Positions 1-47,218 of a stretch of 47,218 bases of DNA are shown piece after piece. The stretch is from NCBI GenBank assembly GCA_902550485.1, contig CACCZQ010000005.1, positions 1-47,218 on the forward strand, read 5' to 3'. The stretch comes from an uncultured Prochlorococcus sp. (lineage in GTDB: Bacteria > Cyanobacteriota > Cyanobacteriia > PCC-6307 > Cyanobiaceae). Positions within the stretch are counted from its first letter, which is position 1. Every line of letters begins with the position of its first letter. The notes under the pieces are model-generated. The model did not search any database. It was not told the origin of the DNA and was given only the letters and a program-made list of their open reading frames with translations. The translations under genes and the position numbers were made by a program.

Positions 1-919
1 TGTTTCTTTTCCACATCCATGGTTTGATTCTTTTTAATGTGGTTCCTTTAAGCTTTTCTTTCCAAGTTTTATCATCCCAATTTAACGACTCAATATTAAG
101 ATTTTTAATCCATTCTTTAGGTGTAGTTTCAAAGTTATTGTTGTATGGCACTGACTTATTCCAAGGGCATACATCTTGACAAATATCACATCCAGCAACC
201 CATCCGTCTAATTTTTTTTCTATTTTCTTTGGAATAGTTTTATCCCTATTCTCTATTGTGTGATAAGCAATGCATAGATCTGACTGTATTACAAAGGGTT
301 CTACTATTGCTTTTGTGGGACAATGTTCAATACAAATATCACATTTTCCACAAAGTGATTGATGAGGTTTATCTGGGATTAAATCTTTTGTAAGGATCAT
401 AAAACCTAAAGTAAACCAAGAACCATTTTTTTTGCTTATTAAATTGCTATTTTTACCTATCCAACCAATCCCTGACTCCTCTGCCCATGCTTTTTCAAGA
501 AGGGGAGAGGTATCAACACATATTTTCCATTTGCAATCAGGAATTTCTAGGTTGATCCATTTACCGATATTCTTTAATTTTTTTTGAATCACTTTATGGT
601 AATCTTCTGCTTGGCCAAATTTAGCTACCTTGAGGAAATTATCGTTGTTATTGTTTGAATTAATGTAAGCAAAACCAACGCTTAAAACACTTTTTGCATC
701 TTCAAAAAGTGAGCTTATATTTCTTCTTTTTTCTGCTTCCATCCATTTCATTTCAGCATGGTGATTATTTGATAACCATCTTTCTAATGCATTAGTTCTT
801 AATTTTATCCGCGAACTTCCTGGTATTGAAGCTATTCCAGCAATTGTAAAACCTTCAAAAATAGCTCTTTCTTTTAATTTTTTACTAAATTTTTTTTTGT
901 CTTGAAGAGTATCAATCAT
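1..919 (-). CDS. queG: Epoxyqueuosine reductase QueG (3' end outside window)
   Basis: QueG performs the last step of queuosine synthesis, reducing epoxyqueuosine to queuosine in the tRNA wobble position with cobalamin and two [4Fe-4S] clusters. Translating the minus strand from ATG at 919 gives about 306 codons with no stop before the window edge, so the C-terminus is missing. Two ferredoxin-like cysteine motifs are visible: CGKCDICIEHCP near residue 190 and CDICQDVCPW near residue 244, in the order and spacing expected for QueG. The N-terminal part carries the SSRIK-type stretch of the family. It is divergent from the DUF502 gene across a 145-bp gap. Family membership is clear; only the length is unknown. 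Confidence 0.93.
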   Translation of the reverse strand, partial: MIDTLQDKKKFSKKLKERAIFEGFTIAGIASIPGSSRIKLRTNALERWLSNNHHAEMKWMEAEKRRNISSLFEDAKSVLSVGFAYINSNNNNDNFLKVAKFGQAEDYHKVIQKKLKNIGKWINLEIPDCKWKICVDTSPLLEKAWAEESGIGWIGKNSNLISKKNGSWFTLGFMILTKDLIPDKPHQSLCGKCDICIEHCPTKAIVEPFVIQSDLCIAYHTIENRDKTIPKKIEKKLDGWVAGCDICQDVCPWNKSVPYNNNFETTPKEWIKNLNIESLNWDDKTWKEKLKGTTLKRIKPWMWKRN

Positions 920-980
920 TATTCTATTTTTATAGCATTTCTATATAGAGGTTTATTTTGGGTAATAAACTTATAAAAAA

Positions 981-1010
981 TTAGATATATTTAAAAAAAA
1001 TATATCCTAA
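981..1010. promoter_or_regulatory. A/T-rich inverted repeat between divergent queG and DUF502 genes
   Basis: The arms TTAGATATATTT and AAATATATCCTAA can pair around an A-only loop of about five bases, with one unpaired C. It is the only extended dyad in the 145-bp divergent gap, so it may be an operator or a transcript hairpin. In DNA this A/T-rich, chance palindromes are common, and no known regulator site is recognised. Confidence 0.25.
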
Positions 1011-1064
1011 CTCAGTAAAAACAGCTAAATTATTAGTAAAGTTAATATAGTTAGAAACCTTATT

Positions 1065-1799
1065 TTGGTTGAAATTAATAAAAATCAAGATTCGAATTTA
1101 GGATCTAGGCTTCAGCAAGATCTTAAAAATGATCTTATAGCCGGCTTGTTAGTTGTAATACCCTTAGCAACAACAATATGGCTCTCATCATTAGTTAGTA
1201 AATTTGTTTTAACGTTAGTTACTTCAGTTCCAAAGCAATTAAATCCTTTTATTACGTTAAATCCTTTATTACAAGATTTAATTAATCTTACTTTAGGTTT
1301 AACTGTTCCTTTATTAGCTATTTTGCTTATAGGCTTGATGGCGAGAAATTTTGTAGGAAGGTGGTTATTAGAATTTGGAGAGGGTACTTTATCAAAAATC
1401 CCAGTAGCTGGAGCTGTTTATAAAACTCTTAAACAATTGCTAGAAACTTTTTTAAGTAATAAATCTAACAGATTTAGAAGAGTTGTTTTAGTTGAATATC
1501 CTCGTGAGGGACTTTATAGTGTAGGCTTTGTAACTGGAGATGTTGGGCCTTCTCTGCAGCCAGAATTAGAAGAAAAATTACTTAGTGTTTTTATACCTAC
1601 AGCACCAAACCCTACAACTGGATGGTACACACTTGTTCCTGAATCTTCTGTTAAGGATTTGGATATTTCTGTTGAAGATGCTTTTAGAACTATAATTTCG
1701 GCTGGGATAGTTAATCCAGATGAGAAAAATAACACTACAAATCCAACATTTTCAAAATTGTTTTCTCAATTACGAGCTTCCACTAATACTTCTTCTTAA
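1065..1799 (+). CDS. DUF502 family membrane protein
   Basis: This is a 244-residue protein of the DUF502 family, which is widespread in cyanobacteria and plants (COV-like) and has no firmly assigned biochemical role in bacteria. Two hydrophobic segments are visible, about residues 24-50 and 70-93, followed by a soluble domain with the family-type stretches ARNFVGRW and PVAGAVYKTLKQ, and later GFVTGDVG and FIPTAPNPTTGWY. The start used is TTG at 1065, because no ATG lies near the N-terminus and the reading frame begins just before the conserved region. The stop abuts the nusB start, so the two are probably co-transcribed. The low-complexity tail (TNPTFSKLF onward) is probably variable. Confidence 0.85.
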   Translation: MVEINKNQDSNLGSRLQQDLKNDLIAGLLVVIPLATTIWLSSLVSKFVLTLVTSVPKQLNPFITLNPLLQDLINLTLGLTVPLLAILLIGLMARNFVGRWLLEFGEGTLSKIPVAGAVYKTLKQLLETFLSNKSNRFRRVVLVEYPREGLYSVGFVTGDVGPSLQPELEEKLLSVFIPTAPNPTTGWYTLVPESSVKDLDISVEDAFRTIISAGIVNPDEKNNTTNPTFSKLFSQLRASTNTSS

Positions 1800-1802
1800 T
1801 TG

Positions 1803-2420
1803 ATGCATAATAGATCCCTTTCTAGAGAATTATCTTTAATTTCTCTTGGCCTTATAAAAGATAAAGGTGATTTTAAATTAAATAAAATTCAGATAGAAGA
1901 AATTTTTGAATCTGCTTTGGATTCTCTAATAAACCATTGCAGAGAGGAATTAGATAATTGTGAGTCAGATTTAGAAAATGCCTCACAAAAAATATTAGAT
2001 AGTGAATTGCAAGAAGGTGTTAATTCTTCTTATTCAAATGTTCGAGATGAATTAAAAAAATCTCTAATAAAAATTGAAACTGTAATGAATACACTCTCAA
2101 TAACTCTAGACTTTCCAAAATTAATTGTTTCTAGTTGTCAAATTGATATCAGAGACGATGTGAATCAAATAATTTGTAATATAATTAATAACCTTAAAAG
2201 TATTGATTCTGATATCGATCAAGCAATGGATGGTTGGAGATTAAAAAGATTACCAAGAATTGATAGGGATATTTTGCGTCTAGCTTACGTGGATATCAAT
2301 TTTCTGAATACACCGGTAGCTGTTGCTTGTGATGAGGCGGTTAACTTAGCTAATAAATATAGCGACCTGCAAGGGAGAAAATTTATTAATGGAGTTTTAA
2401 GGAGATTACAAACAATTTAA
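1803..2420 (+). CDS. nusB: Transcription antitermination factor NusB
   Basis: NusB binds boxA RNA with NusE (S10) to suppress termination in rRNA operons. The protein is 205 residues from ATG at 1803. A TTG directly upstream at 1800 would add one residue, and the ATG is preferred. The start matches the family pattern (RSLSRELSLISLG), and the C-terminal half carries the diagnostic features: WRLKRLPRIDRDILRLAYVD, then NTPVAVACDEAVNLANKYS and a GRKFINGVLRRL end. The middle (residues about 35-110) is longer and more acidic than in E. coli NusB (139 residues), which is typical of cyanobacteria. It sits between the DUF502 gene and ftsY on the same strand. Confidence 0.93.
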   Translation: MHNRSLSRELSLISLGLIKDKGDFKLNKIQIEEIFESALDSLINHCREELDNCESDLENASQKILDSELQEGVNSSYSNVRDELKKSLIKIETVMNTLSITLDFPKLIVSSCQIDIRDDVNQIICNIINNLKSIDSDIDQAMDGWRLKRLPRIDRDILRLAYVDINFLNTPVAVACDEAVNLANKYSDLQGRKFINGVLRRLQTI

Positions 2421-2483
2421 ATGGCATGATTATTTGATATAAATAGATAGTATTTTAAAATTATTAAATGAGAATTATTAATA

Positions 2484-3743
2484 ATGACTAATATTGATCC
2501 CGATAATTCTCGTGAATGGGCTGCACAAGCTTATGCACTTTTAAAAAAACGACAGGAAGAGCAAAAGCAAGAATTACAGAAAGAGGAGGAGCAAAAGCAA
2601 GAATTACAGAAAGAGGAAGAGCAAAAGCAAGAATTACAGAAAGAGGAAGAGCAAAAGCAAGAATTGATTGATACTTCTAATAAAGAAAAAATTTTTGGAC
2701 AGGCTGAAACTATTGCTGAAACTGAATTAGGTGAATTTGATGATAATTTTACTTGGTCTGCAATGGTGTTGGCTGCTCAAGGAAAAAAAATAAATCAAAT
2801 ATCGATAGATGAAATTGATTGGTTAACTAAATTACGCCGAGGATTAGAAGAAACCCGCAAAGGATTTGTGACTGAATTATTGGATAAATTGGGTGATGAT
2901 CCTCTTACTCCTGAATCTCTTGACGATTTAGAAACTTTATTAATAAGAGCTGATGTAGGGATTGATTCAACCGATAAAGTTATAAGTTCTCTCAGAACAA
3001 AATTAAACGAAGAAGTCTTAGGTGGTGAAGCAGGAATAAAATTCTTGAAGAAGGAATTAAAATTGATTATCGATAAACCAATAAAAAATTCAGGAACTGA
3101 TCTCTTAGTGCCTCAAAAGGGTAAGTTAAATGTCTGGTTACTAGTGGGAGTTAATGGTGTTGGAAAAACTACTACACTAGGAAAATTAGCATATTTATCT
3201 TCCAAAAGTAATTATAAAACTTTGATAGCTGCGGCTGATACTTTTAGAGCGGCTGCAGTAGAACAACTTAAAGTATGGGGAGATAGAAGTAATGTTGACG
3301 TTATATCTAATCAATCAAAAAATGCTGATCCAGCTGCTGTGGTTTTTGATGCAATTAATTCTGCAAAAAAAAGAGATATCGATTTATTACTTGTTGATAC
3401 AGCGGGTAGATTGCAAACTAAAAATAATTTGATGGATGAATTAGCAAAAATAAAAAAAATTATTGATAAAAAAGTTCCAGATGCCATTGTTGAATCATTA
3501 TTAGTTTTAGATGCGAGTCAGGGTCAAAATGGCTTAAAGCAAGCAAAAAGTTTCGCTAAATCTGCAGATTTAAGTGGAGCAATTATTACTAAATTAGATG
3601 GGACTTCTAGAGGTGGCGTCTCTTTAGCTGTATCTGAAGAAGTAAATTTACCAATAAGGTTTATTGGAGCTGGTGAAGGTATAAAAGATTTGAGACCATT
3701 TAATAGTTATGAATTTGTAGAGGCTATGCTTGCAGATAAATAA
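2484..3743 (+). CDS. ftsY: Signal recognition particle receptor FtsY
   Basis: FtsY is the SRP receptor GTPase that docks ribosome-nascent chain-Ffh complexes at the membrane. It is 419 residues long. The acidic N-terminal A region contains a repeated EEQKQELQKE motif, a predicted charged helix. The N domain (about residues 110-200) is followed by the G domain with GVNGVGKTTT near 221, AADTFRAAAVEQL, DTAGRLQ near 304, TKLDG near 369, and the closing GAGEGIKDLRPF. All GTPase motifs are intact. The A region is the only unusual part, because it is built from near-identical 30-bp DNA repeats. The gene lies 63 bp after nusB. Confidence 0.96.
   Translation: MTNIDPDNSREWAAQAYALLKKRQEEQKQELQKEEEQKQELQKEEEQKQELQKEEEQKQELIDTSNKEKIFGQAETIAETELGEFDDNFTWSAMVLAAQGKKINQISIDEIDWLTKLRRGLEETRKGFVTELLDKLGDDPLTPESLDDLETLLIRADVGIDSTDKVISSLRTKLNEEVLGGEAGIKFLKKELKLIIDKPIKNSGTDLLVPQKGKLNVWLLVGVNGVGKTTTLGKLAYLSSKSNYKTLIAAADTFRAAAVEQLKVWGDRSNVDVISNQSKNADPAAVVFDAINSAKKRDIDLLLVDTAGRLQTKNNLMDELAKIKKIIDKKVPDAIVESLLVLDASQGQNGLKQAKSFAKSADLSGAIITKLDGTSRGGVSLAVSEEVNLPIRFIGAGEGIKDLRPFNSYEFVEAMLADK
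2561..2665 (+). repeat. 30-bp tandem repeat inside ftsY (three units plus a half)
   Basis: The unit starts gcaaaagcaagaattacag and continues with a GA-rich third. Copies begin at 2561, 2591 and 2621, with a 15-bp partial copy from 2651. Only one base differs among the full copies. Each unit is exactly ten codons, so gain or loss of a unit keeps the frame. Such near-perfect identity in a coding region suggests recent expansion by replication slippage. Confidence 0.9.
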
Positions 3744-3812
3744 ACATTTAATGAATTTTTTTTTTAAAAATTTTATTTTAATGTTAAAACATACTTATCT
3801 ATTAGATTTGTT

Positions 3813-5156
3813 TTGACAAATAATCAAAAAGAAAAAATATTTTCGAACAAATTTATTCAAAATTTTTTAGAAAATGAATCTACAGTAATTTTAAAAAATA
3901 AATATAAATTTGCTGAAATTGCATCTTCATTAGCATATTATTTAAAATCATTCTCCAACATAAATAAATTACTCGATTATATATGCTTAATTTTTAAACA
4001 TATTTTTTCTGAGAATATAATCTTAATTATTCCTTTAAATTATGAGGGAGAGATATGGAAAGAAAATATAAAAATTTCCGCTAATGGGGAATATCTAAAA
4101 ATTCAAGAAGAAATTAATATATTTTTGAATCAATTTCAATTTTCAAAAAATTTTAAAATAAAGGAAATCCTAACTTTTGAAAATGCTTTAAAAAAAATTT
4201 TTAAAGAATATATAATTGAAACAAAAAAAATTGTATCTAGAGGTAAATGTAGAGGATTTATTTATACTTTTACCAGTGATATGTCTAGGCAGTCGATTTT
4301 TGAGGATAGTAATTTTAATTTTATTGAAAATTGTTTAGCTATTGGATTAGAAAATTACTATTTAATAAAAACAAAGAAAAAGCATGAAAACGTAGATAGA
4401 GAAATTTCAACTGGTGCTGAAATTCAATCTCAATTACTCCCTGATTATTGTCCAATTATCTATGGTCTAGACTTGGCTGCTCATTGTAGACCAGCTCTCC
4501 AGCTTGGTGGGGATTACTATGATTTTATGTGTTTGAAGACGAATATATCAGAAAAAAGAAAAGATAAAGCAAGATGGGCTTTTGTAATAGGTGATGTCAT
4601 GGGTAAAGGGATTCCAGCCGGTCTTTTAATGACTATGTTAAGAGGAATGTTACGTGCAGAGGTTCTTACAGGCCTGCCTCCAGATAGAATTTTGCATGAT
4701 TTGAATCAACTAGCAATAAATGATTTAGATCAATCGCATAGATTTGTGACATTGTTTTATTCAGATTATGATCCAAGAACTAGAAAATTGAGGTTCGCTA
4801 ATGCAGCACATAATCCTCCTTTGCTATGGAAAAGTTCAGATCAGAAAATTATAAAACTCGATGCAGAAGGATTTGTACTTGGACTACAAAAAGATGCTGA
4901 ATATCATTGTGGTGAAATCAAGCTTCATGAAAATGATTTAGTTCTTTATTACACAGATGGAGTAACTGATGCTTCTAATTCTTTAGGGCAAAGATTTGAT
5001 GAAGAAAGGTTAATTAAAATTCTTACAAAATTATGCAAGCAATCTTATACATCTCAAGAAATTCTAAATAAAATATTTAAAAAGTTAGATGATTTTACAG
5101 GGCAAAATAGACATCTAGAAGATGATGCATCAATGGTTATTTTTCAATTGCGATAG
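3813..5156 (+). CDS. PPM/SpoIIE-type serine phosphatase (RsbU-like)
   Basis: This 447-residue protein has a C-terminal PPM-type phosphatase domain of the SpoIIE/RsbU group. The metal-binding acidic motifs are present in order: GGDYYDF, GDVMGKGIPAG, YTDGVTDA and LEDDASMV. The linker EISTGAEIQSQLLP, typical of RsbU-like enzymes, joins it to an N-terminal half of about 190 residues. That half has no clear motif but is the size of a GAF-like sensor. Family members dephosphorylate anti-sigma-factor antagonists or similar partners, but no kinase or antagonist gene is adjacent, so the substrate is unknown. TTG at 3813 is the start. The N-terminal half is very rich in Lys, Asn and Ile. Confidence 0.85.
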   Translation: MTNNQKEKIFSNKFIQNFLENESTVILKNKYKFAEIASSLAYYLKSFSNINKLLDYICLIFKHIFSENIILIIPLNYEGEIWKENIKISANGEYLKIQEEINIFLNQFQFSKNFKIKEILTFENALKKIFKEYIIETKKIVSRGKCRGFIYTFTSDMSRQSIFEDSNFNFIENCLAIGLENYYLIKTKKKHENVDREISTGAEIQSQLLPDYCPIIYGLDLAAHCRPALQLGGDYYDFMCLKTNISEKRKDKARWAFVIGDVMGKGIPAGLLMTMLRGMLRAEVLTGLPPDRILHDLNQLAINDLDQSHRFVTLFYSDYDPRTRKLRFANAAHNPPLLWKSSDQKIIKLDAEGFVLGLQKDAEYHCGEIKLHENDLVLYYTDGVTDASNSLGQRFDEERLIKILTKLCKQSYTSQEILNKIFKKLDDFTGQNRHLEDDASMVIFQLR

Positions 5157-5217
5157 AGATTTTTGTCACTTTTATAAAAAAATGCTTTATTAGAGATACT
5201 TAAAGTTTCTAATTAAT

Positions 5218-6597
5218 ATGGCAAAAGTTTGGAGTAAAAGGTTTGATAATTCTCTTAACCCTTTTATTGAAAGGTTTAATGCTTCAATTGGTTTTGATAG
5301 AAAGCTCATTATAGAGGATTTAGATTGCTCAATTGCTCATGCGAAAATGCTTGGTAAAACTCAAGTTTTATCCTCTTCTGAAGCTTTGCAAATTATTAGT
5401 GGTCTAGAGTCAATAAAAGTTGAGTATTTGGAGGGTAAATTTTCTCCTGGCAAACCTTCTGAAGATATTCATTATTGTATAGAAGAAAAACTAATAAGTT
5501 TAATTGGTGAAACTGGAAAAAAATTACATACAGGTAGAAGTAGAAATGATCAAGTTGGTACAGATATAAGATTGTGGCTAAGAAAAGAGATTGACAATAT
5601 TGAAATTTTAATAACCGATTTGCAAAAATCTTTTTTAAATCTTGCGAAATCAAATATTTATACCTTAATTCCTGGATATACTCATATGCAAAGAGCTCAA
5701 CCATTATCTTTGGCTCATCATTTATTGGCTTATGTAGAAATGCTTCAAAGAGACCGTGATAGGTTTAAAGAAGTACGCGCAAGAGTTAATATTTCTCCTT
5801 TAGGAGCTGCAGCACTAGCGGGAACAAAAATAAAAATAGATAGGCACTTTACAGCTGCAGAATTGGGTTTTGAAAAGATTTATAAAAACAGTATTGATGC
5901 AGTTAGTGATAGAGATTTTTGTATAGAGTTTGTTTCTGCATCTGCTTTGTTAATGTCTCATTTAAGTAAAATTTCAGAAGAGATAATTTTATGGGTAACT
6001 GATGAATTTTCTTTTGCAAAATTAACAGATAAATGTGCCACAGGAAGTAGCTTAATGCCGCAGAAAAAAAATCCTGACGTTCCAGAGTTGATTAGAGGTA
6101 AGACAGGAAGAGTGTATGGACATCTTCAGGCATTGTTAACTATGGTCAAAGGAGTGCCACTCTCATACAACAAGGATTATCAAGAGGATAAAGAGCCAAT
6201 ATTTGATACTGTAGAAACAATATCTTCTTGTATTAAAGCAATGACTATTTTAATTAATGAGGGAATTGAATTTAATATTAAAAATCTATCTGATTCTGTA
6301 GAAAATGACTTTTCTAATGCTACTGATTTAGCAGATTATTTAGTTGCTAAAGATGTTCCTTTTAGGACCGCTTATCAAGTTGTTGGTGAAATAGTTAAAT
6401 ATTGCATGGAGAGAAAAATGTTACTTAAAAATCTAAAAGTTGATGAATTTAAAAAATTTCATCCATATTTTGATGAGGATGTTTTTGTGGATCTAAAACC
6501 TCTTAATGTTGTTAAATCAAGAAATAGTGAAGGTGGTACAGGTTTTGTTCAGGTAGAAAAAGAGGTAAATAAATGGCAAAAAATATTGTTAATTTGA
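5218..6597 (+). CDS. argH: Argininosuccinate lyase
   Basis: ArgH cleaves argininosuccinate to arginine and fumarate, the last step of arginine synthesis. The 459-residue length is standard. The fumarase/aspartase superfamily signature [16 protein letters not shown], with its catalytic loop serine, is intact. Also visible are [20 protein letters not shown] and [11 protein letters not shown], which form the other conserved active-site regions. The enzyme acts as a tetramer in the cytosol. The ATG at 5218 gives the usual start, with the conserved KVWSKRF. It is the fifth gene in the + strand run; argJ of the same pathway is elsewhere in the window (43397). Confidence 0.97.
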
Positions 6598-6713
6598 ATC
6601 TGAATTATTTTTCTACAACAAGGGTATGCTTTGAAGTAGAATAATAAAGTAAACGTTATGGGACAACTCATAGTAGTTTTTTTATAAGGTAAATTTTCTT
6701 TGTTGAGTTTAAA

Positions 6714-7250
6714 GTGAGTATTTTTGTTGGCAATTTGCCGTTCCGCGCAGAGCGTGAAGATCTTATACAGTTGTTTGCCCCTTTTGGTGAGGTTTTAAAT
6801 TGTTCTCTACCCTTAGAGAGAGATACTGGAAGGAAAAGAGGATTCGCATTTATTGAAATGGCAGACGAAGCGATTGAGTCAACAGCTATTGATGGTTTGC
6901 AAGGTACGGAACTTATGGGTAGGCCATTAAGAATTAATAAGGCTGAGCCAAGAGGTTCTGGTGGGTCTCGTAGAGGAGGAAGAGGTGGTTACGGCGGCGG
7001 TAATAACGGTGGTGGTTACAGTGGCGGTGGCTATGGCGGCGGTAATAACGGTGGTGGTTACAGTGGCGGTGGCTATGGCGGCGGTAATTCTGGATTTAAT
7101 AGTTCTAATGCTAATAAATCTTCTGGAGCAGAAGGTTGGGAAGACAGAAGTTATGGTAATTCTTCTGAAAACTCTGAATATGAAAATGGTAGGAGCAGAA
7201 GAAAAAGGGGAGTATCCAATAAGAGCAATGCTTCAAATGAGACAAATTAG
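6714..7250 (+). CDS. Glycine-rich RRM RNA-binding protein (Rbp type)
   Basis: A single RNA recognition motif fills about residues 1-80, with RNP2 (IFVGNLPF) and RNP1 (RKRGFAFIEM) both intact. It is followed by a glycine/tyrosine-rich tail (about 82-135) and a charged end. Cyanobacterial Rbp proteins of this type are often cold-responsive and bind RNA in the cytosol. The GTG start at 6714 places RNP2 immediately at the N-terminus, as in relatives. The 116-bp leader is long for this genome and may be regulatory. The tail is encoded by two perfect 42-bp repeats, far richer in G+C than the surroundings. The stop overlaps the convergent dusA stop by four bases. Confidence 0.92.
   Translation: MSIFVGNLPFRAEREDLIQLFAPFGEVLNCSLPLERDTGRKRGFAFIEMADEAIESTAIDGLQGTELMGRPLRINKAEPRGSGGSRRGGRGGYGGGNNGGGYSGGGYGGGNNGGGYSGGGYGGGNSGFNSSNANKSSGAEGWEDRSYGNSSENSEYENGRSRRKRGVSNKSNASNETN
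6993..7076 (+). repeat. Two perfect 42-bp tandem repeats in the Gly-rich tail
   Basis: Copies at 6993-7034 and 7035-7076 are identical, and a third begins at 7077 before diverging. The unit encodes a 14-residue Gly/Asn/Tyr/Ser block. The perfect third-position identity in an A/T-rich genome points to a recent duplication. Confidence 0.9.
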
Positions 7251-8251
7251 TAACCCATTTCTTCAAGTACTTTCGTTAATTTAAATAGATATTCAATATT
7301 TAATTCTTTTTTTATAGATTTATTTGAAATTTGATTTCTCCAAATTTTGGCTTTTGGTATTCCTTCAACTAAATTTATAAGATGCTTGCAAATATCCCAA
7401 GATTTTCCTCCATTACTTAAATGAGCTTCTATGTAGGGAATTAAGGAGAATATAATTTTCGAAGCAGATTTGGGTTTTGTATTAATACCATAAATTTTTT
7501 GATCAATTTCAGACCATCTTAAAGGATGTTTATATATTGACCGTCCAATCATGACCCCATCAAAATCACTTAAGGCTGTTAATGATTCATTGATATTTGT
7601 TAAACCCCCATTGATTTCTATTAATAATTTTGGATTTGATTTTTTCAATTTTTTTACTATCTCATAATTTAGTGGAGGTATGGTCCTGTTTTGTTTTGGA
7701 TTAAGACCTTTTAATATGGCTTTCCTTGCATGAACTGTAAATCTGTCTGCACCAGCACTTGCGACAATTCTTACGAAATTATTCAAGCTAACAAAACTAT
7801 CATCATTGTCTACACCGATTCTGTGCTTGATCGTAACCGGTAAGTTGCAATTGTTTTTTAACGATTCTATACATATTGCTACTTTTTCAGGGTCTTTCAT
7901 AAGTGAAGCACCAAAATTTCCAGAACAGACCCTTGGACTCGGACAACCAACATTAAAGTTTATTTCGTCATAACCCCAATCCTGTGCCATTTTGGCTGCT
8001 TCTTTAAGGATTTTAGGATCGTCCCCGCCAAACTGAATTGATATCGGATGTTCATCACCATTAAAATCTAGAAAAATTTCTTTTTTATGTGTATAAACTA
8101 AACTCTGGGCCACAATCATTTCCGTATATAATAGAGCCTTCAAACTTATTTTTCTCATTATCATTCTGAAATGCTTATCAGTACAATCCATCATTGGAGC
8201 AATACTGAATTTATGAATATTTTTAATAGAATTAGGTTTAATGAAATTCAT
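7247..8251 (-). CDS. dusA: tRNA-dihydrouridine synthase A
   Basis: Dus enzymes reduce uridines in the tRNA D-loop using FMN and NADPH. This 334-residue protein matches the DusA subgroup: SIAPMMDCTDKHFR at the start (the first strand of the FMN-binding barrel), YTEMIVAQ, QFGGDDP, NFNVGCPSPRVCSGNFGASL around the catalytic cysteine region, KHRIGVDNDDS, FTVHARKA, INGGLTN and DGVMIGRS. The helical C-terminal domain is present, so the protein is full length. It runs convergent to the RRM gene with a four-base stop overlap, and divergent from msrB across only 22 bp, so promoters must lie within the neighbouring coding sequence or be very compact. Confidence 0.94.
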   Translation of the reverse strand: MNFIKPNSIKNIHKFSIAPMMDCTDKHFRMIMRKISLKALLYTEMIVAQSLVYTHKKEIFLDFNGDEHPISIQFGGDDPKILKEAAKMAQDWGYDEINFNVGCPSPRVCSGNFGASLMKDPEKVAICIESLKNNCNLPVTIKHRIGVDNDDSFVSLNNFVRIVASAGADRFTVHARKAILKGLNPKQNRTIPPLNYEIVKKLKKSNPKLLIEINGGLTNINESLTALSDFDGVMIGRSIYKHPLRWSEIDQKIYGINTKPKSASKIIFSLIPYIEAHLSNGGKSWDICKHLINLVEGIPKAKIWRNQISNKSIKKELNIEYLFKLTKVLEEMGY

Positions 8252-8273
8252 TACTTTTTTGTGATTTAAATAT

Positions 8274-8768
8274 ATGAATCAATTTCTATCAAGGAGAACT
8301 TTTATTCTAATTCCTACTATGTCAATCTTAAATATAATCTTTAAGCCTATGCAAGTATTAGCATCATCATTTGCTTCTAAAGAAGGCTGGAAATTCTCAA
8401 AAGATGAATGGAAAGCTAGGCTTAGTCCAGAATCTTATTATATTTTGAGGGAAGAAGGGACTGAAAGAGCGTTCAGCAGTCAGTTAAATAATGAGAAAAG
8501 AAAAGGTATATTTCACTGTGCAGGATGCGATTTGCCGCTTTTTTCCTCAGATAAAAAGTACGATAGTGGTACAGGATGGCCAAGTTTCTGGGATTCAATT
8601 CAAGGATCAGTAGAAACAAAGGTTGATTTTAAGTTAATTGTCCCAAGAACCGAATATCATTGCTCTAGATGCGGAGGTCATCAAGGACATGTCTTCAATG
8701 ATGGGCCACTTCCCACTGGCAAAAGATACTGTAACAATGGACTAGCATTAAAGTTTGTTCCTGATTAA
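8274..8768 (+). CDS. msrB: Peptide-methionine (R)-S-oxide reductase MsrB with Tat-like leader
   Basis: MsrB repairs the R-epimer of methionine sulfoxide in proteins. In this 164-residue protein the zinc-binding pairs are C82/C85 (CAGC) and C130/C133 (CSRC), GTGWPSF is intact, and the catalytic cysteine is C153 in RYCNNGLAL. The first 35 residues are not part of the enzyme. They contain SRRTFIL (R7, R8), a hydrophobic core and an ala/ser-rich end (VLASSFA), which resembles a twin-arginine signal peptide and suggests a periplasmic or thylakoid-lumen location. A lipid-anchored or uncleaved form is possible. The enzymatic call is firm; the localisation is inferred. Confidence 0.93.
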
Positions 8769-8775
8769 ATATTTG

Positions 8776-8789
8776 TGCGGCCTTCCGCA
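8776..8789 (+). terminator. Short GC hairpin after msrB
   Basis: TGCGG-CCTT-CCGCA forms a five-pair GC-rich stem, unusual for this A/T-rich DNA, in the 74-bp gap between msrB and grpE. It is followed by a weak T-rich stretch (cttgtttt). It may be an intrinsic terminator for msrB or a leader hairpin of grpE. The T run is poor, so confidence is low. Confidence 0.3.
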
Positions 8790-8842
8790 ACTTGTTTTGT
8801 GCATCACTTTATTGGAGAATAGTTTTATTAAATTTTAGAAAA

Positions 8843-9562
8843 ATGATTGAAAATCAATCAGACAATATCGATAATAAAGAAAATGATGTTTCTAATCAGG
8901 ATAATGTTCCTGAAGATATATCATCTACGCAAAATTCAACAACCGAAAATGATGAATTATCTTCTCAAAAAATAGAAGAAATAGATACTGAAGAATTAAA
9001 AAATACTATTTCAAACAATGATGCAAGATTAGAACAATTAGAAAAAGAACATGAAACTTTAAAAAATCAATATGTAAGGATTTCAGCAGATTTTGATAAT
9101 TTTAGAAAAAGGCAGTCAAGGGATCAGGACGATTTAAAAATCCAACTCGTTTCAAAAACTTTAACTGCAATACTTCCTATTGTTGATAATTTTGAGAGAG
9201 CAAGACAACAACTTAAACCAGAAAGTGAAGAAGCTCAAGCTCTTCATAGAAGTTATCAAGGATTGTATAAACAATTGGTAGAAGTTTTAAAACAACAGGG
9301 AGTGTCACCCATGAGAGTTGTTGGTCAACAATTTGATCCAAAGTTGCATGAAGCTGTATTAAGAGAGCCTAGTGAAGAGTTTGAAGAGGATTTTATTATT
9401 GAAGAATTGCAGCGAGGATATCACCTAGAAGGTAAGGTTTTGAGACATGCATTGGTTAAGGTTTCTATGGGACCTGGTAAACAAAATTCACAACAGGAAG
9501 TAGAAAAGGATACAGTTGAAGTGGATGTTGATTCAGAGGTTAATACTTCTGAAGATGTATAA
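8843..9562 (+). CDS. grpE: Nucleotide exchange factor GrpE
   Basis: GrpE releases ADP from DnaK and so drives the chaperone cycle. From ATG at 8843 the protein is 239 residues. An upstream in-frame start at 8792 would add an unrelated MFCASLYW leader and is rejected. The N-terminal 60 residues are acidic and Asn/Ser-rich. A coiled-coil ([19 protein letters not shown]) leads into the core motif ADFDNFRKR, then [11 protein letters not shown]-like [11 protein letters not shown] and the C-terminal [12 protein letters not shown] beta-domain with [17 protein letters not shown]. The tail is acidic. It lies 29 bp before dnaJ, forming a chaperone operon. No CIRCE element is visible upstream. Confidence 0.95.
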
Positions 9563-9591
9563 ATTCCAAATTCTTATTTGAGCATTATCTA

Positions 9592-10716
9592 ATGGCTGAT
9601 TTTTACCAAATACTTGGAGTTTCAAGAGATGCTGATGCCGATACCCTAAAAAGGGCTTATAGAAAATTAGCAAGACAATATCATCCTGATGTTAATAAAG
9701 AACCTGGTGCTGAAGATAAATTTAAAGAAATTGGCAAGGCTTATGAAGCCTTAGCTGATCCTGAAACAAGAGCTAGATATGATCAGTTTGGAGAGGCAGG
9801 TCTTGGAGGTGCGGCGGGAATGCCTGATATGGGAGATATGGGTGGATTTGCAGATTTATTTGAAACTTTTTTTAACGGCTTTGGTGGGCAAAATCCTCAG
9901 GGAGGAAGAACTCAAAGGAGAGGCCCTCAACAAGGAGATGATCTGAGGTATGACCTTAATGTTGATTTTAAAGATGCAATATTTGGCCAACAAAGAGAAA
10001 TTAAAATTCCTCATCTTGAGACATGTGAAGTCTGTAGGGGAACAGGAGCCAAACCAGGTACCGGACCAAAAACTTGTTCAACATGCGGGGGAAGTGGACA
10101 AGTTAGAAGAGCTACGAGAACACCTTTTGGTAATTTCACACAAGTAGGTGAATGTCCTTCATGTAATGGAGCTGGTCAGATAATTGTAGATCCATGTATA
10201 AGTTGCGGCGGGAATGGAGTAAAGCAAGTCAGAAAAAAATTAAGAATTAATATTCCTGCAGGAGTTGATACAGGTACTAAATTAAGAGTTTCTGGAGAGG
10301 GTAATGTTGGTTTGAAAGGGGGTCCAGCTGGAGATCTTTATGTTTTTATCAAGGTTAAGAATGATTCAAAACTTAAAAGAGATGGTGTAACTATTTACTC
10401 AGAAATAGACGTCAGTTATTTACAGGCCATTTTAGGTGATACTGTTGAAATTAATACTGTAGATGGAAATGTTAATTTAAAAATTCCAAGTGGTACTCAG
10501 CCAAATACAACTCTTTCACTCGAGAATAAAGGGGTACCTAGACTTGGTAATCCGGTTGCTAGAGGAAATCATGAAGTTTTAGTAAAGGTAAAATTGCCAA
10601 CTCGCATAACTGACGAAGAACGAAAGCTTTTGGAGGGCTTGGCTTCTCAATATTCAGATAAAAATATTAATTCCAGTAGTGGACTTTTTAGTAAATTATT
10701 TGGTAACGAATCCTAA
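9592..10716 (+). CDS. dnaJ: Chaperone DnaJ
   Basis: DnaJ delivers substrates to DnaK and stimulates its ATPase. At 374 residues it is full-length type I: the J domain with YHPDVNK (HPD motif) is at about 28-34, followed by the Gly/Phe-rich linker. Four zinc-binding CxxCxGxG repeats follow ([32 protein letters not shown]), and then the C-terminal substrate domains. The start ATG at 9592 gives the standard [11 protein letters not shown]. The stop codon shares its last base with the next ATG (10716), so translation of the tusA-like gene is likely coupled. Confidence 0.97.
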
Positions 10717-10946
10717 TGACTTCTTTAAAGCATTTGGATCTTAAATCTGTTCCATGTCCTTTAAATGTTGTCAAAATCAAATTGGCTTTGGAGAAGTTAT
10801 CCAAAAATGAACATCTTATAGTTGAACTAGATAAAGGCGAACCAGAAGAAATGGTATTAAATAACTTAAAAGAGATGGGATGTTTGTTTAAACAAATTAA
10901 AGAAAATGCAAAATTTATAAAAATAAAAATATTGCATGAAAATTAA
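10716..10946 (+). CDS. TusA/SirA-like sulfur-carrier family protein
   Basis: This 76-residue protein of the TusA fold has the conserved SVPCPLNVVKIKLALEKL segment near residue 12, with the sulfur-carrying cysteine followed by PLN rather than the classical CPxP. E. coli TusA relays sulfur for tRNA thiolation; cyanobacterial members are less studied, so the exact acceptor is unknown. The C-terminal strand pattern, ending in an LIVELDKGEPEEMVLNNL-type stretch, fits. It starts on the dnaJ stop (one-base overlap) and ends 11 bp inside rsgA, so the three genes are translationally linked. Confidence 0.8.
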   Translation: MTSLKHLDLKSVPCPLNVVKIKLALEKLSKNEHLIVELDKGEPEEMVLNNLKEMGCLFKQIKENAKFIKIKILHEN

Positions 10947-11853
10947 TAGTAAAAATTTAGGTTTAGTTACGAAAAAATTTAATGATTTTTTTGTAGTTGC
11001 CTTAAAAAATCAAGAAAACTCTGTAACTAGCGACAAATTTTTATGTAAGGTAAGGAAGTCTATACATTTCAAGGATCAATTAATTTATGTTGGTGACGAA
11101 GTAATTATTGAAAATATTGATTTAAAAAGCAAACGCGCAGTAATAACAAGTCTTAAAAAAAGAAAAAATTTATTAGTTAGGCCTTCAGTTGCAAATATTT
11201 CTAATATATATATTATTTTTTCAGTTGAAGAGCCAGAATTAAATTTATCTCAAGTTAATAGGTTTTTGATATCAGCAGAATCGATGGGTGTTGAAGTGTC
11301 ATTAGTTTTGACAAAATGTGATTTAATTTCAGATACAAGAAGATCTTCATTAATTGATAAATTTGAGAAATGGGGTTATCAAACAATAACTTTAAATTTA
11401 GAAAGCTCTGATTTTTTTAATAATTTATTAGCTGAGTTAAAGAAAAAAAAGTGTTCAATTTTTATGGGCCCATCAGGCGTTGGAAAAACTACTTTGCTTA
11501 ATATGATAATTCCAGGTCTTCATAATAGTACTGCTCCAGTTTCCAATAAAATTAAGAGAGGTAAAAACACAACTCGAAATGTTGAACTATTTTCTATATC
11601 GAATCAAAGTTACATTGTGGATACTCCTGGTTTTAATATGCAACCTCTAGAGGTTGATATTAAATTGTTACCAAATCTTTATTCAGAAATAAATAAACAG
11701 TTAACCGAAGAAGGAATTAAGTGTAAATTTCGTAACTGCTTACATTTAGAAGATGAGGGATGTAATTTAAATAAATCCTTCGAAAGATATTCTTTTTATA
11801 AAGAAATGATTGAGTCTTCTAAGAGTCACTATTTTCAAAACCGGGCAGATTAA
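10936..11853 (+). CDS. rsgA: Ribosome small-subunit GTPase RsgA
   Basis: RsgA (YjeQ) is a circularly permuted GTPase that checks late 30S maturation. In the 305-residue protein the motif order is permuted: G4 (TKCD, 126-129) precedes G1 (GPSGVGKTT, 178-186) and G3 (DTPGF). An OB-like N-terminal domain comes first, and a C-terminal zinc knuckle follows ([14 protein letters not shown]). All are intact. The ATG at 10936 overlaps the tusA-like gene by 11 bp. The 3' end overlaps the convergent ebfC gene by 35 bp, an unusual tail-to-tail overlap in which both C-termini are encoded on opposite strands. Confidence 0.94.
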
Positions 11854-12169
11854 GATTTAATCCACCAGTCAAATCATTCATCCTTTCTTTCATAGTTGTG
11901 GTTGATAATTCATGAGCTTTTTGAATAGCTTGTAGAATGTTTTGCTCTATTTGTTCTTTATTTGCATTTGAGATATTTTCTTGTACTTCTACCTTTAAAG
12001 GAAGTTGGTTTCCACTTATCCAGACTTTTATCATTTCATCATCACTTTTGCCTTCAATCTCCATATTTTCAAGTTCATCTTGTAATTTTTGAGCATCTTG
12101 CTGAATTTGTTTAGCTTTTTTAAAAGCTTCTGTAAGTTGTCCAAAGTTAGGAAGTCCAAAACCCGCCAT
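11819..12169 (-). CDS. ebfC: YbaB/EbfC family nucleoid-associated protein
   Basis: EbfC/YbaB proteins form small dimers that bind DNA and associate with the nucleoid. The 116-residue length is typical, and the helix rich in Lys, Gln and Glu ([19 protein letters not shown]) and the following [17 protein letters not shown]-like strand region identify the family. It lies 17 bp after murB on the same strand, so it is probably transcribed with murC-murB. The last 35 bp are shared, on the opposite strand, with rsgA. In many bacteria ebfC sits beside dnaX and recR instead, so the placement here is a cyanobacterial arrangement. Confidence 0.9.
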
Positions 12170-12186
12170 TTTGTAAAAAAGTTTCT

Positions 12187-13110
12187 TTAGTTAGGATAGT
12201 CAAAACCCATCATTCTTACTTCCGGTTGCAAATAAATTCCTTTGTTTTGTAGTACTTTTTGTTGAATTACTGTTATTAATTCATAAATATCTGTTGAACT
12301 TGCTGTAGAAGTGTTAATTATAAAATTTGAATGCATTGTAGAAATTTCAGCACCCCCAATTTTAAATCCCTTTAAACCCATATCATCAATTAATTTTGCT
12401 GCATAATTATTTTCAGGATTTTTAAAAACACTACCAAAACTTGGTTGATTATATGGTTGGGTTTCTATTTTTAATTTAAGGTTATTTTTGGTTGTTTGAA
12501 TTAATTGTTCTAGATTTCCATTAGGTTCAAAATGTAATCTTGCACTAATAATTGTTAAATCATTTCTTTGGAAAGAGCTAAATCTATAATCAAAACTGAT
12601 ATCTTTTTTTTCAATTTCAAGTTTTTCATGAGTTTTATTATTTATAACTTTTACGGAAATAAGATTTTTTGCTAGCGATAAATTACCTGTGCCAGCATTC
12701 ATATAAATTGCTCCTCCTAATGTTCCTGGAATCCCTACAGCCCATTCCCCTCCTTGTAATCCATTTTTAGCAAGAGAATTAGATAATGTTGGAAGCATTA
12801 CACCTGCTTCCGCATCAACAATTCCTGCATAAGGCTCTATCTTTAATGATTTCAATTTTTTTGTACACACAACTAAGCCTTTTATGAAAATATTATTTAT
12901 TAAAAGATTTGAACCCGCGCCAATTATTTGATATCTTAGTTTGTTTAAATTGGCCCATTTTATTAGATATGAAAATTCTTCAATGCTTTTTGGCTCGGCA
13001 AAATATTCAGCTACTCCTCCCACTTTTATAGTTGTATAACTACTTAAATTAAAGTTTTCAGAGAAATTTTTATTCATAAATTTGTTATCTATTTTAATTG
13101 TTTTTTTCAT
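12187..13110 (-). CDS. murB: UDP-N-acetylenolpyruvoylglucosamine reductase
   Basis: MurB reduces UDP-GlcNAc-enolpyruvate to UDP-MurNAc with FAD and NADPH, the second committed step of peptidoglycan synthesis. At 307 residues it is a type IIa-like short MurB. Visible motifs are [10 protein letters not shown] at the N-terminus, [11 protein letters not shown] (FAD binding), [23 protein letters not shown]-like [10 protein letters not shown], and [10 protein letters not shown] with the catalytic serine, and a C-terminal [11 protein letters not shown]. The start overlaps murC by 17 bp, so the pair is coupled in one operon with ebfC downstream. Confidence 0.96.
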
Positions 13111-14503
13111 TTAAAATTGACCAGAAGTTATGACAATCACCAGCTCCCATATTCAAAATTAAATCTCCTTTTTGAGTTAATTCGTAAAAATTCTTTGTAA
13201 CTTCATAATAATTGTTTATGTAACTAACATTTTTATTTTTTTTATAAATCAGATCAGTGATAGTTTTTGAAGTAATTTTTTCTTCGTTTCCTTCTCCTGC
13301 TCCATAAATACTGGTTACTAAAATAACATCTGCTTTTGATAATTCTTCAGCGAATTCTTTACTAAATTGCTTTACTCGAGAGTATCTATGAGGTTGAAAT
13401 ATAGCTATTAATCTTTTTTTTTGACATTCATTATTTTGTTTTTGCTCAATCAATAATCTTCCTAATTTAATTGTCTCTTTTATTTCGTTTGGGTGATGAG
13501 CATAATCATCATATAAACTTCTTTCATCTATTTGACCTCTAAATTCAAATCTTTTTTTTGGCAGTTTCAGATATTTTATATTTTTCTTAATTTCTATAAA
13601 ATCTACTCCTACCATTCTTGAAGCTGCTATTGCTGCGGTGATATTTGATAGATTGTGTAATCCTGGAATTGGAATATTTAAACTACTAATAAAATTTCCA
13701 TTTTCATAATATTTTCCAATTGTATACTTGAAATTAATTTCAGTAGGAATTATTGCATAAGCTACGTTTTTAGCCGTAGTGTTTGACCATTTAGAATTAG
13801 AACAAAAATTATTTCTTGAGGTTTCACAATCAAAATTAAGTAGTAATTGTTTAGAGTTTTTAGCGAAACTTTTAAAAGAAGATATGACTTCACTTAAATC
13901 AGAAAAGTGATCGCAATGATCAAAATCAATGTTATTGATTATTCCTATATCAGACTTATATTTGTTAATTGTCCCATCAGATTCATCAACTTCAGCTACT
14001 AAGTATTTTGTATTTTCTAAATGACAATTAGAGTTGTAAATAGGAATTATTCCTCCAGTTATTGAAGAAGAATTATGTGTACATAACTCAAGTATTGTAG
14101 AAAGAAATGTACTTGTTGATGTTTTTCCGTGGCTGCCTGCAACCGCCAATGAAGTATAAGTGCGCATTAGCATTGCAAGTATCTCTGAGCGATGTTTTAT
14201 TAATAAATTTTTTTCTCTGCAGTACGAAAATTCTTCATTTTCTGGCTTGATAGCCGAGCTTACAACAAAATTAATCAATTTGTTGGTAAATTTTGAAATA
14301 ACAAATTCAATATTTTGTCTAATTTGAGAATTAAAGATTACTGCGCCTAATTTCTCCAATTTATTAGTTTCATTGTTTTTAACTAAATCAGATCCTGAAA
14401 CTGAACAACCTTTTTTAAGTAAACCTATTGCTAATGCTGACATTCCAATACCTCCAATCCCAATAAAATGAAAATGACTTTTCAACAGTATTTTTTTATT
14501 CAA
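13094..14503 (-). CDS. murC: UDP-N-acetylmuramate--L-alanine ligase
   Basis: MurC adds the first amino acid (L-Ala) to UDP-MurNAc with ATP. The protein is 469 residues long. It has the Rossmann start HFIGIGGIGMSALA (11-24), the P-loop AVAGSHGKTSTS (around 122-131), the central domain with DHCDHF, and the C-terminal ligase domain with YDDYAHHPNEI and FQPHRYSR. The start appears to be TTG at 14503, because no ATG precedes the conserved GIGGIG region. It leads the murC-murB-ebfC group and is divergent from gap2 across 193 bp, where both promoters must lie. Confidence 0.95.
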   Translation of the reverse strand: MNKKILLKSHFHFIGIGGIGMSALAIGLLKKGCSVSGSDLVKNNETNKLEKLGAVIFNSQIRQNIEFVISKFTNKLINFVVSSAIKPENEEFSYCREKNLLIKHRSEILAMLMRTYTSLAVAGSHGKTSTSTFLSTILELCTHNSSSITGGIIPIYNSNCHLENTKYLVAEVDESDGTINKYKSDIGIINNIDFDHCDHFSDLSEVISSFKSFAKNSKQLLLNFDCETSRNNFCSNSKWSNTTAKNVAYAIIPTEINFKYTIGKYYENGNFISSLNIPIPGLHNLSNITAAIAASRMVGVDFIEIKKNIKYLKLPKKRFEFRGQIDERSLYDDYAHHPNEIKETIKLGRLLIEQKQNNECQKKRLIAIFQPHRYSRVKQFSKEFAEELSKADVILVTSIYGAGEGNEEKITSKTITDLIYKKNKNVSYINNYYEVTKNFYELTQKGDLILNMGAGDCHNFWSILNEKNN

Positions 14504-14654
14504 TGTTTATCTTTTACTTAAATCAAAATAACTTCTAAGTAAAATTTTGCTATTTTTTCTTAAAAAAAATATGTTTTTTTTCTTGAATTAATACAAAACT
14601 AGACTTATTTGCTTAATAAATCAAAAAAACCTTACGTTATTGCACAAAATTCAG

Positions 14655-14660
14655 TATGAT
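14655..14660 (+). promoter_or_regulatory. Possible gap2 -10 element
   Basis: TATGAT sits 36 bp before the gap2 ATG, in the 193-bp divergent gap between murC and gap2, and matches a sigma-70-type -10 box in five of six positions. No convincing -35 box accompanies it. The rest of the gap is A/T-rich, and I see no terminator, RNA or ORF in it. Confidence 0.25.
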
Positions 14661-14696
14661 CAGCAACTTAGGTTAATCATTTAGAAATTATTAGTT

Positions 14697-15719
14697 ATGA
14701 CTTTGCGTGTTGCAATTAACGGCTTTGGCAGAATTGGTCGAAACTTTATGCGTTGTTGGCTTAGTAGAGGGGCTTACACCAATATTGAAGTAGTTGGAAT
14801 TAACGTTACCTCAGATCCCAAGACTAATGCTCATCTACTAAAGTATGATTCAGTCCTTGGTCAACTTGATGGTGTTGATATTCAATATACTGATGATACT
14901 TTTGTAATTAATAACAAAACAATTAAATGTTTCTCTGATAGAAATCCTTTGAATCTCCCTTGGAAAGAATGGGGCGTGGATTTAGTTATTGAATCTACTG
15001 GAGTATTTAATACAGACGTAGGTGCAAGTAAGCACTTAGAGGTAGGAGCAAAAAAAGTCATCTTAACTGCTCCTGGTAAAGGCGATGGGGTTGGTACTTA
15101 TGTAGTTGGAGTAAATGCTGATACATATAAACACAAAGATTATGATATTTTGAGTAATGCCAGTTGTACAACGAACTGTTTAGCTCCAGTTGTTAAAGTT
15201 TTAGATCAAACTTTTGGGATTAACAAAGGTTTGATGACTACAATTCATAGTTATACAGGGGATCAAAGAATTTTAGATAATAGTCATAGAGATTTAAGAA
15301 GGGCTAGAGCTGCTGCTACTAACATCGTTCCTACTTCTACAGGTGCTGCAAAAGCAGTAGCTTTGGTATATCCAGAAATGAAAGGTAAATTAACAGGAAT
15401 TGCGATGAGAGTTCCAACTCCTAACGTTTCAGCAGTAGATTTTGTTTTTGAATCTTCTAAATCTGTCACAACTGAAGAAGTCAATAATGCACTCAAGGAA
15501 GCATCTCTAAGCTCAATGAAAGGCATTATTAAGTATGGAGATGAACCACTAGTGTCAAGTGATTATGCAGGTACCAATGAATCATCAATTGTAGATAGTG
15601 ACCTTACTATGTGTATTGGAGATAATCTTGTAAAGGTCCTTGCATGGTATGACAATGAGTGGGGTTATAGTCAGAGAGTTGTAGATTTAGCAGAGATTGT
15701 TGCTAAAAATTGGGAGTAA
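14697..15719 (+). CDS. gap2: NAD(P)-dependent glyceraldehyde-3-phosphate dehydrogenase Gap2
   Basis: Gap2 is the Calvin-cycle GAPDH of cyanobacteria, reducing 1,3-bisphosphoglycerate. The 340-residue protein has [13 protein letters not shown] for dinucleotide binding. At the end of the second strand it has GINVTSDP rather than the acidic residue of strictly NAD-dependent enzymes, which fits dual NAD/NADP use. The catalytic cysteine lies in [13 protein letters not shown] near residue 155, followed by the catalytic-histidine segment [14 protein letters not shown] and by [20 protein letters not shown] at 14697 is the standard start. Codon use looks more optimised than in neighbours, as expected for an abundant enzyme. 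The stop abuts the convergent thiL stop with no gap. Confidence 0.97.
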
Positions 15720-16706
15720 TTAAAAGTGTTTAAAAGGTGTGTTATTAAATAATTTGTTTTTTATATTATCTTTAAATTCTATTGATGGTACACCATCTAC
15801 AAAAAAACCAATCTCTTTAATATTTTTATCTAGGTTAGATAAATTCTTTGCCCATTTTTTCGGCAATGAGAAAACTAATTCATAATCTTCACCTCCAAAA
15901 AAATAATATTCGTCCCATTTATCTCCTTTAGGCCAATTCTTATCTTTAGGTATTTTTTCATAATTTATGATCGCTTTACATTTGCTAGCTATTGCTAAAT
16001 CTTGTAAGGCTTGAAATAGACCATCGCTGCTATCAGTACATCCTATTCTTCTTATTTTTTTATTGGAGCGAGTTTTTAGGAGATTATTTAGAAAATTTGG
16101 GTAAACTTTAGGGCGGCAAAAATGTTCAATGGACTTAATAATTAATCTTTCATCAAGAGAAAATTCATTATCGAAATTAATTTTATTTTGTATCAAAAAT
16201 CCTAGTTTGCTAAGACCATGAATTCCTGTAGTTAAGATTATATCTCCGGGGTTACATGCGTTTCTTCTTAATTCAAGTTCACCTTGAATTCCAAAAGCCG
16301 TGATTGAAATGATTTTTTTATCTCCCTTTGAGCAATCTCCTCCTAGAATCACTCCTCCATATTCTTTCAATGCTTTATTTATTCCTTTGTATAATTCTTC
16401 AACCCAAATCCACTCAGTTCTGGCAGGTAGAACTAGGCTTATAGTAATACCTATAGTTTTCTTGCTTCCACTGGATAATAAGTCAGAGATGTTGCTTACA
16501 ACTGCTTTCCACCCAAGGTCTCTAGGGCAAATAGTAATGTCATTGAAATGAACATTTTCTACCAAAGAATCAGTATTAATAAGTAAATTTTCATTTTTAG
16601 TTTTGATTGAAGCACAATCATCTGAAATTTGGTTTTTAGGCATAAATTTTCCTAGCCTATTTATTAATTCTTTTTCTCCTATTTCTTCTAATATTTCTTT
16701 ATGCAT
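15720..16706 (-). CDS. thiL: Thiamine-monophosphate kinase
   Basis: ThiL phosphorylates thiamine monophosphate to the active cofactor thiamine pyrophosphate. The 328-residue protein belongs to the PurM-like ATP-binding superfamily: DDCASI and NTDSLVENVHF at the N-terminus, GWKAVVSNISDLLSSG with metal ligands, GGDCSKGD, then CTDSSDGL and FFGGEDYELVFS in the C-terminal domain. All key regions are intact. Its ATG overlaps the end of the upstream cyclophilin gene by 8 bp, so the two are probably expressed together although unrelated in function. thiO, for thiazole synthesis, is elsewhere in the window. Confidence 0.95.
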   Translation of the reverse strand: MHKEILEEIGEKELINRLGKFMPKNQISDDCASIKTKNENLLINTDSLVENVHFNDITICPRDLGWKAVVSNISDLLSSGSKKTIGITISLVLPARTEWIWVEELYKGINKALKEYGGVILGGDCSKGDKKIISITAFGIQGELELRRNACNPGDIILTTGIHGLSKLGFLIQNKINFDNEFSLDERLIIKSIEHFCRPKVYPNFLNNLLKTRSNKKIRRIGCTDSSDGLFQALQDLAIASKCKAIINYEKIPKDKNWPKGDKWDEYYFFGGEDYELVFSLPKKWAKNLSNLDKNIKEIGFFVDGVPSIEFKDNIKNKLFNNTPFKHF

Positions 16707-17790
16707 TTAATTTGAGGTTTTCAATTCCTTCTAAAACATCAATTGAAATTATTATGTCATCTTTAGTAAGCTCTTCTAATACATCAAATCCATCTACAAC
16801 GTAACCAAAACCAGCATTCCTCCCGTCAATTAAATTGCGACCTGCTGGATTTAATTCCGCTTCATATAAAAAGAAGAAAAATTGAGATGAGCCATCATCT
16901 ACTGCGGTATTTGAATGGGACCATCCTAGAGTTCCAAGTGTTGCAAAAGGCAATGTTGGCGTCTCCGTGTAAAGACCTAAATCTTCAAAAGTTTGATTAT
17001 AAAAAGTATCTTTTTCACCAGGAATTCTAATTTCTAAGGGAACGTGACGTTCTTCGTTTGTTTCAGGATCTATGTAACCAATATCTTCACCTATTGGATC
17101 CCCTGTTTGCAGTACAAAAAATTCTTCTGCCCTATTAATTGGTAAATTTTTGTAGAAGTTTTTTGAAGACAAATCTATAAACGCTCCTGCTGTAAGTGGG
17201 GCGTTAAATCCATCCACAATAGCTTTCATATCTCCTTTGGAGGTTTTTATATTAACTTTTGCTCTGCCCAGTAACCTTGGTAAATTATCAAATTCCTGGG
17301 GAATAGAGTATGGAAATTTATTTGGTAGAAAATATTCTTCTAATCCACCTATTTTATCTAAAGCATCTCTTCGGGTCGCTATAAATGAGTATTTATTCTT
17401 TGATTTAGAGTAATCTTGAAGACTATCAAAATTTTCTTTGAGTTCTAAAAATATTTTTTCAGAAATTTTCTTTTTATCGTTTGGTAATTCTTGAATAATT
17501 TTACTCTGGTATTTTTTTAGTAAAGATTGACATTTTGTAACAGTTTTCGTTAGAGCGGGCCATCTTCCTCCTCTTACAAGGTCACTAGTTTCTTCTAATT
17601 TGTGTTGAAGTTCTTGTAACTCAACTTGCTTGATAGGGAGTGCGTTTCTGAGGATTGCACTAGGGTCTTTTACTGCATTTCCAGTAGGTAAATCAGCTAG
17701 TACTTGAATCGGTTTTAAGAGAAAAACCTGTAAAATTACAATAAATAGAATTAAGAAAAGTTTGTTCTGATTTGATAAGAATTTTTGCAT
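16699..17790 (-). CDS. Secreted cyclophilin-type peptidyl-prolyl isomerase (TLP40-like)
   Basis: The 363-residue protein starts with a cleavable-looking signal peptide (about residues 1-32, hydrophobic [15 protein letters not shown] core and an ALA-like VLADLP end). A helical region with leucine/glutamate heptads ([17 protein letters not shown]) follows, and then a C-terminal cyclophilin barrel from about residue 170 ([43 protein letters not shown]). This architecture matches the thylakoid-lumen TLP40/CYP38 family involved in photosystem II assembly in plants. Several catalytic cyclophilin residues appear replaced, as in that family, so it may act more as a scaffold than as an isomerase. The gene is divergent from efp across 43 bp. 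Confidence 0.88.
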
Positions 17791-17833
17791 AGCACTCTTG
17801 CAGGTTTATGATCCTTGGGGATGTAATACAGGA

Positions 17834-18394
17834 ATGATTTCCAGTAACGATTTTCGCACAGGTACTACCATCGAATTGGATGGACAAGTTTGGCGTGTTG
17901 TAGAATTTCTACATGTCAAGCCTGGCAAGGGTTCTGCTTTCGTGCGAACAAAATTAAAATCAGTTCAAAACGGCAACGTGGTTGAAAAAACTTTTCGAGC
18001 CGGAGAATCAGTACAGCAGGCTATCCTTGAGAAGTCTAACCTGCAGCATACTTATGTGGAGTCTGGCGATTATGTTTTTATGGATATGACAAGTTTTGAA
18101 GAGACAAGACTTACTTCTGAACAAATCGGTAAAGGCGCAAAGTATTTAAAAGAGGGAATGGAGGTTAATGTAATTTTCCATAATGGTAAGGTTTTAGAAG
18201 TAGAACTTCCAATAACTATTACTTTGAAAGTTACAGAGACTGATCCTGGAGTTAAAGGCGATACTGCTAGTGGGGGCACGAAACCAGCTATTCTAGAAAC
18301 AGGTGCTCAAGTTATGGTTCCTTTGTTTATTTCTGTGGGAGAAATGATTAAAGTTGATACTCGTAATGACAGTTATCTTGGACGTGAAAATTAA
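17834..18394 (+). CDS. efp: Translation elongation factor P
   Basis: EF-P relieves ribosome stalling at polyproline stretches. From ATG at 17834 the protein has the canonical 186 residues and begins [16 protein letters not shown]. The open frame continues upstream to a TTG at 17798, but that extension is not family-like and would overlap the promoter region. The loop that reaches the peptidyl-transferase centre is [12 protein letters not shown], with lysine 32 at its tip, the residue modified in many bacteria. OB-type domains II and III are complete, ending in [10 protein letters not shown]. The stop shares a base with the accB start. Confidence 0.97.
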
Positions 18395-18900
18395 TGGCTA
18401 TGAAATTAGATCATGAAGACTTAAATCGCTTAATAGAGAAAATCTCTACAAGTGATATACAGGAATTCTCGCTAGAGGGAGAAGATTTTAAGCTCGAAAT
18501 AAAAAGGAATTTATTTGATCAGAACCAAACTATTAATAATTTAGTTCCTAATAATTCATTTGAAAGGCAAACAATTTCTAATCAAAAAACCATAAATGAT
18601 AATATCCCAGTTGTTAATGACCCCGAAGTAACTCAGGTACCCCCTCCAGGGCGTTCTGACCTAACTGAAATTACATCTCCTATGGTAGGAACCTTTTATA
18701 GGGCTGCAGCCCCTGATGAGGAGCCATTCGTCGAGGTAGGAAATAAAGTTAACGTTGGCCAAACTATTTGTATTTTGGAAGCAATGAAGTTAATGAATGA
18801 AATTGAATCTGAATTTAATGCTGAAATAGTAGAGATTCTCGTTGAAAATGGGACGCCAGTTGAATTTGGTCAAGTTTTAATGCGTGTTAAGCAGTCTTGA
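18394..18900 (+). CDS. accB: Biotin carboxyl carrier protein of acetyl-CoA carboxylase
   Basis: AccB carries CO2 on biotin between biotin carboxylase and carboxyltransferase, at the start of fatty acid synthesis. It is 168 residues long, with an N-terminal helix, a flexible Asn/Gln/Pro-rich linker (about 45-88) and the biotinyl domain. The domain has SPMVGTFYRAAAPDEEPF, CILEAMKLMNEIE (biotinylated lysine 132) and GTPVEFGQVLMRV. The start codon overlaps the efp stop, and the efp-accB pairing is conserved in many bacteria. The 3' end overlaps the convergent pdxA end by 24 bp. Confidence 0.96.
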   Translation: MAMKLDHEDLNRLIEKISTSDIQEFSLEGEDFKLEIKRNLFDQNQTINNLVPNNSFERQTISNQKTINDNIPVVNDPEVTQVPPPGRSDLTEITSPMVGTFYRAAAPDEEPFVEVGNKVNVGQTICILEAMKLMNEIESEFNAEIVEILVENGTPVEFGQVLMRVKQS

Positions 18901-19911
18901 ATTTTTAGTCATTTCTATAGCAGTTTTTATAGCCTCAACCATGCTCTGAGATTGAGCAATACCTTTGCCAGCAATATCAAATCCCGTTCCATGATCCGGA
19001 GATGTTCTTATAAAAGGTAAACCAATTGTGGTATTGACTGAGTAATTTAGAGCAATAACTTTCATTGGTATTAAACCTTGATCATGATACATAGCAAGAA
19101 TGCCATCATGCTTTTCAGCATTTATGTCACTCCAAGCTTTTACCGAAGAATTCCAGCAACTATCAGGCGATAAAGGACCTAATAATTTAACGCCTCTATT
19201 CTTATCATTCCATGTAATTAATGCATCATTGAGCCAATCTTTTTCTTCATGACCTAAAATCCCCTCTTCGCCGGCATGAGGGTTTAATCCTGCCACTTTT
19301 AAAGTAGGTTCATCAATATAAGTTTTACAAAATTCTTTGAATAAATCCAATTTAGAATGGATTAATTCTGTAGTTAATTTTTTGGGAACATCACAAAGGG
19401 CTATGTGGGTTGTAGCTAGTAAAGTATTAAATCTCCACCCTGTAATTGGTGATTTTGCTGTAAATAACATCCCAACATTTTTTACTCCACAAGATTCTGC
19501 AAGTACTTCAGTTTGACCAGAGAAGTAATGACCTGCTAGGAACCATGATTTTTTGGAAATTGGTCCAGTTACAAGTGCTGAATTGGGATATTGTTTTACA
19601 AGTTTTATTGCTTTTGTTAAATACTGGAAACTTGAATTACCGTAACTTGATTTAGGGTCATTATCTGATGAAGAAAGTTCGAGATCATGTATCTTTAAAT
19701 TTTTAGGATTTGCAAGGTTTTTTAATCCTAGAGATCTAAGATGTTTATATGTATTTTGTAGATTCTTAATTGATCCAACTAATATACAGTCAATATTTTC
19801 TGGTATTTCATCAGAATAAAGGGCTTTTAAGATTATTTCGGGTCCGATACCTGACTCATCTCCGACGCTTAATATTACCTTCACTGATTTATTTGTATTT
19901 TGAAAATTCAT
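18877..19911 (-). CDS. pdxA: 4-hydroxythreonine-4-phosphate dehydrogenase
   Basis: PdxA oxidises 4-phosphohydroxy-L-threonine in the DXP-dependent route to vitamin B6. It is 344 residues long. Family features in order: LSVGDESGIGPEI at the start, ALVTGPISKKSWFLAGHYFSG, the metal-ligand histidine in ATTHIALCDVP, GLNPHAGEEGILGHEE, and near the C-terminus AMYHDQGLIPMK and IRTSPDHGTGFDIAGKG. These include the three metal-binding histidine regions, so the enzyme should be active. It is followed on the same strand (upstream in sequence order) by the epimerase-like gene 18 bp away. Confidence 0.95.
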   Translation of the reverse strand: MNFQNTNKSVKVILSVGDESGIGPEIILKALYSDEIPENIDCILVGSIKNLQNTYKHLRSLGLKNLANPKNLKIHDLELSSSDNDPKSSYGNSSFQYLTKAIKLVKQYPNSALVTGPISKKSWFLAGHYFSGQTEVLAESCGVKNVGMLFTAKSPITGWRFNTLLATTHIALCDVPKKLTTELIHSKLDLFKEFCKTYIDEPTLKVAGLNPHAGEEGILGHEEKDWLNDALITWNDKNRGVKLLGPLSPDSCWNSSVKAWSDINAEKHDGILAMYHDQGLIPMKVIALNYSVNTTIGLPFIRTSPDHGTGFDIAGKGIAQSQSMVEAIKTAIEMTKNSRLLNTH

Positions 19912-19929
19912 AAATAGTTTTTATTTTTT

Positions 19930-20808
19930 TTAACTATTTGCTAAGCAATTGTTTAAGCCTACTTTATAGTTTTTATAAATTAGTTGATATCCTAGTGTTT
20001 CGCATAACAGTTTATTCGAAACTCTCCTATTTTCCATCCAAAAAGATTTCGCGATAGGTGATAATTCGTCTTTTGCATCTTCAAATAATATTGGCTTTGG
20101 CATTGTTAAACCGAGTAAATCGTAGCAATATTGAATAACTTCTATTTGAGAACACGGTTCATCATCTGCAATATTAATAATTTGGCAAAACTTTAAATAA
20201 TTTTTATTTTGTAATAAATAGATAATTGCATTAGTTATATCAGCAACATGAATTCTCGAAAATACCTGATTTCTTTTTGCTATAACACGAATTTTTTTAT
20301 TTTTTATTGTTTCAAATGTGGATCGTCCTGGTCCATAAATACCGGGTAACCTAAAAATTTGTACCGGCAAGCCAGATTCAATCCATTCTTTTTCACAATT
20401 TAACCTCTTATGACTTCTTTTTTGAAAAGGGTTTGGTTCATCAATTTCAGAAACCCACTCACCCTTGGTGTTTCCATAAACTCCTGTTGTAGATAAATAG
20501 CCAACCCATTCAAGAGATAAACTTTTTAGTTTATTTTTAAGATGTCTTAATACTGGATCATTTCCATTTTTGTCGGGAGGTATGCAACTAAGAATATGTG
20601 TTACTCCATCAAAAATTTTTTTATTAGGAATAATGTTTCTTTCACTGTCAAAGACGAAACTATTTGGATCTTTTTTTTCAGATCTCGAACTTGTCAAAGC
20701 AGTGCAACCTAATTTTCTTATTGTTTTTGCAAAGAAACTGCCACTGAACCCACATCCCAAGACTAAAAATTTATTTTTATTACTTAGTGAACTTGCGGGA
20801 TCCTTCAT
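19930..20808 (-). CDS. NAD(P)-binding epimerase/dehydratase-like protein (YeeZ-like SDR)
   Basis: This 292-residue atypical short-chain dehydrogenase has a glycine-rich dinucleotide site near the N-terminus (VLGCGFSGSFFAKTI), THILSCIPP in the middle, and GYLSTTGVYGNTKGEWVSE, where the Ser/Thr-Thr and Tyr of the family sit. A PGIYGPGRS motif and an IHVADITNAI stretch follow. These match the YeeZ-type nucleoside-diphosphate-sugar epimerase group. The usual YxxxK pair is not evident, so catalysis may be altered. The substrate is unknown. It is probably co-transcribed with pdxA 18 bp downstream. Confidence 0.75.
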   Translation of the reverse strand: MKDPASSLSNKNKFLVLGCGFSGSFFAKTIRKLGCTALTSSRSEKKDPNSFVFDSERNIIPNKKIFDGVTHILSCIPPDKNGNDPVLRHLKNKLKSLSLEWVGYLSTTGVYGNTKGEWVSEIDEPNPFQKRSHKRLNCEKEWIESGLPVQIFRLPGIYGPGRSTFETIKNKKIRVIAKRNQVFSRIHVADITNAIIYLLQNKNYLKFCQIINIADDEPCSQIEVIQYCYDLLGLTMPKPILFEDAKDELSPIAKSFWMENRRVSNKLLCETLGYQLIYKNYKVGLNNCLANS

Positions 20809-20840
20809 GCGACGTTAAGGTAGTACATATGTATTAATTG

Positions 20841-21071
20841 ATGATGAAGACAGCTCTTAAACCTGATTTGAAATCAAAAACTTATTGCATCAGCAAAAGT
20901 TATAGTCGTCTTACAGAAGAAGAAATCAGTTTAATTAATTTTAAATTCTATCAAAAAATATTTGTACTTATCATTTCATTTTCTACAATTTTAATATTCC
21001 CAGAATCGCCAAGAGAATTGGGAAATATATGTGAGATCTACAATTCTAGAAATATATGTAATATTTGGTAG
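20841..21071 (+). CDS. Small single-pass membrane protein, unknown function
   Basis: This is a 76-residue protein from ATG at 20841; a TTG one codon upstream and an ATG one codon downstream are alternatives. The polar N-terminal half (SKSYSRLTEEEISLINFKFYQ) is followed by a hydrophobic segment (KIFVLIISFSTILIF, about 46-60). A short tail holds two cysteines and ends in CNIW. The tail would lie in the periplasm or lumen if the N-terminus is inside. The pattern of PESP followed by paired cysteines and a C-terminal Trp seems constrained, but I do not recognise a named family. It abuts the convergent HNH gene with no gap. Confidence 0.6.
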   Translation: MMKTALKPDLKSKTYCISKSYSRLTEEEISLINFKFYQKIFVLIISFSTILIFPESPRELGNICEIYNSRNICNIW

Positions 21072-21470
21072 TTAAGCAGCTTTATATTCTGATTCATCTT
21101 TTTCGTAATTTTGTTTTACCTTAAAATTGGGATTGGCCCATTGTAATAATCTTATAGCTAATCTTAAATCTCCTTCTAACCACGCTCTTATAGCCATTGC
21201 CCTTCGAGGGTCATAAAATTTTTGTTTTCTATACCAATACAAAGCATTTTCATCTGATTTATCCCCATTACACGAAAGACATGCTGGTACGCAGTTTTCT
21301 GTTGTACTTAAACCGCCTTGGCTACGTGGTAATACATGGTCAATAGATTCAGATGGTTTTCCGCAATATATGCAACTTTTTCCTGTAAATCTGTGAATAG
21401 ATTTTCGCCATTGTCTTAATCTGAACTTAGGGCATAAATCCTCTAAAAAAACCGCATCGTTAATATGCAT
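21072..21470 (-). CDS. HNH endonuclease family protein
   Basis: The 132-residue protein is a minimal HNH nuclease. The zinc-binding CIYCGKPSE pair is followed by SIDHVLPRSQGG (first catalytic His, in DH), then ENCVPACLSCNGDKSDEN with the second zinc pair and the Asn and final residues of the betabetaalpha-metal fold. There is no DNA-recognition or other fused domain, no adjacent methylase and no intron or intein features. Stand-alone HNH genes of this form are common in cyanobacterial chromosomes and have no settled role. The C-terminal region (residues about 85-132) is basic and helical. Confidence 0.85.
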   Translation of the reverse strand: MHINDAVFLEDLCPKFRLRQWRKSIHRFTGKSCIYCGKPSESIDHVLPRSQGGLSTTENCVPACLSCNGDKSDENALYWYRKQKFYDPRRAMAIRAWLEGDLRLAIRLLQWANPNFKVKQNYEKDESEYKAA

Positions 21471-21629
21471 TCAGATCATTTAGTTAATTGAATAATGGCT
21501 TGAATATTTAAAAAGTCAATATTTTTTAGCTTAAATTAGCTCGTAAAAATATAATTTAGTGATGATAGATACAAAAGAAATTTATTATATAACTTGTTTA
21601 AATAATTGAAAAAAATTTCAAAGCTTTCA

Positions 21630-22040
21630 TTAATAACTATATCTATCTAATGTTTCTTCATTAAATTCTTCATTTGCTTCTTCTAATTCTTTTTTCATTC
21701 TTTCTTCTTCTTTTTGTAATTCTCTTTCTAATTTCCTATTTGGATGAAGTTTATCTAAGAATTCAACGCAATAACCAAATTTTTCACTTTCTCTTATTAC
21801 TGTCTCAGTAATTTGTGATGCTGCTCGTTTAGGTGAAACTTTGAATATTCCTCCTTTTTGTTGTTTTATATACGTATAAGCTGCTTCCCAACTACTATTA
21901 TGATCGTTTCCCCCATCTCTCATAGTACAAAAAATTTCTGCTCCAAATGTATTTGCACTAACTTTTGATGTCGTAATGATTAAAGGAGTAAATAGTCCAA
22001 GAGTTAGTAATATTAATTTTTTTTCCTTCAATTTTTTCAT
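21630..22040 (-). CDS. Secreted hypothetical protein with conserved-looking cysteine pair
   Basis: The 136-residue protein has a clear signal peptide (basic KKLKEKK, hydrophobic LILLTLGLFTPLIITT, cleavage near SANT at about 29). The mature part starts with EIFCTMRDGGNDHNSSWEAA, then a stretch resembling a small domain up to FGYCVEFLDKLHP. The two cysteines could form a disulfide in the periplasm or lumen. The C-terminal 35 residues are almost entirely charged helix (ELQKEEERMKKELEEA). I do not recognise a functional family. Its 159-bp upstream gap on the HNH side holds only a weak A-loop hairpin near 21606-21621. Confidence 0.65.
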   Translation of the reverse strand: MKKLKEKKLILLTLGLFTPLIITTSKVSANTFGAEIFCTMRDGGNDHNSSWEAAYTYIKQQKGGIFKVSPKRAASQITETVIRESEKFGYCVEFLDKLHPNRKLERELQKEEERMKKELEEANEEFNEETLDRYSY

Positions 22041-22094
22041 TAACCTATTTCTTTTTTTTAAAATATCCTCTATTAAGAATATGTCTATAGAAAT

Positions 22095-22628
22095 TTAAGA
22101 TTTTATTACGCCAAACAAGTTCAAGCATTTCACAACTAAAGGCAGAATTAAAAGCACGGTAATCAACCTTACTGCATGAAGAGTTGCAACCGCAGCTCCT
22201 ACTCCATATTCTGAACCTACAAGACTCATACCGCTAATACCTCCTGGTGCTGCCCCTAAAATTGTTGTTATTACATCTATCTTAAGTAATCTGCTCGTCC
22301 ATAATCCAATTGCTAATCCCGTAATTACTAAAGTAAAAGTTATCAAAATAGCAGGTCTCCACAAGATTTGAAGATCGACTAATGAGTCTTTTGTTAATGA
22401 TGTACCAATGACTGTTCCAATTCCGATTTCTAAAATTGTTCTTGTGCCGATTGGCCACTCTGCTAGGTCGACCTTGCCGCTTATGCTAAGTATGCTCGCT
22501 CCTATTAAAGCACCTGCAAGAGGCGCAGCAGGAATTCCTGTTTTTAGAGCTAAAGCCCCAAAGATACTACCTGCAATAAGATAATAGATTAAATTTACGT
22601 TAGGCATTAATTTAAGGGATGTTTGCAC
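22095..22628 (-). CDS. AbrB-type membrane protein, half-length
   Basis: The 177-residue very hydrophobic protein matches the AbrB duplication family (named after a domain once called ammonia monooxygenase-like). The motif GAAPGGISGMSLVGSEYG and the following TLHAVRLITVLLILPLVV are diagnostic. Family members with two tandem repeats are about 350 residues, and this gene has a single repeat of about 160 residues with roughly five or six membrane segments. It may therefore work as a homodimer. The start is GTG at 22628, and an internal ATG at 22607 (MPNVNLIYYL) is equally plausible. Transported substrate unknown. Confidence 0.8.
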   Translation of the reverse strand: MQTSLKLMPNVNLIYYLIAGSIFGALALKTGIPAAPLAGALIGASILSISGKVDLAEWPIGTRTILEIGIGTVIGTSLTKDSLVDLQILWRPAILITFTLVITGLAIGLWTSRLLKIDVITTILGAAPGGISGMSLVGSEYGVGAAVATLHAVRLITVLLILPLVVKCLNLFGVIKS

Positions 22629-22730
22629 ATAATATTAGAAAATTTTTTTATTGTTTAAGTTTATAGTCAAATAATATTTTTAGTTTCCTCTCATAATGTT
22701 CCCTTTTGTTGGCATAATAATATTTAAAGC

Positions 22731-22937
22731 ATGAATTTTATGTCTTCACAAATTTCATACAAAGGTAATAAAGGCCGAATAAAGAAAAAATTATCTTTTT
22801 TCGAAGGCGGTCACCAACTCGAAAAGTTAGAGTTTGCCCTTGCAATAGCTCAAACCAACGGTGATGAAAAAAAATCAGTCGTTCTTAGAAAAAAGATTGT
22901 TGAATTAGGCGGAAATGTTGAAGAGCCAGGTACTTAA
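22731..22937 (+). CDS. Small conserved-looking cytosolic protein, unknown function
   Basis: The 68-residue protein has a basic N-terminal part (SYKGNKGRIKKKLSFFEGG) and a helical C-terminal part (QLEKLEFALAIAQTNGDEKKS, then VVLRKKIVELGGNVEEPGT). An alternative start is ATG at 22740 (MSSQ). The ordered amphipathic composition and the snug fit between a divergent neighbour and the convergent aminotransferase stop (22939, one base away) support a real gene. I do not recognise a named family. The Lys-rich start followed by a Gly-rich turn could contact nucleic acid, but that is speculation. Confidence 0.65.
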   Translation: MNFMSSQISYKGNKGRIKKKLSFFEGGHQLEKLEFALAIAQTNGDEKKSVVLRKKIVELGGNVEEPGT

Positions 22938-22938
22938 C

Positions 22939-24102
22939 TTAATTCCCCTCAAGATATTTAGATACCACAAATAATGCTTCACCAGCTTGTTGGCTTGTAA
23001 TTTTACCGAGGTCTAGAAGTGTATTACTTATAGCAGTAACTACTGTAAGAATATCTCTATCATTTACATAACCCAAGTGTCCGACTCTAAATATTTTCCC
23101 CTTCAAATGATCTTGACCACCGGCAAGTAAAATATCAAAATTATTCTTTATTCTTTTTCTAAATTCTTCAGCGTCAATTCCTTCAGTTTTTATCGCAGTA
23201 ATTGAGGGGCTTAAAGAATTTTCATCTGCAAATAATTTTAGATTTAAAGCCTTCATAGCATTGCTCATTGCTAATTTATGTTTATTGTGTCTCAGGAAAA
23301 TATTATCTAAGCCTTCTTCTCTCATCATTTTTAAAGCTTCGTCTAAAGCAAAAACCAAATTAACTGCTGGGGTATATGGATTACTATTACTCAAGAGACT
23401 TTTTCTGTAGGGTTTTAAATTTAAATAAAATTTTGGTAAATTAGATTTTTCTGCAGCTTCCCAAGCTTTTTGGCTCATTGATATAAAACTAAGCCCTGGA
23501 GGTATCATATATCCCTTTTGTGATCCTGAAGCAACGATATCTAATTCCCATTTATCCACTGGAACATTGCAAGCTCCAAGACTTGTAACGCAGTCAACAA
23601 TTGATAAAGCTGCCTCATGTTCACGAATATATGAACTTATAGTTTCTAAATCATTAATTACACCTGTTGAAGTTTCAGAATGCGTCAAAATAACTGCCTT
23701 TATTTCTTTTTTTTTATCTTCTTCTAATACCTTTTTGAATTTTTTTGGATCAAGTGGAGTTCCCCATTCTGAATCAATTTTTATTACTTCTAGACCAAAT
23801 TCTTTAGCAACTTTTACCCATCTTTCACCAAATTTTCCATTGTCTCCACAAATTACTTTATTTCCTTTACTTAAGGTATTTATTATTCCAGCTTCCATTG
23901 CTGCAGTCCCACTACCAGTAATTGTTAGAACATCATTTTGAGTTTGGTGAAGCCACTGTAAATTTTTAGTAGTACTTTCTACTAGATCTTGGAATTCTTT
24001 GCTGCGATGGCCTATTGGATGCTTACTTAATGCTTGTAAAACTTTTTCTGGAACTGGTGTAGGTCCAGGAATCATCAATGATAATTTTTGTTGTATGGCC
24101 AC
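22939..24102 (-). CDS. Class V aminotransferase (serine/alanine--glyoxylate type)
   Basis: This 387-residue PLP enzyme belongs to the alanine-glyoxylate/serine-glyoxylate aminotransferase group. It begins MIPGPTPVPEKVLQALS and has GSGTAAMEAGIINT (phosphate-binding region), THSETSTGVIND, the Asp-binding VDCVTSLGA, and the PLP-lysine motif SGSQKGYMIPPGL. The end has FRVGHLGYVNDRDIL. It probably serves photorespiratory glyoxylate conversion to glycine. In cyanobacteria such proteins are often annotated as soluble hydrogenase small subunit, a historical misnomer. GTG at 24102 is the start; an alternative is the internal MIPGP. It is divergent from cbiD across 60 bp. Confidence 0.9.
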   Translation of the reverse strand: MAIQQKLSLMIPGPTPVPEKVLQALSKHPIGHRSKEFQDLVESTTKNLQWLHQTQNDVLTITGSGTAAMEAGIINTLSKGNKVICGDNGKFGERWVKVAKEFGLEVIKIDSEWGTPLDPKKFKKVLEEDKKKEIKAVILTHSETSTGVINDLETISSYIREHEAALSIVDCVTSLGACNVPVDKWELDIVASGSQKGYMIPPGLSFISMSQKAWEAAEKSNLPKFYLNLKPYRKSLLSNSNPYTPAVNLVFALDEALKMMREEGLDNIFLRHNKHKLAMSNAMKALNLKLFADENSLSPSITAIKTEGIDAEEFRKRIKNNFDILLAGGQDHLKGKIFRVGHLGYVNDRDILTVVTAISNTLLDLGKITSQQAGEALFVVSKYLEGN

Positions 24103-24162
24103 TTTTTGTTAAATAGGTCATTCTTAGATTAGTTCTCATTATATATTTTTCAATTACTTGAT

Positions 24163-25275
24163 TTGAAAAAAGGATTTTCTTTACCTTTGTGGGTTGCTGG
24201 AGCTGCTAGGTCAGCATTAAAAAAACTAGTAGGGTTACCATTTGAGAAGTATGAACTAATAAAAATTCCTAATGAAAAAAAAGAAATAAAAATTGAGATT
24301 CATTCTGTTGGGTTACTTAAAGGTGATTCGCAGGCATTAGGAATTTCCTTTGCGAAGTCTGGATTAGATCTTGACATTACACAAAACTTAGAAATATGGA
24401 CGATAGTCTATTTAGAAAAAATTACTTTTACTAATCCTGTTCAAAAAAACTCTATAAATATTATTGCAGGATCTGGTGTGGGCATTATAGAAAGTACATC
24501 AGAGATATGTATTTCTGATTTTGCTAAAAAAGTTTTATACGAAAATTTATTAGATACTATTCCTGAGGGTTTCAATTTAAATTTGGAAATTATTTTTCCA
24601 AATGGGAAATTTTTAGCGGAAAGAACAAGTAATAAGTCATTTGGTATTGTGGATGGATTATCTATTATTGGAACTTCTGCTGAGACTTATTCGAGTGCTT
24701 CACCCGACCAACTAGAAAAGGCTAAAACAAATTTAGAAAATTTAATTAAAAACGACTTTAAAGGGCAGGTTGTTTTTGTTATTGGTGAAAATGGCTTAAA
24801 TTTGGCAAAAACTTGTAATGTTAAATTGCCAATCATTAAAGTTGGTAATTGGATAGGACCACTAATAGTTGAGGCAGCAATAAAAAATGTTAGAACTGTA
24901 ATTCTGTTTGGTTATCACGGAAAATTAATTAAATTAGCTGGTGGAATTTTTCATACACATAATCATTTGGCTGATGGAAGGATAGAAATTCTCGTTTATT
25001 TAGCCGTTAAAGAAAAAGTACCACCTGAAATAATAGTCAAATTATCGAACTTAAATACTCTCGAAGAGGCTTTATCAGTGCTTGAAAAATTTAATAAATC
25101 TATAGCTGGAAAAGTATTCCAAAATCTATCAAATACTATTGAAAAGCGTTCTTTTGCATATGTTAATAGATATGTAAAAACGGATTTGGAAATTGCATCT
25201 ATCATTTTTGATAGAAAAAGACAAATAAGGTGGGCCGGAATTAACGGTAATAAGTATATTTCTTATTTTAAATAA
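24163..25275 (+). CDS. cbiD: Cobalt-precorrin-5B (C1)-methyltransferase CbiD
   Basis: CbiD methylates C1 of cobalt-precorrin-5B during anaerobic corrin ring contraction, part of (pseudo)cobalamin synthesis. At 370 residues it is full length. The N-terminus has FSLPLWVAGAARSALKKL in place of the GYTTGTCA start of enterobacterial CbiD, which is the cyanobacterial form. Later come GVGIIESTSEIC, FLAERTSNKSFGIVDGLSIIGT, KVGNWIGPL and LFGYHGKLIKLAGGIFHTHNHLADGR (family core, longer than needed to identify). TTG at 24163 is the only near start. It is separate from other cob genes, as is usual in picocyanobacteria. It lies 54 bp before guaA. Confidence 0.93.
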   Translation: MKKGFSLPLWVAGAARSALKKLVGLPFEKYELIKIPNEKKEIKIEIHSVGLLKGDSQALGISFAKSGLDLDITQNLEIWTIVYLEKITFTNPVQKNSINIIAGSGVGIIESTSEICISDFAKKVLYENLLDTIPEGFNLNLEIIFPNGKFLAERTSNKSFGIVDGLSIIGTSAETYSSASPDQLEKAKTNLENLIKNDFKGQVVFVIGENGLNLAKTCNVKLPIIKVGNWIGPLIVEAAIKNVRTVILFGYHGKLIKLAGGIFHTHNHLADGRIEILVYLAVKEKVPPEIIVKLSNLNTLEEALSVLEKFNKSIAGKVFQNLSNTIEKRSFAYVNRYVKTDLEIASIIFDRKRQIRWAGINGNKYISYFK

Positions 25276-25329
25276 GATTTATTTTTGATTGATTATGCTT
25301 TTGTAAATAAATTGAGCTAACTTTTATAC

Positions 25330-26916
25330 ATGAGTCAAACATCTTTAAAAAAAGAACGAGATCCTTCAATATTAATATTAGATTTTGGATCTCAATATTC
25401 TGAACTGATTGCAAGAAGAATTAGAGAAACACATGTTTTTTCTATTGTAGTTAGTAACTGTATTTCAATTGAAGATATTAATGATATTAAGCCCAAGGGT
25501 ATCATTTTGAGTGGAGGACCAAATTCTGTATATGATCAAAATGCTCCTAAATGTGATGAAAAAATTTTCAATCTAGGTATTCCTATTCTTGGCATATGCT
25601 ATGGAATGCAATTAATGGTTAAAGAACTTGGAGGATCTGTTATTTCAGCAACCAAAAAAGCTGAATATGGTAGAGCGCCAATAAATATAGATCAAGAATC
25701 TGACCTCCTTTCTGATGTAGAAAATAAATCTATAATGTGGATGAGTCATGGCGATTCAATTAATTGTTTACCTGATGGATTTAATAAAATTGCTCATACC
25801 GAGAACACACTCCATGCAGCAATTTCAAATGAAAAAAAGAAATTATTTGGCGTTCAATTTCATCCTGAAGTTATTCATTCAGAGTTTGGGATGACAGTAA
25901 TTAAAAATTTTGTTTATAAAATTTCCACTTGTGAGGCTGATTGGACAACTGAAACTTTTTTAGAAGAGACTATTCCTATGATAAGAGAGCAAGTTGGCAA
26001 TAAGAAAGTTTTGCTTGCCTTGTCGGGAGGGGTTGATTCCTCAACTCTCGCTTTTCTTCTCAATAAAGCAATTGGAAATCAGCTTACATGCATGTTTATA
26101 GACCAAGGTTTCATGAGAAAAGGTGAACCAGAATTTTTAATGAATTTTTTTGATAAGAAATTTCACATAAAAGTAGAATACATTAATGCAAGGGATAGGT
26201 TTATTGCCAAATTAAAAGGAATTACTGATCCAGAACAGAAAAGGAAAATTATTGGTGAAGAATTTATTAGAGTATTTGAAGAAGAAAGTAATAGACTGGG
26301 ACCTTTTCAGTATTTAGCTCAAGGTACGCTTTATCCTGATGTTATTGAAAGTGCTGGTACTAATATTGATCCTAAGACAGGTGAAAGAATAGCTGTAAAA
26401 ATAAAAAGTCATCATAACGTAGGTGGTTTACCAAAAGATTTACAATTTAAATTAGTTGAGCCATTAAGAAAACTTTTTAAGGATGAAGTCCGAAAATTGG
26501 GTGCAGCATTAGGTTTGCCTGATGAAATTATAAAAAGGCATCCATTTCCAGGCCCCGGATTAGCGATAAGAATTTTGGGAGAAGTGACTAATGAAAAACT
26601 CAATTGTTTAAGAGATGCAGACTGGATAGTAAGAGAAGAAATCACAAAAACAGGCCTTTACAATGATATTTGGCAAGCATTCGCAGTACTTTTACCAGTT
26701 AAAACTGTAGGCGTTATGGGCGATAAAAGAACTTATGCATGGCCAATAGTTTTACGTTGTGTATCTAGTGAAGATGGTATGACAGCTGACTGGTCAAAAA
26801 TTCCTTTTCAGATATTAGAGAGAATTTCTAATAGAATTGTTAATGAAGTTGTTTCAGTTAATAGAGTTGTTTATGATATAACAAGTAAACCCCCTGGAAC
26901 TATTGAGTGGGAGTGA
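25330..26916 (+). CDS. guaA: GMP synthase (glutamine-hydrolysing)
   Basis: GuaA aminates XMP to GMP. The 528-residue protein has the class I glutamine amidotransferase domain ([17 protein letters not shown], catalytic cysteine in [18 protein letters not shown]). The ATP-pyrophosphatase domain follows, with the PP-loop [12 protein letters not shown] near 231-242. The dimerisation domain ends with [28 protein letters not shown]. Everything is intact. It ends in TGA, whereas most genes in this window end in TAA. The last six codons occur again at 27044-27064, so this 3' end may have been rebuilt by an integrating element. ATG at 25330 is the start. Confidence 0.97.
26896..26916 (+). repeat. guaA 3' end, copy 1 of att-like direct repeat
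   Basis: The final codons of guaA, encoding GTIEWE and a TGA stop. It matches 17 of 21 positions in the copy at 27044-27064. All differences are at codon third positions or in the stop codon. Confidence 0.7.
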
Positions 26917-26955
26917 AGAATAGGTTATAAACCCAGTTATAGACTCAAAAAGTAC

Positions 26956-26977
26956 GTTTCCCTCAGGTTTCCCTCAG
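26956..26977 (+). repeat. 11-bp perfect tandem direct repeat
   Basis: The unit gtttccctcag occurs twice head to tail (26956-26966 and 26967-26977), within the 127-bp segment between the two guaA ends. It is richer in G+C than the surrounding DNA. Short direct repeats beside attachment sites can be integrase arm-type sites, but nothing proves this here. Confidence 0.75.
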
Positions 26978-27043
26978 GAAAATGTGTGTTAATATGGGTT
27001 CAAACATGCTGGTATCACTACGTTTATGACTACCCTTTTTCTC

Positions 27044-27064
27044 GGTACTATAGAATGGGAGTAA
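27044..27064 (+). repeat. Second guaA 3' end (att-like scar)
   Basis: This stretch reads, in frame, GTIEWE followed by TAA, the same six residues that end GuaA, 148 bp after the real stop. Synonymous codons (GGT, ATA, GAA) replace those of guaA (GGA, ATT, GAG). Similarity stops at both edges. The simplest reading is a remnant from site-specific integration at the guaA 3' end, a known target for genomic islands, after which most of the element was lost. Chance similarity is unlikely for six residues including Trp plus a stop directly downstream. Confidence 0.6.
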
Positions 27065-27126
27065 ATTTTTAAAAAATTTTATACATTTTTATGTAAGAGA
27101 TATTTTTAAATGAGATTGAAAACGCA

Positions 27127-27840
27127 ATGAGCGAGATTATTAAATTAAGTCGATCTACTGTAGAGAAATATATTAGTTGTCCACGATGTTGTGTACTTGA
27201 TAAAAAATATCAAATAAAACCACCATCATTACCATTTACTTTAAATATAGCTGTAGATAATTTATGTAAAAATGAATTTGATTACTATAGAAAAATTCAG
27301 GAGCCACATCCATTATTTATTGAAAATGGTATTGATGCTGTTCCTTTCAAACACAAAGAGTTAGAACGTTGGAGAAGTAATTTTATAGGGATAAGATATA
27401 AGTCTATTGAACATAATTATGATTTTGGTGGAGCTGTCGATGATATTTGGCAGAAAAAAAATGGTGAACTTATTATTATTGATGTAAAAGCAACATCTAG
27501 AAATAATTTTGATTGGTCTGAGACTTTTAATAAATTTGAATATCCAAAAGCTTATAAAAGACAATTAGAGATGTATCAGTGGTTATTTAAAAAAAACGGT
27601 TTTCAAGTGTCAAAAGAAGCTTATCTTTTATATTTCAATGGAAAGAAAAATGAAGAGTTTTTTAATAACCAATTAAATTTTGATGTACATCTAATTAAAT
27701 TAGATTGCTCTACATCATGGGTAGAAAATAAGATAATTGATACTGTCAAACTATTACGTTCGGATAATTTCCCTAACCCCTCTTTAAATTGTGAATACTG
27801 TAATTATTTAAGGAAGCGCTGGCAGTTATCGATAACTTAA
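27127..27840 (+). CDS. Cas4/AddB-like PD-(D/E)XK nuclease with putative Fe-S cluster
   Basis: The 237-residue protein has the active-site pattern of RecB-family nucleases: GGAVDDIW (Asp105), LIIIDVKATS (Asp119, Lys121) and RQLEMYQWLF (Gln146, Tyr150). Cysteines bracket the domain: C18, C21 and C22 at the N-terminus (SCPRCC) and C222 and C225 at the C-terminus (CEYC). This matches the iron-sulfur layout of Cas4 and AddB. The family has 5' or 3' DNA exonuclease activity. There is no CRISPR array or other Cas gene in the window, so it is a stand-alone enzyme, perhaps in repair or mobile-element biology. It starts 62 bp after the second guaA end, with its own leader. Function beyond the nuclease fold is unknown. 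Confidence 0.75.
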   Translation: MSEIIKLSRSTVEKYISCPRCCVLDKKYQIKPPSLPFTLNIAVDNLCKNEFDYYRKIQEPHPLFIENGIDAVPFKHKELERWRSNFIGIRYKSIEHNYDFGGAVDDIWQKKNGELIIIDVKATSRNNFDWSETFNKFEYPKAYKRQLEMYQWLFKKNGFQVSKEAYLLYFNGKKNEEFFNNQLNFDVHLIKLDCSTSWVENKIIDTVKLLRSDNFPNPSLNCEYCNYLRKRWQLSIT

Positions 27841-27920
27841 TGTTCACAGGATAAGTTTTTCATATTTCTGGAAAAATACTGAATAAAAGATAATCTTTAA
27901 TTAGATTAAAAATTTAAACT

Positions 27921-28529
27921 TTGATAAAATTGAAAAATTCTGAAAGTAAGATAACTAATCATCTTCAACAAGATGTAGTCAAAGTATCTGGTAAAACAAT
28001 TTTTATTAATCCTTTTTTATATTGGCGTAGATTTGACGAAAATACTAATAGATGGCTTAGAGAACCTGGTCAAATGTCCGAGGATCAAATTTCACCAAAT
28101 CGGAACCGTTTTTATCCTGAAATAGAGTGGGCTGATTTAAGTCATGAGCAAAAGCTTATAAAAGATGCAACTGTTGAGATGTTTTTAAAAACTCTTGAAT
28201 TGATAAGTACATTTCATCCTTATCTTAGCTCCGGACAATTATTAGAAGTTGAGAGAAAAATGGCGATTATTAAAAAGATTCCTTTCGAAAAGTGGGTAAC
28301 AAAATCTTTCGCCAAAAAAGCGAGAGTATTAGAAAATGAAAAAAGACAATTCCAAAGAGAAAGATTTTTTAGTAGTTGGAGGGAATGGTTTAGTCTCGTA
28401 AATACACAACAAGCAATTTTGCCGTTAATCGTCACGATATTTATTTCTTCATTTATTGGATGGTCTTTAGGGATATCTAAGAATAGTTGTAATCCTTATT
28501 TTGAACAAAATTTAAATCAATTAAATTAA
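27921..28529 (+). CDS. C-terminally membrane-anchored conserved protein, unknown function
   Basis: The 202-residue protein has a Trp- and Arg-rich soluble part (FLYWRRFDENTNRWLREPGQ at about 33-52, then EIEWADLSHEQKLIKDA) and a helical middle. One C-terminal membrane segment is at about 168-186 (ILPLIVTIFISSFIGWSLG), followed by a short tail with one cysteine. This is a tail-anchored-like topology with the main domain in the cytosol. I do not recognise a named family. TTG at 27921 is the start, in an A-rich context. It follows the nuclease gene by 80 bp on the same strand, but no functional link is visible. Confidence 0.65.
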   Translation: MIKLKNSESKITNHLQQDVVKVSGKTIFINPFLYWRRFDENTNRWLREPGQMSEDQISPNRNRFYPEIEWADLSHEQKLIKDATVEMFLKTLELISTFHPYLSSGQLLEVERKMAIIKKIPFEKWVTKSFAKKARVLENEKRQFQRERFFSSWREWFSLVNTQQAILPLIVTIFISSFIGWSLGISKNSCNPYFEQNLNQLN

Positions 28530-28638
28530 TTTGCTTTTGATATTTTTTAAGTATCTAAATTAATATAATTTTGAAAAAATAGATTTCTTATTTAAAATTA
28601 TATCAATTGGAATAATTGCTTAAAAAAGTATAAATTTT

Positions 28639-28782
28639 ATGAAAAAAAATTTGAATTCAAATCATATTGAGAATGATGAGTTTAATCTGAGTAATCAAGA
28701 TAGTGATTATAAAAATTTAATTACTAGACTTAAAGAGATAAAATCAACCATTTCTTTATTGAAAAAAACAATATTTAAATAA
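28639..28782 (+). CDS. 47-residue hypothetical protein
   Basis: An ORF from ATG at 28639 to TAA at 28782 encodes a polar Asn/Lys-rich start and a helical end (NLITRLKEIKSTISLLKKTIF) with leucine/isoleucine spacing suited to a short amphipathic helix. It fills most of the 264-bp space between its two larger neighbours, and no competing ORF is seen. The A/T-rich code and short length leave chance open. It ends 11 bp before the PBP2 start. Confidence 0.4.
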   Translation: MKKNLNSNHIENDEFNLSNQDSDYKNLITRLKEIKSTISLLKKTIFK

Positions 28783-28793
28783 ATTCTATATTT

Positions 28794-30584
28794 TTGATAA
28801 AAACAAATCCTAATAAAAAACTTATTTCATTAAAGAGACAACCTTTAGTATTACTTCTTTTTTCTTCTATTTCGTTTTTATTGATTCTATCTAGATTAAT
28901 TTTTTTACAACTTTTAAGTTATGACTCTTTTAAGAAGATGTCAGACGAGAATAGGATCAGACTTATTGCTTCACAGCCAATACGCGGAAGAATTTTAGAT
29001 AAAAATGGTTATGTTTTAGCAGATAGTAGAATTAAATATTCTTTAATAATGAAGCCCCAATCTGTTAATAAAAGCAATTGGGAAAAACATAAATTAGGCA
29101 TTTCTAACTTGTTAAATATTGATAGTAATGTAATCCAAGAAAAATATTCTTATGGTCTCAAAAATCAAAAACTTTCAGTAACTATTCTTGATGATTTAAA
29201 TATAGATCAATTAATTAAATTCAAGGAAAATGAAGGTAATTTAATTAGTTTTGAAATAGCTACCAAATTAATTAGAAATTATCCTTATAAATCTCTTGCT
29301 GCCCATGTAATTGGTTACACTCAGCCAATTACTGAATCTGAATATAAATTCTTATCTGAGAGGGGTTATAAATTAAATGACTTAATAGGAAGAACAGGAA
29401 TTGAATATGTTTACGAAGATTTATTAAGAGGTGAATGGGGTGGAGAAATGGTTGAAGTAAATTCATTTGGAAAATTTCAAAGATCATTGGGAATGAGACC
29501 TCCTGTACAAGGTAATGATATTGAACTAACAATCGACCTTAATTTGCAATTAGTTGCTGAGGAAGTTCTTAAAGACAAAAAAGCTGGAGCGATAATAGTG
29601 ATGGATCCAAGAGATGGCGCAATTAGAGCGATGGTAAGTAGGCCTAATTTTGATTTAAATTTTTTTTCAAAGGATTTTAAGCCCGAAAAAGAATACAATA
29701 ATATATTTAATTCTCCTGAAAAACCGCTTTTTAATAGAGCATTAAATGCTTATGATCCAGGAAGCGTTTGGAAAATTGTAACTGCTTTAGCGGGTTTGGA
29801 AAGTGGAAAATTTCCTAGAGATACTATGTTAGATACGAAACCATGCATAACATATGGGAGTCAATGTTTTAGAGAGCATAATGATTTAGGCTTTGGAGTA
29901 ATAGGTTATGAAGATGCTTTAAGAGTTTCTAGTAATACATTTTTTTATCAAGTAGGTTATGGAGTAGGAGTTGATGAAATTCACAAGGTCTCCCAAAAGC
30001 TTGGGTTTAATTCATTATCTGGAATTGAAATTTCTGAACAAGAAAATATAGGGTTTGTAGCCAGTAGTGAATGGGCTAAAGAAGGAAGAGGATGGGGGCA
30101 ACCAGGAAGAACCCCTTGGGTTCCAGAAGATATTGCGAGTATGTCTATTGGACAATTTGTTGTTCAGGTAACTCCAATTCAAATAGCTAGAGCATATGCA
30201 GCGATTGCTAATGGAGGTTATCTAGTTACTCCACATTTAACTAAAAAAGATTTAGAAAGTCCTTTAGAAAAAAAACTTATTCCAATTGATATTGATTCAC
30301 AAAATATTCAATTGATAAAAAGTGGTCTCAGGAAGGTAGTAGAGTCTGGTACAGGAGTATCAATTAATTATGGAGTTTCAAATTTACCTCCAGTTTCAGG
30401 TAAAACGGGAACTGCAGAAGATGGTGAAGGGGGCTTAGATCATGCTTGGTTTGTTTGCTTTGCTCCTTCGGAAAAGAGTGAGTTGCTTATAGTCGCTTTT
30501 GCACAAAATACTCCGGGTGGAGGTTCGGTACATGCGCTTCCTATGGCTAAAGAAATTTTAAAAGTTTGGAATGAAAAAAATTGA
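28794..30584 (+). CDS. mrdA: Penicillin-binding protein 2 (peptidoglycan transpeptidase)
   Basis: This 596-residue class B PBP cross-links peptidoglycan during elongation. The N-terminus has a single membrane anchor (about 17-38, LVLLLFSSISFLLILSRL). The PBP dimerisation domain follows with RIRLIASQPIRGRILDKNG and IGRTGIEYVYEDLLRG. The transpeptidase motifs are intact: SVWK (active serine near residue 323), SSNTFF and SGKTGTAE near 535. The TTG start at 28794 is inferred from the position of the anchor. The RIRLIASQPIRGRI region and MDPRDGAIRAM suggest the MrdA/PBP2 rather than the FtsI group, but the distinction rests on overall pattern. It is convergent with the FMN reductase gene. Confidence 0.9.
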   Translation: MIKTNPNKKLISLKRQPLVLLLFSSISFLLILSRLIFLQLLSYDSFKKMSDENRIRLIASQPIRGRILDKNGYVLADSRIKYSLIMKPQSVNKSNWEKHKLGISNLLNIDSNVIQEKYSYGLKNQKLSVTILDDLNIDQLIKFKENEGNLISFEIATKLIRNYPYKSLAAHVIGYTQPITESEYKFLSERGYKLNDLIGRTGIEYVYEDLLRGEWGGEMVEVNSFGKFQRSLGMRPPVQGNDIELTIDLNLQLVAEEVLKDKKAGAIIVMDPRDGAIRAMVSRPNFDLNFFSKDFKPEKEYNNIFNSPEKPLFNRALNAYDPGSVWKIVTALAGLESGKFPRDTMLDTKPCITYGSQCFREHNDLGFGVIGYEDALRVSSNTFFYQVGYGVGVDEIHKVSQKLGFNSLSGIEISEQENIGFVASSEWAKEGRGWGQPGRTPWVPEDIASMSIGQFVVQVTPIQIARAYAAIANGGYLVTPHLTKKDLESPLEKKLIPIDIDSQNIQLIKSGLRKVVESGTGVSINYGVSNLPPVSGKTGTAEDGEGGLDHAWFVCFAPSEKSELLIVAFAQNTPGGGSVHALPMAKEILKVWNEKN

Positions 30585-30604
30585 AAGAATTTTTGTTTTA
30601 AAGT

Positions 30605-31129
30605 TTATGTTCTTAATTTTTTCATTTGTAAAAGTCTTTGAATAATATCTTCAATAGTTTTTGTATCTATAGGTTTACTATATGAGGACAAAAGTTGTCT
30701 CCCTAATACTTGACTTCCTAAATGCACTAATTGAATGCGTAATGAGGTCAGCAGTTCTAATCCTATGCCACCAGAAAATGTTGCAATTGCAATCGGTTGA
30801 CCATTAAATAAATTCCTAAAGTCATCTCCAGAAATAGAAAGCCATGCTATGAAGTTGGAGAGAATAGGAGGTATAGATCCATTATATTCAGGCGCACAAA
30901 TCACCCACTTTTCAATCTTGAAAAGCTTTTTTTTTAATTCTTTTATTTCATTTGGAATATTTTCTTTGCTGTGAATTCTTGGATTAAATAAAGGAATATC
31001 AAGAGTGGTAAGATCTAAAATTTCAGAACTTATTTTAAGTTCATTACTTTTTTCAAGAAATTTTTCAGAAAGTTCTAGATTTTTACCACAACTAGCCGTA
31101 ATGATTATCAGATCTTTTGTTTCAGTCAT
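30605..31129 (-). CDS. NADPH-dependent FMN reductase-like flavoprotein
   Basis: The 174-residue protein has the flavodoxin-like fold of the FMN-reductase family: LIIITASCGKNLELSEKF (phosphate loop), then ICAPEYNGSIPPILSNFIAW, the conserved FMN/active-site stretch, and ATFSGGIGLELLTSLR. It would reduce flavins or quinone-like acceptors with NADPH. It lies 17 bp after flv1 on the same strand, the last gene of the flv3-flv1 group. Co-expression with these flavodiiron proteins is likely, although both already carry their own flavin-reductase domains. Confidence 0.85.
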   Translation of the reverse strand: MTETKDLIIITASCGKNLELSEKFLEKSNELKISSEILDLTTLDIPLFNPRIHSKENIPNEIKELKKKLFKIEKWVICAPEYNGSIPPILSNFIAWLSISGDDFRNLFNGQPIAIATFSGGIGLELLTSLRIQLVHLGSQVLGRQLLSSYSKPIDTKTIEDIIQRLLQMKKLRT

Positions 31130-31146
31130 AAATTAGATAAATAAAT

Positions 31147-32949
31147 TTAATAGTTAGCACCTGTTTTGCGGTGGTGAACTGCTGTTAGGCTATCGGATTT
31201 TAGTATATTACCGTGTAGTACTTCGGCGTAAATTACCCAATGATCTCCACATTCCATTCTCTCTTTTACAGAAGCATCTAACCATGCGAGCGATTCAGGA
31301 ATTATTATCTGTTCATTAGGAGTTAATTCAATATTTATTCCTTCAAATCTATCTTCTCCAGGTGCAAAGGGCTTTGTGAATCTTTTCAAAGGTTCTTTAA
31401 AATCTTTTTCACTAAGAATATTTAATGCGAATGAATCTCCTATTTGCAGAAGAGACTCTACTGATCTATCTTTAGCTACTGCAATACTTAACCCGGGCGG
31501 CGAAAAACTTGCTTGACTAACCCAAGATGCAAGCATGGCTCCTTTAATATTATTCTCATCTTTGCCTTTAGAGGCTGTCAGGACACAAAGTGAACCAATA
31601 ACTCTTCCAAGAGCTTGAAGTTTTGGATCCGTTTTGCTTGTAATCATTCCAGTATCTGATTTTCTGGGTTTTTTCTTTGCTTTTTTTATAATTTTTCTTC
31701 CAAAGTGAGTACCTATTTCTTCTAATTCTTTAATCTTTGGTTTATTTGGACTGAATTTAATCCTTATAGGATCAAAACTAAACTTAAAACCACCGTCTTT
31801 TAATTTTGTTTCAAGTAAATCTATAGCTTCGCCGCTCCAGCCAAAACTGCCAAAAATTCCCACTGGCTTATCTCTATTACCCTCTGCTAACAATGTTCCT
31901 AGTGCACTAACTATTGGAGTTGGGGCGTGACCTCCCAAAGTGGGTGAGCCTATTAAATATCCATCAGCATTTTGGATGGATTTTACAAGTACATCATTAG
32001 GTGTAAATTCACAATTAATACTTTCAACTTCTACAGAGGTTCTATTTATCCCTTTGGCTAATGCGTCACCTATTGAGGCTGTGTTTCCATATGCACTTGC
32101 ATATATCAAAGCGATCTTATGATTATTGGTTGAGAGATTTTCTCCCCATCTAATATAGTCATTTAAAAAGCTTTTTAAGCTATATTCAATCGCAGGACCA
32201 TGTAATGGTGCAATAGTCTTAATTTCATAATCTACAATTTTTTCAGTTATTGATACTACTTGATTAGACATTGGTGCCATCAAGCAATCATAAAAATGTT
32301 TTCTATCAATTTCTGTACTAACTCGATTTGTTTCAGACCAATATTTAGATGCAATATGAGCAGAGAAAATTTTTTCACTAAGAAGTATTTCTTGATTACG
32401 TTCATAAATTATCAGGCCACCAGGCCAACGTGCGGTTGGAATAGGAATTAACTCTAGTGAAATGTTATCTAATTCTAAATTAAGTTCTTTTTTGATTATG
32501 TTTATTTCAGGTAATTGAATTTCAATAAAGTTTTTTAAGGTAGGATTTCTTTGATTCCAAAGTTCGCTAATAAGTTTATAACCTGGATTAGAGCAAGTAA
32601 TAGTTGTGTTTTGAAATTGGGTACTTATATTCTTTATAGTTTCAATAATTTGGGGATTAATATGACCAGTAATGAAGTTGATTTTACCTAATTTAAATTG
32701 ATCGCAAAACCTAGAAATTACTTTATTAAACGAATCTAAATATTGTTTCTCAGGTGGATGAATAATAAAAAGTTCCTCATGACTTCTAATGAAAAAAGTA
32801 TTAAAAGAGGTTCCTTTTTCAAGGTTAAATTCAAGTTCAAATCTTTCTTTATTTTGGTCTAGGAATCTTGCACAAGAAAAATTTTCAGTAATTTTAAATT
32901 CTGATAAATTTTGATTTTCTGCAAGTAAGCCTATATTAATATCTGACAT
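31147..32949 (-). CDS. flv1: Flavodiiron protein Flv1 (diiron ligands degenerate)
   Basis: The 600-residue three-domain protein has a metallo-beta-lactamase-like domain, a flavodoxin domain (ALIYASAYGNTASIGDALAKG near 281-301) and a C-terminal flavin reductase domain. The canonical diiron ligands HxExDH, H, D, H are mostly replaced: the first motif reads H96-I-N98-P-Q100-I101, the next histidine is R174, the aspartate is K193, and only H96 and H250 remain. This matches cyanobacterial Flv1, which works with Flv3 to reduce O2 to water with photosystem I electrons under fluctuating light. The gene is 16 bp downstream of flv3 in the same transcript. Confidence 0.9.
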   Translation of the reverse strand: MSDINIGLLAENQNLSEFKITENFSCARFLDQNKERFELEFNLEKGTSFNTFFIRSHEELFIIHPPEKQYLDSFNKVISRFCDQFKLGKINFITGHINPQIIETIKNISTQFQNTTITCSNPGYKLISELWNQRNPTLKNFIEIQLPEINIIKKELNLELDNISLELIPIPTARWPGGLIIYERNQEILLSEKIFSAHIASKYWSETNRVSTEIDRKHFYDCLMAPMSNQVVSITEKIVDYEIKTIAPLHGPAIEYSLKSFLNDYIRWGENLSTNNHKIALIYASAYGNTASIGDALAKGINRTSVEVESINCEFTPNDVLVKSIQNADGYLIGSPTLGGHAPTPIVSALGTLLAEGNRDKPVGIFGSFGWSGEAIDLLETKLKDGGFKFSFDPIRIKFSPNKPKIKELEEIGTHFGRKIIKKAKKKPRKSDTGMITSKTDPKLQALGRVIGSLCVLTASKGKDENNIKGAMLASWVSQASFSPPGLSIAVAKDRSVESLLQIGDSFALNILSEKDFKEPLKRFTKPFAPGEDRFEGINIELTPNEQIIIPESLAWLDASVKERMECGDHWVIYAEVLHGNILKSDSLTAVHHRKTGANY

Positions 32950-32965
32950 TTCAAAGATTTATTTT

Positions 32966-34741
32966 CTAATAGTGATTAGCAACTTTTCTGTGATGAACTG
33001 CTGTCTTACATGATAAGTCAGAAACATTGCCATTTTCAACAATTCCGTAAATTATCCAATGGTCTGGAGTCTCCAGTCTTGAACTGACTTTACAATCTAA
33101 AAAGGCGAGTGAATCTGAAAGAACTGGTCCACCTTCAGCGATGTTGCTAATTACATCTACATCCGCAAATCTATCGGCTCCAGGGGCAAATCTTTTTAAA
33201 AAATGTCTGAACATTTTTTGATAATTATCTTCTCTCAAGATATTCACAACAAAACCTTTCCCAACTTGCATATATGATTCAATAGCTCTATCTTTTGCTA
33301 CGGCAACCGTAATACCTGGTGGAGAAAAGCTTGCTTGACTAACCCAACTTGCGACCATCGCACTTTGTCTAAATGTCGAACCTTCTCCTTGGCTCGCTGT
33401 TACTACATATAATCCACCACTTAATCTCCCTAACGCTTTATCTAAATTTGAATCAAGGCTCTTCATAGAGGCAATATTCTTTTTTTTATTGATCAATTGA
33501 CCCAAGTCAGTTCCAGCTTCTTCGAATTGTTGATAAACAATGGGATCTGGAATATTTTTAACTCTTAAGGGAGAGAAAGCTTCTTTTTGACCAAGTTCTC
33601 TTAATTTATTTGCTAAGGAATCTATGGGTTCATCATTTCCACCAAATGCATCATAAACTGCAGTAAATTGCTTTGGTTTTAGTGCTGCGAATAAAGTACC
33701 GAGAGATTCTTTTAATTCATTATCTGAGTCTACAGGCCATGTGGGAATGACTACTGCTTTTGATTCGGAAATTAAACTTGTTAATTCTTGCGGATCAGAA
33801 GATCTTAAATCAATTAACTGAACCTGAGCATCTGCCTTGCTTATTCCATGAGATATCGCTTGACTTAGTCGATCACAATAACCATAGTCGCTTATGTAGC
33901 AGACTGACACAAAATCATTGCCTTTGCTTTTATTACTACTCCATTCAAGATATTTTCCTTTCCAAAAATTGACCTGATTATGGAGCAGAGGCCCATGACC
34001 AACAGCTATTGTTTTTAATTCCGGTAGCTGATCTATTCTTTTAATTGCTTGCATAACGCTTCTAGCGTTTGGACCCATAAGGCAATCGTAATAAAAACGG
34101 AAATCATCGTATATTTCTTTTTGATCAGTGTCAAAAAATTCGTCAGAACAATAATGGAGTCCAAATGCATCGCATGTATAGAGAACATTTGTGCTGTGAT
34201 CATATGAAAATATGGTATCTGGCCAATGTAAATTTGGTGCACTTATAAATTCAATATTATGTTTTAAACCACTTTTAGGATTAGTTCCGAGATTTAAAAA
34301 CTCTCCACTCTTAACCTCTAGACGTTTAAAGGGAATATGTATTTGGTCTTCAATAAATTTAAGTGCTAATTTTGATCCAACTACTGTGATATTTTGGTTT
34401 AATTCTAAAAGATTACCTATTAAACCAGAATGATCAGGCTCTGTATGACTAGTAATTAGATAATTAACTTCTTGCGGATTTACCTTTTTCAGTAATTCTT
34501 CAAACCATAATTCTTCGAACTTTGCGTGACTAGTATCAATAATTGCTAGTTTCTCGCCTTTAATAATAAAACTATTGTAAGTAGTTCCATTTCTTAAACC
34601 AAATTCAATATCAAATCTACTGCGATCCCAATCCAAAGATCTTATGGCACAAGAATCATCAGCAAAGTTTTGAGATTGAACCGTCAACTTGTTATTAGTT
34701 TGTGCCAATTTAAAATTACTTGTCTGAGCAGAGGCTATCAT
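32966..34741 (-). CDS. flv3: Flavodiiron protein Flv3 (complete diiron site)
   Basis: The 591-residue protein shares the three-domain plan of its neighbour, but the diiron ligands are complete: H99-x-E101-x-D103-H104 (SHTEPDH), H172 (LHWPD), D191 (CDAFG) and H249 (VGHGP). This is the Flv3 type that reduces oxygen without forming reactive species. The flavodoxin domain (CYISDYGYCDRLSQAISHG) and the flavin-reductase domain (MVASWVSQASFSPPG) are intact. It leads the group flv3-flv1-FMN reductase and is divergent from alaS across 120 bp. In Synechocystis Flv1 and Flv3 form a heterodimer for which both are needed in vivo. Confidence 0.92.
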   Translation of the reverse strand: MIASAQTSNFKLAQTNNKLTVQSQNFADDSCAIRSLDWDRSRFDIEFGLRNGTTYNSFIIKGEKLAIIDTSHAKFEELWFEELLKKVNPQEVNYLITSHTEPDHSGLIGNLLELNQNITVVGSKLALKFIEDQIHIPFKRLEVKSGEFLNLGTNPKSGLKHNIEFISAPNLHWPDTIFSYDHSTNVLYTCDAFGLHYCSDEFFDTDQKEIYDDFRFYYDCLMGPNARSVMQAIKRIDQLPELKTIAVGHGPLLHNQVNFWKGKYLEWSSNKSKGNDFVSVCYISDYGYCDRLSQAISHGISKADAQVQLIDLRSSDPQELTSLISESKAVVIPTWPVDSDNELKESLGTLFAALKPKQFTAVYDAFGGNDEPIDSLANKLRELGQKEAFSPLRVKNIPDPIVYQQFEEAGTDLGQLINKKKNIASMKSLDSNLDKALGRLSGGLYVVTASQGEGSTFRQSAMVASWVSQASFSPPGITVAVAKDRAIESYMQVGKGFVVNILREDNYQKMFRHFLKRFAPGADRFADVDVISNIAEGGPVLSDSLAFLDCKVSSRLETPDHWIIYGIVENGNVSDLSCKTAVHHRKVANHY

Positions 34742-34861
34742 AGGATAATTAGCTTTATAAATTAACTTTAGTTATATAGAATATAAATTCGCGTGATTAT
34801 CTTTGCGAAATAACCGAAATTACGCTTTTCTTTAATTTTTAATCTTCATTATTCTGGATAA

Positions 34862-37522
34862 ATGACATCTCAATTAATTAAAAAAATAGTCACTGGAGAT
34901 GAGATAAGAAATGCTTTTTTAAACTTTTACAGTGAAAAATTACATAAAATCATTCCAAGTGCATCTTTGATTCCAGATGACCCTACGGTTATGCTCACAA
35001 TTGCAGGAATGCTACCTTTTAAACCAGTTTTTTTAGGTTTAAAAGAAAGACCATCAAAAAGGGCTACATCTAGCCAAAAGTGCATCAGAACAAATGATAT
35101 AGAAAACGTTGGAGTTACAGCTAGACATCACACTTTTTTTGAAATGCTTGGTAATTTCTCTTTTGGAGATTATTTTAAACGAGAGGCTATTCAATGGGCT
35201 TGGGAATTAGTGACTAATATTTATCAACTTTCTGTTGAAAATATAATTGTGAGTGTTTTTCACGAAGACGAAGAGTCTGCAAAAATTTGGAGAGATGAAA
35301 TTGGTATTCATTCAGATAGGATAGTCAAACTAGGTGAGAAAGATAATTTTTGGTCATCTGGCAAAACAGGTCCATGTGGACCTTGTTCAGAACTTTATTA
35401 TGATTTTCATCCTGAAAAGGGTCTGCAGAATATTGATTTAGAAGATGGAGAGCGTTTTATTGAATTTTATAATCTTGTTTTTATGCAATATAATCGTGAT
35501 CCTAATGGAAAATTGACAGATTTAAAATTTAAAAATATTGATACAGGAATGGGTCTTGAAAGGATGGCTCAAATACTACAAAAAAAGCAAAATAATTATG
35601 AGACAGATTTAATTTTTCCTATTATTCAAAAAATTTGTGAGATTGCAAATATTGATTATTATTCTTCAGATGATAAAAACAAAATTTCTTTAAAAATCAT
35701 TGGTGATCATACAAGAGCTGTTATTCATTTAATTTCTGATGGAGTATCAGCAAGTAATCTCGGTAGGGGATATATATTAAGAAGGCTTATTAGAAGAATG
35801 GTTAGACATGGCAGATTATTAGGTATAACAGATGAATTTTTACCTCATATTGCTACTGTCGGAATTAACTTAATGCAAAATAATTATCCTGATTTAAAAA
35901 ATAATAATGATTTAATTTTGAATGAGATAAAAATCGAAGAAATAAGATTTAGGGAAACTCTTGAAAGAGGAGAGAAATTGCTAGATGAGTTAATTTCTTC
36001 AGGGCAGAAATTAATTTCTGGTTTTAAAGCTTTTGAACTTTATGATACTTATGGATTTCCTCTAGAACTTACTGTAGAAATTGCTGAAGAACATAGTATC
36101 AGTGTAGATGTAAAGGGTTTTGAAGAAGAAATGAATAAACAAAAAGAGAGAGCTAAAGCGGCTTCAAGTAATATTGATTTGACATTAGAGGGATCATTAG
36201 AGCGAGAAATAGATCTTTTTAAAAAAACTGTTTTTAATGGTTATAAGTCACTCCTTTCGGAAGCTGAAATAAAGGGTATATTCTTGGATTCAAAATTAGT
36301 TAAGGAAGCAAGTGAAGGTCAGAAAGTTTTAATTGTTCTTGATCAGACAACTTTTTATGGAGAATCTGGCGGGCAAGTTGGTGATATTGGAACGATATTT
36401 TCAAACGATGTTGAGGTCTTGATTGATAATGTCATGCGAAAGAAAAATGTTTTTTTACATTATGGAACGATCAAAAAAGGAAAATTAAGTATTGGACAAA
36501 AAGTTAAGACTAATGTTAGCTCCTCTAATAGAGCTAAGGCTGCTGCAAATCATACTGCTACTCATTTATTACAATCTGCACTTAAATCAGTTATTAATGA
36601 AAGTGTTGGACAAAAAGGTTCATTAGTAGCCTTTAATAAATTACGATTTGATTTTAATTCCGCTAATCCCATTTCTAAAGATCAAATTTCTAAGATTGAG
36701 ACTTTAGTTAACTCTTGGATTATGGAAAATCATGCTCTAGAAATAAAAAATATGTCTAAGAGTGAGGCTCTTGAAAAGGGCGCAGTCGCCATGTTTGGAG
36801 AAAAATATGATGATGAAGTCCGCGTTGTTAATGTACCAGGAGTTTCAATGGAACTTTGTGGTGGCACACATGTTAAAACTACATCCGAATTAGGTTCTTT
36901 CAAAATAATTAGTGAGGAAGGAATCTCAGCCGGAGTACGAAGAATCGAAGCATTATCAGGCCAATCGGCATTAGACTATTTCAGTGATAGAAATTCGTTA
37001 GTAAACAAACTAAGTGATTTGTTAAAAGCAAATCCTAATCAACTTTTTGAAAGGGTTAATAATTTGCAAGCAGAGCTTGTTAATAAGAATAAAGAGATAC
37101 AAAAAATGAAAGATGAAATTGCATTTTTTAAATACTCTTCTATAAAATCATCCTCACAAATAGTAAATTCTTTTTCAATTTTAGTAAATCAGATTGATGG
37201 CTTAGATGGCAATTCTTTGCAATCTGCAGCACTTAATTTAACTTCTCATTTAGGAAATAAAGCAATAGTGATTCTTGGGGGAATACCAAATTCAGAAAAT
37301 AGAAAGTTGTTATTTGTAGTTTCTTTAGGTGATGATGCAGTAAAAAAAGGATTGCATGCAGGTAAATTAATTAATGAGATTGCAAGAATTTGTTCGGGAG
37401 GTGGAGGAGGAAAGCCTAACTTTGCTCAAGCAGGTGCTAAAGATATTGATAAGTTAAGTGAAGCTCTGGATTATGCTAAAAATTATTTGCAAAAAACATT
37501 AGACAGTCATTCTGATAAATAA
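34862..37522 (+). CDS. alaS: Alanyl-tRNA synthetase
   Basis: AlaS charges tRNA-Ala and edits mischarged Ser/Gly. It is 886 residues, full length. The aminoacylation domain has [40 protein letters not shown] and [12 protein letters not shown]. The editing domain has the zinc/active-site pairs HTATH near 563 and CGGTH near 665, and the C-terminal C-Ala domain has the glycine-rich [18 protein letters not shown] at 34862. The 3' end overlaps the convergent speA gene by 16 bp. Confidence 0.97.
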
Positions 37523-39453
37523 CTACTTTTTCTAAGACTAATTTCGATTTGATTCATTAATTTCCTTGCTTCTTCAATAGTTAATTTTTTTTGATCAATT
37601 GCTGATTCAGTATTAATTCTTATAGATTCAACCAATGAAGCTGAACTGTAATCTAATAGTTGTAAAATTTCGGATTTACTGTCCTCTTTAATAATATTTT
37701 TGACCTTATATGAATTATCTTGATTTATGTCTATATGAACAACGTTTGTACTTCCAAATAAATTGTGCAAGTTTCCTAATGCTTCTTGATAGGCTCCAGT
37801 CATAAAAATTCCAATTAGATAATCTTTCTCTTCCTCCGGCTTATGTAAATTTAGTAATGATTTAATTTTTCCATCATCAATAAAATTATTTAGCTTCCCA
37901 TCTGAATCACAAGTTAAATCTGCAAAGTTGCCTTTGCAAAACGGCTCCTCTAAGTGCCTATGTATTGGTACTATTGGAAAAATCTGATTTATTGCCCAGC
38001 TATCGGGAATAGATTTAAAGATAGATAAATTTGCATAATAAGTTGATGCAAGAGTTTCTGTAATTTCAGATAAATCAGGGTGATTGATTTCATCATTATT
38101 CAGGTTATTAGAAATTTCTTTTGCGCAAGCCCAAGTAAGTTCTTCGGCATAAGCTCTTTCTGCCAAACTTAAAAATCCTAATCTAAAAGCGACTAGACAA
38201 TCTTCTTTAAACTTTTTTGCATCATTCCATAGTTCAATGATTTGAGATAAATTTATTTTTTTATTTCTAAGTTTTTTTAATTCATAGAAAGTTTCAAGTA
38301 GATTTGAAATTATTAATTGTTGATTTTTTTTATCAAAAATTTGTAGTTTGGAACTGACATGGCTTGTTCCTAAGACATTAAAAATTAAAACTGAACAATG
38401 ACTAATTATTGCTCTTCCACTTTCTGAGATTATGATTGGATGCTTGATATTATTTAATTCACATGAATCCTTAATAGTTGCAATTACATCGTTAGCATAA
38501 TTTTGAAGAGAATAATTAGTAGAGGTGTTGGAGGAGGTTTTAGTTCCATCAAAATCTATTCCTAATCCTCCCCCAACGTCGATATATTGCATTGGGGCTC
38601 CTAGTTTGCATAGTTCAACATATATTTGACTCGCTTCTTGTAATGCGTCTTTGATCACAGCAATATCACTTATTTGACTGCCTATATGAAAATGGAGCAA
38701 TTTCATTTCGCTGATAAGATTTGCTTCTTTTAGTTCTTTTATTGTCAACATAATTTCTGGGATTGATAATCCAAATTTGGAAGTATCTCCAATAGATTTA
38801 CCCCACCTACCACTACTTTTACTTGACAACTTTGCTCTAATTCCTATCAATGGAGTCGCGTTAAGTTCCTGAACTGCTTGAATAATTCTTTTTACTTCAT
38901 CTCGTTGTTCAATAACTATTATTGGATTTTTGCCGAGTTTTCTGGCCAAAGTAGCAATCTCAATATATTTTTTATCTTTATATCCGTTGCATATTAATAA
39001 TGAATTTTGGTTTTCAAGAAGTGCAAGACCAATTAATAGTTCTGATTTACTTCCTACTTCTAAACCAAAATTCCATTGGCTACCAAACTCGATTATCTTT
39101 TCTAGGACATTTTTCTGTTGATTACATTTGACAGGAAAAACGCCTTGATAAATGTTCTTATATTTATAGGTTTTTATTGCTTTTAAAAAAGATTCATGTA
39201 ATGCATTTATTCGATCTTTCAAGATATCATTAAATCTTATGATCAAGGGAGGATTTATTTCTCTACTCTTAAGTTCTTTGACAAGCTTAAAAAGATCAAT
39301 CTTATTTTCAGATTTTATATCTTTAGTTACTGATATATTTCCTTTGGAATTTATAGAAAAATATTTATCTCCCCATTTGTCAATGTTATAAGTCGAAATA
39401 CTATCTTCAACAGTCCATATATTCTTTAATTTTTTCGGCTCAAAATTGGTCAA
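37507..39453 (-). CDS. speA: Biosynthetic arginine decarboxylase
   Basis: SpeA converts arginine to agmatine, the first step of the polyamine route in cyanobacteria. The 648-residue PLP enzyme of fold type III has the PLP-lysine region near [14 protein letters not shown]. Other features are [65 protein letters not shown], and the C-terminal PLP-binding region with [15 protein letters not shown] and NLFGS. All are conserved. The start is TTG at 39453. Overlap with the end of alaS is 16 bp. Confidence 0.95.
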
Positions 39454-39575
39454 TTTATGTCTTAGTGATTAATAAATGTTTTTGAAAATAACTCATAACA
39501 ATATCTTTTATTTTAATGATTACTTGCCAAGTTACCACCCAAAAGTTGAATATACATAGAGTGATTATTAACTAA

Positions 39576-40034
39576 ATGACCAAAGAGAGAACCTTTATTG
39601 CAATTAAACCAGATGGAGTTCAAAGAGGATATGTTGCTGAGATTATTGGCAGATTTGAAAAAAAAGGATTTAAACTAGTTGGATTAAAGCAATTAATTCC
39701 TTCAAAAGAACTAGCTCAAAATCATTATGGAGTACATAGAGAAAGACCTTTTTTTGGTGATTTAGTAGACTTTATTTCAAGCGGTCCTGTAGTAGCAATG
39801 GCCTGGGAAGGCGAAGGAGTTATTTTGAGTGCTAGAAAATTAATAGGTGCAACAAAGCCTCTGGAAGCAGAGCCTGGAACAATTAGAGGTGATTTAGCTA
39901 TTGATATAGGGAGGAATATTATTCATGGTTCTGATGGAGAAGATACAGCAAAATTTGAAATTGATCTATGGTTTAACGAAGAGGAATTATGTGAGTGGGA
40001 AACTTCTGATTCGAATTGGCGATCTGAAAATTAA
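39576..40034 (+). CDS. ndk: Nucleoside diphosphate kinase
   Basis: Ndk balances nucleoside triphosphate pools. The 152-residue length is standard. [13 protein letters not shown] starts the fold, and [21 protein letters not shown] and [16 protein letters not shown] bind nucleotide. The phospho-accepting histidine lies in [19 protein letters not shown] at 39576 follows a 122-bp divergent gap from speA with no clear motif. The stop is 3 bp from the convergent thiO stop. Confidence 0.97.
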
Positions 40035-40037
40035 AAT

Positions 40038-41147
40038 TTAAATCGCAAATCTATCTAAACTAAATTTTTCTAAAAAGCTTTTTTCTATTTCTTTGAGATT
40101 TTTATTTTGAACTATTTTCAAGAGAAGATCACTTGTTATCGCAGAAAATAAAACTCCATTTCTGTAATGTCCTGTAGCTATAAAAAGATTTTCAATTTTT
40201 GATTTTCCAATTATTGGTTTGAGGTCTGGAGTGCAAGGCCTAAATCCCCACCAATGTTCCATTTGTGGCCAATTAATAGCTTCTGGCAATAAGGAGCGAA
40301 TGCCTTCTTGCAGTTGTTTGATCCCATTAGGAGTATTACCTTTATTAAATTTTGAATCTTTTTCAACAGTCGCTCCAACTATAATAAGTCCATCATCACG
40401 TGGAACTAGATAAGTTTTTGGACCAAAAATAACTCTTTTCAAAAAATTTGTTGGACCTTGTATTGATAGCATTTGTCCCTTTACAGGGAAGACTGGAATC
40501 TTATTAAAAATTTTTTTACTCCAAGCACCGCTGCATATAATTGCTTTTTCGCAGTTAATTATTTTTATTTCCCCAGTAGCACATAAAACTGTTGCACCTG
40601 TAATTTTGTTTTTTTCGAATGTCAAATCCTCTACCTCTGATCCCTCTTGAAATTCGACTCCATGCAAGGAGCATGCTCTCTCAAGAGCACGCATTAGTCT
40701 TCTTCGGTTATCTATTTGACCATCTTGTTCAAAAAGTAAACCATGTTTCCAAATAGAATTCATTCCATTAATTTCTGTTTGAAGATCTTTTTGATTTAAA
40801 TATTTTCCATATTCATAAGTGGGAAACTCTTCAAGATCTTCCTTGTTTTTAAAAGGAACTACTATGCCACATTTTTTTAAACCGCATCTAATATTACTAT
40901 CTTGTTCAATACTTTTTATCCACTTTGGAATTATATTTTGACTTTCTTGGCCAAATTTTAGTAATTCATCTTCGAGCCCTTCTGCATGAGTAGCTAACAT
41001 TCCTGCAGCAACAAATCCAGCTGATTCATTTCTGTTTTTGCTTAAAACTAAAACTTTGAAGTTATTTCTAGAAAATTCATAAGCAATAGATAAACCTAAA
41101 AGTCCACCGCCAATGATTAATATTGAATTTTTGGTTTCTTGTGCCAT
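40038..41147 (-). CDS. thiO: Glycine oxidase-type FAD enzyme ThiO
   Basis: This 369-residue FAD-dependent amine oxidase has the N-terminal Rossmann signature IIGGGLLGLSIAYEFSR (about 10-26), a central region with FEQDGQIDNRRRLMRALERA and the FAD-contacting ATVLCATGE, AIICSGAWS. It ends with WWGFRPCTPDLKPIIG and FIATGHYRNGVLFSAIT. This matches glycine oxidase ThiO, which supplies dehydroglycine for the thiazole half of thiamine in cyanobacteria. D-amino-acid dehydrogenase-like alternatives are less likely given the FRPxTPD and GHYRNG motifs. There is no thiazole synthase fusion. ATG at 41147. Confidence 0.85.
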   Translation of the reverse strand: MAQETKNSILIIGGGLLGLSIAYEFSRNNFKVLVLSKNRNESAGFVAAGMLATHAEGLEDELLKFGQESQNIIPKWIKSIEQDSNIRCGLKKCGIVVPFKNKEDLEEFPTYEYGKYLNQKDLQTEINGMNSIWKHGLLFEQDGQIDNRRRLMRALERACSLHGVEFQEGSEVEDLTFEKNKITGATVLCATGEIKIINCEKAIICSGAWSKKIFNKIPVFPVKGQMLSIQGPTNFLKRVIFGPKTYLVPRDDGLIIVGATVEKDSKFNKGNTPNGIKQLQEGIRSLLPEAINWPQMEHWWGFRPCTPDLKPIIGKSKIENLFIATGHYRNGVLFSAITSDLLLKIVQNKNLKEIEKSFLEKFSLDRFAI

Positions 41148-41226
41148 TTAAAAATTAATATTTTTCTTTGTGTTTTGGTCCTCTTTTCCTTTATATCCAA
41201 TAATATTAATAAAGAGACTTTTGATA

Positions 41227-42699
41227 ATGAACAATTTGGAATCTTGGGAAGCTGTTATTGGTTTGGAAACTCATGTACAGCTTAATACGAAAAGTAAAAT
41301 ATTTACACCTGCGTCAACAGCTTTTGGTGATGCACCTAATACGCATATAGATCCAGTAGTTTGTGGGTTACCAGGAACCCTTCCAGTTTTGAATGAGACT
41401 GTTCTTGAGTATGCTGTAAAAACTTCGTTAGCATTAAATTTAAACGTTGCAGAACATTGTAAATTTGATAGAAAACAATATTTTTATCCTGATCTCCCCA
41501 AAAATTATCAAATTTCACAATTTGATGAGCCACTAGCTGAAAATGGCTGGCTAGAAGTTGAAATAATTGAAAAGGATAAAGAACCTTATATAAAAAAAAT
41601 TGGTATAGAAAGGCTACATATGGAGGAAGACGCGGGCAAACTAGTCCATTCAGGAAGTGATAGATTAGCTGGCTCTAAGTATTCTTTAGTTGATTACAAT
41701 CGTGCTGGAATAGCACTTTGTGAAATTGTAAGTAAACCAGATATTAGATCAGGTAAAGAGGCATCTGAATATGCTTCAGAGATTAGAAGAACAGTTAGAT
41801 ATCTAGGGGTATCAGACGGAAATATGCAAGAGGGTTCATTACGCTGTGATGTCAATATTTCAGTTAGAAAAGGACCTAATGCTCCTTTTGGTACCAAAGT
41901 GGAAATAAAAAATATGAATTCATTTTCTGCAATTCAAAAGGCTTGTGATTATGAAATAGCCAGACAAATAGAAGTTTATGAAAATGGAGGAAAAATTTTC
42001 CAAGAAACAAGGTTATGGGACGAAGCTAAGCAATTAACGAAAAGTATGAGATTAAAAGAAGGTAGCAGTGACTATAGATATTTTCCTGATCCTGACTTAG
42101 GTCCAATTGAAATAACAAAAGCCCAACAAGAAATATGGTTTAAAGAACTACCAGAATTACCTTCAAAGAAAAGATATAAATACGTAAGTCAATTTGGTTT
42201 GTCTGCATATGATGCAAGGGTAATTTCTGATGAAATAAGCATGGCAAACTTTTTTGAAGAAACAGTAGCAAATGGTGCTGAGGCTAAACTAGCTTCAAAT
42301 TGGGTAACAAGTGATATTGTGGGCTATTTAAAATCAAACAAACTAAGTTTTAGTGAATTAAAGCTTAGTCCTGAAAATCTTGCTGAAATGATTAACATGA
42401 TTTCAAAAAATATAATTAGTGGAAAAATTGCAAAAGAAATTTTACCTGAACTTATTCAAAAAAATATTTCCCCGAAAAAATTAGTTGAAGAAAAAGGGTT
42501 GGCAATGATATCTGATTCTTCAAGTATTTCACCAATAATTGATGAACTTATAAATGAACATCCAAATGAAGTTCAAGCATTTAAAAATGGTAAAACTAAG
42601 TTACTTGGTTTTTTTGTTGGTCAACTTATGAAAAGAACAAAAGGTAAAGCTGACCCTAAACTTGCAAATAAACTTCTTATGGAAAAATTAAATAGCTAA
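41227..42699 (+). CDS. gatB: Asp/Glu-tRNA(Asn/Gln) amidotransferase subunit B
   Basis: GatB is the tRNA-binding and kinase-like subunit of the GatCAB complex, which makes Gln-tRNA-Gln and Asn-tRNA-Asn by transamidation in organisms lacking the direct synthetase. From ATG at 41227 the protein is 490 residues and starts with WEAVIGLETHVQLNTKSKIF. An upstream in-frame start at 41170 would add a non-conserved leader. Motifs: VCGLPGTLPVLN, RKQYFYPDLPKNYQISQFD, HMEEDAGKLVH, YNRAGIALCEIVSKPD, MQEGSLRCDVNISVR and YRYFPDPDLGP, followed by the helical YqeY-like tail. All are intact. Confidence 0.96.
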   Translation: MNNLESWEAVIGLETHVQLNTKSKIFTPASTAFGDAPNTHIDPVVCGLPGTLPVLNETVLEYAVKTSLALNLNVAEHCKFDRKQYFYPDLPKNYQISQFDEPLAENGWLEVEIIEKDKEPYIKKIGIERLHMEEDAGKLVHSGSDRLAGSKYSLVDYNRAGIALCEIVSKPDIRSGKEASEYASEIRRTVRYLGVSDGNMQEGSLRCDVNISVRKGPNAPFGTKVEIKNMNSFSAIQKACDYEIARQIEVYENGGKIFQETRLWDEAKQLTKSMRLKEGSSDYRYFPDPDLGPIEITKAQQEIWFKELPELPSKKRYKYVSQFGLSAYDARVISDEISMANFFEETVANGAEAKLASNWVTSDIVGYLKSNKLSFSELKLSPENLAEMINMISKNIISGKIAKEILPELIQKNISPKKLVEEKGLAMISDSSSISPIIDELINEHPNEVQAFKNGKTKLLGFFVGQLMKRTKGKADPKLANKLLMEKLNS

Positions 42700-42702
42700 A
42701 GC

Positions 42703-43320
42703 TTAAAGAAGCTCTTTTATCGTATTGATCCATTTATTTTGATCATCCGAATTCTCTAAAATAATATCTGAAAATTTTCTTTTTTCTTCAAAACTTAATT
42801 GAAAATTTATCAATTCATATGCTTCTTTTTCGGTAATTTGATCTCTTGTGATAAGTCTGTTTTTTTGTATTTCTTTGGGACATTTAACTAACCATATTTC
42901 AGTGCAAATATCTTCAAATTTTGCTTCAAACAATAATGGAATGACCAATACTATAGTTTGATTATTTCTGTATTGACTGCATTCTTCTATCATTCTTTCT
43001 TTAATTAAGGGGTGAAGTAGTTTTTCAATCCATTCCTTGCTTGCTGAATGTTTAAAAATAATGTTCCTTAAAAGTTTTCTGTTTATTTCCCTTTCTGAAT
43101 TGCTTTTATTATCAATAATTTTATTTCCAAAATAATCTAAAATTTTCTTATATCCATATGTGTTTGGTTTGATTAATTCTCTTGAAAAAAGATCTGCATC
43201 TAATATTGGTATGTTTTTATGTTTTCTTATGTAATTAGTTATGGTTGTCTTCCCACTTGCAACACCTCCTGTTAAACCAATCCTTCTTTGGTTGTTTTTT
43301 AATTTTTGAAGAATATCCAT
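42703..43320 (-). CDS. coaE: Dephospho-CoA kinase
   Basis: CoaE phosphorylates dephospho-CoA in the last step of coenzyme A synthesis. The 205-residue protein has the P-loop GLTGGVASGKTT (15-26), LDADLFSRELI with the catalytic aspartate, then the LLHPLIKERM and VIPLLFEAKFE regions of the CoA domain, and the lid-like RLITRDQITEKEAYELI. It is convergent with gatB (3-bp gap) and divergent from argJ across 76 bp. The N-terminal dozen residues are polar and probably variable. Confidence 0.95.
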   Translation of the reverse strand: MDILQKLKNNQRRIGLTGGVASGKTTITNYIRKHKNIPILDADLFSRELIKPNTYGYKKILDYFGNKIIDNKSNSEREINRKLLRNIIFKHSASKEWIEKLLHPLIKERMIEECSQYRNNQTIVLVIPLLFEAKFEDICTEIWLVKCPKEIQKNRLITRDQITEKEAYELINFQLSFEEKRKFSDIILENSDDQNKWINTIKELL

Positions 43321-43396
43321 ATAATTAATAATAATCTAATTACTTAGTTTCTTTAGTATTAAAGAGTAGTTAGTATGAATTAAAATACCAAAAAGT

Positions 43397-44635
43397 TTGA
43401 GCCAGTTAGATTCCAATTGGTCGTTTGTTGATGACAGTAAGGTAACACCCAAGGGGTTTCTTTTTGCTGGGATATCTGCTGGTTTAAAAGCTTCTAATAA
43501 AAAAGATTTAGCACTAATACTCGCTCCAGAAGGAAGTATTTTTAGTGGGATGTTTACCCAATCAATAGTTCGAGCTTCTTGTGTTGATATTTGTGAGGAA
43601 AGGATTAAATCAACTTCAGGTTTTGTAAGAGCAATACTAATTAATTCTGGTCAAGCAAATGCATGTACAGGAAATCTTGGCATTCAACATTTTCAAATTG
43701 CTACAGGAAAGATTGCGGAACTTTTAGGAATAAAAGAAGAAGAAGTTTTAATGTGCTCAACTGGTGTAATTGGTGTTCCAATACAAATAAATGATTTAGT
43801 AAAAAATTTACCGAATTTAGTTAGTGATTTAAAGGGTAATAATTTTGAAAATGCAGCAGAAGCAATTTTAACTACTGATTTGACTTTGAAAAAAGTGTCA
43901 ATAGAGACGATTATTCAAGGTAGAAAAATAAAAATAGCAGGATTTGCAAAAGGTTCAGGAATGATTTACCCCAACATGGCTACAATGCTTGCTTTTCTAA
44001 TCTGTGATGCAGGTATTCAAAAAGAAGAATGGGATAAAATGATTGCTATTGCGGTTCAAAAATCTTTTAATGCAATATCAGTTGATGGAGAGACAAGCAC
44101 AAATGATTCTTTTGTTGGAATAAATGCAGGAGTGAAAATTGAAAAAAGGTTTTTTCCAATTATCCAACAAGGGATTGATATTGTATGTCAGAATTTGGCA
44201 AAAAATATTGCAAGGGATGGAGAGGGGGCAAATTGTTTATTAGAAGTTTTGGTTCAAGGAGCAAAAAATATAGATGATGCAATTATGCTCGCGAAATCTA
44301 TTTGTAATTCTGCCTTGGTAAAAACTGCGATACATGGTTGTGATCCAAATTGGGGACGAATCATTTCTGCTGCAGGTAATTCTGGAGTTAAATTTAATTT
44401 AAATGACGTTGACTTGTATATTGGAAACGCCCACATTTTGGAAAAAGGCCAGTTAAATAAATATGATCCACAAAAAGTCACAGACTATATTAAGTCCAGA
44501 ATGAAAGGTAGATATTTGGTAGATGATATTGTAAAAATAATGATTAATCTAAATTCTGGCGAATCAAAAGGCACAGCTTGGGGGTGCGATCTTTCTAAAA
44601 AATATGTTGAAATAAATAGTGAATATACTACTTAA
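43397..44635 (+). CDS. argJ: Bifunctional ornithine acetyltransferase / N-acetylglutamate synthase ArgJ
   Basis: ArgJ recycles the acetyl group from N-acetylornithine to glutamate in the arginine pathway. The 412-residue precursor is self-cleaved at an Ala-Thr bond in MATMLAFLICDA, with Thr196 becoming the N-terminal nucleophile of the second subunit. Other conserved regions are TPKGFLFAGISAGLK, ILINSGQANACTG and MCSTGVIGVPI in the first half and SVDGETSTNDSF and GCDPNWGRIISAAG in the second, ending in AWGCDLSKKYVEINSEYTT. TTG at 43397 is the start. It complements argH at 5218. Confidence 0.96.
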   Translation: MSQLDSNWSFVDDSKVTPKGFLFAGISAGLKASNKKDLALILAPEGSIFSGMFTQSIVRASCVDICEERIKSTSGFVRAILINSGQANACTGNLGIQHFQIATGKIAELLGIKEEEVLMCSTGVIGVPIQINDLVKNLPNLVSDLKGNNFENAAEAILTTDLTLKKVSIETIIQGRKIKIAGFAKGSGMIYPNMATMLAFLICDAGIQKEEWDKMIAIAVQKSFNAISVDGETSTNDSFVGINAGVKIEKRFFPIIQQGIDIVCQNLAKNIARDGEGANCLLEVLVQGAKNIDDAIMLAKSICNSALVKTAIHGCDPNWGRIISAAGNSGVKFNLNDVDLYIGNAHILEKGQLNKYDPQKVTDYIKSRMKGRYLVDDIVKIMINLNSGESKGTAWGCDLSKKYVEINSEYTT

Positions 44636-44870
44636 GTTTTAGTAAATCTAATGGTAGATATTTATTAATATAGAGAAACAGTATTGTTAAAGTTCCAATT
44701 ACAGAGCCTATAAAACCTCCAAAAAAATTAACTAATAATCCAGATTGTCTAATTATTGCTTCTTCTTTTTTTTCTTCTTCAAAATTAGGAGAATCAACTA
44801 CTTTTAAGCGCTTATTGGTTGTTGGTTGTTTAAGTTGTTGGTGTCGGATGAGGGCTTCGAAATCAGGCAT
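44628..44870 (-). CDS. Small membrane protein overlapping the ParA-like gene
   Basis: From ATG at 44870 the protein is 80 residues. A polar start (MPDFEALIRHQQLKQPTTNK) is followed by an acidic EEEKKEEAII stretch and one membrane segment (about 50-68, FFGGFIGSVIGTLTILFLYI). The frame continues upstream to 44894, but the ATG gives a start with better context. The first 67 bp lie inside the 3' end of the ParA-like gene in another frame, so translation may be coupled. The C-terminal tail overlaps the convergent argJ end by 8 bp. I know no function. The soluble start could meet the ATPase at the membrane, but this is a guess. Confidence 0.6.
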   Translation of the reverse strand: MPDFEALIRHQQLKQPTTNKRLKVVDSPNFEEEKKEEAIIRQSGLLVNFFGGFIGSVIGTLTILFLYINKYLPLDLLKLK

Positions 44871-45475
44871 GGAATTTGTGAGGCAATTGAACAATAAGCA
44901 GACCAGCCCGTCATTCGACGAGGATCTGATCTACCTAAATCGTCTACAGCTTCAAATACAGCATTGCCAGAGGCTTCTGCTTTGTCAAATGCTGAGAGTA
45001 AGGGTATAAATGTATCAAAAACACATAAACCAAAATTTTCTAGAGCTGCTTTGGCTTGTTGCGCTGCTTTTTGCTGTCTAAAATCAACTTTTACTATTAC
45101 TACAGCATGGTTAACTTTTAAGTTGCTTAATAAATTAGCTAGTTCAACAGTTAATTCTACTGATCTTGCTTTTGCAGTTGTAGGTAAGATAACTAAATCT
45201 GAACCATACGCTAAGTGTTTAAGTTCTTCTTGATCACTGCTAGCCTGGCCATCAGTTATTACAATTTCTGATGATCTTGATGCTTTAGCAGCTGAACTGA
45301 CGGGGAAAACTGGAAATGGAAGATTGCCTCTTGATGCATATGCTAAAGCAGATCTATTCTTGTCGGCATCGACTATGCAAACTTTTTTACCTTTAGAATG
45401 CCAAACACTTGCAAGGTGAATACTTGTACAGGTCTTGGCCACCCCCCCTTTTTGTCCGCAAACGGTAATGAACAA
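44804..45475 (-). CDS. ParA/MinD-family ATPase, solitary
   Basis: The 223-residue protein has the deviant Walker A motif KGGVAKTCTS (K9 to T15, with the signature lysine), the conserved DADKNRSALAYASRGNLPF region after it, and VILPTTAKARSVELTVEL. This places it in the ParA/MinD family of dimerising ATPases that position DNA or protein cargo. There is no ParB or parS-like partner in the window and no membrane-targeting helix like MinD, so the cargo is unknown. A carboxysome-positioning role (McdA-like) is conceivable but unsupported here. The start is TTG at 45475. The 3' end overlaps the next small gene by 67 bp. Confidence 0.8.
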   Translation of the reverse strand: MFITVCGQKGGVAKTCTSIHLASVWHSKGKKVCIVDADKNRSALAYASRGNLPFPVFPVSSAAKASRSSEIVITDGQASSDQEELKHLAYGSDLVILPTTAKARSVELTVELANLLSNLKVNHAVVIVKVDFRQQKAAQQAKAALENFGLCVFDTFIPLLSAFDKAEASGNAVFEAVDDLGRSDPRRMTGWSAYCSIASQIPCLISKPSSDTNNLNNQQPISA

Positions 45476-45624
45476 TTTTTTTTTTTATTTCTCTTACTTT
45501 GGAGAATAATTTCTTAATGTCAAGAGAAATTGATTTTTAATGCTTTAAAACTTATTTTTTGAAATATTTTAAAGAAGTTAATATTTTTAGATAACCTTAT
45601 AAAGTTCCTTATTTAAATTGGCTA

Positions 45625-46587
45625 GTGAAGAAAAGAATTGGATTAGGTACGTGGTCATGGGGGAATAAGCTTTTCTGGAATTACCAATCTACAAATGACG
45701 ATGATTTACGTGAGACATATGATGAAGCGTTACGAAGAGGTTTCGATCTAATTGATACTGCAGATTCTTACGGTACTGGGAATCTTCAGGGCAGAAGTGA
45801 ATTGTTGATTGGAAAATTTTTACTAAATACTCCTTCAGCAAAGAAAAAAAGAATTCAAGTAGCAACCAAACTTGCACCTTATCCCTGGAGAATAGGTAAC
45901 AGAGGCTTTAATAAACCTTTTTTGAAAAGTTTAGAGAGACTTAATAACAAATTAGATATAGTGCAATTACATTGGTCAACTGCAAAATACAATCCTTGGC
46001 AGGAATTAGGGCTGTTGAATAATCTTTGCGATTTAAAAGATGAAGGTTTTGATTTTCAAATAGGCTTATCAAATATAGGCCCTAAAAGATTGATGAAATT
46101 AATTAATTTCTTAGCAAAAAGAGATCAGCACCTAAAGAGTGTTCAAATACAGTTTTCTTTGCTTGCTCCCGATTTAGGAAAACAATATCAGGTAAAAAAA
46201 ATTTGCGACGAAAATAATATTGATTTCTTTGCTTATAGTCCTTTGTCCTTTGGAATACTTTGTATTGATCCAGATAAAGAAGAAAATAAAGAAAAAAGTT
46301 TTATTCGTAATTCCTTATTTGAAAACTATAAAAAACCAACATATGAATTGCGGAGGTGTCTAAAAAGAATTGCGCATCAAAGATCAGTTTCCCAAGCGCA
46401 AGTAGCAATTAATTGGTGTTGTTATCAAGGAACTATTCCACTAGTTGGAATGCGAAAAAAATCTCAAGTTATAGATGTATCTAATGTATTTAATTGGAAT
46501 TTAAAAAAAAATGAATTTAAAGTACTTCAGGAAGTTGCAAAAAAATGTTTAAAAAAAATGCCGAAAAATCCTTTTTCGAGTAATTAA
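45625..46587 (+). CDS. Aldo/keto reductase
   Basis: This 320-residue NADPH-dependent aldo/keto reductase has the (beta/alpha)8 barrel catalytic tetrad: Asp and Tyr in LIDTADSYGTG, Lys in QVATKLAPYPW, and His in VQLHWSTAKY. Near the C-terminus come AYSPLSFGIL and a cofactor-binding IPLVGMRKKSQVIDV. The substrate cannot be predicted from sequence. GTG at 45625 is the start, directly before a KKRIGLGTWSWG beginning. The 149-bp gap upstream, shared with the divergent ParA-like gene, is A/T-rich and has no visible element. Confidence 0.9.
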   Translation: MKKRIGLGTWSWGNKLFWNYQSTNDDDLRETYDEALRRGFDLIDTADSYGTGNLQGRSELLIGKFLLNTPSAKKKRIQVATKLAPYPWRIGNRGFNKPFLKSLERLNNKLDIVQLHWSTAKYNPWQELGLLNNLCDLKDEGFDFQIGLSNIGPKRLMKLINFLAKRDQHLKSVQIQFSLLAPDLGKQYQVKKICDENNIDFFAYSPLSFGILCIDPDKEENKEKSFIRNSLFENYKKPTYELRRCLKRIAHQRSVSQAQVAINWCCYQGTIPLVGMRKKSQVIDVSNVFNWNLKKNEFKVLQEVAKKCLKKMPKNPFSSN

Positions 46588-46591
46588 ATTT

Positions 46592-46729
46592 TTAGCTTGA
46601 TATTTTTTTATTTTTTTTGATTTGACAACCACTATTCCATAGTTCGTTGGGAAATTTTTCACCAGTGAATCTAACAACTTTTGGTTTGAGATTTATTATC
46701 AAGTCATTAAGTTTTTTATTAGATTCCAT
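46592..46729 (-). CDS. 45-residue hypothetical protein
   Basis: An ORF from ATG at 46729 to TAA at 46592 encodes a 45-residue protein: a helical start (ESNKKLNDLIINLKPK), VVRFTGEKFPNELWNSGCQ, and a Lys-rich end. The compact pattern FTGEKFPNELW with a following Cys looks constrained rather than random. The frame closes 4 bp from the convergent aldo/keto reductase stop, as expected for a real gene in a compact genome. I do not recognise a family. The 150 bp between it and the tmRNA terminator hold nothing visible. Confidence 0.5.
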   Translation of the reverse strand: MESNKKLNDLIINLKPKVVRFTGEKFPNELWNSGCQIKKNKKISS

Positions 46730-46882
46730 TTTGCAAGATTGGATTTCTTAATAAGATAAATTAATTTAAAACTTATCTTCTCAGTATTGATACTTATAAA
46801 ATTAAAAAAATTCTTTTTAATACATGTAATTGCAGCAATATTTACACACTCATAAATTATCTACTACAACTTCTTAGTTATT

Positions 46883-46909
46883 TAAAAAAGTGGAGTCCTT
46901 TCAGACTCC
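46883..46909 (-). terminator. Intrinsic terminator of ssrA
   Basis: On the minus strand GGAGTC-TGAAAG-GACTCC forms a six-pair stem followed by AC and six T residues. It sits just after the coding part of the tmRNA and is the clearest intrinsic terminator in the window. Confidence 0.8.
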
Positions 46910-47150
46910 TTGTATCATTTGGTTGATAAGGCTGATATAACCCCATCTCCTTTAGGATCAAGCAGCAACTGGTGCTGTTTGACGGGAGAAACTAACGATT
47001 TTGTTAGCATTTGTGTTTTTGCTCTAACCGAGCCGGCTTCAGTCACCTTCCTTATGCCCCGTCGAAACCATTACAACCCCAAATAGTGGAGTTGAGCGGA
47101 ATCGAACCGCTGTCCGAAACATCGGTTGAGATCACCTAGTCCAATTGGAC
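46910..47150 (-). ncRNA. ssrA: Two-piece (permuted) transfer-messenger RNA
   Basis: tmRNA rescues stalled ribosomes and tags the truncated peptide for degradation. On the minus strand the order is permuted: the acceptor half (TPsiC arm with GGTTCGATTCC and 3' acceptor strand CAACTCC, ending at 47087) comes first. After a short spacer of about seven bases, the coding half starts with GGGGTTG (47080). GGGGTTG and CAACTCC pair as the seven-bp acceptor stem, and CGGTTAGAG pairs with CTCAACCG as the long P2 helix. The tag frame runs from 47008 to a TGA at 46958 and encodes ANKIVSFSRQTAPVAA, the known cyanobacterial tag. CCA is not encoded. The 5' end is estimated. Confidence 0.93.
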
Positions 47151-47218
47151 ATTTATATTCTGACAGGCAAAATGGTTATTGAATAGTTTTTTTACTAAGT
47201 TTTATCGTATATGAATGT

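Follow-up and report, generated by a model that had tools for sequence, protein, structure and literature searches.

The 3' end of guaA in Prochlorococcus is, judged from its junctions across genomes, an integration hotspot at which integration re-creates the end of the gene and leaves a second copy at the far end. It is highly probable that this hotspot is served by a guaA-specific recombinase, and that a short segment at the site in an uncultured Prochlorococcus sp. is a deletion-derived, probably still mobile miniature element (mini). The segment lies in the 47,218-nucleotide stretch of DNA analysed here (the window), which contains the following features.

25330-26916, plus strand: guaA, encoding glutamine-hydrolysing GMP synthase, the intact host target gene (open reading frame; NCBIfam NF000848, 800 bits, cut-off 400)
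26896-26916, plus strand: left attachment site, the last six guaA codons and stop (GTIEWE*), copy 1, from junction comparison
26905-26912, plus strand: GAGTGGGA, the putative crossover core in copy 1, from junction mapping
26917-27043: the 127-bp segment between both copies
26917-26956, plus strand: left arm (AGAATAGGTTATAAACCCAG...), shared with the left ends of elements of 1.5-4.6 kb in three other genomes (G081, G018, G151)
26957-26978, plus strand: two tandem 11-bp repeats TTTCCCTCAGG, arm-type-like, at the junction of fused ends; the block is common to left and right ends of full elements
26979-27043, plus strand: right arm, matching right ends in G018, G151, G081, G146 and others
27044-27064, plus strand: right attachment site, the second GTIEWE copy (GGTACTATAGAATGGGAGTAA), copy 2, with its core at 27053-27060
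27127-27840, plus strand: next host gene (237-aa protein), the right flank of the site

The product of the last gene weakly resembles a Cas4-like nuclease, with a TIGR00372 score of 35.8 bits that falls short of the cut-off (65).

The duplication of the guaA end is real, and its copies are a pair of attachment (att) sites. The copies are equal at 17 of 21 bases, with the mismatches at three third-codon positions and in the stop, and the ten bases flanking each copy on either side show no match; a recount thus agrees with the initial annotation, which had also described the similarity as ending abruptly. No other 21-mer of the window, on either strand, reaches at least 17 matches to copy 1, a score that was likewise absent from 5000 Markov-simulated 500-bp stretches. 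The same annotation had placed the copies in frame with each other, which does not hold: they align codon by codon, but their spacing of 148 bp is not a multiple of 3, so they lie in different reading frames.

The site is variable across the genus. A protein search of 200 Prochlorococcus genomes matched guaA in 170 and the next gene in 167 (E <= 1e-20), and the site counts rest on the best 150 of these 170 and the best 150 of these 167 matches, window genome included. Genomes with the two genes on different contigs or strands (13), with guaA only (16) or with the next gene only (16) were set aside, and 121 genomes among the matches listed, window included, carry both genes on one contig and strand. 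Among these matches, the gap between the genes is 47-114 bp in 40 of the 121 genomes, 194-297 bp in 12 (213 bp in the window), 308-521 bp in four and 1.0-19.2 kb in 65, where it often holds stacks of small elements bounded by guaA 3'-end copies; the site is occupied in 81 of the 121. The initial annotation had recommended looking for genomes with a single copy, for large inserts between both ends and for integrases adjoining guaA. All three were found: 39 sites with a gap of 47-78 bp have a single copy, 65 of the 121 genomes among the matches listed have 1-19 kb between the ends, and integrases are present behind guaA in relatives.

All but one of the 121 intervals were analysed further (the 19.2-kb interval of G184 was left out), giving 80 occupied intervals and 40 under 150 bp. 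The occupied intervals contain one att copy in 17 cases, two in 45, three in 11, four in three, five in three and six in one; tandem stacks with at least three copies are therefore present at 18 of 80 occupied sites. The guaA copy was the only one detected at 17 of 80, which means that some inserts lack a recognisable right site. Gain or loss can be recent, since an empty site (G084) and one with a 7.8-kb insert (G047) have identical 300-bp flanks on each side. At one locus (L071, in G092) the 114-bp gap exceeds the 47-bp empty sites of the nearest rows by 67 bp and contains both arms but no right site, as in a decayed mini. Separately, guaA and the best next-gene match lie about 22 kb apart on opposite strands of one contig (G042:C1), which points to a rearrangement at the hotspot.

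The point of strand exchange was mapped by comparing 39 empty sites, 80 left junctions and 39 right-most junctions. The dominant base is identical between empty sites and left junctions at all guaA positions through the second base of the last codon, and from position -1 onward the left junctions have element sequence. Among 39 empty sites, 35 end guaA with the codon GAG, whereas 50 of 80 left junctions have GAA there, and a TGA stop occurs at none of the 39 empty sites and at 33 of the 80 left junctions. Clade may account for part of the last-codon difference, given that the four empty sites with GAA are unlike the others; this caveat does not touch the TGA stop. Right-most copies often have other spellings before GAGTGGGA and resemble empty sites after the core. 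Together, the left and right patterns place the strand exchange inside GAGTGGGA, so that copy 1 is mostly host and copy 2 mostly element. Copy 2 is accordingly element-borne upstream of the exchange point and host-derived downstream, and it reads GGTACTATA, a variant seen often at element right ends and seldom in guaA. The earlier suggestion that copy 1 is element-borne therefore fits only its last base and stop; up to the exchange inside GAGTGGGA, it is host guaA.

The window element measures 148 bp core to core and has no open reading frame of at least 30 codons inside. Single elements in G018, G151 and G081, which measure 1.5-4.6 kb between cores, match the window at both ends: their left ends correspond to 26890-26977 and their right ends to 26945 to about 27067. 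The two matches overlap in the block of two 11-bp repeats TTTCCCTCAGG. By these matches, the window segment is a larger element's left end joined to its right end at the repeat block common to both. Since the shared block sits at the join, the window form most likely arose by recombination between left and right repeat blocks, with deletion of the cargo. The repeats look like integrase arm sites, as known from other tyrosine integrases, and the left ends of integrase-bearing elements have the same construction, with repeats. In named genomes, the exact left-arm 20-mer occurs in 13 Prochlorococcus records and is fused to a guaA end in all 13; the 148-bp form is present in AG-918-F13 and AG-422-M20. 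Across 73 segments, an element's own left and right ends share a mean longest common string of 13.2, a value that none of 10000 permutations matched; ends paired otherwise average 8.3. Only five of the 73 segments find their single best match in their own partner, because repeat variants are common to many elements.

A candidate enzyme for these exchanges is a tyrosine recombinase whose gene lies in two of the 68 intervals longer than 300 bp; a role in guaA-site exchange is suggested by the position of the gene behind guaA. Searches with the integrase gave matches in 10 of 200 genus genomes, four of them strong, and in 19 of 201 family genomes, where the four strong matches were in other genera. 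All eight strong integrase genes, both finds included (E of 1.6e-90 or less), lie 193-1015 bp behind guaA; one (G275) has a stop inside the gene. An integrase fragment in G093 is also behind guaA, while the five other weak genus matches and the 15 weak family matches have no guaA within about 1.5 kb on each side. The window element has no integrase, and the window genome, which is 53% complete, has no integrase match. A search for integrase remnants in the 120 intervals found none beyond the two intact genes and one marginal 25-residue hit (E 0.48). A viral or plasmid origin was considered and rejected, as the IMG/VR, phage and plasmid collections contained no relative of the integrase and the left-end pattern was not found in viral contigs. 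No solved structure is related to the integrase by sequence.

Cargo without a recognised integrase is the rule among inserted elements, many of which are stacked between guaA copies. Among 105 cargo open reading frame representatives, no more than one has a Phage_integrase match and two have a serine resolvase match, one of these two having been identified. The largest cluster comprises 52 open reading frames in 33 genomes, and both members scanned are TPR proteins, fused to a methyltransferase and a sulfotransferase domain. Restriction and DNA-methylation genes are present as well: PADLOC matched 172 defence families, the best 25 of which are mostly restriction and methylation. No relaxase was seen in the 25 most frequent of the 103 Pfam families matched by the 105 representatives, nor in 29 open reading frames scanned singly, and no conjugation gene was recognised among the listed matches of the cargo scans.

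Segments between att copies range from 0.14 to 8.3 kb, and 18 of them are shorter than 200 bp with both att sites recognised. Nine of these minis stand alone, six lie next to guaA with more DNA behind, one is internal and two are last. The window kind is present at full length, at 90% or above, in five of 266 genus genomes (window included), with G195 at 68%. A second kind with a different left arm occurs in 25 of the 266, as 24 full-length copies and a partial hit in G456 with a second core 139 bp further; both searches scored at most three candidates per genome. Truncated second-kind copies are found in G186, at the left end, and in G095. The second kind is 138-140 bp long in 21 of 23 measured cases, with G166 (no recognisable right site) and G037 left out. 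No full-sized element with the second-kind left arm was found in the 120 intervals or among the hits of the 266-genome search, which could miss short diverged arms; full elements in G047 and G177 resemble only the first bases of this arm.

The most similar minis are closer to each other than the guaA genes of their hosts, with identities of 96.6% vs 81.6% (G425/G405) and 93.7% vs 82.3% (G148/G032), and the second kind reaches 95-97% between hosts whose guaA genes are 82% identical. This suggests that minis probably spread. For comparison, among 347 pairs of empty spacers with similarly diverged flanks, five are at least 93% identical. Minis of the window kind exceed guaA in identity in eight of 10 pairs and, against third codon positions, in all 10, while the second kind is more alike in 20 of 105 pairs over all positions and in 70 of 105 against third positions; G037, G393, G452 and G034 were left out, the latter three because they do not adjoin guaA. 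When shorter flanks were compared, the second kind was more alike in six and 10 of 78 pairs and the window kind in two and three of three. Gaps are also less frequent in the second kind than in empty spacers, except in the most divergent of four bins, where the two are about equal. On a flank tree, the second kind requires 12 changes for 13 genomes and a window-like kind, which includes several repeat variants, six for six. This tree is weak, with 62 of 116 inner branches open and long branches for G127, G123, G158 and G095, caused by a shifted next-gene start in all four; its window-like set omits G124 and G156, whose minis lie inside arrays.

The proposed mechanism is as follows. A guaA-specific tyrosine recombinase would exchange strands inside GAGTGGGA at the hotspot, and integration of a full element would restore the guaA end and place a second copy at the far junction. 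Recombination between left and right repeat blocks would then delete the cargo and leave a mini with one repeat block. As both attachment sites and both arms are kept, the mini can probably still be moved by an integrase acting in trans, or taken along by a neighbour that inserts next to it and excises jointly with it. Movement of the window mini itself is thus probable, but some points count against it: the window genome, 53% complete, has no integrase match, full elements have several repeat blocks where the mini has one, and a 148-bp circle is very small for an integrase complex. Taken further, picocyanobacteria may have an integron-like system without an integron, in which a rare guaA-specific integrase moves in trans a shared pool of integrase-less cassettes and of 140-148 bp minis; the minis would spread through deep clades much as MITEs do, but by site-specific recombination. 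This extension is put forward tentatively, at somewhat under an even chance. For the window kind, full elements that share the mini's ends are common. Similar minis in distant hosts could therefore also arise if such a full element spread and underwent deletion repeatedly.

The strongest alternative is that the segment is inert, left by one integration and near-total deletion through repeat recombination and then subject to vertical inheritance and decay. It shares its origin with the mobile mini, and the two differ only in the abilities of the remnant. The join at a repeat block common to both ends is what this reading expects, decayed forms do exist (G092 with arms but no right site, G186 with a truncated left end), and most second-kind pairs are no more alike than guaA. 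However, minis are scattered over the flank tree, weak as it is; they keep both att sites, vary little in length and, where the contrast is greatest, resemble each other far more than their hosts do; nor has the second kind been seen as a full element among the 266-genome hits, with three candidates scored per genome, or the 120 intervals. Overall, an inert remnant seems rather unlikely. The initial annotation had proposed just such a scar; its account of the origin stands, since the 127 bp consist of the joined ends of larger elements found at this site, but the scar reading is probably too passive.

A conserved regulatory RNA or terminator with a chance guaA-like string is very improbable. 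Near-constant lengths would suit it, and the antisense fold is slightly above shuffles (z -1.8, 12 of 200 as good), but the sense fold is unremarkable (z -0.4), no Rfam family matches at a meaningful score, there is no terminator and two promoter-like sites compare with 1.5 expected. The segment is also wholly absent from 39 of 120 genomes. The reading was dropped after the Rfam, folding and promoter/terminator scans gave nothing; the initial annotation had named a conserved RNA or gene, or a second copy invariably present with no island and no single-copy state, as what would speak against integration, and the segment shows no Rfam match or unusual fold, while single-copy and island states both exist. 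As a further alternative, replication slippage or accidental gene conversion might have duplicated the guaA 3' end in tandem, and the closeness and similarity of the two copies might point that way. The chance of this is negligible: it is already refuted by the match of the intervening segment to inserted elements of other genomes and by the spelling of copy 2, which many element right ends share and guaA seldom shows.

The preferred reading, a mobile mini at a recombinase-served hotspot, has precedents in several known systems. The guaA 3' end had been cited in the initial annotation as a documented island site, and a study of GIsul2-type islands of Proteobacteria bears this out, describing the same target, an identical core GAGTGGGA and an integrase beside guaA, together with a third internal att site that allows separate movement of a part (PMC9376610). 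The likeness extends to target, core, integrase gene position and restoration of guaA after insertion inside GAGTGGGA. In contrast to GIsul2 as described there, the elements of the cyanobacterium Prochlorococcus are small, usually lack an integrase and often form stacks; the window element encodes no tyrosine integrase, and strong matches, all behind guaA, occur in only four of 200 genus genomes.

In form, the minis resemble the microCIMEs of Streptococcus salivarius, described as gene-free units of 130-220 bp that retain their att sites; they form tandem arrays with larger elements at a housekeeping gene's 3' end and invariably occupy the position most distant from that gene (PMC7563491). The window element is likewise gene-free at 148 bp with att sites kept, and both its ends match larger same-site elements, from which it would derive by deletion. 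Unlike microCIMEs as reported there, six of 18 minis lie closest to guaA and are followed by more DNA, and the gene, host and element backbone are different. The guaA-site minis are thus microCIME-like in form and guaA-island-like in target, and integrase-less elements far outnumber integrase-bearing ones.

Within Prochlorococcus, tycheposons are described in secondary accounts as 4-200 kb elements using seven tRNA genes as sites, and the original tycheposon paper is said there to treat 'cryptic elements' too (PMC10872708, PMC10187409). They share with the guaA-site elements, as far as these accounts go, the host, a tyrosine recombinase and cargo at a fixed site, but here the target is the protein gene guaA and the segments are 0.14-8.3 kb. 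In the window, ARAGORN found only a tmRNA, at the far end, and no tRNA-gene target. A targeted full-text literature search, covering PMC5974335, PMC10187409, PMC3478194 and PMC10872708 but not the original tycheposon paper, found no description of the guaA site in Prochlorococcus.

Integron gene cassettes are short cargo units without their own recombinase, stacked between recombination sites and served by a recombinase encoded elsewhere. The cargo units at guaA are similar in lacking their own recombinase and in being stacked between sites, but their recombination site is a guaA copy with arm repeats on its flanks. Of the two integrases scanned, one gave 19 bits against the integron integrase model TIGR02249 (cut-off 265) and the other no match.

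Prochlorococcus is streamlined yet has a large flexible gene pool. An occupied hotspot with restriction, methyltransferase and TPR-sulfotransferase cargo and a rare integrase offers a testable route by which small gene units could move in and out, and the guaA landing site hints at how streamlined cells gain and lose genes. The minis show how such units shrink to their ends, after which movement may continue.

Several further observations were made. In 64 inserts totalling 290 kb (L088-L151), CTCTATAGAGA or its reverse complement has 54 hits against 0.2 expected from shuffles, a 12-bp palindrome being counted twice; it is absent from the window. In the same inserts, TGTAGAGA has 131 hits vs nine expected, and the two could possibly be a shared regulatory or replication motif of the elements. 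Some inserts, including L142, L141 and related ones, contain an MreB-like cluster (nine open reading frames in nine genomes) and an EPSP-synthase-like cluster (nine in seven genomes), each with one representative scanned. The tmRNA gene near the window end lies at 46867-47176 and encodes the tag ANKIVSFSRQTAPVAA (ARAGORN).
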